From: Segetibacter sp. 3557_3
GTDB taxonomy: Bacteria; Bacteroidota; Bacteroidia; Chitinophagales; Chitinophagaceae
Direction of reading: 5' to 3'
DNA: 64,000 nt
Assembly (NCBI RefSeq): GCF_004354985.1
Contig: NZ_SMSK01000004.1
Location: 248,001-312,000, forward strand
This document shows positions 1 to 64,000 of this stretch, piece by piece (positions within the stretch are counted from its first letter, which is position 1; each line of letters begins with the position of its first letter). The notes beneath the pieces are model-generated. The model was not told where the DNA came from. It saw only the letters and a list, made by a program, of their open reading frames with translations, and did not search any database. The position numbers were made by a program, and so were the translations under genes.

Positions 1-1
1 G

Positions 2-412
2 CCCACCAGGACAAGGTACGAGATTGAACATTCACAATGGTATAAGCAGGCGCACAAAGTGGTTATTTCAAACACAATGAAAGATAAAGATTTTACTAAT
101 ACTACCATTATTGGCGATAACCTAACCGAAAACATAAATGAATTAAAAAGCCGGGTGGATGAAGAGATTCTACTTTTTGGTAGCCCCACGGCAACCCACT
201 CACTTATTCAACAGGACCTGATTGACGGCTACTGGCTGTTTGTCAACCCGATTATTCTCGGGCGAGGCATTCCTTTGTTTGCAAATGTCACAGACAAAAT
301 CAGATTGAATCTGTTACCAACAACGTCCCGGTTTGCTGGTGGGGTAACTGAACTGAATTACAGCGTCGAAAAACAATACACCCAGATTGCTGACGGTTTT
401 TCCAAAGGATAG
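2..412 (+). CDS. dihydrofolate reductase family protein (RibD C-terminal-like), 5' truncated
   Basis: The frame is open from base 2, so the gene starts left of the window; the GTG at 59 is internal. The leading residues (EHSQWYKQAHKVVISNTMK) followed by EILLFGSPTATHSLIQQDLIDGYWLFVNP and ILGRGIPLF are the second half of the RibD_C/DHFR-like fold, in which a GSPxxxxxL loop binds the NADPH phosphate and the PIxLGxGxPLF strand closes the sheet. About the last 136 residues are present; family members are usually 170-190 aa. The physiological substrate of these small reductases is unknown, and true folate reduction is unlikely. A second, complete member lies at 13703-14257. Confidence 0.85.
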   Translation, partial: PTRTRYEIEHSQWYKQAHKVVISNTMKDKDFTNTTIIGDNLTENINELKSRVDEEILLFGSPTATHSLIQQDLIDGYWLFVNPIILGRGIPLFANVTDKIRLNLLPTTSRFAGGVTELNYSVEKQYTQIADGFSKG

Positions 413-686
413 AATTAAAAAGTAATCGAACACAAATATTACTATCAACATCTGTTCTTAAAAAAGGTAAACCATTTTAGAAGCCAGCGTTTGCCAATAT
501 CGCCATCCCTGGTAGCTATTCGTTTCTACGAACCGGGTTGTGTTAGGTAGACACGGGCTGACAATTGTAACTTAACTGAACGTCTAACCGGCAACCCGTG
601 TAAACTGAGTATTGCAACAATTGACGTTTGTGCTTCCGCAATACGAACTAATTTAAGCGACTAAGTTCAATGCTCAACTTTGATCT
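413..686. other. intergenic, no gene seen
   Basis: No credible reading frame. An inverted pair ACACGGG (551-557) and CCCGTGT (595-601) could form a long-loop hairpin, with GTTAGGT (542) and GTCTAAC (582) around it; I do not assign a function. Confidence 0.4.
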
Positions 687-1127
687 ATGATGAAAGATGT
701 CAGACTAAGAATATTGCTTCAAAATCCGGCCGATGGAACAATGTATGGTTTACAGGAAGGCAAAGGTGCTGATTATAAAACCGTGCAGGCACAAATTGGA
801 AGAGGCGAGGACTTAACCTTTGATTTTCTTGTTCAGTTAAAGCAAGCAAACGGCATGGTTCCTTCACTTGGTGGTCCGTTTGTGCAGGGAACGCCAACAA
901 ACCGTTTTGTTTACATCGACATAGGCACCTATGCAGGACAAGTTGGAGCACGATGGAGTGGCCGCCTGAAGGTGCCCCTTCCTGAAACCATTCTTCAAAA
1001 TTCGTTTCCGGACGGCGGTCAGTACTGCTGGTCCTGCAACGTCCCCGGTAGCACCGCCGAGGGGAAGCCTCTTTTTGCAACTGTAAAACCTTTTGGCGGA
1101 TGGTTTATGTGCAGGCTTCCCGACTGA
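687..1127 (+). CDS. DUF5990 family protein
   Basis: A 146-aa cytosolic protein without signal peptide. It matches the DUF5990 layout throughout: an opening strand (VRLRILLQNPADGTMYGLQEGKG), a DYKTVQ segment, LTFDFLVQLK, LGGPFVQGTPTNRFVYIDIGTYAGQ and a late RWSGRLKVPL. The GPFVQGxxxxRFVYIDIGTxAGQ block is the family signature. The function of DUF5990 is not known. The start at 687 has an adjacent second ATG at 690, so the N-terminus may be one residue shorter. It stands alone, with gaps of more than 270 bp on both sides, so no operon partner suggests a role. Confidence 0.8.
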   Translation: MMKDVRLRILLQNPADGTMYGLQEGKGADYKTVQAQIGRGEDLTFDFLVQLKQANGMVPSLGGPFVQGTPTNRFVYIDIGTYAGQVGARWSGRLKVPLPETILQNSFPDGGQYCWSCNVPGSTAEGKPLFATVKPFGGWFMCRLPD

Positions 1128-1468
1128 GCGTCCACATAGCATTGTAAACCCCCACGCGGGCTTAGGGAATGATACCATGTTAAAAGCAACATGTATACTA
1201 GTTATATTAGTTTCCTTTCGGAAATCCAATTACCTGCGTAACTGCAATGTCCGACCTTAAGCCACATACTATGAGCCTCTTCAATGGTGTAGCATTATTT
1301 CGGTATCATTTATCTGCCAGGCAAGAAAACGCAAGCTTGAGACACTTGTTAACCGCTTGGGCGGTTTCTTCTTTCGGTATGACGGTTTCGTTTAGCAGTT
1401 GTAAGTTTCCAATAAAAGCAGCCCACGATAGCCCGGGCCGTTCGGGGTTATACTAAAACATAACAATT
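1128..1468. other. intergenic, nothing convincing
   Basis: A 69-codon open frame at 1247-1456 has no recognisable domain and a composition unlike neighbouring genes; I treat it as chance. No repeat or terminator stands out. Confidence 0.4.
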
Positions 1469-2221
1469 ATGGTTTATCATATTCTAAACGGAGATTCGCT
1501 TGCTTATAGTTTTCCTGACACAGGAATTGCGGGAGACATAATCGTTGTTAGAGAAAGTTTGGTAGATGGAACCGTGAGAGGCGACAATCTCCGTGACTTT
1601 TGGCATTCGAGGGCTGAATACATGGAATTGACAGAAGAAGATTATCACAAAAAGGTTGTACAAGAATTTGAGAAAATATTGAATGCGTCGGACGACGCTG
1701 AATTCAACCTTTGGTTTGAATATGACTTATTCTGTCAGGTTAATATGTGGTTCGTTATTTCGTTAATAAATCGTTTATCAATAAAAAAGGAAGTTTATGC
1801 GGTATATACATCCCACTTAAATAGAACCAGTAAACAGTTCTGGAATGGTTTTGGACGAGCAAGTACAAGTGAGCTTAGATCATGTTTTGCCGGCAGAGTC
1901 CCTTTAGAACTTACTGATCTACGACTTGGGCAGGACTTATGGAAAGCTTATAAAGGAGCCGACCTTGAAGAATTGATTCGTCTTGCAGGGCATCGATCTT
2001 CTTCTTTTCCATATCTACCAGAAGTAATTGAAGCTCACGTCGAACGTTTTCCAAAAGACGGTACAAAAGGGAGGCCTGAAAGAGTTATAGAAGACATATT
2101 AAAAAATATCTCGGTGGACTTTCATCAGGTATTTAAAGAGTTTTGGCAAAGAGAGAGTATATATGGCTTCGGTGATGTTCAGTTGAAACATCTTTATGAT
2201 AAAGTAATCCACCACCGCTGA
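1469..2221 (+). CDS. DUF1835 domain-containing protein
   Basis: A 250-aa soluble protein. The N-terminus (VYHILNGDSLAYSF, then GIAGDIIVVRESLVDGTV) is the DUF1835 hallmark: a short Rossmann-like strand followed by the GxxGDIIVxRExLxDGPV loop. Residues 1-125 fit DUF1835; the rest (aa 130-250, with DLRLGQDLWKAY and a helical C-terminus) corresponds to the helical companion domain often found with it. No catalytic residues are established for the family. The gene is isolated and on the same strand as its neighbours. The ATG at 1469 directly precedes the conserved strand, so this start is well supported. Confidence 0.8.
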   Translation: MVYHILNGDSLAYSFPDTGIAGDIIVVRESLVDGTVRGDNLRDFWHSRAEYMELTEEDYHKKVVQEFEKILNASDDAEFNLWFEYDLFCQVNMWFVISLINRLSIKKEVYAVYTSHLNRTSKQFWNGFGRASTSELRSCFAGRVPLELTDLRLGQDLWKAYKGADLEELIRLAGHRSSSFPYLPEVIEAHVERFPKDGTKGRPERVIEDILKNISVDFHQVFKEFWQRESIYGFGDVQLKHLYDKVIHHR

Positions 2222-2336
2222 CATTAGTATCGGTCTGCTGTAAATATCCTACCGGCACATTACCCATTATAAAGGGTTTGCATTCAACTAACAACAGTTA
2301 AGCTTTAAACATTAATTGCAGAAATTCTTTCTCTAT

Positions 2337-2885
2337 ATGGATAAGCCAGTAATATTTATTCAGGGAGGAGGTGACGATGGTTATGAAGCCGACAAAGCGT
2401 TAGTAAACTCGCTACAGGCAAGTCTAGGGGACGATTACCGGATATACTATCCGGTGATACAGTCTAATGAGGAGTTGTCTGATTTTGGATGGCCCCTGCA
2501 AATCAACCAAACCGTTTTGAATACGAAAGGAGAACCTGTTATAGTTGGACATTCATTAGGTGCTTCGATGCTTCTAAAATATCTTTCAGAGAACGCCCTA
2601 GCTAAGAAGATCAAAGGCATTTTTCTTATTGCTACGCCATTTTGGAGTGGTAATGAAGATTGGAAAACAGGTTTGAAGTTGCAGGAAAATTTTTGCGACA
2701 AGCTACCCCACGACGTTCCGTTTTTCTTTTACCACTGCAAAGACGATGAAGTCACACCTCTTTCTCACCTGGAGTATTATAAGCAGAAAGTTACTCAAGC
2801 GACTTTTCGTGAGTTAGAAAATGGGGGACATCAATTCAACAATGACCTAACCCTTGTTGCTCAGGACATCAAGTCATTGAAGTAG
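2337..2885 (+). CDS. alpha/beta hydrolase (RBBP9/YdeN-like serine hydrolase)
   Basis: The frame opens with a TTG at 2316, but the ATG at 2337 (DKPVIFIQGGGDDGYEAD) is the better start and gives about 182 aa. The serine elbow is GHSLGAS, with Ser as nucleophile; HCKDDEVTP carries the acid, and the catalytic His is in GGHQF near the C-terminus. This small alpha/beta-hydrolase size and motif order are those of RBBP9/YdeN-type hydrolases, which are cytosolic and of undefined substrate. There is no signal peptide and no lid domain. It stands alone between intergenic stretches, so context does not narrow the substrate. Confidence 0.75.
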   Translation: MDKPVIFIQGGGDDGYEADKALVNSLQASLGDDYRIYYPVIQSNEELSDFGWPLQINQTVLNTKGEPVIVGHSLGASMLLKYLSENALAKKIKGIFLIATPFWSGNEDWKTGLKLQENFCDKLPHDVPFFFYHCKDDEVTPLSHLEYYKQKVTQATFRELENGGHQFNNDLTLVAQDIKSLK

Positions 2886-3286
2886 TTTCGTTACGAAGTT
2901 AAAAGATGTAAAAAGCGAGCAATACAAGCACCGCTATCAGTGTTTGTGGAATTGGGCCATCACGCAATTATTCAGCTATTTGCTCTTCCTGTGACCTTAA
3001 TCTGACCGCTTCCCCATACCTCGCTGATAGAAGTTTACCGTAGTACAATCCCTCCCGGACACCTTCTGTCCTTTAGAAGCTTTTATAGCACGTCTACCAA
3101 ATATAACAGTCCACATCGTACGACATTTCGGAATTTGTGCTTGAATTGATCCAGAGGCCCAAATAAGACACTCCATTAACTCCAATCAATTTCAAAGATT
3201 ACTGATTGGTCTGGATGGTCATAAAGCCCGTGAGTTAGCGACCACTTTCGAAATCTCCTTATAAACAGGTAAACTACGCTTAGCTT
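2886..3286. other. intergenic, possible gene debris
   Basis: A 62-codon minus-strand frame (2997-3185) shows no domain I recognise. The stretch lies downstream of the hydrolase and of the HxlR gene, which run convergently. Nothing else can be supported. Confidence 0.3.
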
Positions 3287-3658
3287 TTACCCGACAGGTA
3301 TATTCTTTGAACTACGCAAGATGACGTCCCGCAAACGTTCCTGATTTTTATCACCCCAGTGCCCCAGAACTGAAATGACCGGTATCAACGTTTTACCAAA
3401 CTCCGTTAAACTGTATTCAACTTTTGGCGGAACTTGTGGATAGATGATTTTTGAAACCAATTCGTGCTCTTCCAATTCCTTCAACTGTATATTCAAGACC
3501 CTTCGTGATGCATCAGCAATTTTTCGGTGCAATTCGCTTGGACGCTGGATCCCCTCATGGATAAACCACAATAAACGGATTTTCCATTTGCCGTAAAGCA
3601 CTTCACCAATCAGGTCAAGCCCGCAATTCAGGTACAACGGGATCTTTCTTTCGTACAT
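3287..3658 (-). CDS. HxlR family winged-helix transcriptional regulator
   Basis: A 123-aa HxlR protein. Cys13 of the family motif is present (LNCGLDLIGEVLYGKWKIRLLWFI); the winged helix follows with RPSELHRKIADASRRVLNIQLKELEEHELVSKIIY, and the wing VEYSLTEFGKTLIPVI is intact. HxlR proteins are dimeric DNA-binding regulators that typically respond to redox or electrophile stress and repress a divergent reductase or oxidoreductase. Here the divergent side (3659-4315) has no intact gene, so the usual target seems lost or lies elsewhere. A dyad at 3692-3713, 34 bp upstream of the start, may be its operator. Confidence 0.9.
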   Translation of the reverse strand: MYERKIPLYLNCGLDLIGEVLYGKWKIRLLWFIHEGIQRPSELHRKIADASRRVLNIQLKELEEHELVSKIIYPQVPPKVEYSLTEFGKTLIPVISVLGHWGDKNQERLRDVILRSSKNIPVG

Positions 3659-3691
3659 GATCCAAAAATAATTTAATGTGATAATCGTGCA

Positions 3692-3713
3692 ATAGGGAAT
3701 AATTTATCCCTAT
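3692..3713. promoter_or_regulatory. dyad operator candidate upstream of the HxlR gene
   Basis: Perfect 7-bp arms ATAGGGA (3692-3698) and TCCCTAT (3707-3713) around an AT-rich 8-bp centre. The size and position, in the gap between the HxlR start and the divergent side, suit a dimeric winged-helix repressor site. Binding is inferred. Confidence 0.45.
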
Positions 3714-4315
3714 GCGAATCCTTGCTCCGTACTTGTACGTAATGCTGGTATGTATCAATTTTGACCTAAATGAATCGTACACATGGAACAAGATTATAAA
3801 TTGTGCGGTGCCTGGTTGAACATTGGTGCGAACTATCGCAATGATGTTTGACCGGGCACTCGTGCCTTTAACTCACCAGCATCGCGTAACGAAGATGTCG
3901 CCTGCAACCGGATGAAATGGCACGGTGTCTAAGTGTGTGAAGATTGACGGCCGGGCACGAGCAAACAGAACTACAAAGACCGGTACATCTAACGCTTAGC
4001 TTCGATTATCTGAAGCAGCAAAAAGGAAATGATCTTCAAAGCCGACTTCACCATCCTAATAAAAGCCAGGCCGCACAAACTGCAAATACGTAACCCTATC
4101 AAGTTAGCGGCTTTGCTGATGCGATCTCCCTATGATTAAATTTACTGCTAACACGCTATTGATAAATTTAGGCTCAAGGTTACGCATTCGGCTATAATTT
4201 ACTATTTTGCTTTTGGGGTTAATTGTAATGAGGGTATTCTAATACTACAACCTTATAGACACCATCTCGTTAGCGGCAAACCAGGGTGAAACTTTGCCGG
4301 GTAAGAACACGACAC
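3714..4315. other. intergenic, probable decayed sequence
   Basis: No long frame. A short plus-strand frame starts with ATG at 3783 (MEQDYKLCGAWLNIGANYRNDV, then stop) and nothing coherent follows. The 9-mer GTTAGCGGC occurs at about 4102 and 4270. I could not identify a gene family. Confidence 0.3.
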
Positions 4316-5134
4316 ATGAACATACAGGAACAGTTTGCAAACAGGGTAGTTGAAGTGATCCGGCTGGATAAAAGCGTTGTTGGGCTTGCTGTTGCGGGTT
4401 CATGGTTGACAAGTGAAATAGATGCGTTTTCTGATCTTGACTTAGTTCTTGTTGCTAACGAAAGGATAAGTGATGACAAATACAAGATGTTGAATTACGC
4501 AAAGCGTTTCGGACACTTTCTCTCAGGCTTTACAGGCGAACATGTGGGGGAACCAAGGGTTTTGATTTGCCTTTACAAAGATCCCCTTTTGCATGTAGAC
4601 ATCAAGTTTGTAACGGTTGATGAGTTTCGCGAGCGTATTGAAACCCCTATTCTCCTGCTTGACAAGGAGGGACAGTTGAAGAGCATTCTGGAACAGACTG
4701 AGCCGAAGTTTCCCTACCCCGACTACCAGTGGATTGAAGACCGTTTCTGGATTTGGGTTCACTATGCCCTGCTTAAAATCGGCCGTGGCGAATACGTTGA
4801 AGCATTTGACTTTTTTGGTTTTTTGCGAATGGTTGTACTTGGACCCTTGTTGCACATTAAAAACGGGAACTTGCCGCGGGGTGTTCGCAAAGTGGAGACC
4901 CAATTACCTTTGAATGATTTTGCAGGATTAAAAGCAACACTGCCCACCTATTGTAAAAGCGGGTTGTTGGACAGCTTACAACATTCAGTAGGACTATACC
5001 GGGAATTGCGGGAGGCGCTTTTTCCGGCAACGATAATCTTGCAAACGGAGACAGAAGGAGCAGTAATGAACTATTTTGAACAAATCAGCAATTCTCCTTA
5101 CGGAGAGCTTACGACTGAGGGCTGCTTGACATAA
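4316..5134 (+). CDS. nucleotidyltransferase domain protein (aminoglycoside adenylyltransferase-like)
   Basis: The ATG at 4316 (MNIQEQFANRVVEVIRLDKS) is preferred to the GTG at 4286 and gives 272 aa. The nucleotidyltransferase signature is GSWLTSEIDAFSDLDLVLV: a Gly-Ser pair, then the D-x-D metal-binding pair inside SDLDL, with a later acidic strand (LLHVDIKFV) supplying the third carboxylate. The C-terminal half is helical (RFWIWVHYALLKIGRGEYVEAFDFFGFLRMVV) and resembles the substrate-binding helical domain of AadK/ANT(6)-like enzymes. The acceptor is unknown; resistance function cannot be claimed. It is a solitary gene. Confidence 0.75.
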   Translation: MNIQEQFANRVVEVIRLDKSVVGLAVAGSWLTSEIDAFSDLDLVLVANERISDDKYKMLNYAKRFGHFLSGFTGEHVGEPRVLICLYKDPLLHVDIKFVTVDEFRERIETPILLLDKEGQLKSILEQTEPKFPYPDYQWIEDRFWIWVHYALLKIGRGEYVEAFDFFGFLRMVVLGPLLHIKNGNLPRGVRKVETQLPLNDFAGLKATLPTYCKSGLLDSLQHSVGLYRELREALFPATIILQTETEGAVMNYFEQISNSPYGELTTEGCLT

Positions 5135-5159
5135 GCAGGGTAGGGGAACGAGGGCTAAA

Positions 5160-5211
5160 ACGCGATAACCTGGGTTAACATGCATGTGACTCTAAGGGAA
5201 TATTATCGCGC
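5160..5211. repeat. inverted repeat downstream of the nucleotidyltransferase gene
   Basis: CGCGATAA near 5160 and TTATCGCG near 5204 form perfect 8-bp arms around a loop of about 36 bases. There is no T-tract immediately after it, so it is only a possible terminator or mRNA structure. Confidence 0.35.
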
Positions 5212-5273
5212 CACCTGGACAGGTTGATCGAAATAGTCTAACGAATTTAAGTCTTAAATAATTTTTGTTCGAA

Positions 5274-5858
5274 ATGAACCTGGAAGTGATAATTGCGATC
5301 GGTTCGAGCGTGGCTACGCTGATACTTTTTTTGCCATCATTCATTAGAGACATCGTTTCGCCTATTTTGAATTACCATGAATTAAGAAAGTAACAATTTA
5401 AGTTGGTAGGACAATGGTATTCATCGTGGGAACCTAAAGCATTTAATGAATTACCCTGGGTTGATGAAACAGTAACCATCACTAAGAAAAAATTTGGAAG
5501 AATAGTTTTTAAAAACCAGCGCAATAACGAGGGATATAGCTTTACTTGTGTCGGAAAGGTTTACAATACCGGGAACTGCAAGTTCCTATATGGCTACTGG
5601 TTTTCAAACAGCACAGAGGATGATAAACAAGGCAGATTTTTGCTGACCATTAATTCAGCTGGTTATATGATGGGCAATTTTTTTGGTCCCAATACGCAGG
5701 GAGTAATGATGACCGGTGGTTGGATACTTGGACGCAATCCCTATCTTATCGAAAGTGCTAAGCTACTATATGGAAAAGGTTATCACAGTGAAAAAGATCT
5801 TCAAACGCTAATTGAAATTAAAAAACAACTGTATAGTAAACATAATCAGACTTCTTGA
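5274..5858 (+). pseudogene. membrane-anchored protein interrupted by an in-frame TAA
   Basis: The ATG at 5274 opens 39 codons with a single membrane helix (VIIAIGSSVATLILFLPSFI) ending in ELRK, then TAA at 5391-5393. The same frame continues without another stop for 155 codons (QFKLVGQWYSSWEP onward) to 5858, and that soluble part can otherwise only start at a TTG (5403). The simplest reading is one roughly 193-residue protein, an N-terminal anchor plus a cytosolic or exposed domain (GQWYSSWEP, YNTGNCKFLYGYWFS, GRFLLTINSAGYMMGNFFGPN), split by one nonsense codon. I do not know the family. Alternatively, the two parts are separate coupled genes. Confidence 0.55.
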
Positions 5859-6294
5859 ACAGGGCTTTAGTTCAAATTTACACGATCGAACTTAGAAGCT
5901 TTGTACCTTGATGTGTTTGTTGCCGAATTATTTTACCTGATTGATATTGTTTCAGAACAGTATTGTGCAATTTGACGGATGTTTGTTCAAAGTTGTACTG
6001 TTTTGCCAAGGGACAAAGTTTGATCATGAGGTTGCGCCATCCTCAAATTTTTGTCGCAGCACTTGCCTTTTAGCGGAAGTCGGGTGAGCTATAGAAGACA
6101 GTGCCTTGTTTTGAGAGAGCACCTGCAACACAGAATCTTGCTACGGTAATCATAGTTTGTATTAACTTATGGGAATAAAAGGGTGCAGCGAACCATCCAA
6201 ATATCATTGCCACAGCTGCCATGCGGAGGTAGTTGTAGATTTCTACTTAAGGTATTTTCAACCGTAATTGTAGCGCCTAAAAATATGAGAGACC
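5859..6294. other. intergenic, nothing recognised
   Basis: No supported frame; an 84-codon frame at 6183-6437 overlaps the next gene in another phase and is discarded. Confidence 0.35.
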
Positions 6295-6675
6295 ATGAAC
6301 GCATTAGCAAAAAAAGGAAAGATGGGTACAATTCGAATCTTCGCCAGTGTATTGCTTATCTCTATCTACACCATTGTTTCGTACAACATATTAGTGGAAC
6401 ATGTAGAAACCAAAAAGCTGGTTCAGCAGGTGATTAGATTTTGCCTTACCCTTTTACTAATGTATTTTGTTTTCAGGGGTAAAAAATGGGCAGTTGTAAT
6501 TTTTACTTTTCTATTTTTAGTCGGTTCTATCACAGCCTTATTATCCTTGTTTAGCAACGCACCCGGGGCAGGTAAAATCCCCTTAGTTGTTATGGTACTG
6601 ATCTATGCCTTAGCGGTTTACCACCTAAACTTTTCAAAAAGCTTTAAAGAATATTTTAAATCCGTATCAACGTGA
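6295..6675 (+). CDS. small four-helix membrane protein, unknown
   Basis: A 126-aa protein with about four hydrophobic helices (IRIFASVLLISIYTIVSYNIL; FCLTLLLMYFVF; WAVVIFTFLFLVGSITALLSLF; IPLVVMVLIYALAVYHLNF) and basic ends. No domain is recognised. The ATG at 6295 precedes a Lys-rich leader that fits a membrane protein. Its stop codon overlaps a GTG that could start a further single-helix ORF (6672-6776), suggesting a two-gene unit. Function unknown. Confidence 0.6.
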   Translation: MNALAKKGKMGTIRIFASVLLISIYTIVSYNILVEHVETKKLVQQVIRFCLTLLLMYFVFRGKKWAVVIFTFLFLVGSITALLSLFSNAPGAGKIPLVVMVLIYALAVYHLNFSKSFKEYFKSVST

Positions 6676-6776
6676 CGATGCGCACCTGGTCTATATTATT
6701 TGTTGTCATTTGCATCCTGGTGACAATCGGCATTAATATTTACGAGCATAGGTCGAACCGGGATGACTCGCAATGA
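6672..6776 (+). CDS. possible small single-helix membrane protein
   Basis: A short frame starts at GTG 6672 (overlapping the preceding TGA as GTGA) or ATG 6678. It encodes about 32-34 residues: a basic start, one helix (WSILFVVICILVTIGINIY) and a charged tail (EHRSNRDDSQ). The stop-start overlap, the positive-inside pattern and the neighbouring membrane gene favour translation by coupling. Shortness limits confidence. Confidence 0.4.
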   Translation: MTMRTWSILFVVICILVTIGINIYEHRSNRDDSQ

Positions 6777-6787
6777 CCTTTGTGATT

Positions 6788-6924
6788 GATGTCGATTAAT
6801 CAGGGCCAGGAACAATTGCGCTCAATAGTATTACCCAAGGTACAAGAGTGCGACGCAAGGATGTTTAATAATGGAGCTGGAGCCTGGTCCATAAAAATCC
6901 TTTGACTAAGCGAAGTTGTAATGG
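6788..6924 (-). mobile_element. MITE-like element D
   Basis: A 137-bp copy read on the minus strand. The core GTACAAGAGTGCGACGCAAG (6840-6859), reverse-complemented, shares TTGCGTCGCACTCTTGTAC with element C at 31531. The following GCCTGGTCCATAAAAATCC matches the reverse complement of element C upstream of its core. The ends (TTGATGTCGATTAATCAGG at about 6787; TTTGACTAAGCGAAG at 6901) are eroded versions of the family terminal repeats. It has no coding capacity and no GC-rich insert. Confidence 0.65.
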
Positions 6925-7104
6925 ATAGGACAAGATTACTGATACCTGTGTTCAAGGCTTTTCGTCGGGTTTGGTAGTTTACATGGAGCGCCTGGTTCTG
7001 CAGGTGGTGATTAGACCCATTGTTATTCCACATGCCTGCACTTGAGATCCTCATCTATTAGCATTCATTAAAACTTAGACACCAACAAAATTGTTAGACG
7101 AAGA

Positions 7105-7620
7105 ATGATGATTGAAACCAGCAACCTACTGCTCATCTCATGCGACCCGGAAATACTAAGGTCTGCGATAGAAGGAAATTCCGCGCTTGCCAGAAAACTC
7201 GATGTAACCGTTCAAGACGATTGGACGGGGTTTGGTGTGGCTGCATTGCAGTATTCACTTGATAAAGTAACCGACAGCGAGGAGGAGCGTAATTGGTGGA
7301 CCTATTTTCCAGTTCATAAGCAGGACAATACACTTATAGGTAGTGGCGGGTATAAAGGTAGGCCGACAACGGACGGGACAGTTGAACTCGGATATGAAAT
7401 CGCGCCAAACTATCGTAATCGTGGACTTGCGACTGAAATGACAGCAGGGTTAATTGAGCATGCTTTTAAAGACGATCGGGTAAAGGCAATTATTGCACAC
7501 ACGCTTGCCCAGGATAACGCTTCAACAAAGGTTTTGCATAAATGTGGTTTCCAAAAGGTTGGCGAAATCAATGACCCGGATGATGGCTTGATTTGGAGGT
7601 GGGAACGGAAACGACAATAG
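7105..7620 (+). CDS. GNAT family N-acetyltransferase
   Basis: A 171-aa protein of the RimJ/RimL-like acetyltransferase type. It contains the acetyl-CoA fold: strand with LIGSGGYKG, GTVELGYEIAPNYRNRGLATEMTAGLIEHAF (the R/Q-x-x-G-x-G/A pyrophosphate loop is RNRGLA), the VKAIIAHTLAQDNASTKVLHKCGF helix-strand with the conserved N-x-x-S, and a closing EINDPDDGLIWRWER strand. The acceptor substrate cannot be told from sequence. Two tandem ATGs open the frame. It is a single gene in a gap-rich region, following element D. Confidence 0.88.
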   Translation: MMIETSNLLLISCDPEILRSAIEGNSALARKLDVTVQDDWTGFGVAALQYSLDKVTDSEEERNWWTYFPVHKQDNTLIGSGGYKGRPTTDGTVELGYEIAPNYRNRGLATEMTAGLIEHAFKDDRVKAIIAHTLAQDNASTKVLHKCGFQKVGEINDPDDGLIWRWERKRQ

Positions 7621-8066
7621 GATAAAGCCCCTAGCCTTTAGTCCAGTTTTCATCGTAGGGTGGCTTGTGCGCAAACCTTGGCTTTCTACAGCTATCGCCG
7701 GTGGAGAATACAGGTTCGTTGCATTGAATACTAATAAACACGCAAGCTTTGCACTAGCCTGAGTACAGCATTAAATCTGGTATAGCGCCCTTCACAGTTG
7801 CCCCGGATGTTGGGTGGGCATCATTCCGCTTAAACCACCGGCGCAAAAACCCAAGGTTGGGAGTAAGCCCTTTGTTACCCTGGACCATGTAAAGCTTTAA
7901 TGCAGCAATTCCAACCTGTTACTGCCGGCTCAAGCACATGGCGCTCATTCATATCCACCGCAAGCTAAGTACCATGTCCCCTGCGTCATCATCACACACT
8001 GGGGAGCCCTGCACGCAGGCAAGTCAAATAATCAATAGCTTTAGCATTCGACAAAGCACAATCAGC
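7621..8066. other. intergenic upstream of the HMA-AraC gene
   Basis: No supported gene. The AraC frame is open back to 7938 but codon usage and content look non-coding before about 8067. No promoter could be fixed with confidence. Confidence 0.35.
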
Positions 8067-8642
8067 GTGAAACTTTACATCAAAAACATGGTTTGCCACC
8101 GTTGCAAGATGGTTGTAAGATCAGAATTGGAAAAGCTCAATTTGCACCCGGTTGATATCGCCCTTGGTGAAGTTGTGATAGAAGAAAAAGAACTGGATAA
8201 AGCACAGCAGCACGATCTGTCTGTTGCTTTAAGGGCTGTGGGTTTTGAGCTCATCGATGACCGGAGAAGCCTGATTATTGAACAGATCAAAACCTTCGTT
8301 ATCGATACCATCCACTATAAAGACGAACAACCTAAAAAGAATTTCAGTGAACTTATCTCCCAACACCTGCACCACGATTATTCTTACCTCAGTAATCTCT
8401 TTTCTGAAGTAGAAGGCATTACTATAGAACAGTACATCATTAATCAAAGAATTGAGAAAGTTAAAGAATTGCTTGTGTACGACGAATTATCGCTATCCCG
8501 TATTGCTGTAGACCTGGGTTATAGCAGCACTGCCCATCTCTCGAACCAGTTCAAAAAGTTGACAGGCCTGACCCCCTCACAATTCAAACAACGTGGACTC
8601 CAAAGCAGGAAGTCACTGGATGAAATCGGAAGGCAAAAATGA
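8067..8642 (+). CDS. AraC-type regulator with N-terminal heavy-metal-associated (HMA) domain
   Basis: The frame extends upstream to 7938, but the GTG at 8067 begins the conserved part (KLYIKNMVCHRCKMVV), giving about 191 aa. Residues 1-65 form an HMA-like ferredoxin fold with a CxxC metal site (VCHRC). Residues 95-180 are the two-helix-turn-helix AraC domain (YSYLSNLFSEVEGITIEQYIINQRIEKVKELL, then LSLSRIAVDLGYSSTAHLSNQFKKLTGLTPSQFK). This architecture suggests direct metal sensing, probably Cu(I), Zn or another soft ion, that controls the adjacent metal genes at 8717 and 9633. The longer N-terminus cannot be excluded. Confidence 0.82.
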   Translation: MKLYIKNMVCHRCKMVVRSELEKLNLHPVDIALGEVVIEEKELDKAQQHDLSVALRAVGFELIDDRRSLIIEQIKTFVIDTIHYKDEQPKKNFSELISQHLHHDYSYLSNLFSEVEGITIEQYIINQRIEKVKELLVYDELSLSRIAVDLGYSSTAHLSNQFKKLTGLTPSQFKQRGLQSRKSLDEIGRQK

Positions 8643-8716
8643 TGTAACTCTTATCCATAATTCTGTAACAGGACAGGCCTGTTGCAGTGGTAGTTTTGTG
8701 TTGTAAAAGCAAACCT

Positions 8717-9448
8717 ATGACACATACATATCATATCACGGGCATGACCTGCGGTAGTTGCGTGGCAAAAGCAAAAAGCCAACTCCTGATGTTGGGAGAT
8801 GTATCGGAAGCAGATGTACAGGTGACAGCACCGCAGGCAACCATCACGATGCAAAAACATATTCCTGTAACAACGCTCCAGGATGCGTTAAACAAAGCAG
8901 GCAACTACACCATTACAGAGGCGGACGGGGGGATGCACCATACCCTGCGTACAGAAGAGTCCGGCTCCTCGTTGGAAACGTATAAACCCGTCTTGTTGAT
9001 TGGCGCCTATATAACCGGGGCTACATTGTTGATAGCGTTAGCCAGGAATGGCTTTGATTGGCACACCTGGATGCAGCATTTCATGGCAGGTTTCTTCCTG
9101 GTATTTTCTTTCTTTAAATTTCTGAACCTGAAAGGCTTTGCGGAAAGCTATTCGTCGTATGACCTTATTGCCAGGAGATGGTCTGGCTGGGGTTATGTGT
9201 ATGCCTTTATCGAACTTGGCCTGGGTATCGCATTCCTGGTAAATTTCAACCCGGTTATAACAAATGCGGTGACCTTAGTGGTAATGGGGATTAGCATCGT
9301 AGGTGTACTACAAAGTGTACTTAACAAGAGAAAAATTCAATGTGCATGTTTAGGCGCGGTATTTAATCTGCCAATGAGCACAGTAACGGTTATCGAAGAT
9401 GGTCTAATGATTTTAATGTCGGCTATAATGCTCTTAAGAGGGGTATAA
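8717..9448 (+). CDS. HMA domain-MauE/DoxX-like membrane protein
   Basis: The ATG at 8717 (MTHTYHITGMTCGSC) is chosen over 8687 because the HMA domain begins there; length is about 243 aa. Residues 1-70 are a classical HMA domain with GMTCGSC. After an acidic linker, residues 88-240 form four to five membrane helices of the MauE/DoxX type (VLLIGAYITGATLLIALA; MAGFFLVFSFFKFLNL; YVYAFIELGLGIAFLVNF; AVTLVVMGISIVGVLQSVL; VIEDGLMILMSAIML), with a CAC pair in a loop (IQCACLGAVFNLP). MauE-like proteins act in disulfide or redox handling at the membrane. With the HMA-AraC upstream it likely belongs to copper/heavy-metal handling. Confidence 0.8.
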   Translation: MTHTYHITGMTCGSCVAKAKSQLLMLGDVSEADVQVTAPQATITMQKHIPVTTLQDALNKAGNYTITEADGGMHHTLRTEESGSSLETYKPVLLIGAYITGATLLIALARNGFDWHTWMQHFMAGFFLVFSFFKFLNLKGFAESYSSYDLIARRWSGWGYVYAFIELGLGIAFLVNFNPVITNAVTLVVMGISIVGVLQSVLNKRKIQCACLGAVFNLPMSTVTVIEDGLMILMSAIMLLRGV

Positions 9449-9632
9449 CTTGTTACCTTATATTAAAGTAGCATTTTCTGCTCAAATCAGGGAGCCGCAC
9501 ATATTATAGCAGCAAGGTAGGGGAAGGATGAAAGAAAAGATTTGCTGATGGTGACAACACCAGCGATATAAAAAACGCGACAAGTCAATACAGGAATTTA
9601 ATTAGATTATTGTTCATGTTAAAATACTAATT

Positions 9633-10292
9633 ATGAAAACGACTTTCTTACTTGCAGGTTTAACATGGGTTGTACTTGCTTGTAATACCAATTCAAATAA
9701 CGGTACCGCTACTAATGATACGTCAGATCATGCGACGCATCATGAAGCAGGTACAGGTACAAAAGATCAAAATCAGGTTAACCCGGTTACCGCAACAATG
9801 ACTAAGATGATGCATGAAATGCATGGTTCTAAACCGACGGGCAATAATGACATAGACTTTGCAGCTATGATGCTTGAACATCATAAAGGTGCCGTTGAAA
9901 TGTCGAAAGTGCAATTGGATAAGGGCAACAATGCAGAACTCAAAACATTTGCTGAAAAGGTAATTGCGGACCAGAACAAAGAGATTGGATTTATGCAGGA
10001 TTTCATGTCGAAGGCTCCGAAAGCTACGTCGCCAAACTCAGCTGCGTTTCAGAAAGCCTTAAGCCAATCTATGAGCGCAATGATGGCTGCTAATACAACC
10101 ATTTACAATGACATTGATCGTGATTATGCCGCTCAAATGGTACCCCATCACCAAAGTGCCGTAGACATGGCGAAAGCTTATCTTGAATATGGTAAAGAAA
10201 CAAGTTTGACCACCCTTTGCCAAAACATCATCAATTCTCAAACGAAAGAGATTAATTGGCTGAAAGGGTGGCTGGATAAGAACCAGAAATAA
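9633..10292 (+). CDS. DUF305 domain lipoprotein (two His-rich repeats)
   Basis: A 219-aa lipoprotein: MKTTFLLAGLTWVVLAC gives a lipobox Cys17, followed by a Thr/Asn/His linker. DUF305 is a four-helix, ferritin-like fold present here as two repeats, each with a twin-His helix: DFAAMMLEHHKGAVEMSKVQL (about aa 74) and DYAAQMVPHHQSAVDMAKAYL (about aa 165). The Met and His residues (for example MTKMMHEMHG) suit copper binding, and DUF305 proteins are common in copper-resistance loci. The gene follows the HMA pair by 184 bp on the same strand, so I place it in that metal module; it would act in the periplasm or outer membrane. Confidence 0.85.
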   Translation: MKTTFLLAGLTWVVLACNTNSNNGTATNDTSDHATHHEAGTGTKDQNQVNPVTATMTKMMHEMHGSKPTGNNDIDFAAMMLEHHKGAVEMSKVQLDKGNNAELKTFAEKVIADQNKEIGFMQDFMSKAPKATSPNSAAFQKALSQSMSAMMAANTTIYNDIDRDYAAQMVPHHQSAVDMAKAYLEYGKETSLTTLCQNIINSQTKEINWLKGWLDKNQK

Positions 10293-10663
10293 GGTTAAGC
10301 GTTAAGGAGCACAGACAACACGCGCGGCAAGTTGCAGAGAGCCTTACAAAAGCTTACTGCAATGCCTTAAGCGCCTGTAACCCGGCTCACGGTGACGCAA
10401 ACTTGTTTAGACAGTTTCCCAAAGGATGCGCATCTTAAAAGAGAAAGATTTGAATGGGGATGGGACAATTTGCCTGGGAAAAACCTGAAAGCTGTTCTTG
10501 AAGGCTAACACAGCATATTGGTTTGAACCCTCAGCGTACCAGGTACAGTAGCTTGACTGTATGGTCGCTTGCAGCCCAGGCAACATGAGCCATCATCACC
10601 TTTCCTGCTTCGCCAAACTCCAAAAAAATACGGCATTCACCGCCCGGTACTATCCGTGCTGTA
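10293..10663. other. intergenic with possible gene fragments
   Basis: A plus-strand frame ending in TAA at 10506 reads KRERFEWGWDNLPGKNLKAV and then LEG, and a minus-strand frame described separately also looks coding. I recognise neither family. Confidence 0.3.
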
Positions 10664-10672
10664 ACCGATGTC
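10531..10672 (-). pseudogene. C-terminal gene fragment joined to the element A end
   Basis: On the minus strand, an open frame runs from inside the terminal repeat of element A to TGA at 10531-10533. It reads TARIVPGGECRIFLEFGEAG, then KVMMAHVAWAASDHTVKLLY and LVR. The alternating hydrophobic pattern looks like a beta-rich C-terminus rather than chance, but no start exists upstream because the frame enters the mobile element. Likely a gene 3' end cut off by insertion. The family is unknown. Confidence 0.3.
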
Positions 10673-10908
10673 TTTTAGTTAAGCAGTTGTTCTTGGATCA
10701 AGTCCCCATTTTATAATTGTAGATCGTTGCCCGCCCGGCTGCGCCAGTCGGACGGGCGCCTTGCCCCCAATCTATTGGTGAGTCGTACTCCCGTCCGAAC
10801 GGCTTTGGCCGGGCGCCCGCCCGTATGAACTACGTTCGGGCGGAGGCTTGTACTGTTTACCATCACCGAGTAATAAACCAGCAAGGGACTAAACTAAACG
10901 ACATCGGT
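10664..10908 (+). mobile_element. MITE-like element A, 245 bp, with GC-rich insert
   Basis: The terminal inverted repeats are ACCGATGTCTTTTAGTT (10664-10680) and AACTAAACGACATCGGT (10892-10908), 16 of 17 bases complementary. The left end continues AAGCA as in other copies. The centre carries GC-rich hairpin modules (10728-10855, CCCGCCCGG and CGGGCGCCCGCCCG type), and GTCGTACTCCCGTCCG is a diverged core. There is no transposase, so it would be a non-autonomous element moved by an enzyme encoded elsewhere. Confidence 0.75.
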
Positions 10909-11090
10909 GTTACAATGATCATTCAGCCCACACCAGCCTGGGGCGGGCCGGGACAACAAACAGCTATGAAGTTTTTGTTTTATCCTACATAATGCTATAC
11001 CTTAATTGTAATTTGGAATGCTAGTGCCTGGGCATCGCATAACCCTGGCATCAGTCGTTTCTGCGGGTAGGTAGTCTGCCTCTTAAAAAT
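10909..11090. other. intergenic upstream of the 11091 gene
   Basis: No gene or repeat recognised between element A and the next ORF. Confidence 0.3.
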
Positions 11091-11579
11091 ATGATCAAGT
11101 ATATGAAGCCCTGTTTGATTAGGTTTAGAATTCTTCTTTCAATCCTCCTTATCAGTTTCAATAGTCATGCATTTGTTGGTCTTTCTTCAAATCCACCTAG
11201 CCCGGGGAACGACTCAACCAATAGCATGATTATTTCTGCACCAGCAAAACCGAAAGTTGACCAAGCATCTTTTTCGGAATCGTTTGTCGATCGAATTAGC
11301 GCCAAACCAAAGCGCGCAAATAGAGGATCGATAATACTGGTGGTTGTACTTGCCATCCTGGTGTCGATAATGCTCGGCTTGGGTATATTCGTTTTTGCGT
11401 TTGGTGGTGCATCAGGTGCCCTTTTGGCTATTTTAGGCGTAGTTGGTTTGGCTGCCATTGTATTTTCAGCCGCGCGGATAATCAGGGCAATCAAAAAACG
11501 GCGGAGAACGGGCTCAATTAAAAGCAAACACCATCGGGGAAACGGTAGCGAAAATTTTGTAACATCGCTGAACCAATAG
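11091..11579 (+). CDS. hypothetical secreted/membrane protein with basic tail
   Basis: A 162-aa protein of unknown family. An N-terminal signal-like helix (FRILLSILLISFNSHAFVG; a second possible start is Met5) is followed by a Pro/Ser/Asn-rich linker, then a strongly hydrophobic Gly/Ala-rich double helix (SIILVVVLAILVSIMLGLGI; ASGALLAILGVVGLAAIVF). It ends in a Lys/Arg-rich segment (AIKKRRRTGSIKSKHHRG) expected to be cytoplasmic. Similar small secreted proteins with a C-terminal hydrophobic hairpin are frequent in Bacteroidota, but no function is established. It is an isolated gene. Confidence 0.55.
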   Translation: MIKYMKPCLIRFRILLSILLISFNSHAFVGLSSNPPSPGNDSTNSMIISAPAKPKVDQASFSESFVDRISAKPKRANRGSIILVVVLAILVSIMLGLGIFVFAFGGASGALLAILGVVGLAAIVFSAARIIRAIKKRRRTGSIKSKHHRGNGSENFVTSLNQ

Positions 11580-11886
11580 GGCGGGGTGAGCAAATGCTGC
11601 GGCAGCGTTGTTTGCAGCAGCGTGGTCAGAAAAATATCGCTAATCGTTCGTCTATACACTAACCTGAGGTATCCGCTGTTCAGTTGGAGAGGAAGGCAAC
11701 TCACGAATGGTCAAGACTTACAAATGCTGACCCAGGTTGAAGAAAAATGAAGTCCGCTGGATACGGTTTTGACGGCTAAACTTCAACATTTAGTGTGGTT
11801 GTAAACAGCAGCTATTTGAATGCCGGCAAGCACAATGATCTTAAGTTGTAAGGCTTTAACAAACTGAGGAATACCAATCAAATTAC
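11580..11886. other. intergenic, nothing recognised
   Basis: No gene recognised. Repeated TGCTGC/GCAGCA runs near 11595-11625 could fold but have no T-tract. Confidence 0.3.
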
Positions 11887-12420
11887 ATGAATAGTTACGT
11901 TAAGCGAATAGCCGGCTATGGACTCCTTCAGGGGGTATTATTTGTAATCATAATCACCTTGATAGGTCATAGTATCAATGGAAACTCCTTTCTAAAAGCT
12001 TTGGTCACCGGAGTTGTTGGAGGGATATTGGTCGGAGTCCTTAACAGTATCCTATTTTACAGGTTTGCTGTTGCTAAATATGTACTTGATGCAGTTTCCA
12101 TCACTACTGAACGGGATGAAGAGATACAGTTTCAACCGCCAGCCAATTACACCAACGAGAAGGAACCTGTTAGTGGAAAGCTTTTTCTAACCAACAAGCG
12201 GGTGATGTTCAAAACGCATAAACAGGAACCGCATATACGGGAGTTTTCTATTGCGTTGGGAGAGCTGGACCGCTGCGACATGTTTCGCACGTTCGGTTTT
12301 ATCGAGAACGGACTTACGATGCATACAGCTTCAAATGAGACTTATAGCTTTGTTGTTGAAAAGGGTAGGCAATGGCTTGTTCGGCTCAATGCTACAGTAA
12401 AGGACTCACCCACCGGGTAA
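11887..12420 (+). CDS. membrane protein with C-terminal GRAM domain
   Basis: A 177-aa protein. Two membrane helices come first (YGLLQGVLFVIIITLIGHSI; ALVTGVVGGILVGVLNSILFY), followed by a cytosolic GRAM/PH-like domain (aa 90-172). The latter has the characteristic GKLFLTNKRVMFKTHK strand pair and an EFSIALGELDRCDMF helix-strand, then a closing strand (TYSFVVEKGRQWLVRLN). GRAM domains bind lipids or proteins at membranes, but the bacterial versions are uncharacterised. The ATG at 11887 is the natural start. No operon partner is close. Confidence 0.7.
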   Translation: MNSYVKRIAGYGLLQGVLFVIIITLIGHSINGNSFLKALVTGVVGGILVGVLNSILFYRFAVAKYVLDAVSITTERDEEIQFQPPANYTNEKEPVSGKLFLTNKRVMFKTHKQEPHIREFSIALGELDRCDMFRTFGFIENGLTMHTASNETYSFVVEKGRQWLVRLNATVKDSPTG

Positions 12421-12650
12421 TCTCTCCTTCTTTGTGCCATATCTAGGTATTCGGGTTAGATCTGCTGCCGGATGCCGCTGAGCGCTAAACAAAAATGGTG
12501 AGCGAGCAATCAGCGCCTAACTTGTTAGGGTCGGTGCCGGGAAATTGTACATTCGTCTTAATCATGGGTGATAGGTGACGATTGCCAAAGTCGCTACTAC
12601 ACACCCCAATAATGCTAATCAACAACACCCATTGCTTTAAATTGACTTAC
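12421..12650. other. intergenic, palindrome at 12519
   Basis: CCTAACTTGTTAGG (about 12519-12532) is a short perfect palindrome; function unknown. Confidence 0.3.
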
Positions 12651-13541
12651 ATGAAAATTGTACTTGGGTTCATCATTGCTATAGCCATCGCATATCAATC
12701 ATATAGCCAGGCCAGGATTGATTCCATATTAGTAGATGGTCATTACAGAACATTTCGTTTTCAGGAACCCAGGCTTAAAACAAACAAACGCAACCTGATT
12801 TTTATCCTTCATGGTTCCGGAGGAGATGGCCAGGGCATGATGAAACCCGCTGCCAGCCTGCAGGCCATTGCCGAGGACGAGAAACTCCTGTTGGTATATC
12901 CGGATGGCTTTGAGCGATATTGGAACGAATGCCGACGAGCGGCAACATCAACGGCAAATAGGATCGACATCAACGAACAGGCTTTTTTTACGGCCATACT
13001 GCAGTATTTTGGGAAAAACTACCAGGTAATAGATAAGCGATTTTTTGTGATTGGTTTATCCGGCGGTGGACACATGGCCTACAAGCTTGCCATGACATTG
13101 CCGGAGACTTGTAAGGGCATTAGTTCCGTAGTTGCAAACCTACCCGATAAAACAAACATGGATTGTGCCGAGGCAAAGATTCCGGTTGCCGTGATGATTG
13201 CAAATGGGACCGCTGACCCGCTTAACCCGTATAGCGGTGGAACGATGATCATGTCCGGAGCCTCCTGGGGTGATGTTCGTTCAACCCAACGCTCTTTCCA
13301 GTACTGGGCCGGGTTAGCCGGATACAAAGACCAACCATTAATCGAAAAGATGCCGGACCCTGATACCACAAACAAGCAAGCGATCACGAGGTATACTTAC
13401 CGGAACAGCCGTAAACCGGAAGTTACACTTTTGCAAGTTGATGGCGGTGAGCATGCCTTTCCGAAAGACCTGGACATTTTTTTAGAGTCCTGGGCCTTCT
13501 TTAAACGTGAGATTAAAAGAGAGGAGCGTACCGGTCGTTAA
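12651..13541 (+). CDS. secreted esterase, CE1/PHB-depolymerase-like
   Basis: The ATG at 12651 begins a signal peptide (MKIVLGFIIAIAIAYQSYSQ), giving 296 aa; upstream frame to 12582 is rejected for that reason. The alpha/beta-hydrolase fold is of the LpqC/feruloyl esterase/PHB depolymerase type: FILHGSGGDG oxyanion region, GLSGGGHMAY serine elbow (G-x-S-x-G), NGTADPLNPYSGG carrying the acid, and GGEHAFP carrying the catalytic His. WNECRR and CKGISSVVANLP match secreted CE1-like esterases. Probable role is hydrolysis of ester substituents or polyesters outside the cytoplasm. No operon partners. Confidence 0.8.
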   Translation: MKIVLGFIIAIAIAYQSYSQARIDSILVDGHYRTFRFQEPRLKTNKRNLIFILHGSGGDGQGMMKPAASLQAIAEDEKLLLVYPDGFERYWNECRRAATSTANRIDINEQAFFTAILQYFGKNYQVIDKRFFVIGLSGGGHMAYKLAMTLPETCKGISSVVANLPDKTNMDCAEAKIPVAVMIANGTADPLNPYSGGTMIMSGASWGDVRSTQRSFQYWAGLAGYKDQPLIEKMPDPDTTNKQAITRYTYRNSRKPEVTLLQVDGGEHAFPKDLDIFLESWAFFKREIKREERTGR

Positions 13542-13702
13542 AATAGGTTTTATTAAGCAGGCCTGAGACTATGATTGCAGTAGTATTCTTAATGGAGTAA
13601 CCGGCTCGCGTAATTAAACGTGGGGTCACCATTTGAGTTGATTACGCTGAAAGTTTACACCTGATCCAGTCAATGTTAATAATCCTGAATTGAACGATTG
13701 CT

Positions 13703-14257
13703 ATGAGAAAGTTAATTGCCGCAATGAACATGACACTTGATGGGTTTTGTGATCATACGGAGATGAATGCAGATGATGAAACCCATCAGCATTATAATGA
13801 GCTGCTTCGAGGAGCCGACACGCTTATTTATGGAAGAGTGACTTACCAACTCATGGAAAGTTACTGGCCCGCCATTGTCGAACTTCCGACTGGCAACAAA
13901 CCAACGGATGAATTTGCCGTACTCATCGACAACCTTACCAAGGTTGTTTTTTCCCGGACGCTAAAAAACCTGGAATGGAAAACCGCTAAGCTTGCAACCG
14001 GAGACCTCAAAGAAGAAGTGTCAGCGTTGAAGGAACAACCAGGTAAAGACATCCTGGTTGGGAGCCCGAGTTTAATCGTGGCCCTCCTGAACCATAAGCT
14101 CGTGGATGAGTTCCAATTGTGTGTTCATCCAATCGTTGCAGGAAAGGGTCTTCTCTTATTTAAGAACATAAGCAACAGGATCAATCTTAAACTCCTAAAA
14201 ACAAAAACGTTTCGGTGTGGTGTAGTTGCTTTTTATTATGAGCCCATTTCTAATTAG
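13703..14257 (+). CDS. dihydrofolate reductase family protein (RibD C-terminal-like)
   Basis: A complete 184-aa member: RKLIAAMNMTLDGFCDH opening strand and substrate loop, ADTLIYGRVTYQLMESYWP (the GRxTYE/Q helix typical of this group), NLTKVVFSRTLKNLEW, DILVGSPSLIVALLNHKLVDEF cofactor loop and HPIVAGKGLLLF. These small NADPH-dependent reductases resemble RibD_C and are widespread single genes in Bacteroidota; substrates are not established. It is related to the truncated gene at 2-412 but clearly diverged. There is no signal peptide. Confidence 0.88.
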   Translation: MRKLIAAMNMTLDGFCDHTEMNADDETHQHYNELLRGADTLIYGRVTYQLMESYWPAIVELPTGNKPTDEFAVLIDNLTKVVFSRTLKNLEWKTAKLATGDLKEEVSALKEQPGKDILVGSPSLIVALLNHKLVDEFQLCVHPIVAGKGLLLFKNISNRINLKLLKTKTFRCGVVAFYYEPISN

Positions 14258-14603
14258 CTGTTAAAATGTATGGAGCCTGGAGCGAGCCCGGTCCATCCCT
14301 TATAGCATTAATCGGAAACACAAGCTTGTGGTAGCCTGACTTCAGCCGTGCCGGGTAAATAATAAAGCTGCACTGGCCTATACGTAATACCATATTCTTA
14401 CCGGTGCCGGGGTAAGTTTTTTTCACCTAACCTAAAGACGTTTTGTCTTGCCTTCTCGTGGGATCCGGGATTTCTCTTGAACGAAGAGATTTTTATTTTA
14501 GCTTTCTTATTACTTTTGGTATGGTCCACTTAACGGCCTGTTTATTCACTTTTCCTAATAGATTGGGATGATTATACCAATAGTGTAATCTTCAAACCAA
14601 CCA
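14258..14603. other. intergenic between convergent genes
   Basis: No gene. GGAGCCTGGAGCGAGCCCGG (14272) slightly recalls a segment of MITE element D, but the match is too weak to call. Confidence 0.3.
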
Positions 14604-15716
14604 TTAAAACCTGATATTTTCCACCTTGTATATCCCATAGCCACTGGATAGATATACCGTTTTGCCGTCCCTGGTAGTACAGATACCACCGATGCTTTCT
14701 TTAAACTTCGCAATGGTGATTACCCGGTTTTCATCAGGAAGTGCAAGTCGCAGCGATCCGGGGGTAGCGAAAAATACACGTTTGCCATCCTGGCTAACAG
14801 CAACATGATTTACATTATTTGCCTTCGCCGTTGCTAAGGTGCCATCTTGTTCCCTGTAAAAGCTTTGTGTATTGGAAGTTGGCGTTAAGTAGGAGCTGAC
14901 TTGCCCCGAAGGGGTGATTTTACGCACAACAACGTAACCGGGATCGGCTACATATATATTACCATGCATATCCGACGCCATGTCGTTTATTTCTCCGAAT
15001 GTTGCGTCCAGCCCTGTTCCATTTGCAAAGGGCCATGCCGGCGCAGCTACACTACTGGTTGGTTTACCAACAAATGCCGTTACCTCATTGCCCGCATTTG
15101 GGAAATGCACCTTACGAATGGTTTTAAGATAACTTGACGAAAAGTACAGGGTATTCGCATCAGCTACTGCGAGGCCATAACCACCATCAATGCTTGCTAC
15201 ACTTAAACTCCCGATTGCGTTTTCGGCCTTCGGTACATCGTGATTGTTTTTCCAATCTATTATGGTAGACGGATTGGTTGCACTAACAGGTGCGGCGGGA
15301 TCCAGTTTCATCAGTCTACCTAAACTGGTTGTCACAAGTAAAGAGCTTGCAGCATCATGGGCCTCTGCAATATCAAAAGCTTCACTATGAAGACCAAAGG
15401 TGTATGGTGCAACTGTGCTAACACCGTTTTGGTCTAGTTTGCGTAAATAGGTTGTGCCGGATGCGTCAAATATATATAAGGCTTTGGTTTTATCATGCCA
15501 GTGCAACTTTGTAGGGCCATAAAACCGGGCATTTAGCGGGTTGCTGTTATCCCTGGAGGCAAACTCGGTAGGGGAGCCGGCGATCAATGTTACATCTGCT
15601 GAAATATCAGCTCCGTTGCCACCGCTGTTTGTGTTATTCGTTATATTATTCTTCTCGCAGGAGCAGAGCACCGTAATAATTAGACTGCAGAAAAGGAAGG
15701 CGTTATTAAAATTCAT
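14604..15716 (-). CDS. NHL-like beta-propeller lipoprotein
   Basis: A 370-aa lipoprotein: MNFNNAFLFCSLIITVLCSC, with acylated Cys at position 20 followed by EKN, as is usual for Bacteroidota lipoproteins. The rest is repeated beta-propeller blades of NHL type, for example GNIYVADPGYVVVRKITPSGQVSSYL, LDATFGEINDMASDM and GKTVYLSSGYGIYKV. NHL proteins usually mediate protein or ligand binding rather than catalysis; a surface-binding or signalling role is possible. It is monocistronic on the minus strand with a 345-bp divergent gap upstream. Confidence 0.7.
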   Translation of the reverse strand: MNFNNAFLFCSLIITVLCSCEKNNITNNTNSGGNGADISADVTLIAGSPTEFASRDNSNPLNARFYGPTKLHWHDKTKALYIFDASGTTYLRKLDQNGVSTVAPYTFGLHSEAFDIAEAHDAASSLLVTTSLGRLMKLDPAAPVSATNPSTIIDWKNNHDVPKAENAIGSLSVASIDGGYGLAVADANTLYFSSSYLKTIRKVHFPNAGNEVTAFVGKPTSSVAAPAWPFANGTGLDATFGEINDMASDMHGNIYVADPGYVVVRKITPSGQVSSYLTPTSNTQSFYREQDGTLATAKANNVNHVAVSQDGKRVFFATPGSLRLALPDENRVITIAKFKESIGGICTTRDGKTVYLSSGYGIYKVENIRF

Positions 15717-16024
15717 AAGGGATCAGTATATTATGATTATTGTTGGATAAAGCTATATCTGCCGGCAAGCGTTATTAAGGACGAGTTGTATAAATTGTTA
15801 TAAATGAAGTTGTATTGGGCTAATCCAACACTTATTTGTACCACCGGTAATCAGGAACAATATCGAATAAGATGATCTTGTGAGGTTCTACTGGAATCCG
15901 ATTCGGATTATTCTACCATTAAAGCCCTTTCTGCTATCTACTCCGTTTATATCGGTAAATGCATTGAATTCACTTGCCTTTACATCAGGAAATTAAAACT
16001 CAACAGGGATTAGGTTATTGTAGA
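15717..16024. other. divergent intergenic region
   Basis: Promoter region for the 14604-15716 gene (minus) and the 16062 gene (plus). Apart from the operator at 16025 no site can be fixed. Confidence 0.35.
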
Positions 16025-16060
16025 ATGTAAAGTATATTTGACGTAAAGTAAACTTTACAT
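16025..16060. promoter_or_regulatory. multi-half-site operator abutting the membrane protein/XRE pair
   Basis: Three copies of a GTAAAGT/ACTTTAC half-site lie in 36 bp. ATGTAAAGT (16025-16033) pairs with ACTTTACAT (16052-16060), and GTAAAGT (16043-16049) with ACTTTAC (16052-16058) makes a tight palindrome with a 2-bp centre. The sequence TATATTTG (16033-16040) between half-sites fits the -7 consensus TAnnTTTG. The gene start is at 16062, so occupancy should block transcription or translation. The likely ligand is the XRE protein at 16444. Confidence 0.55.
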
Positions 16061-16061
16061 C

Positions 16062-16454
16062 ATGCAATCCAGGCTACTCCGACGCGCTTACAAAATTGTT
16101 GGTCTAACGCTATTTTCTCTTGCTTTTCTGGTACCAATAATTTTAGGACTCATAAATCAAGAGCCGTGGGAGCAGACAGCATTCAGGCGTCAGGTAGCCA
16201 ACAGTATCATGTTATTTGGTCTGCTGTTATTTATGCTGTCGAGGGAGAAAGTGGAGGATGAATTCGTTGATTTCTGCCGTTTGAGAGCTTTCCGGACTGC
16301 GCTGATTGCGGGAGTTATTTACTTTCTCCAGGATGCTTTTGGAACATTAGGCGGCAACCTTGTAGATAGTTCATTTGGTGTTTTGATCATGCAAATCGCA
16401 GTATATGTGGTGATGTTTTATGTTTTAAAAGCCGGCTTGTTTAATGGTAAATAA
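16062..16454 (+). CDS. four-helix membrane protein paired with an XRE regulator
   Basis: A 130-aa membrane protein with about four helices (IVGLTLFSLAFLVPIILGLI; VANSIMLFGLLLFML; AFRTALIAGVIYFLQDAF; FGVLIMQIAVYVVMFYVL). No family is recognised. Its 3' end overlaps the XRE gene by 11 bp, so the two are one translational unit. Such integral-membrane/short-XRE pairs are common and self-regulated, but the biological role is largely undefined. A palindromic operator ends 1 bp before the ATG. Confidence 0.65.
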   Translation: MQSRLLRRAYKIVGLTLFSLAFLVPIILGLINQEPWEQTAFRRQVANSIMLFGLLLFMLSREKVEDEFVDFCRLRAFRTALIAGVIYFLQDAFGTLGGNLVDSSFGVLIMQIAVYVVMFYVLKAGLFNGK

Positions 16455-16650
16455 GTTGAAGCACTATCGGGAACAGCACGGTTTCACGCAGGAACAACTC
16501 GCCACAGCCGTTGGAGTAAGCAGGCAGAGCATCATATCCATTGAAAAAGGTCAATACGTGCCGACAACCCTCCTGGCGCTAAAACTTGCAAGCGCTTTAA
16601 AGGTGACCGTCGAAAACATCTTTCAACTGGAGAAAATGGATTGGAAGTAA
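16444..16650 (+). CDS. short XRE-family transcriptional regulator
   Basis: A 68-aa stand-alone HTH_3 protein. Helices 2-3 read FTQEQLATAVGVSRQSIISIEKGQYVPTTLLALKLASALKVTVENIF, which is the complete Cro/CI-type fold seen in the YozG-like short regulators. There is no effector domain. The 11-bp overlap with the preceding membrane gene indicates coupled translation, and the GTAAAGT operator upstream of the pair is the natural autoregulatory target. Confidence 0.9.
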   Translation: MVNKLKHYREQHGFTQEQLATAVGVSRQSIISIEKGQYVPTTLLALKLASALKVTVENIFQLEKMDWK

Positions 16651-16842
16651 CATAGGCGTAAATGCTATACAATTCATGCCAGCCGGATAGCAGCCTTCAA
16701 ACGTTAAAAGCCGAACCACCCATGACACTCCTGAAAGCCTGTTAAGTTTATGTTTTGCGGCTGCAGGTAGGGTAAAGGAAATCTAACTCGTATGGTTCAG
16801 CGGAATCTGCGAACACGGGCGCTGAATTGATCCCCGCAACAA

Positions 16843-19737
16843 TTACGTTTTCAATTCTTCATTCACCTTTACATCTTTCACGCATTCGATCAGGTAGTCG
16901 AAAAGGTTGGCATCCGACGGGATATGCAGCTTTTTTCTTAACCGGTACCTTCCTACTTCCACTCCCCGAACCGATATATTCATCAACTGCGCCATCTCTT
17001 TGGTTGAAAGGTTCATACGGAGGTACGCGCAAAGTTTCAGTTCCGATGAACTGATATTTGGATATTTGTGCTTTAGTGCCAACAGGAAATTACCATGGAC
17101 CTGGTCGAAATGCACCGAGAAGTGCTCCCAGTCCTGCTCAAATTTCTCATCTTCGGTCACCATCTTTATCACTTTCCTGAAGTTCCGGGTGGACTCCTCA
17201 TCACCGATGTTTTTGAGGAGCCTCATAAGTTCTTCTTTGATCTTTCCGAGCAATTCTCCCTTCTGTACAAGGTTCATCGTCGCCCCCGCCAGTTCTTTGT
17301 TTTTAAAATTGATCTCTGCTTCAAGGTTCTGATTCTTGAGTTTTACAATCTCCTTTTCAGTACGGTCAATCTCCAGCTGGTGCAGGTACTGTAGCTGGGT
17401 TTGTTCTTCTTCATGTTTCTGTTGCTGCTCCTTGAACTTTCTTTGCTGTCGTTTATATAACCAGTACACGAGGTAAAACGCCAGTGCAAAGTATACCACA
17501 TAGGCAATTGGATGCTTATACCACGGGGGCAGGATCACGAATGAATAACGCGCTGGGGTAGACTCATTACCAGGATTGTTCCGGGCTTTTACCTGGAAGG
17601 TGTAAGTGCCATGCGGAAGGTTTGTATAATCCTTTTCCGTTTTTTTTGACCAGGCTGACCAGTCTTTGTCGAATCCCTTTAGAAAATAGCTGTATTCCAG
17701 GTTCAATTGGTGCCCGTACAAAGTAGATGCATACTCAAAATGAAGTGAGTTAAGGCGATAAGGCAGATCACCGCTTTTCTGCCTGGGAGAAGGGTAACCA
17801 CCAAAGATGAGGTTGCCCGGTTCGTTTACTGATTTGATCGTTCTGATCAATACTTCCAACTGGTAATTTGTTTTCCTGTACTGGTCGTAGTCGATGTGGT
17901 AAAACCCGCGCTCACCACCTACAAGTACATTGTTTATGTCGATAGGATAGATGAACTCAAAGCCGCTAACCATCTTGCCTTTTAGTTCAGGTATATAAAT
18001 AATCCTGGGTTTAGACCCTGAAAAGTCCACTACGCCTAAACTTTTCTCCGCCACAAACCAGATGTTCCCGTAACGATCTTCTTTAAGATGGTTTACCGCC
18101 ATTTTACCAAATAAGTTCTGGAAGAAGACAGATGGTTCAAACCTGTCGGAAACCCGATTGTATTCGTAGTAGCCTGTTTCTGTGGGGGAGATGATTTTGT
18201 TTCTGATCTTATAAACCAGGTAGTGGTTGATTGAAGAAAGCCCTTTGTCAGGGGTATACGATTGAACAAGCGGACTATTACCTGGCGAATAGGTAACCTT
18301 AAAGATGCCCTTGTAAGGGTGGGCAACCCATACAATATTGCTGTCCAGGGCAATGATCCTTGCAGACTCAAAATGGGCATTTAAGTTCTTGTTTAGGAAT
18401 TTTCCCTGCACATACTCATAAAAGTTGACACCATGATAGTTACAGCCAATTACTACTGATGAGGGTTCTTTGTACAGGGGAAAAAAGTTCCAGAAGCCTG
18501 TTGAATGATCGAGGCTGGCGGTGGTATTCTTCCTGACGATAAAAGATCCTTCATGATGCCCCATCAAAAGTTCACCGTTTACTTCTGAAAGGCTCCACAC
18601 CTGTCCCTGGGAATTGCTTACTGGCAAAAAGCTGCCTTTTACAAGGCTGAGGTTTTTGGCGTTATTCAGCAGCGTATAGTAAAGCCCGTTAGTGGTACCA
18701 ATGTATAGCCTGCTATCATGCACAAGGGCCGTGTAACCTGCCCCCTCATTTTGCCGGTCAGGATTAATTTGTTTTACCGCGTTATCGTAAGCGATCAGGT
18801 CGATGCCTTTATCCAGTCCTAACCACAAATTGCGGTTTCGATCCAGGAAAACGTGTCGCACATTATTATTTTGTAAGCCTTCCTGTGTAGAAAATTTCTG
18901 AACAAAGGTGCCTTTAACGTCTACGATGAAGCATCCCCCTAAACTTGTAGCCAGCAGAATGTGCTGGCGATCAAGCGGCATTGACGTATAAATGTTTTTT
19001 CTACTAATGGCGTCCAGATCCGCGGTACGAAATGGAGCCATGGAATTCTTCGAAAGAAAAAAGACCCCGTTTTTAAGCGTAGTTACCAGGGAGGTGTCTT
19101 TAGAAAACGGGTTAATGGACGTAACGAGAAAATTTGGCGGAAGCCCATCCTGGTTTATTGTTCTTATCCAGCGGTTGTTTCTGAATTCCAGGATGTTATT
19201 TGAATGGTCCTGCGCCAGCAGCCGGTTTTGCTCAACACCCATAAAGCGCCAGTCGTAATCAGGGTAAACCTCGAATTTTTTGCCATTCAGCCGCATGATC
19301 TTGTTGGTAGCCCGGAAGAAGATGTCGTTTCCAAAAGAAACAATGTTCCAGACATCGGGAAAAGATCGCTCCGACGGGGGCAACAACGACTTTAAAGATG
19401 TGTAGGCAAGCTTCCCGGTTTCATCAGGTGCAAAAAAGCCGATTTCATTTTGGGCACCCACATATATCCGTTCGCCTTTTACTTCAAGTGAACGAACCAC
19501 AGTTTGGTTGGGCAGGTGATGAATGTTCCAGTAAGAACCATCGAAGGTCAAAAGCCCCTCATTATTTGCAAAGTACATTATGCCATTAGCATCCTGTTTA
19601 ACATCCCAGTTTTGGGCAGCGGCAGCATAGGTCAGTTTGCTGTAATTGGTAATTTCCGAGAGGCCAATAGCGTCCTGGCCTGACAAATTTTCAAGAGCGA
19701 CACAGATCACACAGAAAAGAAGAAGCACGCTTTTCAT
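16843..19737 (-). CDS. PUL regulator: propeller / Y_Y_Y sensor with membrane helix and LuxR-like HTH
   Basis: A 964-aa single-component membrane regulator. A signal peptide (VLLLFCVICVALENLSGQ) leads to two periplasmic beta-propellers (Reg_prop blades such as VRHVFLDRNRNLWLGLDKGI and VNHLKEDRYGNIWFVAEKSL), then a Y_Y_Y domain (about 660-745, FQVKARNNPGNES). One membrane helix follows (PIAYVVYFALAFYLVYWLYK), then a coiled coil rich in Glu/Gln, and a C-terminal LuxR/GerE-like HTH (SSELKLCAYLRMNLSTKEMA, RGVEVGRYRLRKKL). It resembles SusR-like hybrid sensors without a histidine kinase. It is divergent from SusC, so it probably senses released glucan oligosaccharides and activates the locus. Confidence 0.88.
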   Translation of the reverse strand: MKSVLLLFCVICVALENLSGQDAIGLSEITNYSKLTYAAAAQNWDVKQDANGIMYFANNEGLLTFDGSYWNIHHLPNQTVVRSLEVKGERIYVGAQNEIGFFAPDETGKLAYTSLKSLLPPSERSFPDVWNIVSFGNDIFFRATNKIMRLNGKKFEVYPDYDWRFMGVEQNRLLAQDHSNNILEFRNNRWIRTINQDGLPPNFLVTSINPFSKDTSLVTTLKNGVFFLSKNSMAPFRTADLDAISRKNIYTSMPLDRQHILLATSLGGCFIVDVKGTFVQKFSTQEGLQNNNVRHVFLDRNRNLWLGLDKGIDLIAYDNAVKQINPDRQNEGAGYTALVHDSRLYIGTTNGLYYTLLNNAKNLSLVKGSFLPVSNSQGQVWSLSEVNGELLMGHHEGSFIVRKNTTASLDHSTGFWNFFPLYKEPSSVVIGCNYHGVNFYEYVQGKFLNKNLNAHFESARIIALDSNIVWVAHPYKGIFKVTYSPGNSPLVQSYTPDKGLSSINHYLVYKIRNKIISPTETGYYEYNRVSDRFEPSVFFQNLFGKMAVNHLKEDRYGNIWFVAEKSLGVVDFSGSKPRIIYIPELKGKMVSGFEFIYPIDINNVLVGGERGFYHIDYDQYRKTNYQLEVLIRTIKSVNEPGNLIFGGYPSPRQKSGDLPYRLNSLHFEYASTLYGHQLNLEYSYFLKGFDKDWSAWSKKTEKDYTNLPHGTYTFQVKARNNPGNESTPARYSFVILPPWYKHPIAYVVYFALAFYLVYWLYKRQQRKFKEQQQKHEEEQTQLQYLHQLEIDRTEKEIVKLKNQNLEAEINFKNKELAGATMNLVQKGELLGKIKEELMRLLKNIGDEESTRNFRKVIKMVTEDEKFEQDWEHFSVHFDQVHGNFLLALKHKYPNISSSELKLCAYLRMNLSTKEMAQLMNISVRGVEVGRYRLRKKLHIPSDANLFDYLIECVKDVKVNEELKT

Positions 19738-19952
19738 ACATCAGCAATTCACATCGAATGTAGCAGAAAAGTGGTTTGTAGTAGCTATGAAGTAGCAAAA
19801 CACCTTAAAAGATCGCCCTTTTTTTGCCATGATGTAGTAGTGTAGTAGTGAAAAATTAGGTAGGGGGCCTGATATACCACAAATTTGTCAAGACTTCCAT
19901 AACTAACGACTGGAAGTTGTCCTGCCAAAAATTCATTAAAAATTGCTTGTCT
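19738..19952. promoter_or_regulatory. divergent promoter region of regulator and SusC operon
   Basis: A 215-bp AT-rich gap that must hold both promoters. A tandem GTAGTAGTGTAGTAGTG (about 19832-19848) is a direct repeat that could be a regulator site. No TAnnTTTG/TTG pair with correct spacing was found. Confidence 0.35.
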
Positions 19953-22900
19953 ATGAGTATCAGAACTACGTTCTTGTGTTTTGTATTTTACCTGCTTGCG
20001 TGCCCGGTGCTTTACGGCCAGGGAATAAACGTAACCGGGAAGGTGACCACAGCTTCGGGTGAGCCGGCAGCTGGCGCCACCGTCTCTGTAAAAGGGGGTG
20101 CATCTGCAACAACCAGCACCGATCAAAACGGCACCTACAAGATAGCCGTGCCATCTTCAAACGCCGTCCTCGTCTTTTCTCTTGTTGGTATGACCAGCTT
20201 CGAGGCAGTTGCCGGAAGCTCCGGTGTTGTCAATGTTACCCTGCAACCTTCTCTTGCCGCCTTGAGTGAGGTAGTTGTTGTGGGTTATGGAACCCAACGG
20301 AAGAGTGTAATTACGGGATCTATTTCAAGCGTTAAAGCAAAGGACCTCGAAAATGTGCCCAACGGCCGTATCGAGCAGGCGCTCCAGGGCCGTGTATCCG
20401 GGGTCACCATTATGCAAAACTCCGGTCAACCCGGTTCCCCTTCCACGATCCGGATCAGGGGTATCACCACTTTTAATAACAACAACCCTTTGTGGGTTGT
20501 TGACGGTGTGGTTATAGACGCTGGTGGTATCGGGTATCTTAACCAATCAGATATCGAGTCTATCGAAGTATTAAAAGACGCTTCTTCGTCCGCGATCTAT
20601 GGTACCCGTGCTGCCGGCGGTGTTATACTGGTTACCACAAAAAAGGGTAGAACAGGAAAGCCTTTTGTCAACTACAATGGTTTTTATGGCACTTCTGCTC
20701 CCTCAAAAATGCTTGAGCTCTTAAATGCCACTGAATATGCTGTATTGCGCAACGAAAGTTCTGTTGCAGCAGGTAAGGGTATTGTTTTTCCGGATGTTAC
20801 CGCTTTTGGCAAAGGAACAGACTGGCAAAAAGCCATCTTCAACAACTCTGCACGCAGGTATTCGCATGAACTGAGCCTCAATGGGGGAAGTGAAAGATCA
20901 ACTTATTATGTATCCGGTGGTATCCAGGACCAGCAGGGTATTGTTGCAACCGACATATCCAGGTATAAAAAGATAAACTTTCGGCTTAACTCAACCCACA
21001 AACTTTCTGATTTCGTCACTTTTGGTCAAACGCTTGGCTATACCCACCAAAAAAGCACCGGCCTGGGTAATACCAACAGCGAATTTGGCGGACCATTGAG
21101 TTCTGCGATAAACCTTGATCCGCTTACAGGTCTCGTGATCGACAATCCAGCTGGCCAACCCAATGCTACGATATATACCAACCCCACCATAATCAGGGAC
21201 GCTGCGGGTAATCCATATGGCATTTCCAACTATGTAGGGCAGGAAATGACCAACCCGATTGCATACATCCAAACAAGGCTGGGTGGCAACAACTGGTCCG
21301 ATGATTTTGTCGGCAATGCCTTTCTCGAGGTGACTCCGGTAAAAGGGCTTAAACTGCGTTCCACCGTAGGCGCTAAAAGAGCCTATTACGGCAACATCGG
21401 TTTTACCCCTGTATATCTCCTCAGTTCTACGGTTTCTTCCAACAAGAACAGTTATAACAAGAATGAGAACAAGTCGTTCAACTGGAATATTGAAAACACC
21501 GCCACCTTCGCCAAAAAGTTCCGCGATCATGACTTTACCGTCCTGGTAGGCCAGGGCTCCTACGTCGAAAATATCGGCGGTAGTGTTGGCCTGACGATGT
21601 ATAATCTTCCCATCACCAATTACCAGGATGCTTCATTCAGGTTTGACGTGGGTTTACCAAACCGCGATGGTTATGCAAGTGACTTTGTAGAACACAAAAT
21701 CTATTCACTCTTTAGCAGGGTCAACTATTCCTATGCCGATAAGTACCTGTTCACGGGTATTGTTCGTAGGGATGGGTCAACCAGGTTTGGGCCAAACCGG
21801 AAATTCGGCACCTTTCCTTCGTTTTCTGCGGGTTGGAATGTTCACCGCGAGAACTTCTGGCGCACCAACAGCCTTGTAAAATCATTAAAGATCCGCGGAG
21901 GTTATGGCGTTGTCGGTAACGATGCAAGTGCGGATTTCAGGTACCTGTCAATCGTAAATGGCGGTTACAACTATGCTATTGGCAACTCCGGGGTAATTAC
22001 CACCGGTTATGCGCCGCTTACACTTGATAATCCGGATTTACATTGGGAGCAAACGAGTTCTGCTGATATCGGTTTCGATGCGCAGTTGTTCAACAACTTC
22101 AGCTTGACTTTCGACTGGTACAATAAAAAGACTACCGGTATCCTTAGGCCGCTTGTTATTCCAGGTTATGTTGGGGTGTCTTCCAATCCAACCAGCAATG
22201 TTGCGGATATGAAGAATTCCGGTCTCGAACTGGAACTGGGCTATAATAACAGTATCGGTAAGTTCAATTTTTCCGTTAATGCAAACGGATCTTACACAAA
22301 GAATACGGTTACCTATGTTGCCCAGGACACAAACTTTATAGGTGGAGATGCGAGTTTCCAGTCGATGGGTGCAGTTACCCGTACACAGGTAGGCCAGTCG
22401 TACAACAGCTTTTTTGGCTATCGCAGGCTTGGTATATTTCAAAATGAGCAGGAAATCCTTGAGTATGTAAATAAAAATGGTGGTCTCATCCAGCCCAATG
22501 CACGCCCCGGTGATTTCAAGTGGGCAGACCTGAATGGTGATGGCGTTATCTCCAGCGATAACCTCGACCGAACCTTCCTGGGTACCAATTTGCCAAAGTA
22601 TACATTCGGCGTTACCCTTAATATGAGCTACGAAGGGTTCGATTTCATGGCGTTTGCGCAGGGAGTAGCGGGTAACAAAATTTTCCAGGGCCTCCGCCGC
22701 CTGGATATCCTCACATCAAATTATTCGACAAAGGCCCTTAGTCGCTGGCGTGGAGAGGGAACTTCTACGGAATTTCCAAGGTTGACCGACAGTGATCCTA
22801 ACGGCAACTTCAGCAAAATGTCTGATTTCTATCTTGAAAACGGCGACTACATGCGCCTTAAGGTAGTGCAGCTTGGTTATACCCTGCCAAATAGGGTATT

Positions 22901-23072
22901 GGATAAAATCGGCCTTTCAAGGGTTAGGTTATATGTCACTGCCGAAAACCTGCTCACGCTAACCAATTACAGCGGGTATGATCCCGAAGTAGGCGGTGGC
23001 GTATTTGGTATCGACAGGGGGCAATATCCACAGGCCCGCGCATTTTTGGGTGGCATTCAACTTCAGTTTTGA
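19953..23072 (+). CDS. susC: SusC-type TonB-dependent outer membrane transporter
   Basis: The ATG at 19953 begins a signal peptide (MSIRTTFLCFVFYLLACPVLYGQ), about 1039 aa; the TTG at 19917 is rejected. The order is a carboxypeptidase-like regulatory domain (INVTGKVTTASGEPAAGATV), the SEVVVVGYGTQRKS TonB-box region, a plug (IEQALQGRVSGVTIMQNSGQ, SIEVLKDASSSAIYGTRAAG) and a 22-strand barrel ending in a Phe-terminated strand (ARAFLGGIQLQF). It imports oligosaccharides with the SusD lid encoded 18 bp downstream. Enzymes downstream make a beta-glucan oligosaccharide the expected cargo. Confidence 0.95.
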   Translation: MSIRTTFLCFVFYLLACPVLYGQGINVTGKVTTASGEPAAGATVSVKGGASATTSTDQNGTYKIAVPSSNAVLVFSLVGMTSFEAVAGSSGVVNVTLQPSLAALSEVVVVGYGTQRKSVITGSISSVKAKDLENVPNGRIEQALQGRVSGVTIMQNSGQPGSPSTIRIRGITTFNNNNPLWVVDGVVIDAGGIGYLNQSDIESIEVLKDASSSAIYGTRAAGGVILVTTKKGRTGKPFVNYNGFYGTSAPSKMLELLNATEYAVLRNESSVAAGKGIVFPDVTAFGKGTDWQKAIFNNSARRYSHELSLNGGSERSTYYVSGGIQDQQGIVATDISRYKKINFRLNSTHKLSDFVTFGQTLGYTHQKSTGLGNTNSEFGGPLSSAINLDPLTGLVIDNPAGQPNATIYTNPTIIRDAAGNPYGISNYVGQEMTNPIAYIQTRLGGNNWSDDFVGNAFLEVTPVKGLKLRSTVGAKRAYYGNIGFTPVYLLSSTVSSNKNSYNKNENKSFNWNIENTATFAKKFRDHDFTVLVGQGSYVENIGGSVGLTMYNLPITNYQDASFRFDVGLPNRDGYASDFVEHKIYSLFSRVNYSYADKYLFTGIVRRDGSTRFGPNRKFGTFPSFSAGWNVHRENFWRTNSLVKSLKIRGGYGVVGNDASADFRYLSIVNGGYNYAIGNSGVITTGYAPLTLDNPDLHWEQTSSADIGFDAQLFNNFSLTFDWYNKKTTGILRPLVIPGYVGVSSNPTSNVADMKNSGLELELGYNNSIGKFNFSVNANGSYTKNTVTYVAQDTNFIGGDASFQSMGAVTRTQVGQSYNSFFGYRRLGIFQNEQEILEYVNKNGGLIQPNARPGDFKWADLNGDGVISSDNLDRTFLGTNLPKYTFGVTLNMSYEGFDFMAFAQGVAGNKIFQGLRRLDILTSNYSTKALSRWRGEGTSTEFPRLTDSDPNGNFSKMSDFYLENGDYMRLKVVQLGYTLPNRVLDKIGLSRVRLYVTAENLLTLTNYSGYDPEVGGGVFGIDRGQYPQARAFLGGIQLQF

Positions 23073-23090
23073 TTTACTTAAACAGCAATC

Positions 23091-24605
23091 ATGAAAAGTT
23101 CTAAAGTCAATATAATATTAACAGCAATTGCGTTCGTCCTCGTGGTGGGCTCATGCAAAAAAAGCTTCATTGAGATCACACCCACGGGGCAATTCCTTAC
23201 CGAAAACTACTATGCAAATCGCGAGCAGGCTTTTACCGGGCTTGTGGCAGTTTACGACCTAATGCGTAAAAATGCCGGCGGCTTCGAAAACATGATGACG
23301 ATGATGAATGCCGGATCCGACGACAATTTTGCCGGAGGAGGTGGTGCAACAGATGGCATCGGTATTCAAAGTTTTTCCAATTATACCATCAACCCCAACA
23401 CGGTTCCGCGTAGTTTCTGGAGCGATCACTACCAGGGCATTTTCCGGGCAAACGTGTTACTCGAAAAACTTGCCGGCGTAAACATGGATGCAGCAGAAAA
23501 GGCCCGCTTTACCGCAGAGGCAAAAGCGCTCCGTGCAACATACTATTTCAACTTGGTGAGAATGTTTAGAAACATTCCATTGCTGTTGCAACCACTAAAA
23601 ACCGCTGACATTTATAACGTTGTGCAGGCCCCTCCGGCAGAGGTTTATGCCCAGATAGAAAAGGACCTTACGGAAGCGATCCCTGCATTACCAGGCAATA
23701 TCGTTCCATCAACTGAGGCCGGAAGGTTTACAAAAGTGGCGGCCCAGGCTATGCTGGGAAAAGTTTACCTGTATCAAAACAAGAAAGCAGAAGCTGCAAC
23801 CCAACTGGCCCTTGTTAATGGTGCCACACCTGGTCAGCCAAACCAGTATGGTAACAGGCTGTTGCCACAATTTGCCGACTTATGGGTGTTCACCAATAAA
23901 TTCAATGCGGAGTCCATTCTTGAGGCTTCTCACTCTAACCAGTCCAATTCAGACTGGGGCTTTTGGGGTGGTAGCGCCGACGAAGGAAATTCAGCAGCAC
24001 AAATGGTGGGTCCGAGAAGCTATTCAAAAGTGGGTCCGAATGCCCCTGATATTTATACTTCAGGTTGGAGTTTTAATGTATGGACCCAAAACTTTTACGA
24101 CCTCATAAAAAACGATCCGCGTTTTCCCGCCACTGTTCTTGACCTGAAAGCACTTGCAGCCGCTGGTGAGGCCAAGTACATAGAAGGCTACCAGAACACC
24201 GGATATTTTCTGATGAAGTTCATTCCAAAAAGATCAGATATCCGTACGGGCGGTGGAGCTGTTGAGTTGAACTTCCAGCAAGACGATTACATCATACGGC
24301 TGGCCGACACTTATTTAATGGAGGCCGAAGCTTTGGGCGCTACGGGTGCAAGGGCACAGGCTCTATTGGATGCCGTACGTGCAAGAGTCGGGCTGCCATC
24401 TGTTCCCGTTTCCCTCGATGCAATCAAAACAGAACGCAGGCTCGAACTCGCTGGTGAGGGTCACCGCTTCTTTGATCTTGTACGCTGGGGTGATGCGCCA
24501 GCGGTGTTAGGAAGCAGGGGTTTCAAAGCGGGTAAACACGAAGTATTTCCAATTCCGGCAGGCGAACTACAGGGAACTAAATTGGTGCAAAATCCTGGAT
24601 ACTAA
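23091..24605 (+). CDS. susD: SusD/RagB-type surface glycan-binding lipoprotein
   Basis: A 504-aa lipoprotein: the lipobox is in FVLVVGSCKKSF. The SusD N-terminal region is recognisable (FIEITPTGQFLTENYYANREQAFTGLVAVYDLMRK), TPR-like helices follow (KAQ/AQAMLGKVYLY) and the C-terminus has the usual LDAVRARVGLP, ERRLELAGEGHRFFDLVRWG and FPIPAGE blocks. SusD forms the lid on the SusC barrel at the cell surface. It lies 18 bp after SusC. MITE-like element B starts exactly at its stop codon, so transcription into the next gene runs through that element. Confidence 0.95.
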   Translation: MKSSKVNIILTAIAFVLVVGSCKKSFIEITPTGQFLTENYYANREQAFTGLVAVYDLMRKNAGGFENMMTMMNAGSDDNFAGGGGATDGIGIQSFSNYTINPNTVPRSFWSDHYQGIFRANVLLEKLAGVNMDAAEKARFTAEAKALRATYYFNLVRMFRNIPLLLQPLKTADIYNVVQAPPAEVYAQIEKDLTEAIPALPGNIVPSTEAGRFTKVAAQAMLGKVYLYQNKKAEAATQLALVNGATPGQPNQYGNRLLPQFADLWVFTNKFNAESILEASHSNQSNSDWGFWGGSADEGNSAAQMVGPRSYSKVGPNAPDIYTSGWSFNVWTQNFYDLIKNDPRFPATVLDLKALAAAGEAKYIEGYQNTGYFLMKFIPKRSDIRTGGGAVELNFQQDDYIIRLADTYLMEAEALGATGARAQALLDAVRARVGLPSVPVSLDAIKTERRLELAGEGHRFFDLVRWGDAPAVLGSRGFKAGKHEVFPIPAGELQGTKLVQNPGY

Positions 24606-24774
24606 CCAATGCCGTTTAATAATGCAGTCTTTCTTTTTGGACCCAGCGTTGGTTATGCTATGAAGCATCGTTGCCCGCCCCGGATGAACCGGTTCGGACG
24701 GGGCGTCGCACTCTTGTACGATCTCCTTTCTACGCAGGGCAAAAACAACCCCTAATTTTCTTAACGACATTGGA
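24605..24774 (+). mobile_element. MITE-like element B, 170 bp, with GC-rich insert
   Basis: The left end ACCAATGCCGTTTAATAATG starts at the last base of the SusD stop codon, and the right end is TTAACGACATTGG (24761-24773). The core GCGTCGCACTCTTGTACGAT (24703-24722) is identical to element C over 20 bases. A hairpin insert (about 24674-24704, CGCCCC / GGGGCG arms) precedes the core. It lies between the SusD gene and the next lipoprotein gene of the operon. Confidence 0.75.
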
Positions 24775-24793
24775 TACTAAACTACCATTAAGT

Positions 24794-25888
24794 ATGAAAA
24801 AAATAACCGTGGCTATTGGCTTTATAACAGCTATTATGGGCTCATGTACAAAAGATGGTATTCATGACGATACCTCTTTTTTGAACACAACAAGTGTAAG
24901 TAATCCCAATAAAATTTTCGATATCAGTAACGATAATTCCGGCCGGGTTACCATTACGCCAACCGGGGAAGGTGCATCGGCTTTCGTGGTCAGGTTCGGT
25001 CACGGTTCAGGCACATCAGCACTTGCTACGGTAATGCCCGGCAACAACGTTACACATGTTTATCCTGAAGGGACCTATTCGGTAGTAATCGTGTCGAAAG
25101 ACCTTGCCGGAAAAGAAACAGAAGTTGCTTACCCCTTGCAGGTAACCTACAGGGCACCTGAGAATATTAATGTAACTGCCACATCTGACGTTTACCTCCT
25201 AAAGGTGAAGGCAACTGCACTTTATGCTGCATCCTACCTGGTATATTTCGGCGATGTGGCCAACGAGGTGGGTACACCCCTGGCTGCGGGAGCTGAAGTA
25301 TCGCATACCTATGCAACAGCCGGAACTTATAACGTAAGGGTGGTCGCACTAAGTGGCGGAGCCGCAAGAGCGGAAAAGATAACTCCTGTGGTGATTTACG
25401 ATCCATTTGGTTTGCCCATCACATTTGATCAAACAACCGTTAATTATTTCTTCGGCACATTTGGTGGCAATCAACAATTTGCTGTTGTTGCAAATCCGAA
25501 TCCCTCGGGTTTAAATACCAGTGCAAGGGTTGGCAGGTTTACCCGTGGCACCGAGTCGTGGAGTGGAACATACAGTCCTCTAAATACACCCATAGATATG
25601 GCAGCAGGCAAAAAAATAAGGGTACTGGCTTACAATCCCGACGCTGCATTAATCGGCAGAAGATTAAATGTGGAGCTTGAAAATGGCTCCAGTATTGCCA
25701 ACGGCGTTGCGGTTGTAAAAACGGCGTTCACTACATCAGGTGTTTGGGAAGAACTTGTGTTCGACTTTGGTGCCATCTCTGCAATACCTGCAAATGAAAA
25801 ATTCAAACAACTTGTATTACGCTTCAACGATGCCACCGATGGCGCCGGGGCTGTTATATATGTTGACAATATCAGACTTACTAACTAA
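24794..25888 (+). CDS. surface glycan-binding lipoprotein with PKD-like domains
   Basis: The ATG at 24794 (MKKITVAIGFITAIMGSCTK) gives a lipoprotein of 364 aa; upstream frame to 24671 lies inside element B and is rejected. Two PKD/Ig-like modules (about aa 35-120 and 125-205; GNNVTHVYPEGTYSVVIVSK and GAEVSHTYATAGTYNVRVV) are followed by a C-terminal jelly-roll-like carbohydrate-binding module (about 215-364; KKIRVLAYNPDA, GAVIYVDNIRLTN). This is the SGBP layout found after SusD in Bacteroidota glucan loci. It would hold glucan at the cell surface. Confidence 0.75.
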   Translation: MKKITVAIGFITAIMGSCTKDGIHDDTSFLNTTSVSNPNKIFDISNDNSGRVTITPTGEGASAFVVRFGHGSGTSALATVMPGNNVTHVYPEGTYSVVIVSKDLAGKETEVAYPLQVTYRAPENINVTATSDVYLLKVKATALYAASYLVYFGDVANEVGTPLAAGAEVSHTYATAGTYNVRVVALSGGAARAEKITPVVIYDPFGLPITFDQTTVNYFFGTFGGNQQFAVVANPNPSGLNTSARVGRFTRGTESWSGTYSPLNTPIDMAAGKKIRVLAYNPDAALIGRRLNVELENGSSIANGVAVVKTAFTTSGVWEELVFDFGAISAIPANEKFKQLVLRFNDATDGAGAVIYVDNIRLTN

Positions 25889-25901
25889 TTAAAAATATCG
25901 T

Positions 25902-26825
25902 ATGCTACAATCTATAAAATATTGCTTCGTATTATTCTTGTTGCTGGTAGTTGGTAGTTGTAAAAAGAGTGAGTATAGTATGGGTGACCTCACTGCCCCG
26001 ACAGAAGTTACCATCAATACGAAAATTGCAGGACAGGATGCTGCAAATCCGAATGGCGATGGATCCGGCAATGTTGAAATTACACTCACCGGCAAAAATG
26101 CACTATCATATAATATCGATTATGATGCAGCTGATGGCATCAGTATGGTATTTCTTGAAAAAGCAAAGACTACCAGAAAGTACACTAAAATCGGTTTGAA
26201 TACATACCGCATCACCGTTGTGGCTTATGGCCCTGGCGGTACCGCAACAACGGTCACAAAAGACATCCAGGTGCAAAGCAACTTTACCCCCGATGCAACA
26301 ATTGTAACAAACCTTACCGGTACCGGCTCAAAAACCTGGAAGGTAGATAAAGACCTGGCGGCCCACTTTGGGGTTGGTCCATGGAGTGCAACATCGGTGA
26401 CACCAGAATGGTATGCCGCTGCGCCGAATGAAAAAGCAGGTTGTTGCAATTGTATGTATTCAGCAAGTTTTACTTTCACCAAAACAGCTACCGGTTACAC
26501 CATCACCACCACCACTCCCGAGGGTGCGTTTACTAAAACCGGTGCATTAGCTGGTGGCTTGCCGGGCATACCTGCATCGGGCAGTGAGGGTTGTTATCCG
26601 TACAGCGGCGGAACATCTTCGTTTTCTTTCGTACCTGCCGGTTCAGGTATTGCCACAGGTACAACAAAAACAGCTATTCAGCTGGGTGGCAATAACACCT
26701 TTATTGGATACGGTGCAGTTCAGAAAGAATACGAGATCATTTCTATTAATGCAACTACCATGTACCTGAGGGTGCAGGGTACCGAAACGGGTAACGCATG
26801 GTACCTGCGACTTAAAACAACTTAA
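25902..26825 (+). CDS. second surface lipoprotein of the glucan locus (SGBP-like)
   Basis: A 307-aa lipoprotein: lipobox in FLLLVVGSCKKSEY. A PKD/Ig-like domain (aa 30-125, ending in ITVVAYGPGGTATTVTKDIQ) precedes a C-terminal domain (aa 135-307) that opens with GSKTWKVDKD and has a CCNC cluster, then strands up to NAWYLRLKTT. The GxKxWxV(D) opening is typical of Bacteroidota lipoproteins with PKD plus a lipocalin/galactose-binding-like end. The gap to the previous gene is 13 bp, so it is co-transcribed. The function is inferred to be glycan capture. Confidence 0.65.
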   Translation: MLQSIKYCFVLFLLLVVGSCKKSEYSMGDLTAPTEVTINTKIAGQDAANPNGDGSGNVEITLTGKNALSYNIDYDAADGISMVFLEKAKTTRKYTKIGLNTYRITVVAYGPGGTATTVTKDIQVQSNFTPDATIVTNLTGTGSKTWKVDKDLAAHFGVGPWSATSVTPEWYAAAPNEKAGCCNCMYSASFTFTKTATGYTITTTTPEGAFTKTGALAGGLPGIPASGSEGCYPYSGGTSSFSFVPAGSGIATGTTKTAIQLGGNNTFIGYGAVQKEYEIISINATTMYLRVQGTETGNAWYLRLKTT

Positions 26826-26882
26826 TGTTGGCCCAGGGTATTAAGGCAGGTACTGGTGTTCTTATGCGTTCGTAGGCGGGGA

Positions 26883-26902
26883 CTGTAAATCATTTTTTAC
26901 AG
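26883..26902 (+). terminator. weak hairpin after the SGBP genes
   Basis: CTGTAAA (26883-26889) and TTTACAG (26896-26902) form a perfect 7-bp stem with a 6-base loop, in the 141-bp gap between the lipoprotein and cytochrome genes. It lacks a downstream T-run, so it may attenuate rather than stop transcription. Confidence 0.35.
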
Positions 26903-26966
26903 TGGCAAGCCGTTGCACGCTTATACCTAGAGAATGCCCGTGATGTAACAACAACAGTCGTGAAAC

Positions 26967-28193
26967 TTGAAAAATAAAAAGGCATTTATCCTGATACTTG
27001 TCATCAGTAGCCTTGTTGCATTTTTAAGCAGGTGTATGCGGGGCACTGAAACTGGCAATGATCCACGGGGTAAGATGTACATAGGTGCTGAAAGCTGTAA
27101 GCAATGCCATAAATCTGTTTACGATGCGTACCTAACAACTGCCCACTTCAATAGTACCCAAACAACATTACCGGGTAAAGTTTTAGGAAGTTTCACGCAG
27201 CCACAAAACACTTATGTGGTAGATAGCATAACTAACATCCGGATGGAGCATCGGGACAGTGGATTGTTCCAGGTATTATATGTAAACGGAAACCAACAGG
27301 AATTGCATCGCATGGATATAACCTTTGGGCCCAAGCATGCACAAACCTTTTTGTACTGGCAAGGTGACAGAGCATATGAGTTACCGATTTCGTATTATGC
27401 TGAAATCCAAAATTGGGCATCCAGTCCTGCATACCCTTCGGTGTTAAACTTCAACCGGCTAATCGGCGGTGGCTGCTTCGAGTGCCATAGTTCATATATC
27501 AAAAGCAAACTGGTTATGGGAAAGCGAGGGTATGAGGAGGCTTTAGACAAACGTTCCCTGATCAATGGCATTGATTGCGAAAGGTGCCATGGTCCTGCAG
27601 CCAACCACGTAAACTATCACCTCGCTTACCCGGAAGTTAAAGCGGCAAAATACATGGTAACTGCCGGATACTTAAGCAGGCAGCAGCAATTGGATGCGTG
27701 TGCAGTATGTCATTCAGGTAACGATATCAGGAAAGAGATATCCACTTTTCACTTTAAAATGGGTGATACACTGGCCAACTTTTTTCTACCTGCAGCAAGC
27801 CGGACAACAAATTCGGCAACGTTTGATGTTCATGGAAATCAGTACAACCTCCTGGCGCAGAGCCAGTGTTTTTTGAGCAGCAAGGTAATGACTTGTGCCA
27901 CGTGCCACGACCCACATACAAATGCCGGCACCAATTCTACGGAATACGTTGCAAAATGTATGGGTTGTCACACCAATCCGGATCATAGTGCACTGAAGAA
28001 CGATGCAGTTTCGGCAAATAACTTACAAACCAATTGCATCAATTGCCACATGCCTGCGCAGGAGTCCCGGGCCATAACGTTTCAAACAGCCGGTAGCAAA
28101 CTCCAATCCGCTTACACGTTACGCACGCATAGAATTGCCATTTACAACGGTAACAGTACTGCACCAGGGGCTAAAACCATCAAACATCGATGA
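26967..28193 (+). CDS. heptaheme c-type cytochrome within the glucan locus
   Basis: A 408-aa exported protein starting at TTG 26967. The leader LILVISSLVAFLSRC may be a lipoprotein signal (Cys23). Seven CxxCH heme-binding motifs are visible: CKQCH (44), CFECH (170), CERCH (204), CAVCH (245), CATCH (310), CMGCH (331) and CINCH (357). The spacing and the closing DPHTNA, CMGCHTNPDH and CHMPAQ segments fit the cytochrome c554-like multiheme family. Electron donor and acceptor are unknown. The stop overlaps the ATG of the GH5 gene (ATGA, 28190-28193), so the two are translationally coupled, which is unusual for a polysaccharide locus. Confidence 0.88.
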   Translation: MKNKKAFILILVISSLVAFLSRCMRGTETGNDPRGKMYIGAESCKQCHKSVYDAYLTTAHFNSTQTTLPGKVLGSFTQPQNTYVVDSITNIRMEHRDSGLFQVLYVNGNQQELHRMDITFGPKHAQTFLYWQGDRAYELPISYYAEIQNWASSPAYPSVLNFNRLIGGGCFECHSSYIKSKLVMGKRGYEEALDKRSLINGIDCERCHGPAANHVNYHLAYPEVKAAKYMVTAGYLSRQQQLDACAVCHSGNDIRKEISTFHFKMGDTLANFFLPAASRTTNSATFDVHGNQYNLLAQSQCFLSSKVMTCATCHDPHTNAGTNSTEYVAKCMGCHTNPDHSALKNDAVSANNLQTNCINCHMPAQESRAITFQTAGSKLQSAYTLRTHRIAIYNGNSTAPGAKTIKHR

Positions 28194-30054
28194 TAAATAA
28201 CTTGAAAAAATTCCGGTACCGGCTCTTGGCTTATCCCGCCCCGGTGAGCAGGTGTGTCGTTTCCGGCGCTCTTTTGTTTTGTTTGTTTTTTACGGAGCAG
28301 ATTATCGCGCAGGGATTTCTTAGAGCTGATGGAAAAAAGATCGTTAATGATGGAGGCGCGGTACTATTAAGGGGAATGGGACTAGGCGGCTGGATGTTGC
28401 AAGAGCCCTACATGTTGCGCTTCAACGGTATTGCCGGCAATCAACACGAGATCAGGGCAAAAATTGAAAGCCTGGCCGGAAAAGAAAATACAGCCACTTT
28501 CTATAAGGCCTGGCTTGCCAATCACTGCCGGAAACCGGATATTGATTCTATGGCAGCCTGGGGCTTCAACTCTGTACGATTACCCATGCACTATAACCTG
28601 TTTACTTTACCCATCGAACAAGAGCCCGTACCCGGCGCAGATACATGGCTACCGCAGGGCTTTGACATGGTAGACAGTCTCTTAAACTGGTGTAAGGCCA
28701 ATCGCATATACCTGATACTTGACCTGCATGCTGCTCCGGGTGGCCAGGGACGTGATGTTGCCATCTCGGATGGAGATACCTCAAAACCGTTCCTCTGGCA
28801 AAGCGAAGCAAACAGGCAGAAGACAATAGCACTGTGGCAACGGCTTGCGCGGCGATACGCCAACGAACAATGGATTGGTGGATACGATTTAATCAATGAA
28901 ACGAACTGGGGTTTTGCAGACCCAAAAGATAAAAATGGTTGTGCCGAAGAAGGAAATGAACCGCTGAGAAAGTTGTCGGTCGATATCACCGCAGCCATAA
29001 GAGCCGTTGACAAGAATCACCTGATCGTAGTAGAAGGGAATTGTTGGGGCAATAACTACAAAGGCATATTTCCTTTATGGGACAAGAACATGGTTGTTAG
29101 CTTTCATAAGTATTGGAACTATAATAACCAGGCTGCTGTACAAAACTTCATAAAAATAAGAGATGAACAGAATGTTCCGATCTGGTGTGGGGAAACCGGT
29201 GAGAACTCCAATGTTTGGTTCAGGGACGCAATTGAACTCTTTGAGAAAAACGATATTGGCTGGGCATGGTGGCCATTAAAAAATTAGGTTTTAATAACCC
29301 AATGGAGATTCAGCACAACCAAAATTACCAGGCGCTGCTGAACTATATGAGAGGACAGGGTCAGCAACCATCACGGGATGAGGCATTTCGTACATTAATG
29401 CAACTCACCGAAAACATCAAGGCGGAGAATACCCTCGTTCATAAAGATGTACTCGATGCCATGTTCCGGCAGGTTCAAACAACGGCTACCATTCCCTTTG
29501 CAAACCATGTTCTTAGTGGTAACGTTAACGTGTTCGCTACGGATTATGATCTTGGAAGAAATGGCGAAGCCTACCATGACAAGGACACTGCAGATTACCA
29601 TGTGTCAACAGGTAAAAATACACCCGGGAACAAAGGTAGAACCTATCGGAATGATGGAGTTGATATAGAAAGGTGCTCCGACCAAACAACCAATGGTTAC
29701 CAGGTAAGTTCATTTGAGGCAGGCGAGTGGATGCAGTACACTGTAATGGCGCCTTCTGCAGCGCAGTTTAAAGTAAGCATCAGGGTTCAGTCGCTGGTAA
29801 AAGGTACAGCGATAGGTTTAAGCGCAAACGGCAAGGCAGTTATCCCTGCTGTCGTTGTAGATAAGGGCAATAGTGATAGCTCCTGGAAAACGATATCGAT
29901 TGGCAATGTTCGCTTAAGTAAAGGTTTGAACAAGCTGAGGCTTGCGGCAGTTGCGGGTGAGGCCAGGCTGAACTATCTGCAGTTTAGTTCTAATGAAAGG
30001 GCGTCAAGTAAACGGCAACAAAAATCTATAGGCAGGACCTACGTTCGCAATTAG
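28190..30054 (+). pseudogene. GH5 glucanase with C-terminal CBM6-like module, frameshifted
   Basis: The first frame (28190-29287) encodes a signal peptide and a GH5 barrel: acid/base Glu237 in LINETNW and nucleophile Glu335 in WCGETGEN. It ends GWAWWPLKN-stop at 29285-29287. The -1 frame continues the expected GH5 end (KKLGFNNPMEIQHNQNYQAL), then a linker and a CBM6-like module (SFEAGEWMQYTV, LRLAAVAGEARLNYLQF) to 30054. Six A bases at 29278-29283 where seven are needed explain the break. A_AAA_AAT is also a slippery heptamer, so -1 frameshifting is possible. Both catalytic Glu precede the break. Expected role: endo- or exo-acting beta-glucanase at or beyond the periplasm. Confidence 0.8.
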
Positions 30055-30065
30055 AAAAACTTACT

Positions 30066-31526
30066 ATGAAGAAAATTACGCTTGGATTAATTATCCTGGT
30101 ACTCACCGGTTTTAGCAATAAAAACCGGGTTCCGCAAAGCCGGGCAAACAAATTTAAGCTGGATGGCAAAACAGCTACGGTCCACACCACCGATAAATCG
30201 GGCTTAAAACTTGCCTCAACGGGAACCCTGAATTTTGTTGACTTTGCCCAGCCCCTGGAAACACAGGTGTGTGTATTTGTTGATCCATCGCATCGTTTTC
30301 AAACTATGGTAGGTGTTGGTGGTGCCATAACCGATGCTTCGGCAGAAACCTTTGCCAAACTTCCAAAAAGTACACAGCAGGAATTTTTGAAAGCTTACTA
30401 CGATGCTAAAGATGGTATAGGTTATACCCTGGCGCGCACGAATATCAACAGCTGCGACTTTTCAACCGAAAGCTACACCTATGTAAAGGATGGCGACAAA
30501 GATTTGAAGACTTTTGATATACAACACGACAGGCAATTCAAAATACCCTTAATCAAACGGGCCATTGCTACGGCCGGTAATAAGCTAACCTTATACGTAA
30601 GTCCATGGAGTCCGCCCGCATGGATGAAGGATAATAATAGCCTGTTGCAGGGAGGCAAGTTGTTGCCACAATACAGGCAGTCGTGGGCGAATTACTATGT
30701 AAAGTTTATTCAATCTTATGAAAAGGAAGGCATGCCGGTATGGGGGCTATCTGTTCAAAATGAACCCATGGCAAAGCAACGCTGGGAGTCGTGCATATTT
30801 ACCGCCGAAGAAGAACGTGACTTTATAAAACAATACCTCGGACCAACTTTGCAACAGTCGGGACTGGCTGCAAAAAAACTGATCGCCTGGGATCATAACC
30901 GCGACCTGCTATACCATAGGGCAAGTACCATCCTGGATGATCCGGGTGCTGCCAAGTACGTATGGGGAATAGGTTATCATTGGTATGAAACCTGGACAGG
31001 TTCAGCCATGCAATTCGACAATCTTAAGAGAGTTGCAGAATCTTTCCCGACAAAAAACTTGTTCTTTACCGAAGGCTGTGTTGAAAATTTTAGTTTCAAC
31101 CGCATAGGCGATTGGGACCTCGGTGAAAGATATGGCCGGTCTATGATCAACGACTTCAACAGTGGAACCGTTGGATGGACCGACTGGAATATATTGCTTG
31201 ATGAGAAAGGCGGACCCAACCATAAAGGCAATTATTGCTTTGCCCCGATTATTGCCGACACGCGTGACGGAAGCCTGCACTATACAAACGCTTATTACTA
31301 TATCGGGCACTTTTCAAAATTTATTCGCCCGGGTGCAAGGCGCGTAAGCAGTTCTTCAAACAGGGATAAACTGCTGGTTGCCTCCTTCATAAATCCAGAT
31401 GGAAAACTGGCCGTGGTGGTGATGAATACCAGTGACGATAAGCTAGACTATAACCTGTGTATTGGCGGGAAAGCTGCAAGTACCACCAGTCTTCCACATT
31501 CCATCGCAACGATAATGATCAATTAA
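30066..31526 (+). CDS. GH30 family glycoside hydrolase (beta-glucanase-type)
   Basis: A 486-aa GH30 enzyme with signal peptide (KKITLGLIILVLTGFS). The (beta/alpha)8 barrel carries acid/base Glu233 (GLSVQNEP) and nucleophile Glu336 (LFFTEGC), with the conserved GVGGAITDASAET, TLARTNINSCDFS, LYVSPWSPPAWMK and WTDWNILLDEKGGPNH blocks. The small beta-sandwich domain surrounds the barrel at both ends. GH30 subgroups with this layout include beta-1,6-glucanases and glucosylceramidases; in a GH16-containing locus a beta-1,6-glucanase is the best guess. It follows the GH5 gene by 11 bp. Confidence 0.88.
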   Translation: MKKITLGLIILVLTGFSNKNRVPQSRANKFKLDGKTATVHTTDKSGLKLASTGTLNFVDFAQPLETQVCVFVDPSHRFQTMVGVGGAITDASAETFAKLPKSTQQEFLKAYYDAKDGIGYTLARTNINSCDFSTESYTYVKDGDKDLKTFDIQHDRQFKIPLIKRAIATAGNKLTLYVSPWSPPAWMKDNNSLLQGGKLLPQYRQSWANYYVKFIQSYEKEGMPVWGLSVQNEPMAKQRWESCIFTAEEERDFIKQYLGPTLQQSGLAAKKLIAWDHNRDLLYHRASTILDDPGAAKYVWGIGYHWYETWTGSAMQFDNLKRVAESFPTKNLFFTEGCVENFSFNRIGDWDLGERYGRSMINDFNSGTVGWTDWNILLDEKGGPNHKGNYCFAPIIADTRDGSLHYTNAYYYIGHFSKFIRPGARRVSSSSNRDKLLVASFINPDGKLAVVVMNTSDDKLDYNLCIGGKAASTTSLPHSIATIMIN

Positions 31527-31530
31527 AATC

Positions 31531-31665
31531 CAATGCCGTTTACTTAAGCAAATTTTTATGGACCAGGCCACAGGAATTCTATAGGACATCGTTGCGTCGC
31601 ACTCTTGTACGATTGGAAGTAGCTGGGCAAACTAATTACAAAATCGGCTTAACTAAACGACATTG
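31531..31665 (+). mobile_element. MITE-like element C, 135 bp, short form
   Basis: The clearest short copy. The left end CAATGCCGTTTACTTAAGC (31531-31549) and the right end GCTTAACTAAACGACATTG (31647-31665) are complementary at 17 of 19 positions. The core TTGCGTCGCACTCTTGTAC (31592-31610) is shared with element D. There is no GC-rich insert and no ORF. It begins 4 bp after the GH30 stop codon, between two GH30 paralogues. Confidence 0.8.
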
Positions 31666-31836
31666 AATTAATATCCATTGTTCCGCATTGAACGACTGGG
31701 CAGGTCTACTAAACAAATAGCTTAACTTACTGGAATTGAATATAGCAGGTTGTTACGTCGGGGATGTTATTGAAACCTGGTTCGAGCTAATGTGTTCTAA
31801 CCTACTCCGATGCTCGTAAACTTTCAAGTATAATAA
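31666..31836. other. intergenic between the two GH30 genes
   Basis: No gene or hairpin recognised beyond element C. A promoter for the second GH30 gene may lie here. Confidence 0.3.
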
Positions 31837-33300
31837 ATGAAATACACTTCTTCTATAAGCCTTTTCAAATCAGCAATCCTGGTTTTTACGATTGGCTGCT
31901 TTCTTTCCTGCTCTAAAAAAAGTAGTTCGCAGGGTGGCGGCCCGGGTCCGGTTACCCCTCCGGTCGCGGTATCAAACGACATGGAATTTTGGCTAACCAA
32001 AGCCGATCAAAGTGCACTGCTTGCAAAGCAAGCAGTCGTGTTAGGCTTTATAAACCTCTCCAATCAAAACAGCACCATCACAGTTGATACGACACAGTTG
32101 TTTCAGTCGATCGATGGATTTGGATATACATTGACCGGAGGAAGCGCGCAGGTGATAAACGCCGCATTATCAACGGCACAACGCGAAGCACTTTTAAAAG
32201 AGTTGTTTACCACCGAAGGCAATGGCATTGGTATAAGCTATCTGCGGATCAGCATTGGTGCATCCGATCTTAACCAATCGGTTTTTACGTACGATGATGT
32301 GCCTGCGGGGCAAACAGATGTTAATCTCGAAAAGTTTAGCCTGGCCCCCGATAAAGGAGATCTTATTCCGTTGCTTAAACAAATAGTTGCGATCAATCCT
32401 GCCATTAAGATTGTTGCTACCCCGTGGACCGCACCAGTTTGGATGAAGACCAACAACAGTTCTATCGGGGGAAAACTAAAGCCCGAGTATTATGGTGTTT
32501 ATGCAAATTACTTTGTGAAGTACCTGCAGGCTATGAAAGCCGAAGGTATCCCGATTGACGCCATTACACCACAAAATGAACCCCTACATCCCGGCAATAA
32601 TCCAAGTTTGGAAATGTCGGCCACAGAGCAGGCCACCTTTATCAAGAATAATCTTGGACCAGCTTTTAAAGCAGCTAACCTCAATACCAAAATCATTATT
32701 TACGATCATAATGCCGACAGGCCGGATTATCCATTGGCTGTATTAAGCGATCCGGCAGCAAGGCAGTATATCGACGGCTCTGCTTTTCATTTATATGCCG
32801 GTAACATAAGCGCGCTGTCACAGGTTCATACCGCTTTTCCGGATAAACACATCTACTTTACTGAGCAGTATACAGCGTCTACCGGCAATTTCGGGGGGGA
32901 CCTTTCCTGGCACATCAATAACCTGGTTGTTGGTGCAACACGCAACTGGAGTCGCAACGTTCTTGAGTGGAACCTAGCCAACGACCCGAACTATGGGCCA
33001 CATACAAACGGTGGCTGTACCACTTGTAAAGGAGCGCTAACGATTGGTTCTTCAATCACCAGGAATGTAGCCTATTACATTATCGCCCATGCATCAAAAT
33101 GGGTACCTGCAGGTTCTTACCGGGTGGAGAGTAATATGCCCAACAACCTGCCAAACGTTGCCTTTGTTACACCATCAGGTAAAAAGGTGTTAATCGTTTT
33201 AAATACATTCAACACGTTTCAAAGCTTTAATATAAAATTTAAAGAAAAGGCTGTGGTCACTGGTCTTGAAGGCGGAGCCGTTGGAACTTTTGTATGGTGA
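31837..33300 (+). CDS. GH30 family glycoside hydrolase, lipoprotein
   Basis: A 487-aa paralogue of the preceding enzyme. The leader ends in the lipobox IGCFLSCSKK (Cys25) with a Gly/Pro-rich linker, so it is probably surface-anchored. The acid/base is Glu248 (ITPQNEP) and the nucleophile Glu343 (IYFTEQ); FQSIDGFGYTLTGGSAQVI, SYLRISIGASDLN and TPWTAPVWMK are the matching GH30 blocks. Sequence identity to the first GH30 looks low outside motifs, suggesting different linkage or chain-length preference. The pairing of an exported and a lipid-anchored GH30 fits stepwise beta-1,6-branch removal. Confidence 0.88.
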   Translation: MKYTSSISLFKSAILVFTIGCFLSCSKKSSSQGGGPGPVTPPVAVSNDMEFWLTKADQSALLAKQAVVLGFINLSNQNSTITVDTTQLFQSIDGFGYTLTGGSAQVINAALSTAQREALLKELFTTEGNGIGISYLRISIGASDLNQSVFTYDDVPAGQTDVNLEKFSLAPDKGDLIPLLKQIVAINPAIKIVATPWTAPVWMKTNNSSIGGKLKPEYYGVYANYFVKYLQAMKAEGIPIDAITPQNEPLHPGNNPSLEMSATEQATFIKNNLGPAFKAANLNTKIIIYDHNADRPDYPLAVLSDPAARQYIDGSAFHLYAGNISALSQVHTAFPDKHIYFTEQYTASTGNFGGDLSWHINNLVVGATRNWSRNVLEWNLANDPNYGPHTNGGCTTCKGALTIGSSITRNVAYYIIAHASKWVPAGSYRVESNMPNNLPNVAFVTPSGKKVLIVLNTFNTFQSFNIKFKEKAVVTGLEGGAVGTFVW

Positions 33301-33381
33301 GTTGATTTAGTATTCGTTTTGAATCGGTTGCGCTTTTTCATAGGGAATACTAAAGTTGCCCAATGGTTTGCCGATGAAGTG

Positions 33382-33437
33382 CTTGCGACGCAAGGATGTT
33401 GCTATAAAAAACTAAAGCTGGTATCCAAAAAATTGAT
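33382..33437 (-). mobile_element. eroded MITE-like fragment H
   Basis: On the minus strand CATCCTTGCGTCGCA (reverse complement of about 33385-33399) is shared over 15 bases with element D, and a run AAAAAACTAAAGCTGGTATCC recalls the flank of other copies. Terminal repeats are not recognisable. It lies between the second GH30 and the next enzyme gene. Confidence 0.4.
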
Positions 33438-33458
33438 TTATGTACAAACTTGTTTCTC

Positions 33459-34742
33459 ATGAACGGCAGCTATAAAATTATCGTAAGCATAATATTCGTT
33501 GCTGCCGCGATTGTCGGCCATACGCAGCAATCCCGAGCGGTTGTAAAAACACAGGTTGTAGCGGGTAAGGATGGGTTTGTATTACTAAGAGCCGGCAAGC
33601 CATACTTTATTAAAGGTGCGGGTGGCACCAGCTATATTGATCGGCTGGCGCGATATGGTGGAAATTCAATTCGCACCTGGGACTCCGGGAACGGGGCTGA
33701 CATCCTGGATAAGGCTGCAGCATTAAAGTTAACCGTTACTATGGGATTAAACGTTGCACGGGAAAGGCATGGCTTTAATTACGATGATACCAGTGCCGTT
33801 AACGCACAGCTGGAGAAATTACGTTTGGAGGTTCGCAAATACAGGAACCATTCGGCATTACTCGTGTGGGGCATAGGCAATGAACTTAACCTGGAATATA
33901 AAAATCCGAAAGTCTGGAATGCCGTAAATGAGATTGCCGAAATGATTCATGATGAAGATCCAAATCACCCGGTAACCACGATGTTGGCTGGGGTAAACAG
34001 GAAAGAGATCGACTACTTTAAAGCACGTTGCCCGGCGCTTGACCTGATTTCTGTACAGGTTTACGGAGGACTGGCAGATGTACCCCAACAGCTTGCTTCT
34101 GCCGGCTGGAATGGTGCGTATATGGTTACGGAATGGGGACCAACCGGTCATTGGGAGAGCAGGCAAACACCCTGGAAAGCAGCAATAGAAGAAACCAGCA
34201 GCCAGAAAGCTATGGTATACAAAAGCCGCTACGAGGCATCAATAAAACGGGATAAGAAGTGCATTGGCTCATATGTTTTTTTGTGGGGCCAAAAGCAGGA
34301 AAGAACCCCAACCTGGTATGGCCTTTTTACCGAAAAAGGAGAGGAGTCGGAGGTTGTAGATGTTATGCAGTATTTGTGGACGGGCAAGTGGCCCCGTAAC
34401 CGTGCACCGCATATCGATTCAATATTGCTCAACAACAAAACTGCTACCGACACTATTTATCTCCAACAGGCAAAAGCTTACCCTTTGAAGATTTCAGCCA
34501 GCGATCCCGATAAGCATAAGTTAACTTACCGGTGGGAACTAATGCCCGAAAGCACGGATCTGAAAACCGGTGGTGATCGCGAAACCCGGCCCCAGCCAAT
34601 TCCAGCTTCGGTACGCGAAGCAAATAACGAAGCAATACTAAATACGCCTGGCAGGGAAGGCGCCTATCGTTTGTTTTTATACATCAGCGATGGACACAAT
34701 AAAGTGGCTACGGCCAACATTCCCTTCTTTGTAAAAAATTAA
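33459..34742 (+). CDS. GH2/GH158-like TIM-barrel glycoside hydrolase
   Basis: The ATG at 33459 is preferred to the TTG at 33450; about 427 aa with signal helix (YKIIVSIIFVAAAIVGHTQ). The catalytic barrel resembles the GH2 C-terminal TIM barrel and GH158: FIKGAGGTSYIDRLARYGGNSIRTWDS, ALLVWGIGNELN (Glu of GNELN as candidate acid/base), LDLISVQVYGG and YMVTEWGPTGHWE (candidate nucleophile in TEWG). A C-terminal Ig/PKD-like domain follows (about 325-427; YPLKISASDPDKHKLTYRWELMPES). GH158 members are endo-beta-1,3-glucanases, which fits the locus; family assignment needs a profile search. Confidence 0.7.
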   Translation: MNGSYKIIVSIIFVAAAIVGHTQQSRAVVKTQVVAGKDGFVLLRAGKPYFIKGAGGTSYIDRLARYGGNSIRTWDSGNGADILDKAAALKLTVTMGLNVARERHGFNYDDTSAVNAQLEKLRLEVRKYRNHSALLVWGIGNELNLEYKNPKVWNAVNEIAEMIHDEDPNHPVTTMLAGVNRKEIDYFKARCPALDLISVQVYGGLADVPQQLASAGWNGAYMVTEWGPTGHWESRQTPWKAAIEETSSQKAMVYKSRYEASIKRDKKCIGSYVFLWGQKQERTPTWYGLFTEKGEESEVVDVMQYLWTGKWPRNRAPHIDSILLNNKTATDTIYLQQAKAYPLKISASDPDKHKLTYRWELMPESTDLKTGGDRETRPQPIPASVREANNEAILNTPGREGAYRLFLYISDGHNKVATANIPFFVKN

Positions 34743-34763
34743 AAATCCTAAAAGCTGATTGTA

Positions 34764-35945
34764 ATGAAAAGAGTAGTACTTGTCGCCATCATGGCTGTTT
34801 CAGTGGTTTACGGATGTAGTAAAAGTTCGGGCGATACCATGCCGGCACCTGATCCCACTTTATCGGTTGGTGTTGTAACCCAGGTAGAAGGAAATATGGG
34901 CACAACTAATTTTGAGTTTGTTGTAACACTAAGCAGTGCTACAACCAAACCAGTTACGATCACTTATTCAGTGGAAGAAGGGAGTGCAAAAGCGGTTGAG
35001 GATTTCGTTGCCATTGCAGATCAGAATTTGGTTATTCAGCCAGGGGAAACCAGCAAGAAAATAAATGTAAGTGTAGTAGCCGACGATATAAAAGAGCCCG
35101 ACGAAACTTTTGTTTTCACGATTACAAAGGCGGTTAATGCCAAAGCTCCCTCAACAGGAGTTATCGGCACGATTATAAACGATGATACCAAAATAGCCTT
35201 TAGCAATGCTGGTTACGATGCCCCTAATGCATACCCCGGCTACACACTGGCTTGGAGTGACGAATTTAACGGCTCGGGCCTGAACATGGCGAACTGGAGT
35301 TTTCAAAATGGTAATGGTTGTCCGAACTTATGTGGTTGGGGTAATAATGAACTGGAAACTTATGCCGAGAATAACCTGTTTTTGCAGGATGGAAAAATGA
35401 TCATTGAGGCACGTAGGGAAGGCAGCAGTTATACGTCTGCAAAGATTATTTCATCAGGTAAAAAGAAATTTAAATTCGGGCGCATTGATATCCGGGCAAA
35501 ACTGCCAAAGGGCAAAGGTATCTGGCCGGCGTTGTGGATGATGCCTGAGAGCAGCGTATATGGTGGATGGCCCAGGAGCGGTGAAATAGATATTATGGAA
35601 CTGTTGGGGCATGAACCAAACAAGACGTATGGCACCCTACATTATGGACCCGGTCCCGGAAGTACGCAAATCAACAAAAGCTTTGTTTTACCGTCGGGTG
35701 ATTTCAGCAGCGAGTTCCATGTGTTTTCTTTGGATTGGAAGCAGGACCAGATACAATGGCTCGTTGATGGTAACGTATTTGGCACGGCCTCGAAAGCAAA
35801 CTTTGGATCAACTAATTATCCTTTTAACGAGCAGTTTTATTTTATTATAAACCTGGCTGTTGGTGGTCAATGGCCGGGAAATCCTGATGCAACAACAACC
35901 TTTCCGCAATGGATGATTGTTGATTATGTAAGGGTGTACCAATAA
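34764..35945 (+). CDS. Calx-beta/GH16 laminarinase-like lipoprotein
   Basis: A 393-aa lipoprotein: lipobox in AVSVVYGCSK (Cys18). Residues 32-140 are a Calx-beta module (LSVGVVTQVEGN, GTIINDDT). Residues 155-393 are a GH16 jelly roll with the signature GEIDIMELLG: nucleophile Glu274 and acid/base Glu279, plus WSDEFNG, FGRIDIRAKLPKGKGIWPALWM and LNLAVGGQWPGNP-type blocks. The GEIDIME form is typical of GH16_3 beta-1,3-glucanases. A surface-exposed endo-beta-1,3-glucanase that begins laminarin cleavage is the likely role. It is the last gene of the locus. Confidence 0.9.
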   Translation: MKRVVLVAIMAVSVVYGCSKSSGDTMPAPDPTLSVGVVTQVEGNMGTTNFEFVVTLSSATTKPVTITYSVEEGSAKAVEDFVAIADQNLVIQPGETSKKINVSVVADDIKEPDETFVFTITKAVNAKAPSTGVIGTIINDDTKIAFSNAGYDAPNAYPGYTLAWSDEFNGSGLNMANWSFQNGNGCPNLCGWGNNELETYAENNLFLQDGKMIIEARREGSSYTSAKIISSGKKKFKFGRIDIRAKLPKGKGIWPALWMMPESSVYGGWPRSGEIDIMELLGHEPNKTYGTLHYGPGPGSTQINKSFVLPSGDFSSEFHVFSLDWKQDQIQWLVDGNVFGTASKANFGSTNYPFNEQFYFIINLAVGGQWPGNPDATTTFPQWMIVDYVRVYQ

Positions 35946-36121
35946 GATTCCTGAAGCTGTAAAACGGGCTCGTTTAGGAACAGTTGAAAGTTACCTGTTT
36001 TCCTGGAGACACACCTGCTTTGCGTATTTAAGCTGGCGCTAAACGCTCATGAGCAATGCATAGGGTAATGCTTTACAGATGGGGTACTTAACACAAGGGG
36101 ATAACAATATCCGGCAAATAC

Positions 36122-36149
36122 AAAAGGCACCTTCCAGGAGGTGCCTTTT
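36122..36149. terminator. bidirectional hairpin terminator between convergent genes
   Basis: Arms AAAAGGCACCT (36122-36132) and AGGTGCCTTTT (36139-36149) pair perfectly over 11 bp with a 6-base loop, with A-run and T-run on opposite sides. It can end both the glucan operon (plus) and the AztD-like gene (minus). Confidence 0.85.
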
Positions 36150-36170
36150 AGTTTATTAGGAGTAAAATCG

Positions 36171-37409
36171 TTAGTGGTCAGCGCTACTCTCAAAACCAAA
36201 CAGCGTAAGCCTCACAGGGCGTGAAGAAACTTTGTGTTTGGTAATGTTATTGAAGTCCTGGAGGCTAACCTGGTGAACTTCGCCGGAAGCCGGCATTGCG
36301 ATGTAAGCATACCGGGCAGTAGCTTCCAAAACAGGCTTGTACGTATCGGATGATGCGACAGCTGTAATTACATTACCCTCTTTCGTTAGTGCCCCGGTTG
36401 AGAGATTATAGATCCGCAGTTTGCCATCAAGTGTTAGCAGCAGGAGATTCTTGCCAGCGTAATCAACCTTGCACTGGAAGGCATCACTGCCGGTATAAAT
36501 GGGAGTGATCTTGTCTGCCTCAACATCAACCAGGTATGCCCCTTTTGTAGCAACATAGCCGATAAACTTTTTTGCAGATCCCGCATAGTAAATATTCGCC
36601 AAACGAAAAGCGCCAAAGCCCGCAGGATTAGGAATGAGCCGTTGTTCGCCTGATGCCTTTACAACAAGTACCGCTCCCTCGGTTGCTGCTGATGAGGTAA
36701 ATCCGCCAAATACCGCAACGTTGCCGTCGCTGGCGTTACCATGTATTGCCCCTGTTTCGAGGGTGGAAGCATGAACAACGGAACCGCTTTGGTTGATCAC
36801 CTGAACCCGGTTTGGCGAAGCGCCGGCAGACGGGGCAATCGTAACCGCATAGGTGCCATTATTGAACTGGGTCATTGCACCATGATGCGGAAACAGACCC
36901 GCATTGATCACGGAAAATTTTGCACCGGGCTTGTTGAAGTCTGATTCATTTCCGACGCTTAACGTGCCATCGTTATCATTAAAAATAAGCGACTCGACAC
37001 CCTTACTTTTGAAGTGCGATGGTTTTAATCCGTTAGCCGTAATGTTGCTCCAACCGGGCTCACGGATCACGTCGATATGATCCACATGGGATTGAAGACC
37101 GCCGTCAAACACTTCAACGAGATTCTGATTTTGGTATAGTACGGCGGCAAATCTGCCCGAGGCTGTACCGTAAAGACTTGAGAGTGGATACTTAGCATCA
37201 AAGGCAGTTATTTTACCCGAAAACGGCTCAACCAGGTTGATCTTGTTGCTCACCTCATCGCTGACCAGCAAACGAAGGTATTTATATTCACGGGTAGGGT
37301 CTTCATGCCCGTCGAGTTGCTGATCAGCAGTGTCTTTACGACATGCCGTAAATGCGGATGCAAGGGTAAGAACAAGGCAAAGATTTCGAAGTGTTTTTCT
37401 AAAGTACAT
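36171..37409 (-). CDS. AztD-like beta-propeller lipoprotein (candidate metallochaperone)
   Basis: A 412-aa lipoprotein (LVLTLASAFTACRKD). The propeller blades resemble AztD, a periplasmic zinc chaperone: SSLYGTASGRFAAVLYQNQN, LVEVFDGGLQSHVDHIDVIR, NGLKPSHFKSKGVESLIFND and LFPHHGAMTQ place His clusters (HVDH, PHHG) where AztD binds metal. The last blades (LLTLDGKLRIYNLSTG; YIAMPASGEVHQVSL) complete the fold. Located at the 3' end of a minus-strand series with DUF4625 lipoproteins and a TonB receptor, it may hand over zinc. Metal identity is inferred from family resemblance only. Confidence 0.6.
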   Translation of the reverse strand: MYFRKTLRNLCLVLTLASAFTACRKDTADQQLDGHEDPTREYKYLRLLVSDEVSNKINLVEPFSGKITAFDAKYPLSSLYGTASGRFAAVLYQNQNLVEVFDGGLQSHVDHIDVIREPGWSNITANGLKPSHFKSKGVESLIFNDNDGTLSVGNESDFNKPGAKFSVINAGLFPHHGAMTQFNNGTYAVTIAPSAGASPNRVQVINQSGSVVHASTLETGAIHGNASDGNVAVFGGFTSSAATEGAVLVVKASGEQRLIPNPAGFGAFRLANIYYAGSAKKFIGYVATKGAYLVDVEADKITPIYTGSDAFQCKVDYAGKNLLLLTLDGKLRIYNLSTGALTKEGNVITAVASSDTYKPVLEATARYAYIAMPASGEVHQVSLQDFNNITKHKVSSRPVRLTLFGFESSADH

Positions 37410-37481
37410 GGTTTTATGGTTTAATTTTTATGAATTGCGATGGTAGTAATGCTGTTGTGTAAAGCTTGATGTTCCGGTTTT

Positions 37482-37570
37482 GGGCGCCACCCCAAGCTGC
37501 GCAAGGGGTCGGGCTTTGCGCTACTACTCCCCCGCGATCGCGGGGGGGTAGCCGCTTCAATCCCTGGCGC
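37482..37570. repeat. REP-like palindromic element
   Basis: A GC-rich 89-bp block bounded by GGGCGCC and GGCGC contains the perfect 18-bp palindrome CCCCCGCGATCGCGGGGG (37529-37546) plus minus-strand segments GCGCAAAGCCCGACCCC and CCAGGGATTGAAGCGGC. Extragenic palindromes with this composition are frequent in Chitinophagaceae genomes, and the location between genes fits. Confidence 0.6.
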
Positions 37571-37770
37571 AATGATCACGTAAAGCAGCCTGGTATTGCC
37601 GCTTGATTATCCCTGCATAAGCACAGAGCGATCCATTTGTACAAGCTGCAATGCTGCGCTGGGGTGGTGGCCTTTTTACTACGCTCCATTCGCGACGGGC
37701 TTTACCGAAACAACGTTTCAGAATAGATGGGCGAAATTTTAGGTTGTCCAATAACAATGATGTGTCTGCG
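37571..37770. other. intergenic, no gene seen
   Basis: A 66-codon minus-strand frame (37557-37757) overlaps the palindromic element and is discarded. Nothing else recognised. Confidence 0.3.
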
Positions 37771-38514
37771 TTAATTTTTGTCGAAGTGGTACTCGTACCC
37801 GATTTGTTTACCTACCTGGTCGCTTAATGTAAAATGGATATGGTAGTGGCCTTTCGGCGCATCGGAAAGGTCAATGCTTCTATTCAGATTGTGTGTAGTA
37901 TAGCCAACCATATCAGCATCCGTAAAGCTGAAGACCTTCGTCCATGCTGTTGATTGTACCCTTACATCGAGTTTCGCTATTCTTCCGGGAGCATTAATCA
38001 CCCCGGTCAATTTCAAAGCATCACCGTTCGGGTTAAGGGTCAATTGCAAACCTGTAATCGATGGCAGGGTAGGGTCGTTAACAACTTTAAACCTGCCCGT
38101 TACTTCCGATTTATTACCCAGTTGATCCGTTACAAGTAGCAACACGTCATAATCACCTACGACGGCGTCCGCAGGTACATCAAGGTGTTCGTGAAAGGTG
38201 GTGTTTTTTAGTCCTGCATATCCTGTTGTATAAATTTTGGTATAGGACCATCCCCGGCCGGATAAAACAGGGGTAATCTGGAGTTTAATCGAAGCAAGGG
38301 ATCCGGATGCAACAATGCTTGCTTCTAAATGAAAGTCGTGCCCCGGATAGGCTATTTTGTTGTTGTTGGTGCCAACTTCCAGGTTGCTGAGTATGGGCAT
38401 TGCTACATTAGCACTTTCCTTTTTACAGGCTACAAACCCGCATGAAACAATAAAAATGATTAATGCCCACCTTGCGCTGTCGCTATTTTTTCTAAGTAAG
38501 TTTTCTGTTACCAT
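37771..38514 (-). CDS. DUF4625 domain lipoprotein, two domains
   Basis: A 247-aa lipoprotein: ALIIFIVSCGFVACKKES gives the lipobox. Two DUF4625-like beta-sandwich modules follow: residues 40-140 (AYPGHDFHLEASIVASGSLASIKL, FHEHLDVPADAVVGDYDVLLLVTDQLGNKS) and 145-247 (PGRIAKLDVRV, APKGHYHIHFTLSDQVGKQIGYEYHF). DUF4625 is found almost only in Bacteroidota, usually near TonB receptors and metal genes; its function is not established. His residues in both closing strands could bind metal. It is in the presumed metal-acquisition operon. Confidence 0.7.
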   Translation of the reverse strand: MVTENLLRKNSDSARWALIIFIVSCGFVACKKESANVAMPILSNLEVGTNNNKIAYPGHDFHLEASIVASGSLASIKLQITPVLSGRGWSYTKIYTTGYAGLKNTTFHEHLDVPADAVVGDYDVLLLVTDQLGNKSEVTGRFKVVNDPTLPSITGLQLTLNPNGDALKLTGVINAPGRIAKLDVRVQSTAWTKVFSFTDADMVGYTTHNLNRSIDLSDAPKGHYHIHFTLSDQVGKQIGYEYHFDKN

Positions 38515-38544
38515 GATAATTGATTTACAAGCGATGTGATATGA

Positions 38545-39228
38545 TTACTGCTGGGTATAGGTGCCGAAATAATAAAGGCCGCTCAGCCGGAAAACGGTTA
38601 ATTGGTTGTTTGTATAAAACCCCATTTCCACATTGCTGCCACTTTTGAATTTAAAAGCGCTGTTGTTAATCAGCTCGAAAGCGTTGGACTGGTCGTTAAT
38701 GGTCTGTGGATCTGTACCGGAACCGTAGGTGGTGCCTGTTGAACTGAATTTGTAGACCAGGTCTTTTTTAAAGCTCACAGGTCCCATTTTAAATTCTTCT
38801 CCCTTAAAAGTTTTGCCGGCCAATTGATTGGTGGCTTCAATCTCCAATAGCTTACCGGTAGCCTTATATTCAGTTGTGAGCGCCCTATAGTATGCTGAGG
38901 TAAGCTCATGTTTTTCATTGATGGCAAACTTCGCTACCCGGTAATTTGCAGGATCGCTGATAATAACAATAAGCGAGTCTTTGGTAAGCGTATAATCGCC
39001 TGTAAAGTTGTTTCCCGAACTGATAAATACTGCCTTGTTGTTCTCCAGCAGGGAAATCATATAAACGCTGTTGTAGGCATTGTTTGCTGGCGTAATTGTT
39101 CCTGCCACATAATGGTCGGTAACTACAAATGGCTTTTCAGCCGGGCCCGTGTTGTCTTTTTTACAGGCTGCTAAGGAGGTCATGATTATTGCTGTAAAAA
39201 GCATCGACTTTGCAAATGTGTTCTTCAT
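38545..39228 (-). CDS. lipoprotein of unknown function
   Basis: A 227-aa lipoprotein: MLFTAIIMTSLAACKKD gives the acylation site at Cys22. The rest has lipocalin-like strands (FTGDYTLTKDSLIVIISDP, LAGKTFKGEEFKMGPVSFKKDLVYKFSSTGTTYG, NAFELINNSAFKF, QLTVFRLSGLYYFGTYTQQ) without a known motif. The spacing to the next gene in the series is 30 bp at one end and 88 bp at the other, so it belongs to the same transcription unit as the DUF4625 genes. Function unknown. Confidence 0.6.
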   Translation of the reverse strand: MKNTFAKSMLFTAIIMTSLAACKKDNTGPAEKPFVVTDHYVAGTITPANNAYNSVYMISLLENNKAVFISSGNNFTGDYTLTKDSLIVIISDPANYRVAKFAINEKHELTSAYYRALTTEYKATGKLLEIEATNQLAGKTFKGEEFKMGPVSFKKDLVYKFSSTGTTYGSGTDPQTINDQSNAFELINNSAFKFKSGSNVEMGFYTNNQLTVFRLSGLYYFGTYTQQ

Positions 39229-39316
39229 CTGGTTTGTGTTTGATTATGGGTTTGAATAATTGTTCTACGCATAGTTGATCTGGGTTAATGGTGCAGATTT
39301 AGAAGATTGTTAAAGA

Positions 39317-39787
39317 CTACTGTAGCTTTATACTTAGGCCCCTTATGGTTTGCCAACCTTCTTTATCGGTCAGGCGGATGAGGAAGTGATAATCGCCAGG
39401 ATCGATGTCCATTGGAATGGTGAGTTCGGCACTTGCCTCATAAGTCTTTAGTCCGGCCGGAATGTCGAAACTTTTGATAAACACGAAAGGCTTGAGGGCT
39501 GTTTTAAGGGGTTCTGTGCTGCACTGATTAACTTCTGTACTATGGGAGTGGTGGTCGAAGTTGTGATGGATATCTATGCCGTAACCGCCCAACTGTACAT
39601 TATCGCTAAACCTTGCCTTAAACGAAATGGTTTGTCCGCGGGTGATGCTGCTGCATTGCTTGGGAAAGGCGTCAGCAAAGTTGATGTCGATTACAGGATA
39701 TTCCGTATCGATAACAGCGCCGTCTTTTTTGCACCCTGCTATAAAAATCACGAGCGCTGTTAAGGTGGAAAATAGTAGTTGTTTCAT
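39317..39787 (-). CDS. DUF4625 domain lipoprotein, His-rich
   Basis: A 156-aa lipoprotein (STLTALVIFIAGCKKDG). One DUF4625 domain: PKQCSSITRGQTISFKARFSDNVQLGGYGIDIHHNFDHHSHS and PMDIDPGDYHFLIRLTDKEGWQT. The cluster IHHNFDHHSHS has five His and is the metal-binding candidate; two Cys (ITR preceding QCS and NQCSTEP) may form a disulfide. The protein is closer to the canonical single-domain DUF4625 than its two-domain neighbour. It is encoded downstream of the TonB receptor, which suggests a periplasmic or surface metal-capture role. Confidence 0.72.
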   Translation of the reverse strand: MKQLLFSTLTALVIFIAGCKKDGAVIDTEYPVIDINFADAFPKQCSSITRGQTISFKARFSDNVQLGGYGIDIHHNFDHHSHSTEVNQCSTEPLKTALKPFVFIKSFDIPAGLKTYEASAELTIPMDIDPGDYHFLIRLTDKEGWQTIRGLSIKLQ

Positions 39788-40133
39788 GTGATGAAATTTT
39801 GATGTTTTAAGATGATGTAGGAGTATAGCAGTGTTCTAAATCATGTTTAAATAGTACCGGCTATGCCGACATGTTGTATTGAGTTTGTTGTTTAATGCTT
39901 TCTGATCCCGTAGTGCTCTGCATGCACTGCCTGCAGCAAATAACCAGGCAGTGCTGCGATGTCACTGGCACTTCATGCTTGCCCATAGCTCCACTAATTA
40001 GTGTTATCACTTCTTCACATTAGTTTCTTAAAAAACATAGCTATTGCAGCCACTAAAAGGCAGCTTGCAATTAGTTCTGATGTTTTCATGTTGTTGGTGA
40101 TTTGTACACGTGTGATTGCATTTGCTTTGTTTG
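39788..40133. other. intergenic below the TonB receptor gene
   Basis: Apart from the 24-codon minus-strand frame described at 40015-40089, nothing is recognised. Confidence 0.3.
40015..40089 (-). CDS. possible 24-residue hydrophobic peptide
   Basis: The minus-strand ATG at 40087-40089 opens MKTSELIASCLLVAAIAMFFKKLM then stop. A charged start, one hydrophobic segment and a Lys pair at the end form a plausible microprotein 44 bp after the receptor stop codon. It may equally be chance. Confidence 0.3.
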   Translation of the reverse strand: MKTSELIASCLLVAAIAMFFKKLM

Positions 40134-42557
40134 TTATGGCTGGTTCAGGTTAACAGCTGATTGTATCCTAAATGGAATTTTAAGAGATAGTACAACGTTT
40201 CTTCCCGCTTCGGGTAATTCGATTAACCTGTAAAAGCTGGTGTGATTCAGGTAACGGGTGTTTAGTAAATTTTGGACTTGCAAACTCAATTGAACAACCT
40301 GTTTGGCAATCTTAATTTCGCTGCCGGTTTGCAGGTGGATAATTGAATAGCCGGGTGTTTTTTTCTCAGGCGGTACAATGTTGTCTTGTTTAAGGGTACG
40401 CCTGAAATCCAGCGAGAAATAGGTTTTTGAGAATGTGTTGTTTATAGCGGGCGACCAGGTGATGTTGGCTAGACCGGATGGTGGTGGGGAGAATGGCAAT
40501 GTGTATCCTCGTTTGTCGCCGGATAGTTGCCTGGCATACAGGTATTCACCCAGGAGTTCAACGCTAACCGTTTTTAAAACGTGGTACCTCGCCTGAACTT
40601 CGCCACCATAACGCATAACCCTGCTTTGGGCATATTTAAAAACCTGGTTACCTGCGCCGTAATAGTAATCGTGAGCTGATGTGGGATTAAGGTAGATGTA
40701 ATTGGGAAAGTAGTTGTAAAAAGGACTGAACTGAACAAACCACTTTTCCGTATTCCATCCCAGGCCAACATCAGCCTGGTAGGATTGTTCCGGCGAAAGG
40801 TTGGCATTGCCACGTTCGTAGCTAAAATAATGGTAGTTTACCCCATTGGCCGATAGTTCTTTGGCTATGGGCATCCGGAAGCTTTTGCCAATATTTATTC
40901 TAAAGTTGAAATCTTCCGGGTTGTAATTGATCCCTGCTGACCATACCAAACTATTAAAACGGCGCACCAGGTTTTCTGCCCGGGTTAGTTTTTGCGATAG
41001 TGTATTGTTCCCGCTTGTAACATCCGACGCAAACCAGTCGGTATACTCATGCATGTGCAACTTCCCGTAGTCGTAGCGAATGGCAGCGTGTAAACTGGTT
41101 TGTTCGTTTAGTTTGTAATGGTCGTAGATAAAAGCACCTGCTGTTGCCTGCTTAAATGCTGGCACGAGGAAGCTCCATCCTCCTATATTATTGTGCTGGT
41201 ATTCGCTGGTTATACCTGATGTAATGGTGTGCTTCCCTGATGTAACAATGTCCCTTAAGTTAACAGCAAATACATGCTTGTTAAATTCCCTTTCCAGGTT
41301 TTGTGGAGCCGACATTTCTGAAGGGTAAACCGGCGGCATATAGCCATGGTTTACATAATGGCTGAACTCTTGCCGGTAATTACGTTGGTAACCCAGGTCC
41401 ATTTCCAGCTTATGGTGCTGAAAAGTATAGGTGCTACGATTAATAACCTTGAAGTGATTGACTTCCTGGCTCGGCATCATTATGTCGCGGGCAGAGCCAT
41501 CGTGAAGGGCTGTGTTTACCCGGCGCGGTTCAAGCCCATGTGCATTTGCAAAAAAACCGCTGTTGCTATGAGTATTGCTTAAATAGAATATCGACCTGAA
41601 ATGATTACCAATATACCCTGTGTTTAGGTGAAGCCCCGTTTCACGTCCTGCAGTATTGCGCAAATAATGTTGGTGCAACGGCACGGCATAACTGTATACA
41701 TAAACGGTGTCGGCAGGCACGCGATAGTCGGCATAGTTCTGATAGGTAAACCGGGCATCAAAGAACCATCGATCTCGACGTTTGAAAAAGTTAACAGAAG
41801 TGCCCAGTGAATTATTGTTGCTTTTGCCAATCAGGTCTGCCGAGCCGCCAATCGTGTTAACACCAGGTACATTTGCAGGCTTGATATCAATGACCCCTGC
41901 TATTGCATCAGAGCCGTACACAAACGAAGCAGCACCCTTAATCAGCGCTACCTCCGCTGCTGCAAACTGGTCAATCTCCAGCCCATGATCTGCGCCCCAT
42001 TGTTGCCCTTCATGTTTAATCCCTTTTTCTACTACTACAACCCGGTTAAAGCCTAGTCCCCGAATAAGTGGTTTGGATTGACCTGAACCAATTCCGATTG
42101 TTTTAATTCCGGGCAGGCGTTCAAGGGTTTTCATCAAGCTTCCTCCGAGATTCCGTTGGATAAACTCGCTTTTGATAATTTCCAAATTAAGTGACTCTTG
42201 CTCCTTTCGTGAGGCAACGTTGCTGGTCCGAACAGTAACATGGGGTAGGTTGTCGACCTTGCTAAGGCTGATGGTTACAAACAAACTATCCTGATGTATG
42301 TCAAGGTGTACCGTTTGCCGGTTATAGCCAGGATACGATACTTCAACCCTATAGTGCCCATGAATAAGACCGACGAAAACGAAACGGCCGGTGGAGTCTG
42401 TCACCTGCTCTCCCGGGCGATCAAGAAACTTTACTAAGGCACCTGCAGCGGCAACCTGTTTGTCGTTGACCACTTCACCGGATAGTTTACCGGCCTGCGA
42501 ATAAACGTTTGGAGGTAAGCAAAAGCTTAGTAGAATAATAAAATACGGGTGCCGCAT
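40134..42557 (-). CDS. TonB-dependent outer membrane receptor, candidate metal receptor
   Basis: An 807-aa receptor: signal peptide (MRHPYFIILLSFCLPPNVYSQ), carboxypeptidase-like regulatory domain (LSGEVVNDKQVAAAGALVKF), plug (LMKTLERLPGIKTIGIGSGQ, KPLIRGLGFNRVVVVEKGIK, DQFAAAEVALIKGAASFVYG) and barrel ending in NVVLSLKIPFRIQSAVNLNQP. HEGQQWGADHGLE, many His in loops (HGLEPRRVNTALHD, SHYVNHGYMPP) and the closing SFYRLIELPEAGRNV segment resemble ZnuD-like/heavy-metal receptors. No SusD partner exists. Neighbouring AztD-like and DUF4625 lipoproteins support a metal, possibly zinc, as cargo. Confidence 0.8.
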   Translation of the reverse strand: MRHPYFIILLSFCLPPNVYSQAGKLSGEVVNDKQVAAAGALVKFLDRPGEQVTDSTGRFVFVGLIHGHYRVEVSYPGYNRQTVHLDIHQDSLFVTISLSKVDNLPHVTVRTSNVASRKEQESLNLEIIKSEFIQRNLGGSLMKTLERLPGIKTIGIGSGQSKPLIRGLGFNRVVVVEKGIKHEGQQWGADHGLEIDQFAAAEVALIKGAASFVYGSDAIAGVIDIKPANVPGVNTIGGSADLIGKSNNNSLGTSVNFFKRRDRWFFDARFTYQNYADYRVPADTVYVYSYAVPLHQHYLRNTAGRETGLHLNTGYIGNHFRSIFYLSNTHSNSGFFANAHGLEPRRVNTALHDGSARDIMMPSQEVNHFKVINRSTYTFQHHKLEMDLGYQRNYRQEFSHYVNHGYMPPVYPSEMSAPQNLEREFNKHVFAVNLRDIVTSGKHTITSGITSEYQHNNIGGWSFLVPAFKQATAGAFIYDHYKLNEQTSLHAAIRYDYGKLHMHEYTDWFASDVTSGNNTLSQKLTRAENLVRRFNSLVWSAGINYNPEDFNFRINIGKSFRMPIAKELSANGVNYHYFSYERGNANLSPEQSYQADVGLGWNTEKWFVQFSPFYNYFPNYIYLNPTSAHDYYYGAGNQVFKYAQSRVMRYGGEVQARYHVLKTVSVELLGEYLYARQLSGDKRGYTLPFSPPPSGLANITWSPAINNTFSKTYFSLDFRRTLKQDNIVPPEKKTPGYSIIHLQTGSEIKIAKQVVQLSLQVQNLLNTRYLNHTSFYRLIELPEAGRNVVLSLKIPFRIQSAVNLNQP

Positions 42558-42993
42558 CGGGGTGCTGGTTGCATGGTGTAGCTCACACTTTACGTTGTGT
42601 CTCCTTCAAGGTTTTGGTTAAACTTTCTGGGCTGCCGGTCACCACGTGTACGGTGTCGTACATCAGGCTCATTTGTACACCAGGGTGCACTGATGAGCCT
42701 GGCTCAACATATGCTGATTGGCAGGCTGCTTTAGCAAACGTGTAAGCATTAGCCTGGGGATTGGCTTCGCATACAAGAGTACCACACCAGTTAAGAGATG
42801 AAGAAAATTACAGGCGTAAAGGTGAAGAGATAAGAAATTATTTCGTCGGCTCCGGCTGGTATGTCAACATAAAGCCGGTGTACCTGATGCTGTAACATTT
42901 ACATGTGGGTGTTGCAAATTTGATATTGCAATAGATTACCGTTTTCACGGCAGTGCAATACTGCAAACACATGGCAGATTACAGAGCAGGATT
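42558..42993. other. intergenic upstream of the TonB receptor
   Basis: Open minus-strand frames cover 42592-42800 in two phases but neither shows a domain. TTGCAA-type dyads lie at 42912-42965 (separate entry). The receptor promoter was not located. Confidence 0.35.
42912..42965. promoter_or_regulatory. cluster of TTGCAA dyads, candidate metal-regulator sites
   Basis: TTGCAAATTTGATATTGCAA (42912-42931) has 6-bp palindromic ends, and TGCAATACTGCA (42954-42965) repeats the half-site. A further TGCAAA...TTTGCA pair lies around the 43337-43366 promoter. Repetition next to metal genes suggests a Zur/Fur-type site, but I cannot match a known consensus. Confidence 0.3.
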
Positions 42994-43332
42994 TTAAGCG
43001 AGCGAAGGAGGGCCGCGGTCGGTAGCGACGGAACCAATGGAGGTAATAACAGCAAAAGACGATTGCGTCTTTTTTATGGAGGTTTTAAAATCAGGCGATT
43101 TTATGGTGTAGGTATTGGTGACTGGCACAGCACCGTTAGCAAGATGATAATCACAAATGGTACACTTGTCACTTGTTTTAATGAGGGCTCCGTCTACTTT
43201 AATTTTAAGGGTAGCTGTAGACTCTTTTGAAGTGTGACTGTGAAACACCTTTACACCATGTACAATAACAAACAATCCCAATAGGAGAAGTGAAATGATC
43301 TTCTGGTAAAAGTTTGTTGGTGTTGATTGCAC
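42994..43332 (-). CDS. small exported Cys/His protein with RGPPSLA end
   Basis: The frame is open from 43461, but the GTG at 43332 sits just before the hydrophobic leader (QKIISLLLLGLFVIVHGVKV) and beside a matched promoter, giving about 112 aa. After the leader come FHSHT and DKCTICDYHLANGA, a Cys-x-x-Cys-x-x-His cluster, and a RGPPSLA terminus. Small Bacteroidota proteins with FHxH, CxxCxxH and a C-terminal RxPP are found directly upstream of metal TonB receptor genes. It is likely periplasmic and metal-related; function unproven. Confidence 0.65.
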   Translation of the reverse strand: MQSTPTNFYQKIISLLLLGLFVIVHGVKVFHSHTSKESTATLKIKVDGALIKTSDKCTICDYHLANGAVPVTNTYTIKSPDFKTSIKKTQSSFAVITSIGSVATDRGPPSLA

Positions 43333-43336
43333 GGTG

Positions 43337-43366
43337 CAAATATAGCGGTATTTACCATTTTTGCAA
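43337..43366 (-). promoter_or_regulatory. Bacteroidota-type promoter for the small Cys/His gene
   Basis: Minus strand: -7 element TATATTTG (43344-43337, fits TAnnTTTG) and -33 TTG (43366-43364) with exactly 19 bases between them. The predicted start of transcription falls at about 43332, the same base as the GTG, so translation may be leaderless or begin at another codon. Confidence 0.5.
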
Positions 43367-43461
43367 CAATGATGTAATTTTTTAGAAGCAATTTTTTGGG
43401 ATAATTTTTTCGCCATACAATCTAATAGACAGGATCGTGATGCTGCGTTTATAGTAGGCAT

Positions 43462-43767
43462 GACAATTACGGTGGAGGGGAAAAATGATGTCCATTGCTA
43501 CCAGGTCCGCCACCAGGTTTCTTTTATCCTGTTTATATTGGCTGTTCGTACGGGATACGTTTTAGCAATATCGCCGCCGCTCGCTGGCATTATCGGATTT
43601 GCCTGTAGCAAATATTCAGTTAAAACATTCTTTCTGCCATCGCAATCTGACTGGTCGCGAATCAGGGTTGCAAGCCCGTTGGTTTAGCTAATTGGAGGCG
43701 ACCCCCCCAGAGACCGGTTAACCATGTGATGCTTCGTTTTAATTGTTTCTCGCCGGTTGCCATTCGT
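43462..43767. other. intergenic, weak ORF rejected
   Basis: A 75-codon plus-strand frame (43460-43687) has one hydrophobic stretch but no domain; I do not call it. Nothing else is recognised. Confidence 0.3.
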
Positions 43768-44805
43768 TTACGCCGAACCCCTATCTTTTTGCGCGGCATA
43801 ACGTTGTGCCATAATACTCGCTATGATCAGTTGTAAGGCGTGGTATAGCATAACGGGCAACAGGATAATCCCTGTTACTTCGCTGCCTGCAAACAGTACC
43901 TTCGACATAACCGTACCATGTACCAGCGACTTTTTAGAACTGCAAAAAAGGGCGGTAATGGTATCCTCCCGGTCGAACCGCAACAATCTGCAAAAGGCCT
44001 TAACGATAAAAAAAACAACAAAAAACAGCACGGCCATACATGCTGTCAACAACAGCAGATCCTGAATGCTGAAATCCCTGAACATATCACGTTCGAACGA
44101 CTCGCAGAAAGATGTGTATACAATAAGCAGGATTATAGATTGGTCAAAGTTTTTCAATAGCTTTTTATTTCGTTCGGCAAAGTCTCCCCACTTCTTATGT
44201 AGTAATATACCGAGGACAACCGGCGCCAGCACCTGGAGGGCAAGCTTTATTATTATCGCTGTTAAGTCAAACTGACCAGGGGCACTATCCAATACCAATC
44301 CCATCAAGGTCGGTGTAATAAATACGCCCAGCAAACTTGAAATGCTGGCATTGAAGATTGCCGCAGGCATGTTGCCGCGCGCAATTGAAACCATTACTAC
44401 AGATGAAGAAACGGTGGACGGTAATGCCGCAAGAAAAAATACACCCAGCCACAGATATTGATTGCTTTCATTTTTAAAGATTTGCATGGCTGCAAATACC
44501 AATACCGGGAATAACACAAAGATGGTAAGCTGAACAAGTAAGTGAAGCTTCCATTTGCTTAAGCCGGCCTTTAGCTTCTCTGGGCTCAACCGTAAACCGT
44601 AAAAGAAGAAAATAAACGAAACTCCCCACGAGGCGATATTGGCCAGCGAAAATGTGCCTTCATAAACACCGGGGCCCGGAAAAAGCCGGGCCAAAACGAT
44701 CATTGCCAGTAACAGAATCACAAACGTATCCAGCCCGATTTTGCTCAGGAAGCCTGGTTTTGGCAATACCCCTTCATTTTGATTTTGTAGATCTCCAGTA
44801 TTCAT
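43768..44805 (-). CDS. SBF-like (bile acid:sodium symporter family) membrane transporter
   Basis: A 345-aa protein with about ten membrane helices in the PF13593/SLC10A7-like layout: ASWGVSFIFFFYGLRLSPEKLKAGL, FFLAALPSTVSSSVVMVSIARGNMPAAIFNASISSLLGVFITP, and ALFCSSKKSLVHGTVMSKVLF in the conserved KKSL crossover region. Substrate is unknown for bacterial members; eukaryotic relatives influence Ca2+ and sterol handling. It is divergent from the PQQ dehydrogenase gene and is probably a separate transcription unit from the metal cluster beyond 43767. Confidence 0.85.
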   Translation of the reverse strand: MNTGDLQNQNEGVLPKPGFLSKIGLDTFVILLLAMIVLARLFPGPGVYEGTFSLANIASWGVSFIFFFYGLRLSPEKLKAGLSKWKLHLLVQLTIFVLFPVLVFAAMQIFKNESNQYLWLGVFFLAALPSTVSSSVVMVSIARGNMPAAIFNASISSLLGVFITPTLMGLVLDSAPGQFDLTAIIIKLALQVLAPVVLGILLHKKWGDFAERNKKLLKNFDQSIILLIVYTSFCESFERDMFRDFSIQDLLLLTACMAVLFFVVFFIVKAFCRLLRFDREDTITALFCSSKKSLVHGTVMSKVLFAGSEVTGIILLPVMLYHALQLIIASIMAQRYAAQKDRGSA

Positions 44806-45160
44806 GCGTCAAAGTTATAGTTGCCAAATGGCAGCGAATGAGCTTACAGATGTAAACATTGTCGCTGTATGGTTGTTGATGAAGCGAGGGCAAAAAGGGG
44901 GAAGCAAGAAACGAACCACCATGTTTAACAAGCGATGCGACTGGTTCCCCTGCTATGACTAAAGTGTGACAAGCGCATACGACATGTGTTCCGGAATGCA
45001 TTCTTGTTCACGTGCATTATTGCTCATCATTTTCTTATGCTTTCGAGATACAGGGTGCAAACTGTTGTGCTACTTATTTCCCCAATCTGCATTTGCCTGA
45101 CCATCTTTTACCCACTGGTTGCGGGGTATTATAATTGATGTTATCCCCGAAACATTTTGC
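44806..45160. other. divergent intergenic region
   Basis: Promoters for the transporter (minus) and the dehydrogenase (plus) must lie here; I could not define them. No ORF. Confidence 0.3.
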
Positions 45161-46369
45161 ATGCACCGGTTTTTTCCTTTATCTCTTTTATTGGTCCTGG
45201 TTGTTGCCGGACCCGCATCTGCCCAAAGGGGTGTGCCTCCACGCCATGTAGAACGGTCGAAGCTGGTTTCCAAGTGGCCGCAGCACCTCGACTTTTTAAA
45301 CCCTATGGTTAAACTGTTGAAGGTGCCCGACGGATGGGAGATTAGCGTAGCCGCTTCGGGTCTTGGCAAAGTGCGAATGATGCAACCCATGCCCAATGGG
45401 GATCTTTATGTTACCCGCCGGGATGGGATGGATGTACTGCTGCTCCGCGACACTACAGGTGATAACCGGTTCGACGAAGTAAAAACAATAGAATATCCTT
45501 TCCGCTCGGTACATGGTGTCCTGGAGCAAGGCGGGTACCTGTACCTCGTTAGTAACTATGAGCTTCGCCGGTATAAGATTAACCCCGATGGTATGTTGGG
45601 CACCATGGAGGTGCTGAAAACGGATATGCCAAGCGGCGGACAACACCCTAATCGCACCATCGCTTTTGGCCCGGATGGGATGATGTATATGACAATCGGT
45701 ACGCTTTGCAACGACTGTAAAGAAGTGGATCCCGGTGTAGCTGCGGTTTGGCAAATTGATCCAAAGACCTGGAAGCATACCGTGTTTGCGTCAGGTTTGC
45801 GTAACACCATCGGTATCGATTTTCACCCCCAAACAGGTGAACTCTGGGGTGCCGACAATGGTGGCGATGGCAAGGGCAACAGGTGGCCGCCCGAAGAAAT
45901 CAATCGCATTGTAAAAGACGGGAATTACGGATTTCCTTTCGTGTATGGCAAACAGGAAATTGACAAACATAAAGATGATCCTCCCGGCGAAATAAAAAAA
46001 GTGTTTGCGTTGCAAACGGTGCCTTCGGTGTTGGATTTACCGGCACATATGGCCCCAATTGATTTTAAGTTTTTTAAGGGACAGGCAAATATCCCTTCGG
46101 AATATAACGGCGATGCACTCGTAGCATATCATGGATCATGGAACCGCAGCAAATTGGTTGGGTATAAGGTACAGCGGATCCGATTTCGCGATGGTGTTGC
46201 GGTTGCCGCAGAAGATTTTGTAACTGGTTTTCTAAAGCCTGCTTTTCCCGTGTTTGGCCGTAAGGCATACCTGGGTCGGCCAACGGGGTTGGCCATTACC
46301 GAAAAGGGTGTAATCTATTTATCAGACGATGCCAATGGTGTCATCTATGCTATCAAACGTAAATCTTAA
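45161..46369 (+). CDS. PQQ-dependent sugar dehydrogenase family protein (GDH/sorbosone dehydrogenase type)
   Basis: The ATG at 45161 begins a signal peptide (MHRFFPLSLLLVLVVAGPAS), giving 402 aa. The six-bladed propeller has GWEISVAASGLGKVRMMQPMPNGDLYVTRRDGMDVLLL, SGGQHPNRTIAFGPDGMMYMTIGTLCNDCKEVDPG, ASGLRNTIGIDFHPQTGELWGADNGGDGKGN and DALVAYHGSWNRSKLVGYKV blocks. This is the soluble GSDH/sorbosone dehydrogenase-like family, which oxidises aldoses in the periplasm with PQQ. It is followed 2 bp later by an SMP-30-like gene, so the two are co-transcribed. Substrate not defined. Confidence 0.85.
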   Translation: MHRFFPLSLLLVLVVAGPASAQRGVPPRHVERSKLVSKWPQHLDFLNPMVKLLKVPDGWEISVAASGLGKVRMMQPMPNGDLYVTRRDGMDVLLLRDTTGDNRFDEVKTIEYPFRSVHGVLEQGGYLYLVSNYELRRYKINPDGMLGTMEVLKTDMPSGGQHPNRTIAFGPDGMMYMTIGTLCNDCKEVDPGVAAVWQIDPKTWKHTVFASGLRNTIGIDFHPQTGELWGADNGGDGKGNRWPPEEINRIVKDGNYGFPFVYGKQEIDKHKDDPPGEIKKVFALQTVPSVLDLPAHMAPIDFKFFKGQANIPSEYNGDALVAYHGSWNRSKLVGYKVQRIRFRDGVAVAAEDFVTGFLKPAFPVFGRKAYLGRPTGLAITEKGVIYLSDDANGVIYAIKRKS

Positions 46370-46371
46370 TC

Positions 46372-47352
46372 ATGCGATCTGCTATTTATATCGGCCTGCT
46401 GAGTATTATTCATTTTGGCTGCCTTTCCGTACGTCCCACACAACGCATTACTTTCACCGCCCCGGACGCTTTTCCGGAAGGCATTGCTTATGATAAAGCT
46501 GCTGATGTTTATTATGTTTCCTCGGCACGTATGGGAACAATCGGCAAGGTTACACCATCAGGTGTTTATACGGTCCTTCATAGCGATACAAGTTTGAAGT
46601 CAACCTATGGTATGAAGATTCACCCGGACGGCAAGCGGCTGTTTGTATGTGCTTCCGATGCCAATTACAGCAAATACACTTCGCCTGATACACGCAACAA
46701 AATGATGCGGTTAATCTCAATTGATCTTGCAACCGGCAACAAGGTTGCCGACATTAACCTCGCAAACCTTTATGAGGGAAAACATTTTGCAAATGATCTG
46801 GTGTTTGATGATAAAGGCAATCTTTACTTAACCGATAGTTATTCCAACGCAATCATTAAAGTGGATGCGGCAGGTAGACCTTCGGTGTTTAGCAAAAGTC
46901 CCCTGTTTAAGTCTGAGGGTATTGGTCTGAATGGACTGGTTTACCATCCTGGTGGTTTTCTTCTGGTGAATAGCACGGGTAAAGGCACGTTGTATAAGGT
47001 GGATATCAATAACGGGCAGAATGTGCAGCCTGTAAAAAGCAGCATGTATTTTATTGGCGCAGACGGGATGTTGTTGAACGATCAAAATACCCTTACCATA
47101 TTGGTAAACGGGGGTAATGACAAGGTTATGAAGCTTTCTACCGAAGACAACTGGGCATCTGTAAAACTTTCGGGCACCACATTGATAGTTGACCGTTTTA
47201 CCTACCCGGCAACAGCCACATTTAAAGGCGACGAAATATGGGTAATGAATGCCAACTTTCACCAGTTAAACGACAGTACTGCTTTTCATACCAGGAACTT
47301 CGCGATTCAAAAAGCGGTCATTAAGCCGGTTCCAAAGAAGTTCAGCGAGTAA
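46372..47352 (+). CDS. SMP-30/gluconolactonase-like propeller lipoprotein
   Basis: A 326-aa protein: IYIGLLSIIHFGCLSVRP gives a lipobox, so it is probably a lipoprotein. The propeller contains DAFPEGIAYDKAADVYYVSS, TYGMKIHPDGKRLFVC, EGKHFANDLVFDDKGNLYLTDSYSNAIIKVDAAG and GIGLNGLVYHPGG, the SMP-30/NHL-type pattern with Asn-Asp metal ligands (NDLVF, NGLVY). It starts 2 bp after the dehydrogenase stop. A lactone product of the sugar dehydrogenase hydrolysed by this protein is an attractive inference. Confidence 0.78.
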   Translation: MRSAIYIGLLSIIHFGCLSVRPTQRITFTAPDAFPEGIAYDKAADVYYVSSARMGTIGKVTPSGVYTVLHSDTSLKSTYGMKIHPDGKRLFVCASDANYSKYTSPDTRNKMMRLISIDLATGNKVADINLANLYEGKHFANDLVFDDKGNLYLTDSYSNAIIKVDAAGRPSVFSKSPLFKSEGIGLNGLVYHPGGFLLVNSTGKGTLYKVDINNGQNVQPVKSSMYFIGADGMLLNDQNTLTILVNGGNDKVMKLSTEDNWASVKLSGTTLIVDRFTYPATATFKGDEIWVMNANFHQLNDSTAFHTRNFAIQKAVIKPVPKKFSE

Positions 47353-47643
47353 GATGATCTCGTACTCGGAATTTAGCCGGGTTGTTTCTAAGTGATTCAA
47401 ACGGATCATTTGTCACTTATTGCCGCTCGTTTGGTGCCTGCTTGCAAACATCAAACAGAAAGCTTGAACATACGCCCGCAATATCGTGCTCTGAAATGAG
47501 CCCATGGGAAGGTAGGCGGGCAGGCAAGTACTTCAACGTAGATCAGGAAAGAATGACCCTTTTGGTAGGTCTTTCTTAATTTATCGAAACACCAAGGGGA
47601 TCTTGCTTTTGCCGGGGTAAGCGACTGTTTGCCCAGTAGCAAC
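47353..47643. other. convergent intergenic region
   Basis: No gene. GAAAGA and TCTTTC near 47550-47575 can pair imperfectly and may serve as a terminator. Confidence 0.3.
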
Positions 47644-49533
47644 CTACTTCGACGCTACCTTTCCATTCACCGGTTGTTTTACCAAAACGATGTTTGGCTT
47701 TGGCGCTTTTTTCATATCGTCGCCGAGGTAAAAACTCAGGTGCGGGGGCTGGTTGTAGGCCACATTTTGCCAGGCAATGCTTAACCGGTATTGCGGGTCA
47801 TGCATGAGGGTATAAAGCCGCCGGGTTGTTGGAATAACGGTGGTGTAAATACGCAACTCATTCGTGCCGCCGCTTACTATCATCTCCTCGCGCCAATCGC
47901 CAAAAAGGTCTGCGACCAGGTTTGCACCCCCTCTTTGGTTACCTCTTTCTGCACCGGGTGAACTCCAGATGATGCCGCCTTTATATTTGTTAACCTTGCC
48001 CGCCGCCATTAACTCACGGGTGAAATCGCCATCCCACCAGATTGGCCAGTTGCCGGTTGGGTTAGGACCGATCTTTTGCCCGCTCATCGAGTGCAATCCG
48101 TTTGAACCCGACCACCACATTTCGGCACCCGGATTATCCGGATCGATATTCTCTGCCACCCCACCTGCAACATCCGTGTCGATTGCACCTTTAAAATAGA
48201 CTTCCCCGGTACGGGCACTATAAACAGCAACGCCGGGTCCGGCGTCTTTAACATAACCTGAGTCGCCTTTCGAGTGGTCCTCAATTTCGTGCGGGCCAAA
48301 AACCTCAAGGCCAGGTTTTGCGGGATCGAGATCACTTACGTGCAAAGCATCGCCATGCCGGAAACCGGTAGTAAAAAGGCCCTTTCCATTATCGTCGACC
48401 ACCATCGCACCATAAACGATTTCGTCTTTGCCATCTGCATCAACATCTGTCACGGTAAGGTTGTGATTACCCTGGCCGGAGAAGGGGTTCTTGCCATCCT
48501 TAGTGTCGAACACCCATCGGGAGGTTAGCTTGCCGTTTCTGTAATCCCAGGCTGCCAGGACTGTTCTGCCATAATAACCACGGCACATCACCACACTGGG
48601 CAGCTTGCCATCGAGGTAGGCCGCACAGGCCAGGAAACGGTCTACCCGGTTGCCGGTATTGTCGTTGCCGCCATTCCCGCCGGGGCCGCCCCATCCATCA
48701 ATAGGATACCGGGAGGGAATATAGTCTGTTGTCGCAAGCGCGGCACCGGTCTCGCCATTGAATATGGTAAAAAACTCTGGTCCCTCCAGTACCTTTCCAA
48801 GTGTCCGGGCTTCTTTGCTTCGGTAATCTTTAGTAGAGTCGCCAATCACTTTTCCCTGGCCGTCGATGGTGCCGTCTGCAGTTTTCATTGCCACTTCAGC
48901 TTTACCATCACCGTCCATATCAATTACGATAAATTGGGTGTAATGCTCTCCCTCGCGAATGTTTTTGCCCAGGCTTATGGTCCACAACAGGGTTCCGTTT
49001 TGTTTATATGCCTGTAACACGGGGATGTCCGTTAAACCGTTAAAAGAGTTATCAAGACCTTTCCCCACCTGGTGAAGAATGAGCTCATATTCGCCATCCC
49101 CATCAAGGTCGCCGGCGGATGCATCGTGCGGCCTGTAGCCCGCAGGAGTTTGAAGCGGTAATGAAAGGTACTGGCGCACCGGGGCATTGGCTGGCAGAAC
49201 AAAAGGTTTATGGCTGCCACTTTCCTTCCCACTTGCAATTGCTTTTACGATGTAGGTGTTGCTTTGTGTGAGATCGGCCTTTGTGTCGATCCAGTTTGTG
49301 CCACTGGTTAGTGGCTGTCCATTCAGCTTTACGGCTTTGCCACTCCCCGTTGTTCGATAAATATTGAAGGGCAGGTTTTCCGGCTCCGTGCCCAACAATC
49401 TCCAGCTAATGAAAACTGAATCCGGGGCATGACGAACGGCAACAACCCCACGGTCAAGCTTCTCCATCAGTCGTTGCGCCTGCAGCGAACTGGTGAGCAA
49501 TAAAAAGAGTAGATAAAACAATTGTTTTTTCAT
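47644..49533 (-). CDS. PL11 rhamnogalacturonan lyase
   Basis: A 629-aa secreted lyase: signal peptide (MKKQLFYLLFLLLTSSLQAQ), an N-terminal fibronectin-like domain (aa 25-115, VAVRHAPDSVFISWRLLG) and an eight-bladed propeller with repeated calcium sites, e.g. GDLDGDGEYELI, DMDGDGKAEVAMKTADGT and DVDADGKDEIVYGAMVVD. The blocks YPIDGWGGPGG, GYYGRTVLAAWDY, NKYKGGIIWSS and GDWREEMIV are those of PL11 (YesW/YesX-type) rhamnogalacturonan lyases, which cleave the rhamnogalacturonan I backbone by beta-elimination. It stands alone, divergent from a TonB receptor. Confidence 0.93.
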   Translation of the reverse strand: MKKQLFYLLFLLLTSSLQAQRLMEKLDRGVVAVRHAPDSVFISWRLLGTEPENLPFNIYRTTGSGKAVKLNGQPLTSGTNWIDTKADLTQSNTYIVKAIASGKESGSHKPFVLPANAPVRQYLSLPLQTPAGYRPHDASAGDLDGDGEYELILHQVGKGLDNSFNGLTDIPVLQAYKQNGTLLWTISLGKNIREGEHYTQFIVIDMDGDGKAEVAMKTADGTIDGQGKVIGDSTKDYRSKEARTLGKVLEGPEFFTIFNGETGAALATTDYIPSRYPIDGWGGPGGNGGNDNTGNRVDRFLACAAYLDGKLPSVVMCRGYYGRTVLAAWDYRNGKLTSRWVFDTKDGKNPFSGQGNHNLTVTDVDADGKDEIVYGAMVVDDNGKGLFTTGFRHGDALHVSDLDPAKPGLEVFGPHEIEDHSKGDSGYVKDAGPGVAVYSARTGEVYFKGAIDTDVAGGVAENIDPDNPGAEMWWSGSNGLHSMSGQKIGPNPTGNWPIWWDGDFTRELMAAGKVNKYKGGIIWSSPGAERGNQRGGANLVADLFGDWREEMIVSGGTNELRIYTTVIPTTRRLYTLMHDPQYRLSIAWQNVAYNQPPHLSFYLGDDMKKAPKPNIVLVKQPVNGKVASK

Positions 49534-49872
49534 AAAATGGTGCTTTTACATATAGGGTCTGCTAAAAAATCAGCATCATTGACCGTGCCAGCGAATGCAA
49601 TTACCGATCACACCAATGATACAGTAAAAGTAAATTTATGCATTAAAGTACCCGGAACACGAGGTTAATACTTATTCTACTAAAAACAGGTTTAAGGTAA
49701 AGTTCTCTCGTTTAATGTTTCCTTTTTAGTCATCTCGTCCGTCTCTTTTGTTTTTTCATTGAGCAATCATCAATCAGGATTTTTCGTGTTTAACAGGTGT
49801 TGAAATAAATAATTTTTTTTCGGCATAGGGGTAAACAACTACAAGCTTGTCTTCCTGATTAAATAAACTATT
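49534..49872. promoter_or_regulatory. divergent promoter region, PL11 and TonB receptor
   Basis: A 339-bp AT-rich gap that should hold both promoters. No clear TAnnTTTG/TTG pair or repeat was found. Confidence 0.3.
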
Positions 49873-52314
49873 ATGAGGACCATACATAAACAAGAGAAAG
49901 CAAACGACAAACTAAGGACATTTAAATTTAGAGCAATAAAAGGTGCCACCTGTATTCATTATTCCCTAGGTGCAGCAATAAAAGTCGCCATCATTTTGTG
50001 TCTGTTATCAACGAAATCTTATGCGCAATACATGATGCCTGTGCAGCAGGTAAGGGGTATCGTGGTTGACCAGGTATTGCAAACTCCGCTGGCTGGTGCC
50101 ACGGTATTGTTAGTGAAACAAAATAAAACAGTAGCTACCGACAGCAAAGGTGCTTTCCGCTTTTTAGATGTACCGGTAGGCACGATTCAATTACAGGTTA
50201 GCAGCATTGGCTATAGGCAAGCGTTGGTCGACAACATCACGGTGAACGCCGGAAAAGAAACGGTGCTAACGGTATCGATGGAAACTGATTTTAAGGTGAA
50301 CGATACCGTTTTCGTAAAGGCGAACAATAAAAGGAACAAACCTTTAAACGACATGAGTGCAGTAAGTGCCCGAGCCTTTACGGTTGAGGAAACACAAAAG
50401 TATGCGGCGGCGGTAAATGATCCATCCCGGATGGCTATGGGTTTCCCGGGTGTGGTAGCTACGGACGATGGTAACAACAACATCGCCATCCGCGGTAATT
50501 CACCAACCGGGCTGCTATGGCGCATGGAAGGTGTCGACATACCCAACCCTAATCACTTTGGCAGCACTGGCAGCAGTGGTGGGGGTATCTCTATCCTGAG
50601 TACACAATTACTGGCCAACTCCGACTTTGTAACAGGAGCTTTTGCTTCAGAGTATGGCAACGCTCTGGGTGGTGTTTTCGACTTGAAATTGCGAAAGGGT
50701 AATACCGAGAAAAAAGAGTACGCACTACAGGCAGGTGTACTTGGATTGAATGCTGCTGCAGAGGGCCCCATCATGCCTTCATACAAGGGCTCGTACCTCG
50801 TCAACTATCGGTATTCGACCCTGGGTTTGCTCAATAAGATAGGGGTGCCGGTGGTTGGCGCTACCAACTTCCAGGACCTTTCTTTCAACGTTTACCTGCC
50901 TACCAATCGCTTTGGAACATTTACCTTGTTTGGCTTTGGGGGACTGAGTTCTCAGGACGATAGTCCCGAGTTCGACTCTACCAAATGGAAGGACCGTTCC
51001 GACCGTTTTACCGGAAAGTTTGTCTCCAATACGGGTGTTGCCGGGTTAACGCATACCATCTTATTAGGCAGAAAAACAAGTCTTCGTTCCGCACTTGCTT
51101 ATTCGTACAACATCATCAAAGACAATTACCGGTACATCAACGATGACCTGTCGTTACGCGATGATTACATTGATCAATTTAAAACGGCTAAGCAAACGTT
51201 AACCACCACATTAAACCATAAGTTCTCGAACCGGAGCACACTACGTGCCGGAACAATTGTAAACCGCATTCAATTCAACTACCACCAGCGCTCGAAAGAA
51301 AACGAGTCTGCTCCTTTAGAGGAAAAAATTAATACCAATGGTAGCACGCATACGGTGCAGGGCTTTGCGCAATGGCAATATAAGGCAATGCAGAACCTTA
51401 CCTTTAACGCCGGCCTGCATTACCTTCAGCTACTGTACAACAACGCAAACTCACTGGAGAAAAGGGCTTCGGTAAAATGGCAGGCCGACCGCAAAAACAG
51501 TCTTGCTTTTGGTTATGGCGAACACAGCCAGATCCAGCCGCTTGGCGTTTATTTTGCACAACTTGAAAATGCAAATGGTACTGTCACCTTGCCAAACAAA
51601 GACCTGGGTCTAACCAGGGCCCGCCACTATGTGCTTTCCTGGCAGCACTTCTTCCAGCCGAAACTCGCCTTTAAGGCAGAAGCATATTACCAACAGTTGT
51701 ACAACGTACCTGTAAGCGTATACGATACAGCTACACTGTCTACCTTGAATATAGCGAGTGAATATGTAACGGATCCGTTAACCAACAAAGGCACCGGAAG
51801 AAATTATGGTGTCGAGCTGTCGCTTGAACGTTATCTTGATGATCATTTTTACTACACCGCCAGCACGTCGCTGTATGAGTCAAAATACAAGGCACTTGAC
51901 GGCATAGAACGAAATACCCGTTTTAATGGAAACTATGTTATGAACCTGGTTGCAGGTAAGGAGTTCGTGACCCCTGATGGAAGAAGAACCTTTGGCATAA
52001 ACATTAAGACAATATATGCCGGGGGACTGCGTACCACACCGATCGACCTGGCGCGGTCGCAGACAGCTGGCTATGCCGTATATCGCCAAAAGGAGGCTTA
52101 CACCATGCAGAACCCGGCTTATTTTCGTACGGACCTGCGGGTAAGTTTGAAATGGAATCGCAGGCATATGACCAGCACCTTATCACTGGATATCCAGAAT
52201 GCCACCAACCGGCAGAATATCTTTGGACAATTCTTTGACTCGTACAAAGGAACGATTAATACCAGTTACCAAACCGGGCTGATCCCGGTGTTGAACTATA
52301 AGGTGGAATTCTAA
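49873..52314 (+). CDS. TonB-dependent receptor with carboxypeptidase-like domain (no SusD partner)
   Basis: An 813-aa receptor with a long basic N-terminus before the signal helix (VAIILCLLSTKSYA). A carboxypeptidase-like domain (VRGIVVDQVLQTPLAGATVLL) is followed by the plug (FPGVVATDDGNNNIAIRGNSPTGL, SDFVTGAFASEYGNALGGVFD) and barrel strands to TGLIPVLNYKVEF. It lacks the SusC signature, so it is a FecA/CirA-like receptor of unknown cargo. It is divergent from the PL11 lyase, suggesting import of pectin-derived material or a cofactor. A decayed copy of its 3' end lies at 55640-55860. Confidence 0.88.
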   Translation: MRTIHKQEKANDKLRTFKFRAIKGATCIHYSLGAAIKVAIILCLLSTKSYAQYMMPVQQVRGIVVDQVLQTPLAGATVLLVKQNKTVATDSKGAFRFLDVPVGTIQLQVSSIGYRQALVDNITVNAGKETVLTVSMETDFKVNDTVFVKANNKRNKPLNDMSAVSARAFTVEETQKYAAAVNDPSRMAMGFPGVVATDDGNNNIAIRGNSPTGLLWRMEGVDIPNPNHFGSTGSSGGGISILSTQLLANSDFVTGAFASEYGNALGGVFDLKLRKGNTEKKEYALQAGVLGLNAAAEGPIMPSYKGSYLVNYRYSTLGLLNKIGVPVVGATNFQDLSFNVYLPTNRFGTFTLFGFGGLSSQDDSPEFDSTKWKDRSDRFTGKFVSNTGVAGLTHTILLGRKTSLRSALAYSYNIIKDNYRYINDDLSLRDDYIDQFKTAKQTLTTTLNHKFSNRSTLRAGTIVNRIQFNYHQRSKENESAPLEEKINTNGSTHTVQGFAQWQYKAMQNLTFNAGLHYLQLLYNNANSLEKRASVKWQADRKNSLAFGYGEHSQIQPLGVYFAQLENANGTVTLPNKDLGLTRARHYVLSWQHFFQPKLAFKAEAYYQQLYNVPVSVYDTATLSTLNIASEYVTDPLTNKGTGRNYGVELSLERYLDDHFYYTASTSLYESKYKALDGIERNTRFNGNYVMNLVAGKEFVTPDGRRTFGINIKTIYAGGLRTTPIDLARSQTAGYAVYRQKEAYTMQNPAYFRTDLRVSLKWNRRHMTSTLSLDIQNATNRQNIFGQFFDSYKGTINTSYQTGLIPVLNYKVEF

Positions 52315-52336
52315 GACATACCCATGTTTTCACCTC

Positions 52337-52555
52337 GTGATTTGCGCGTTAAGCGATCCTGTTGTTGATAAATTCATCCCGGACGACCGGGGCCGTGCCT
52401 CCATAGAAAACCAACACTGGTATTTGAACAATCAATCGAGAGATCTGTGTGTACACCCGTCCGGATGAACCCGCTTCGAAAGGGTGTTCCACTCCCGTAC
52501 AGCCTAACACAACCGGGCTCATCGATAGTAACAGTGGCTTGAGTAAACAAGATTA
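52337..52555 (+). mobile_element. MITE-like element F, degenerate
   Basis: The right end GGCTTGAGTAAACAAGATTA (52536-52555) resembles GGCTTAACTAAACGACATTG of element C, and CGTCCGGATGAACCCGCTTC (52459) with TTCCACTCCCGTAC matches the GC insert and core of elements B and E. The left end (about 52337-52360) is only faintly visible. It lies downstream of the TonB receptor gene. Confidence 0.5.
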
Positions 52556-52798
52556 TCTGTCCGACCATGGCGGTCTGGTAACGTGGTTGCCTGAAGATTT
52601 TAACAGAGAGGCAAAGACCCCATCGACACATCAAAACAGACCGGCGAATGCATTTGTTATATAATGCTACCTAACGAGGCCCGCATTGATGTGATAGGTA
52701 GTAACAATTAATTCATGGGAGTTGGATTACTCCGCTAGTGATTGTAGTTTCAGATTGAAAACAATTTGTACGTCATCTGCCATTTAAACAATTGAGAC
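52556..52798. other. intergenic upstream of the DinB gene
   Basis: No gene or repeat recognised besides element F upstream. Confidence 0.3.
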
Positions 52799-53293
52799 AT
52801 GCTATTGCAATCCCTTCTACAGGAATTTGAACACGAAGTAAAAAGTACACGCAAGCTGTTACAGGCCATTCCTGAAAAGGATATTAGCTACAAGCCTTCC
52901 GAGAAATCGTGGACGATGGGCGAGCTTGCTCAACATATTGCTACCATTTACTACTGGTATGTGGGTACCCTAACCCATGATGAATACGATATAGCTGCCG
53001 ATCGCCTGGAGCGGGGCGATGTGAATGACATCGAGGCTACGCTGGCGCTTTTCGAAAGCAATGTGCAACAGGCAAGAAATGCTTTAAGCACCCTTACTGA
53101 CCAAAAACTGCAGGACCATTGGACAATGAAAGTGGGTGACCGTGTCGTTCTTGGTCCCATGCCAAGGGGTATTGTTGCGCGCGGATTTCTTTTTAACCAT
53201 ATTTATCACCACCGTGGTGAAATGATCGTGTACCTGCGGGCTACAGGTAATAAGGTGCCGGGCTTGTATGGCCCTACTTACGAGGATCAATAA
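52799..53293 (+). CDS. DinB family metal-dependent protein
   Basis: A 164-aa four-helix DinB protein. The metal ligands are visible: His46 in LAQHIATIYYWYVG and the FLFNHIYHHRGEM helix (His134, His138), the usual three-His arrangement. DinB-fold proteins include bacillithiol or mycothiol-dependent transferases and many of unknown role. The YDIAADRLERGDV and GRxVxLGPMPRGIVARG segments are typical of Bacteroidota members. It is a single gene ended by the hairpin at 53486. Confidence 0.88.
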   Translation: MLLQSLLQEFEHEVKSTRKLLQAIPEKDISYKPSEKSWTMGELAQHIATIYYWYVGTLTHDEYDIAADRLERGDVNDIEATLALFESNVQQARNALSTLTDQKLQDHWTMKVGDRVVLGPMPRGIVARGFLFNHIYHHRGEMIVYLRATGNKVPGLYGPTYEDQ

Positions 53294-53485
53294 GGATGCT
53301 TTTTTAAAGAAGAGCTTTCAGGCACGCAGGAAATACGGATACTACGGACGCATGACCTTGGTACTTTGTAGAAAGTTCCGGTATGAACGCCGATAGATTT
53401 TTAGCAATTATCACATTAGAGAGCAGTGGTGATGCATCAACGTCATGTGATCCGTCTTGTAATCCGCTGGGTTTGTATTATAGAA

Positions 53486-53510
53486 CCGCCTCACTAATTT
53501 AGTGAAGCGG
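53486..53510. terminator. hairpin between convergent genes
   Basis: CCGCCTCACTA (53486-53496) and TAGTGAAGCGG (53500-53510) pair over 11 positions with one mismatch and a 3-base loop; the flanks AACCGC/GCGGTT add weak extension. It separates the DinB gene from the minus-strand propeller gene. Confidence 0.6.
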
Positions 53511-53561
53511 CGCGGTTAATCATTTAATCATTCCCCTAGCGAAACGGCCTGGTTGATGCTG

Positions 53562-55520
53562 CTAGAATTTCATAAAATCTTTTACCTGCTGTTCCCCATC
53601 TTCACTTCTTGCCGTCAGGTAATATTTCCCCTTCGGGAGTGAGCTGATGTCAAGTGATAAGAAGGTTGCGCCGGTCGTTTTCAGGGTACTTTGTTTCAAC
53701 ATTCTGCCTGCGTTATCAACAACGGAAAGTGTTACGGTTTGCCCCCTCGCTGCTACCTGTAAGTTCAGGTGGTCAGCAACGGGGTTTTGCAAAATCTGCA
53801 ACAATATTTCGTTGCCTGTTAACCTTACCGCGACCACCGGGCTGTAAGTAAAAGAGCCATCTTTGTCCACCATCTTCAGGCGATAAAAAAGCGTTTGAGT
53901 CCCGGCAGGTATAGCGGCAATATGATCTGCCAATTCGTAATCATTTAAAAGAGGACTGCTTGTAGCGTTAAGTGAACCCGCAGTACTAAAGATGCGTCCG
54001 TTTAAGCTGCGTTCCACAACAAACCGGGCTGTATTCACCTCTGCAAGGGTTTGCCATCTTAAATCCACTACTTGTGAGCCGTTAAGGCTTGCTGTAAGAT
54101 TTCTTAATCGAAGCGGTAGGGTAACAGATTGCTGTAGCTTTAGTAAAAACGCATCTTCGTTACCAGCGGAGGTGGCAATATTAGTACCGGTTCTGGGGTC
54201 AAAGTCAACACTGCCGCTGAAATAACCTGTCACGAAAATGCCGCCCGAACGATCCAGCACGATTGAATTGGACCAGTCGGCAAGTGGGCCACCAATGTTT
54301 TTTGCCCATTCAAGGTTGCCGGTGCCATCTAACTTAAAAATAAAAAAATCGGATGATCCGGCTGATGTTAATGTGCTGACTCCTGGCCCCGGGTCAAAAT
54401 CTTCAGTGTTAAAAAGCCAGCCAGTACCATGTATACCTGAAGCGTCTACAGCGATTGAACGTAGCCTTGCACTCGGGCCCGGGAGGTTTCTTCCCCAGCG
54501 AAGTTTTCCTGAGCTGTCGAATCGCAACATGAAAATACCGTCATTACTGGTTGAATAAGTTGTTTCTGGTTCAGGATTAAAATCGATCGTTCCGGTAAAG
54601 GTGCCCGCAGCGTAAATGTCGCCATCAGGAGCTACTCTTATGTGTGTAAACGCAGGCGACGACTCATTAGATCCCGTACTCGTTTTTGCCCATATAAGAT
54701 TGCCTTGCAGGTCAGACTTAGTAATGAAGAGATCTCTTCTTCCCAAAGACGTAAGGTTAACTGTTGCGGGTCCCGGGTCAAAATCGGCAGTTCCCTCGTA
54801 GGTTCCGGAGGTATAAATGCCGGAAGTGTTCACAGCTATCGAGAGAAATCCCTGAGATCCGTTTCCCATGTTTTTTGCCCACACAAACATGCCGGAACTA
54901 TCCAGTTTAGTGATGTGCATGTTAAACCTTGTTCCGGCGGTCAGGTTGAACACACCCGGTCCGGGATCAAAATCGGGGGTGCCCTGGAAAAATCCAGAAA
55001 AATAAACCCCTGACCTGTCAGCGGCAATTCCTTCGCTTCCTACCGCCATTTCTTTGGCCCAAATTAGTGTGCCTGCAGAGTCTAATTTTATGATGATGTT
55101 TTGGGCAGTAGCGGTGAGTAGCGTAATACCGGGACCGGGGTCGACATCTGCCGAGCCCTGGGGAATTCGGCAGAGCAGGTAAAGGTTGCTATTTGGATCG
55201 ATTGCCTGGGAATGTACGGTGATGGTTCCGGGTCCACCGATGTTTTTTGCCCACAACAAGTTTCCCGACGCATCCAGCCTGGCAATGTAGATATCATTGC
55301 TACTGGCTGCTGTAAGACTGTTTGAAACAGCCGACGAACTGAAACTTATCGTGCCCGTAAACTGGCCGGTAGTATAAACGTTTCCAGCACTATCAGTATC
55401 TACAAAGCTGCCACTCTGGTAGGCTGTACCTTCTATGCTTTTCATCCAGTTAAAACTGGGCTGGGCTTGCACCAGGTAAGATATTAGCAGTAGTGTGCCA
55501 ATTAGTAAAGTTCTGGTCAT
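53562..55520 (-). CDS. secreted SBBP-type beta-propeller protein with T9SS sorting domain
   Basis: The start at 55520 (MTRTLLIGTLLLISYLVQAQ) is preferred to 55583 and gives 652 aa. About seven propeller blades share a TADFDPGPG-like motif (positions vary, e.g. ADVDPGPG, DFDPGPGVFNL, DFDPGPATVNL, DFNPEPET, DFDPRTG), each with a VYxxGxFxGT strand and a LIWAKN strand: SBBP repeats. After a fibronectin-like linker (ATNTARFVVERSLNG type), the C-terminus (LQILQNPVADHLNLQVAARG, KGKYYLTARSEDGEQQVKDF) is a type A T9SS sorting domain. It should be exported by type IX secretion to the surface. Ligand unknown. Confidence 0.85.
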   Translation of the reverse strand: MTRTLLIGTLLLISYLVQAQPSFNWMKSIEGTAYQSGSFVDTDSAGNVYTTGQFTGTISFSSSAVSNSLTAASSNDIYIARLDASGNLLWAKNIGGPGTITVHSQAIDPNSNLYLLCRIPQGSADVDPGPGITLLTATAQNIIIKLDSAGTLIWAKEMAVGSEGIAADRSGVYFSGFFQGTPDFDPGPGVFNLTAGTRFNMHITKLDSSGMFVWAKNMGNGSQGFLSIAVNTSGIYTSGTYEGTADFDPGPATVNLTSLGRRDLFITKSDLQGNLIWAKTSTGSNESSPAFTHIRVAPDGDIYAAGTFTGTIDFNPEPETTYSTSNDGIFMLRFDSSGKLRWGRNLPGPSARLRSIAVDASGIHGTGWLFNTEDFDPGPGVSTLTSAGSSDFFIFKLDGTGNLEWAKNIGGPLADWSNSIVLDRSGGIFVTGYFSGSVDFDPRTGTNIATSAGNEDAFLLKLQQSVTLPLRLRNLTASLNGSQVVDLRWQTLAEVNTARFVVERSLNGRIFSTAGSLNATSSPLLNDYELADHIAAIPAGTQTLFYRLKMVDKDGSFTYSPVVAVRLTGNEILLQILQNPVADHLNLQVAARGQTVTLSVVDNAGRMLKQSTLKTTGATFLSLDISSLPKGKYYLTARSEDGEQQVKDFMKF

Positions 55521-55639
55521 AGGGCAGGATTTGGGATAGTTACAAATTAACATCTTTCCGACAGACTTTTCCATAACAATCATTCAAGAAGCTGCGACTT
55601 CGATCTCAGTTTAAGGGACCTACCCAAGGGGGTTGCTAC
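55521..55639. other. short intergenic segment
   Basis: Upstream of the secreted propeller gene on the minus strand; no clear promoter. Confidence 0.3.
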
Positions 55640-55860
55640 TTCGGACGAGGGTTTCGACATTCCGCACCAACCGCAGGGTAAGCCCTAGGTGAAAACGTCG
55701 TTACCTGACCAGCACCTTATAACCTATCCTTAGCTATTCAGAATGTCTCCTTCTTGCAGAACGTGATTGGACAATTAACAGACTCGTACAAAGGAACTAT
55801 TAAGACAAACTATCTGGCCGGGTTGATCCGGGTGTTGGAGCTAGAGGGTGGCGATTTGGT
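55640..55860 (+). pseudogene. decayed copy of the TonB receptor C-terminus
   Basis: Bases 55739-55858 align with 52195-52314 of the receptor gene. The translated remnant reads QNVSFLQNVIGQLTDSYKGT, then IKTNYLAGLIRVLEL, against QNATNRQNIFGQFFDSYKGT, then INTSYQTGLIPVLNY in the intact protein. GACTCGTACAAAGGAAC is identical over 17 bases, and GACCAGCACCTTAT and GGGTAAG blocks extend the match back to about 55670, with a weak match to 55640. The reading frame is broken and no upstream part of the receptor is present. It is therefore a fragment of a former duplicate that lay directly before the GH127 gene. Confidence 0.75.
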
Positions 55861-56121
55861 GGAACAGGATGCATGCTGGTGTACTTAAATGGGGTCCAAA
55901 ACGCTGCTTAGTCGATCGTAATTGACTTTGTTGATCCGGGCCAACGCACAAAGCCAAGGGCGCGGCCAGGTGATCTTGCTTTCCGGCTAACACCTGTTAA
56001 TATCATCTGAATATTAGCTAAAATAGACCTATAGCGACCCATGTACTCTTCATAGTTTTATCTTCAATTATCCGTCACTCTTCGTGATGGCTGTAGGGTT
56101 ATTGATGAAAACGATTTAAAT
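55861..56121. other. intergenic upstream of GH127
   Basis: No gene or repeat recognised; a promoter for the GH127 gene presumably lies here. Confidence 0.3.
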
Positions 56122-59100
56122 ATGAAAATGTACAAAGTCTTCCTGCGTGTGATCCTGTTTGTTGCTGTTTTCACCCAGGGCGTAGATTCGGCCCGGGCAC
56201 AAAGCGGTGACCAGATCCTGGATGGTATTGGTGAAACCGGAATGATCGCACGATATATTTTTAACGGAGATCTGAAAGACTGGTCGCGGAACAATTTACA
56301 TGGCAAATACCAGGGTGGCGAGGCCCCCTTTGTTTCCGACCCCCGCTTTGGGAAAGTGTTGTCGCTCTCAGGTGAAAGTAATGCCTTTATCACCCTTCCC
56401 GGTGAAGCACTTACCGACCTTGAGTCGCTTAGTATTTCAGGGTGGATAAACCTGCGTTCGAAACAGCCAGGACAACGCTTTTTTGATTTTGGAAAAGATG
56501 CCACCAGGCGATTCTTTGCAGCGCCCGCGGGCACAACAGGGCAGGAGGGCCTTCAGGCGTTGATAACAGCTGCAAAAGGCGACAACAAAGGAGCCGTAGC
56601 ACCTGCAATAGAAGCAAACAAGTGGGTACACCTGGCTATTGTTATCGACGTACCGTCGAAAACCATGACGACTTATGTTGACAGTAAGCTTGTTGGAGAA
56701 GCAAAGGAAATTCCACGTGAGTTGAGTGAGGTATTCGGTCAGCAACCAGGTGAAAAAATGCTGTATATCGGAAAGTCGCTTACGTCCGGAGACCCCAACC
56801 TAAATGCACTCGTTCACGACTTCCGTATTTATCGTGTGCCCCTGAGTAGCAGGCAGGTCGCCGGAATTTATACCAATGCGCAAAGAGGCAAGGGGCTGAA
56901 TGAAGGACAGGTAAATACAACCGGCCGGAAGGTTGAAGATGACCTTCCTAAGTATTCCCCAGCCGAGCCGCAGCTCTATACCAGGTACCTGGTTAGTGTG
57001 GCCGATGTGAAAGTGGAAACCGAAGTTGGCAGTTTGCCACGCTTACCGGGTTCTTTGCCGGGCACTTATAAGAGTGAGCTAAAGGGCAGGGCGCCTAAGG
57101 TGCGGGTGATTTGGCCGGCTCCAACCGACAATAACGATGTGCTTAAACCCGGCACATATACGATTACCGGACGGGTGGCGGGTACCACGCTTAAACCTAA
57201 AGCCATCGTTACCGTAAAGTCGGCGAAAAAATCATCTGCCCCGGGTTCAAAACTGGAAGCATTTGAGTTAAGCCGGGTTTCACTGAAGAACGATGCGCAT
57301 GGGCACGAAACCCAGTTCGTGGAAAACCGCAATAAGTTTATTACAACATTGGCGAAAACAGATCCCAACGCTTTTCTATATATGTTCCGCCATGCTTTTG
57401 GGCAGAAACAACCTGAGGGTGCAAAGCCGCTTGGTGTCTGGGACAGCCGCGATACCAAGTTGCGGGGACATGCAACAGGTCACTACCTGACGGCAATCGC
57501 CCAGGCATTTGCAAGCACCGGGTACGACAAAGTATTGCAGAATAATTTCGCTGAGAAGATGGATTATATGGTTAATACCCTGTACGATCTGTCGCAATTA
57601 TCCGGAAAGTCGAAAGAAGCAGGCGCCCCGGCAGTAACAGATCCAACAGCGGTTCCAATGGGCCCGGGTAAAACAAGCTATGACTCCGACCTGAGTGACA
57701 GCAGTATCCGCAACGATTACTGGAATTGGGGCAAAGGCTTTATTAGTGCTTATCCCCCGGACCAGTTTATTATGTTGGAAAAAGGCGCCAAGTATGGCGG
57801 TCAAAAAAACCAGATCTGGGCGCCCTATTATACGTTGCACAAAATACTGGCCGGGCTGTTAGATGTATACGAGGTAAGCGGTAATAAGAAGGCGCTTGAA
57901 ACAGCTGCAGGGATGGGTGATTGGGTTTATGCCCGTCTGGCGCAGGTGCCAACAGATACACTCATTAAGATGTGGAACACCTATATCGCAGGTGAGTTTG
58001 GAGGAATGAATGAGGCAATGGCCCGTATGTACCGCATGACCAATAAGCCTGAGCACATGAAAACGGCGCAGTTGTTTGATAATATCAGGGTATTCTTTGG
58101 CGATACTTCGCACTCGCATGGACTTGCTAAAAACGTCGACATATTTCGGGGCTTACATGCCAACCAACACATACCGCAGGTTGTCGGGAGTATCGAAGAA
58201 TACAGGGCGTCAAACAATCCTGAATATTACCGGATCGCGGATAACTTCTGGCACAAAGCGGTAAATGATTATATGTACAGCATCGGAGGGGTTGCTGGCG
58301 CACGCAATCCAAACAATGCAGAATGTTTTCTCAGCCAGCCGGGAACCCTTTACGAAAATGGTTTTTCCGCCGGTGGGCAAAACGAGACCTGCGCCACGTA
58401 CAACATGCTCAAGTTAACCAGCAACCTGTTTTTGTTTGATCAGCGTGGAGAGTTAATGGATTATTACGAGCGTGCCCTGTACAACCATATCCTGGCCTCG
58501 GTAGCAGAAAATACGCCTGCCAATACCTATCATGTGCCGCTCAGGCCAGGCTCGGTAAAGCAGTTCGGCAACGCGAATATGACTGGCTTTACGTGTTGCA
58601 ACGGTACGGCAATAGAAAGTAGTACCAAGCTGCAGAACTCCATCTATTTTAAAAGTAAAGATAACAAGGGACTGTATGTAAATCTTTTCGTGCCCTCAAC
58701 GCTGGACTGGACAGAGCGGAAGGTTATGGTGGAGCAAACAACCAATTTTCCGAAGGAAGACAATACCCGTTTGACGATTAAAGGAAGCGGAAAATTTGAT
58801 GTCAATGTGCGTGTGCCTGGCTGGGCCACCAAAGGATTTTTTGTAACCATCAATGGTAAAGCACAAACTGTACAGGCACAGCCGGGCAGCTACCTTAAAA
58901 TTAACCGCGGCTGGAAAGATGGAGATGTAATAGAATTGAAGATGCCTTTCCAGTTTCACCTTGATCCGGTGATGGATCAGCAGAACATTGCAAGCCTGTT
59001 TTACGGCCCGATTTTGCTTGCAGCACAGGAACCCGAAGCAAGAAAAGAATGGCGCAAAGTAACCCTGGATGCTGATGATCTGGGCAGGTCAATCAAGGGT

Positions 59101-59202
59101 GATCCACAACAACTACAGTTCACGATTGGTGACGTTGTTTTCAAACCATTTTATGAAACCTACGGCCGTCATTCGGTATATCTTGACGTGAACCTGAAGT
59201 AA
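56122..59202 (+). CDS. LamG/Ig/GH127-type beta-L-arabinofuranosidase family enzyme
   Basis: A 1026-aa secreted multidomain protein. A signal peptide (VFLRVILFVAVFTQGVDSARA) is followed by a LamG-like jelly roll (about 38-250, GMIARYIFNGDLKDWSRNNLHG; VHDFRIYRVPLS), an Ig-like domain (about 318-366) and a GH127 alpha/alpha barrel (about 385-920). The catalytic cluster is intact: Glu755 and Cys757 in GGQNETCATYN and Cys825/Cys826 in TGFTCCNGTA. By analogy with HypBA1 the zinc is held by these residues and Cys825 is the nucleophile. It ends with a beta-sandwich tail (LNVNVRVPGW). Expected role is removal of beta-L-arabinofuranose side groups from pectin or plant glycoproteins. Confidence 0.9.
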   Translation: MKMYKVFLRVILFVAVFTQGVDSARAQSGDQILDGIGETGMIARYIFNGDLKDWSRNNLHGKYQGGEAPFVSDPRFGKVLSLSGESNAFITLPGEALTDLESLSISGWINLRSKQPGQRFFDFGKDATRRFFAAPAGTTGQEGLQALITAAKGDNKGAVAPAIEANKWVHLAIVIDVPSKTMTTYVDSKLVGEAKEIPRELSEVFGQQPGEKMLYIGKSLTSGDPNLNALVHDFRIYRVPLSSRQVAGIYTNAQRGKGLNEGQVNTTGRKVEDDLPKYSPAEPQLYTRYLVSVADVKVETEVGSLPRLPGSLPGTYKSELKGRAPKVRVIWPAPTDNNDVLKPGTYTITGRVAGTTLKPKAIVTVKSAKKSSAPGSKLEAFELSRVSLKNDAHGHETQFVENRNKFITTLAKTDPNAFLYMFRHAFGQKQPEGAKPLGVWDSRDTKLRGHATGHYLTAIAQAFASTGYDKVLQNNFAEKMDYMVNTLYDLSQLSGKSKEAGAPAVTDPTAVPMGPGKTSYDSDLSDSSIRNDYWNWGKGFISAYPPDQFIMLEKGAKYGGQKNQIWAPYYTLHKILAGLLDVYEVSGNKKALETAAGMGDWVYARLAQVPTDTLIKMWNTYIAGEFGGMNEAMARMYRMTNKPEHMKTAQLFDNIRVFFGDTSHSHGLAKNVDIFRGLHANQHIPQVVGSIEEYRASNNPEYYRIADNFWHKAVNDYMYSIGGVAGARNPNNAECFLSQPGTLYENGFSAGGQNETCATYNMLKLTSNLFLFDQRGELMDYYERALYNHILASVAENTPANTYHVPLRPGSVKQFGNANMTGFTCCNGTAIESSTKLQNSIYFKSKDNKGLYVNLFVPSTLDWTERKVMVEQTTNFPKEDNTRLTIKGSGKFDVNVRVPGWATKGFFVTINGKAQTVQAQPGSYLKINRGWKDGDVIELKMPFQFHLDPVMDQQNIASLFYGPILLAAQEPEARKEWRKVTLDADDLGRSIKGDPQQLQFTIGDVVFKPFYETYGRHSVYLDVNLK

Positions 59203-59222
59203 AATATCGTTGATAGATTTTG

Positions 59223-59252
59223 AGGTCGTTGCTGTACAGCAGCGACCTTTTT
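59223..59252 (+). terminator. rho-independent terminator after GH127
   Basis: AGGTCGTTGCTG (59223-59234) pairs with CAGCAGCGACCT (59237-59248) with a single G-T pair, then a run of five T residues. It lies 20 bp after the GH127 stop and is the strongest terminator of the window. Confidence 0.88.
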
Positions 59253-59456
59253 CATTTTGCAGGAATAATAAAGGATGGTTCGGAAAACGCCTGCCCATAT
59301 GCAACCACTCCAGTCAACGAAGCGAGCCAACTAAATGCTATGAGTTGTACATGATAGGATTGGATCAATCAGTATTGTCGAATAACCTGGCCACGGCTCA
59401 GGGTGCTTCGTGCCTGCATGTTACCGGCTTTTAAGAAATAGGTAACGACATTACGA
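59253..59456. other. intergenic
   Basis: No supported gene. GGTAACGACATT (59441) resembles a right-end repeat of the MITE family and may be a lone terminus. Confidence 0.3.
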
Positions 59457-59614
59457 ACCATTGTTCGTTGACTAAAAAGATTATGGCACCGGCAGTAGAA
59501 TCACGGGTGAGGCTCCGGTTGCCCGCCCGGATAAACCCTGCTTGGACGCCCGCCCGGGTGAACCGCTTCGGACGGGGGTGTCACTCCCTTGTACCTGCGA
59601 GTGTAAACATCGGT
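59457..59614 (+). mobile_element. MITE-like element E with GC-rich insert
   Basis: The left end CCATTGTTCGTTGACTAAAA (59458-59477) followed by GATTATGGCACCGGC matches the start of element C, and the right end is GTAAACATCGGT (59603-59614). The centre CCCGCCCGGATAAACC... and GGTGAACCGCTTCGGACGGG gives a doubled GC hairpin; GTGTCACTCCCTTGTAC is the eroded core. It is adjacent to a different repeat that begins at 59618. Confidence 0.65.
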
Positions 59615-59617
59615 ATA

Positions 59618-59777
59618 GGAACACGGATAACACGGATTGAAATGATCTTAATCGGATTTCGGCAAACCATCTTCTGAAACAATCCGTTTGCTAGGGCTTT
59701 GAACAAAATGAATAGATTTTCTGCTTCGCAGAACGATAAAACGTATCTATCCGTTTTATCCCTGTCAGCCGTGTTCC
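59618..59777. repeat. GGAACACGG-ended inverted-repeat element
   Basis: Perfect 9-bp ends GGAACACGG (59618-59626) and CCGTGTTCC (59769-59777) bound a 160-bp segment. The inner flanks keep repeats of the CACGGATAACACGGATTG / ATCCGTTTTATCC type, and CTGCTTCGCAG makes a small internal hairpin. It lies beside the broken TonB-domain gene (59791-60034), 13 bp from its end. It does not share the terminal repeat of the MITE family. Confidence 0.6.
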
Positions 59778-59790
59778 ATTTGTTAAGCTG

Positions 59791-60034
59791 CTAAGAAGAA
59801 GTGTCCAGCACATTGGCAATGCTGCCGTCGTGATTGACATCAAAACTTACTGCCACTGCATAGGTTCCAATGGGCGCCTGATGTTGACGTAATACTTTAA
59901 GATTTGCTTCTCAGAAGGTCAAGTTTCCAGCAATTTACACCTCCTGGAAAATGAGCAGAAACCCCTGGGTTAAAAGCAGAAAATAAGATCCCAACATTAA
60001 ACACGACAAGCACAGAAAGCTTTTTGATGTTCAT
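59791..60034 (-). pseudogene. broken TonB C-terminal-domain protein gene
   Basis: The minus-strand ATG at 60034 opens a signal peptide (NIKKLSVLVVFNVGILFSAF) and FPGGVNCWKLDLL, after which the frame runs to a stop. Deleting one base near 59911 joins it to EANLKVLRQHQAPIGTYAVA, VSFDVNHDGSIANVLDTS, then TAG at 59791. FPGG..W...LEANL..., P-I-G-T-Y and F-x-V-x-x-D-G-S-I-x-N-V are the N-terminal and first-strand motifs of secreted TonB-domain proteins of Bacteroidota. About one half of the domain is missing at the 3' end, next to the inverted-repeat element at 59618-59777. Confidence 0.6.
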
Positions 60035-60172
60035 GAGTTATCGTATAAAGAATAAAGAAATCGGTTAGCAATGATTAGGAGAATGGACATCTTTTACAAT
60101 TAATGCCAGGTGCAGCACCATGCCTTTTTAACCTAAGCCACATAAACACTTCCTAATTGTGCTGTCTTTCGA
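60035..60172. other. intergenic upstream of the TonB-domain remnant
   Basis: No supported gene. Confidence 0.3.
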
Positions 60173-61075
60173 TTAGTCCACCTTCACGTATTTCCGCCAG
60201 TTGTGTTCTTCGTTGAAACCGAGCACCTCGCGAATTTTCCGATTCGAAAACAGGGCTTCATGTTCACCTAATACACGGCTTAAAGGCACACCTGGATAAA
60301 ACTTTTCAACTAATTCTTTTGATGGGATTATTGCGCCGTTGTGATCATTTCCGGCATTGAAAACCTGGTAACCCAGGCCATCTTTCTTCAAGCAAAGGTC
60401 TACGATCTGGCCAAGGTCACGGGCATCAATATAGCAGAAAGCGTTTCTGCGACGCACCTCGGGATTTTTGAAGTAATTGGGGAACAGTTCTGCATATTCA
60501 TGCGGCTCAATCACATTTCCAATACGAAGAGCATAGATGTCAAAACCCGACCGTCGCTGGAAGCTACGTGCTGTGGTTTCATTTACAACCTTCGATAATC
60601 CATAGCTGTCCATCGGATCAACATCATAGTCCTCCTCTAAAGGAAGCACTTTAGGGTTAGTCTTACCGTCCGAAAAACAGATGCCATAAGTAGTTTCGGA
60701 AGAAGCAACGATAATCTTTTTAATGCCAAGTTTTACAGCAGCTTCAATTACATTATAGGTGCCGATAGTATTTACACGAAATGTGTCGTTATCGGGTCTG
60801 ATCAGTATCCTGGGCACTGCGGCAAAATGGACCACCGCATCGAAACGAGGCACCCCATTACCCGGTTCTAACTCATCTAAGCCGGCGTATGAACTCATGG
60901 CATTAAACATTTGCCCCGAGTCGGTAATATCAGCGATTAGATTGTCTACACCCGGTAAATTCAATGGCACCATGTCTACATTCATCACCCGGTGTCCCTG
61001 GTCAAGAAGGTAACGTACGGCGTGCTTGCCTGCTTTACCGGATCCACCGGTAAATAGTATGCGTAGTTTGGTCAT
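60173..61075 (-). CDS. NAD(P)-dependent epimerase/dehydratase (extended SDR)
   Basis: A 300-aa extended SDR. The cofactor loop is FTGGSGKAG (residues 8-16, a G-x-x-G-x-x-G variant), followed by NVDMVPLN and a DITDS acidic pair. The catalytic triad is present: Ser125 or Ser126 (VASSETTYG), Tyr158 and Lys162 (YGLSK). The C-terminal part (FCYIDARDLGQIVDLCL, FNAGND) is the substrate domain. Sugar nucleotide or free sugar-acid substrates are possible; the context of sugar genes suggests nucleotide-sugar or uronate metabolism but the specificity is open. Confidence 0.85.
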   Translation of the reverse strand: MTKLRILFTGGSGKAGKHAVRYLLDQGHRVMNVDMVPLNLPGVDNLIADITDSGQMFNAMSSYAGLDELEPGNGVPRFDAVVHFAAVPRILIRPDNDTFRVNTIGTYNVIEAAVKLGIKKIIVASSETTYGICFSDGKTNPKVLPLEEDYDVDPMDSYGLSKVVNETTARSFQRRSGFDIYALRIGNVIEPHEYAELFPNYFKNPEVRRRNAFCYIDARDLGQIVDLCLKKDGLGYQVFNAGNDHNGAIIPSKELVEKFYPGVPLSRVLGEHEALFSNRKIREVLGFNEEHNWRKYVKVD

Positions 61076-61350
61076 GTAATCTCCTTTTTAAAGTTATGCT
61101 TATCCCGTTCCCTGATGCATTGTGCAGGCAGCGTGCTGGTACTCCATCGATCTTCATGCAACCGGGACGAAACCTTTTCTACTGGTATGTTCTCCAGGAC
61201 TTGCAACTTGCCGATAAAAAATGATGCCGCCCGGATTTAATGCCGGACCAGCTCCAAAGTAACAATATATTACATCGATTGCGTTATTAAACAAAGCCCG
61301 CATTACTTTATCATTGTTATTACAGAAACATTGCCTAAACCACCCGGCCC
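61076..61350. other. divergent intergenic region
   Basis: Shared promoter region for the epimerase (minus) and the 61351 gene (plus); nothing specific seen. Confidence 0.3.
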
Positions 61351-61851
61351 GTGATCATCAAGCCTTTATTGTGCACCACATTTGCTCTTCTTTTCTGTAT
61401 TTCATGCTGTTTGGCTCAATCAACAAGGGCGTTAAAGCATAGTGTGCTGTGTTTCGAATTGGGGAAAACGGGCTTGGTTTACAACCTGGCATTTGACCAC
61501 AAACCCGCAGCAGGCAATTTTGGTTTCCGGATAGTTGCCGGTTCAAACTTCGGCAGGTATCTTAATGCTAAAACAATTGGCGGTGGTGTTTATTACCTGG
61601 CTGGTAAGCAGGACCGCTTTCTTGAACTTGGCGCAGATTTGCAATACTTAGTGGTTAACGAAAACAGTGATGATCAAAGGGGCTTCTCATTTGTTTACCC
61701 CAACTTTTCTGTTAAGACGCTGTACACGAGTTTGAACATTGGTTACCGCTACTACCGGAAACAATCGATGTTCAGGATTGGGCTTTCGCCCGGCTTGCTT
61801 GCGGGTAAACCGATCCCCGGGGGATACATCTGTTATGGCATCCGCCTCTGA
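61351..61851 (+). CDS. small secreted outer-membrane beta-barrel-like protein, unknown
   Basis: A 166-aa protein starting at GTG 61351. The signal peptide is LLCTTFALLFCISCCLAQ. The mature part has alternating strands (FELGKTGLVYNLAFDHKP, GNFGFRIVAGSNFGRY, IGGGVYYLAGKQDRFLELGADLQYLV, LNIGYRYYRKQSMFRIGLSPGLLAG, GGYICYGIRL), consistent with an eight-stranded barrel ending at an aromatic/Leu C-terminus. No family is recognised. It lies between the epimerase and DUF808 genes, with no operon. Confidence 0.55.
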   Translation: MIIKPLLCTTFALLFCISCCLAQSTRALKHSVLCFELGKTGLVYNLAFDHKPAAGNFGFRIVAGSNFGRYLNAKTIGGGVYYLAGKQDRFLELGADLQYLVVNENSDDQRGFSFVYPNFSVKTLYTSLNIGYRYYRKQSMFRIGLSPGLLAGKPIPGGYICYGIRL

Positions 61852-61887
61852 TGTTACTTCTGCCATGACAGCCTTACTTCATCCCGT

Positions 61888-62832
61888 TTAACTGTGTGAA
61901 CCACTCGCCTGCTTTTTCTTCGAGAAAAGTGGTTTCACAAGCTTCACCAGTTTGTCGATGATAAAACCCAGGAGGAGACCACCAATTAAACAGGCAAGGG
62001 CTTTGGCGAACCATGCCAGCACCGGCATGTTGGCCAAAGCATGTTCCAAATCGTGTAATAAATGGTTGGTTAGCGGCATGCCATGAGCAATAATTTCGGC
62101 CCCAACCCAAAGCATTGCTGCCGTACCAACATAACTCAGGAAACTAAGGAAGTGGGGCATGAACTTGACAATGCCCCGACCAAATTTGCGGGTTGTCGGG
62201 TTGTACTTGTCCTGCGCAAAGTGTACCCCGATGTCGTCGGCCTTAACAATAAGTCCCACAAACCCATATACTGCTACGGTGATGAATACCGCAACAGCCA
62301 GCATCACCACAATTTGGTTTACGATTGGATCGCCGGTTACCTGGCTGTAGGCAATCGCCATAATTTCAGCTGATAAAATCACATCTGTGCGGACAGCACT
62401 GGTAACCCGCTCGTTTTCCAGTTCCTCGGGGGTAATAACCTTTAGGTTCTCGCTCTCAACATGCACGTCGTGGTGCTTGCTGAACATGGAATGCACTTTT
62501 TCATAACCTTCATAACACAGGTATGAGCCGCCTAACATTAGAATAGGTGTGATGGCCCATGGGGCAAAGAAACCCAGCAGCAAAGCAGCCGGGCTTAGTA
62601 TCAGGACCTTATTGATCAGCGACTTTTTCGCAATCCGGAAAATGATAGAAAGTTCCCGGGCCGGATTGAGGCCGACAACGTATTTGGGGGTAACCGCCGT
62701 ATCGTCGATTACAATTCCTGAAACCTTTCCGGTTGTTTTCGCTACCTGGGCGGGCACATCATCTAAGCTGGCGGCACTTGCTTTTACCAACGCCGAAATA
62801 TCGTCCAATAAAGCAAAAAATCCTGAAGGCAT
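61888..62832 (-). CDS. DUF808 family inner membrane protein (YedI-like)
   Basis: A 314-aa membrane protein with the DUF808 start SGFFALLDDISALVKASAASLDDVPAQVAKTTGKVSGIVIDDTAVTPKYVVGLNPARELSIIF-like region (full conserved N-terminal half) and five or six helices (ALLLGFFAPWAITPILMLGG; VVMLAVAVFITVAVYGFVGLIV; FLSFLSYVGTAAMLWVGAEII; LACLIGGLLLGFIIDKL). The ELENERVTSAVRTDVILSAEIMAIA segment is the family hallmark. E. coli YedI is a homologue; function is unknown. It is a single gene. Confidence 0.92.
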   Translation of the reverse strand: MPSGFFALLDDISALVKASAASLDDVPAQVAKTTGKVSGIVIDDTAVTPKYVVGLNPARELSIIFRIAKKSLINKVLILSPAALLLGFFAPWAITPILMLGGSYLCYEGYEKVHSMFSKHHDVHVESENLKVITPEELENERVTSAVRTDVILSAEIMAIAYSQVTGDPIVNQIVVMLAVAVFITVAVYGFVGLIVKADDIGVHFAQDKYNPTTRKFGRGIVKFMPHFLSFLSYVGTAAMLWVGAEIIAHGMPLTNHLLHDLEHALANMPVLAWFAKALACLIGGLLLGFIIDKLVKLVKPLFSKKKQASGSHS

Positions 62833-63532
62833 AGTTTATAAGTTAGCTGGTTGATTGCTGGTGATAATTGTTTACGTATTCTTGTTATCGTTATCCATCC
62901 ATGTTGCTCACGCACAAGCCTGTGCGAGTGCGGTACACGGATGAACGCTTTTTCGCGGCAAACTTAAACTTATATCTTAAAGAATATCGCTTTAGCCGGT
63001 ACTACTTACAGCCACTTTGCCCTGGCAAGTTTGTTTTACCCTATGGTCTCAACAAGGATCAATATCATTATTGCATTTGCGGAGAGGCATGTCGTAAGCG
63101 CTCAGGCTTGCTTTGCTGCGCACTCAGGGCTGCGGTAAGCCGGGCCATTATGGCCTGAACTAAAACCAGGTGCCGGAGGGTAATGTTGCACTTTTGCAGT
63201 GCAATCGGCCACATACATGCGGGCTCAACCGACTACGAGGGGAGGTGGGGTGCCGATAGCGTTTGTAGAACCTGAAAGCCCATGAGGTGGGGATGGCTCT
63301 CCGGAGGCTTTTCAAAATGCGTAGGATGGTAGGGTTGTTGAACCTGCCTGTGCATAGGCTTTACATTAAGTGTTTGCTCATAATTGGGGTACGATCCGCT
63401 GAATAGGATTACCGGTCGTACAAGAGAGTGACACAACGATGTTTAAATAAAAAACAACTGTTGGCTACCAAAAAAATCCTGGCATGAGCGTAATTTTTGT
63501 CGTGCAGTTATTGTTCGATCATTTACAAGTAT
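62833..63532. other. intergenic, with hairpin and eroded element
   Basis: A 96-codon frame at 62868-63158 is Cys/Tyr-rich without a domain and is rejected. TTGCAC (63186) and GTGCAA (63199) form a small hairpin. Element G lies at 63358-63495. Confidence 0.3.
63358..63495 (-). mobile_element. MITE-like element G, degenerate
   Basis: The minus strand contains AACATCGTTGTGTCACTCTCTTGTACGACC, a variant of the family core (here read at 63415-63444), and GGATTTTTTTGGTAGCC upstream of it, matching the flank of element D. Terminal repeats are faint. It lies upstream of the alginate-lyase gene. Confidence 0.45.
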
Positions 63533-64000
63533 ATGGCTATGGGGTATAAAGTGACATACGGGCTTTTGCTGGTTGCGTTATGTACGCTTGCGTGTTCATA
63601 CGCAAAAAAAGCCGGGCTAACGCCGTTACAAAGCGAAGTCGCTAATGTATTACGCAGGCAGGTGCTTAAACAAGCTGCCTGGGCCATGCAACAGGAGCCT
63701 GTAACGGTTACGGCGCAAACATCGACCCGAAGCGCTGGTGGTATACATGATTTTTTTAGTGAAGGCGATTATTGGTGGCCCAACCCGCTCAGTGCCGATA
63801 GCCCTTACATTCAAAAGGATGGGTTGACCAACCCGGACAACTTTGTGGCGCACCGGCTCGCAATGATACGCCTGAGCAGGATTGTGGGTGCACTGGCCTC
63901 TGCCTATAAGCTAACGGGTGATAAGCAATATGTACAGCAGGTGCTAAAACATTGTAATGCCTGGTTTGCAGACCGGGCAACGATGATGAACCCGCACTTG
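63533..64000 (+). CDS. alginate-lyase family lipoprotein, 3' truncated
   Basis: The ATG at 63533 (or 63539) opens 156 codons that run off the right edge. The leader GLLLVALCTLACSYAKK carries a lipobox Cys. The mature N-terminal region is helical (LTPLQSEVANVLRRQVLKQA, AMQQEP) and contains the family signature HDFFSEGDYWWPNPLSADSP, then YIQKDGLTNPDNFVAHRLAM. This YWWPNP...GPYI-like and NPDNF pattern marks the alginate_lyase domain (PF05426; PL5/PL38-related), which cleaves uronate polymers. The catalytic His and Tyr lie beyond the edge, so specificity (alginate or glucuronan) is open. Confidence 0.85.
   Translation, partial: MAMGYKVTYGLLLVALCTLACSYAKKAGLTPLQSEVANVLRRQVLKQAAWAMQQEPVTVTAQTSTRSAGGIHDFFSEGDYWWPNPLSADSPYIQKDGLTNPDNFVAHRLAMIRLSRIVGALASAYKLTGDKQYVQQVLKHCNAWFADRATMMNPHL

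Follow-up and report, generated by a model that had tools for sequence, protein, structure and literature searches.

We asked whether the one-base frame change that splits a GH5-CBM6 gene of Segetibacter sp. 3557_3 reflects a programmed -1 frameshift or a plain lesion in a reading frame. The gene lies within the window, that is the whole stretch of 64,000 nucleotides that was analysed; this gene and its direct neighbours on both sides are on its forward strand, and positions given without a contig or locus name refer to it. The frame break itself was confirmed. The GH5 open reading frame (28190-29287, 365 amino acids) ends with GWAWWPLKN followed by a TAG stop (29285-29287), and the CBM6 half carries on one base back, in the -1 frame (29281-30054, 257 amino acids), where it begins with KLGFNNPMEI and remains open to the stop at 30054. 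The codons at the break are TTA (29276-29278), AAA (29279-29281), AAT (29282-29284) and TAG. They contain a run of six A (29278-29283) and an in-frame A_AAA_AAT heptamer (29278-29284), which is the site of the one-base frame change.

Pfam assigned residues 104-364 of the first frame to GH5 (PF00150, 103.9 bits for a cut-off of 23.5) and detected CBM_6 (PF03422, 51.3 bits for a cut-off of 28.9) in the -1 half, in which CBM_35_2 also exceeded its own cut-off with 48.9 bits. No NCBIfam match was obtained for the GH5 protein, whose N-terminus resembles a signal peptide by inspection. The coding score of the -1 half was 0.200 per codon in its own frame, the median of the long open reading frames being 0.199, and -0.61 and -0.88 in the remaining two frames. 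As the tail scores as coding in the -1 frame only, the two halves form one coding region with a single-base shift. The original prediction was thus correct in placing the end of the GH5 frame at LKN-stop with a -1 continuation into a CBM6-like module, and in describing the six A and the slippery heptamer. It had also placed both catalytic glutamates before the break, and E237 and E335 are indeed upstream of it, in columns that are invariant in 44 homologs; their catalytic role is one that we assume from knowledge of the GH5 family. A separate start of the CBM6 half from an internal ATG (29266 or 29303) was judged unlikely by inspection, because both codons are embedded in conserved stretches of the protein and the resulting polypeptide would carry no signal peptide. 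A homology search of the genome returned one match only, with no close second copy of the GH5-CBM6 gene; elsewhere in the genome there are two other PF00150 matches, partial and weak, and the genome holds one CBM6.

The GH5-CBM6 gene looks to be part of a polysaccharide-utilisation locus, in a genome that its nearest named relatives suggest to be Chitinophagaceae-like. Between 19917 and 35945 we observed, in a row, SusC and SusD (by inspection), the GH5-CBM6 gene, two GH30 genes, a weak GH2-like match and a Calx-beta-GH16 protein (Pfam), an arrangement that probably corresponds to a beta-glucan utilisation locus. One GH30 gene (30066-31526), with an open frame, lies directly downstream of the split gene. 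Upstream, a multihaem cytochrome c gene (26967-28193) overlaps the GH5 start by 4 nucleotides; to our knowledge, a cytochrome is unusual in a glycan locus. A relative of this cytochrome is present in 19 of 109 homolog loci. Among the six relatives with listed positions, five start just past the GH5-CBM6 gene, and that of locus L035 (2638-3816) alone sits before it.

We then compared the break with the corresponding position in homologs. These came from a search of 99 genomes (the present one included), 29 of which gave a match, and from the best 80 of 436 matches. Among the 109 loci from other genomes, 98 matched the GH5 half at E 1e-20, and removal of one exact duplicate left 97 distinct homologs. 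A frame change at the site was found in none of the 97. The residue that follows the site is Lys in 94 homologs and Arg in the other 3, and the frame is open through the site in 96. The exception (L082, from a metagenome bin) has an in-frame stop five codons upstream of the last shared Lys, after which the frame is unchanged through the CBM6 region. A further metagenome-bin homolog (L074) carries an ambiguous base and a frame change in its CBM region, at a position other than that of the GH5-CBM6 break. The longest A-run at the site varied from 2 to 8 among the homologs, and an in-frame A_AAA_AAN was present in 13 of the 97. The original prediction had named relatives with an intact frame and without the slippery A-run as one of the observations that would refute it. 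The intact frame was found, but the A-run is lacking only in part of the relatives, since 32 of the 97 have 7-8 A and all of these stay in frame.

A family-wide search of 294 genomes of the same family, overlapping in part with the search of 99 genomes, gave 89 other matches at E 1e-60, most of which were compared by open-frame length only. None of the 89 had an open frame as short as that of the present gene (370 amino acids in this search), the shortest being 410. At an identity of at least 56%, 55 of 56 matches had at least 503 amino acids, the exception (G171) having 424; stops inside the match occurred in two of the 89 (G305 and G175). Conserved recoding was rejected from the 97 homologs together with this family-wide search, and as far as seen in these sequences the break appears confined to one genome. 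It has the features of a singleton frameshift, being found in one genome with both halves matching one intact homolog. With the closest intact homolog sharing no more than about 73% identity, a comparison at the strain level was impossible.

Signals for recoding were sought around the heptamer. In 330 open reading frames of at least 200 amino acids, which add up to 469 kb and come from 689 kb of the genome sequence, we counted 43 in-frame copies of A_AAA_AAT and 186 of A_AAA_AAN, so that the heptamer by itself carries little weight. The shares of the three codons within their families are 0.16 for TTA, 0.62 for AAA and 0.47 for AAT, and no tandem rare codons were found at the site by the codon usage of this genome. 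The GGTGG located five nucleotides upstream of the heptamer (29268-29272) belongs to Trp-Trp codons. The original prediction had proposed to look for a pseudoknot after position 29287. Stems and pseudoknots were searched as simple stems with no loop penalties, and compared with 500 shuffles and with the 97 intact homologs. The first 25 shuffles were favourable, with none as good, but over 500 shuffles the result was borderline, and relatives behaved alike. The best pseudoknot starting 0-12 nucleotides downstream was equalled in 28 of the 500 shuffles and in 26 of the 97 intact homologs. At 5-9 nucleotides downstream, which the available part of one report gives as the usual stimulator spacing (PMC8211752), neither a stem-loop nor a pseudoknot stood out, the pseudoknot being equalled in 69 shuffles and 27 homologs and the hairpin in 395 shuffles and 85 homologs. 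The hairpin at 0-12 nucleotides was equalled in 363 shuffles. The best stem within 30 nucleotides was equalled in 25 shuffles and 12 homologs, and the strongest stem starts 21-24 nucleotides past the heptamer. Single-strand folding gave z values from -1.79 to +0.54 depending on the window chosen. A 61-nucleotide sub-window was beaten or matched by only 9 of 200 shuffles; since one 63-nucleotide and two 101-nucleotide windows were unremarkable (87, 107 and 141 of 200 shuffles as good), this result was read as an effect of choice. Rfam gave no hit for 28000-30200 at E values up to 1, and a promoter and terminator scan of 27500-30500 gave the same counts as shuffled sequence. The downstream structure is borderline when compared with shuffles and ordinary when compared with intact relatives that need no shift.

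The original prediction had further suggested that the short GH5 product could be active. To place the stop within the fold, we modelled the intact homolog L035, whose GH5 half shares 73% identity, from an alignment that included 44 of 60 suitable loci; the mean pLDDT was 93. Mapped by alignment, the equivalent of the last Lys is residue 326 of the fragment in this model, past a strand at 319-322, which from its order we read as barrel strand 8, and ahead of a helix at 340-349 (helix 8). Beyond this helix the model has further helices and then the CBM6 sandwich. The -1 half would accordingly comprise barrel helix 8, more helices and the CBM6 module, and a complete eight-fold barrel was not found in the short product as mapped onto the model. 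In addition, homologs that apparently have no CBM6 (L039, L086 and six at 36-40% identity) extend 64-82 residues beyond the site. Because the stop falls before barrel helix 8 and these homologs run past the site, an active short GH5 seems unlikely; although it contains both catalytic-type Glu, the barrel of this product would be incomplete.

The condition of the tail bears on the age of the lesion. All 14 invariant and all 22 near-invariant tail columns are kept; each of the 44 homologs, when left out in turn, loses no column in 36 cases, one in 7 and two in 1. The retention of the conserved columns indicates that the tail was under selection until very recently. Its divergence was compared with that of 69 out of 88 homologs, those whose tails measure 215-260 amino acids: the mean residual of -2.8 points (homolog median +0.3, 5-95% range -4.4 to 3.8) is slightly low and inside the homolog spread. 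No second disabling change is present in the 771-nucleotide tail. With 4.0% of single changes leading to stops, and one frameshift indel assumed for every 20 substitutions, the probability that a tail free of constraint is still intact at 5% divergence would be 0.03, so that the lesion, if genuine, must be young. A tail without decay points either to a very recent lesion or to a base-calling or assembly error, two cases that the data at hand do not separate.

A scan for frame breaks extended over 689 kb of this assembly, with homologs covering 258 kb. The assembly consists of 35 contigs, with 100% completeness and 0.25% contamination. The scan gave six clusters: the GH5 gene, one at 27.8 kb on contig C13, and four on contig C30 at 193.9, 24.0, 60.8 and 66.6 kb. 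The last two were repeat-like and unconvincing as genes, and were dropped. The three other broken genes in the covered sequence include two single-base shifts, namely an ABC permease of MacB/FtsX type by inspection (C30, about 193.9 kb; locus L123), with a longest run of 4 bases near the junction, and an MrpA-like antiporter subunit (C13, about 27.8 kb; locus L203), so named from our reading of its sequence, with a longest run of 5 bases near the junction. The latter is the only close copy in the genome. The third is a short paralog (locus L115, at about 23.6-24.1 kb of C30), which is interrupted by an inserted stretch containing T-runs and has its other copy at 14881-15255 of C30 (locus L114); this break looks like real gene decay. 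A related genome (G003) gave one break in 264 kb, which on checking looks like a true frame break. The homology-covered sequence contains 349 A/T runs of at least six, of which the GH5 run alone was seen to coincide with a break, one more T-run sitting in the inserted stretch at about 24.0 kb of C30. With 1 run of 349 at a break, homopolymer errors are not abundant in the assembly. The survey of breaks neither proves nor excludes a sequencing error.

Taken together, these results favour a non-programmed one-base frame break in a single genome, due to an error or to a very recent mutation, with a probability of about 0.91; between these two origins the odds are roughly equal. The break would be a single-base contraction in the A-run that encodes a conserved Lys-Lys after barrel strand 8, produced either by very recent polymerase slippage, leaving a young pseudogene, or by faulty base calling or assembly. 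The slippery heptamer would then be a by-product of the A-rich Lys-Lys codon pair minus one base. Should the lesion be genuine, translation would yield mainly a barrel that lacks helix 8 and CBM6 and is probably unfolded, perhaps accompanied by trace full-length protein through leaky -1 slippage. The original prediction had offered a deletion, a sequencing error and programmed -1 frameshifting; the first two are supported. An error of sequencing or assembly, the real gene being intact and producing the full-length protein, has close to an even chance. It would explain the undecayed tail and the absence of the break from all 97 homologs, and the one close MrpA-like gene of the assembly also carries a single-base break. 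Moreover, the available part of a survey of 1106 genomes expects unclustered, BLASTp-validated frame breaks to be sequencing errors and not genuine indels (PMC3711429). However, homopolymer calling looks good overall, the completeness and contamination values of the assembly are favourable, and the break in the short paralog has the appearance of real decay. A genuine and very recent deletion of one base by replication slippage, giving a young pseudogene or a strain polymorphism, is a tentative possibility that we place somewhat short of even. The runs of 7-8 A found at this codon pair in relatives make it a natural slippage target, and four broken genes (GH5 included) in 258 kb of this genome compare with one in 264 kb of G003. 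Against it, the tail is free of a second disabling change, which allows only a young deletion, and the genome has no other close homolog of the gene.

The third option fared less well. Programmed frameshifting is unsupported, since the break occurs in none of the 97 homologs, no stimulator exceeds those of intact relatives, and the heptamer is common in the genome. A lineage-specific -1 frameshift at A_AAA_AAT, which would set the ratio of GH5 alone to GH5-CBM6 or throttle the full-length enzyme as in fucA1 of Saccharolobus solfataricus, is very unlikely. It would account for the undecayed tail, as functional read-through would preserve it too, and few shuffles equal the best pseudoknot, the best stem within 30 nucleotides or the folding of the 61-nucleotide sub-window; the in-frame heptamer is also identical to that of fucA1 as given in the available text. 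Yet no homolog shares the break and only 13 of 97 share the heptamer class, intact homologs do as well in pseudoknot and stem, comparisons at 5-9 nucleotides are unexceptional, the best stem is distant from the heptamer, tandem rare codons are lacking, and the short product would be without helix 8. In E. coli, according to the available part of one study, 39 of 64 heptamers are frameshift-prone without a stimulator, at ratios of 2.1-10 over a background of about 0.05%; in that part, A_AA.A_AA.U is absent from the 18 under-represented motifs that shift above 0.10% without a stimulator, and from three further motifs considered (PMC4066793). It is the fucA1 precedent that keeps lineage-specific recoding alive, since absence of the break from relatives of at most 73% identity does not dispose of it. 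We give little credence to the idea that the six-A allele may be fixed and used in this lineage, with -1 slippage throttling or regulating full-length GH5-CBM6 and the undecayed tail as its signature; if true, the heptamer of archaeal fucA1 would also control a bacterial glycosidase. Slippage during transcription, or reversible phase variation, at the A-run appears the least probable of all. Phase-variable tracts are known in other systems, and the break does lie in a homopolymer of A. Six A are nevertheless a short run when about nine or more A/T are expected for transcriptional slippage, and in the available part of a survey of 108 genomes a large proportion of them show evident selection against slippage at run length nine (PMC1088944). 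For annotation, the preferred reading of a non-programmed break means that the locus should be read as a frame-broken GH5-CBM6 gene and not as a short GH5 beside an orphan CBM6 protein.

Finally, we compared the gene with known systems. Among the papers searched, none combined all four of programmed frameshifting, carbohydrate binding, glycoside hydrolases and Bacteroid- taxa. By sequence (2.9e-32), the solved structure that best matches the GH5 half is the GH5_22 exo-beta-xylosidase (9ku5, 9kua), which is also the best fold match of the L035 model, but with 20-21% identity in the fold alignment. CtXyl5A (2y8k, 5la0-5la2, 5g56) has the same order of a GH5 barrel followed by a CBM6; the tail matches 2y8k at 3.1e-15 and the L035 model matches by fold. 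It differs in having an intact gene, in being an arabinoxylanase by entry title and in sharing 17-18% identity over the fold alignment. As described in the available parts of two reports (PMC8211752, PMC8037382), fucA1, which encodes an alpha-L-fucosidase, is likewise a glycosidase gene interrupted at A-AAA-AAT by a -1 shift, with intact Sulfolobales relatives differing by one base in the A stretch. In contrast to the present gene, known from the sequence of one strain and showing no stimulator beyond those of intact relatives, fucA1 shows rare CAC codons in tandem, a putative stem-loop, an interruption shared by two strains and a full-length product that has been measured, at about 5% in E. 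coli and at about 10% in vitro. No feature was found to distinguish the GH5-CBM6 gene from the singletons of the GeneTack survey (PMC3711429), which in its available part are likewise frame breaks of a single genome whose two halves match one intact protein elsewhere.
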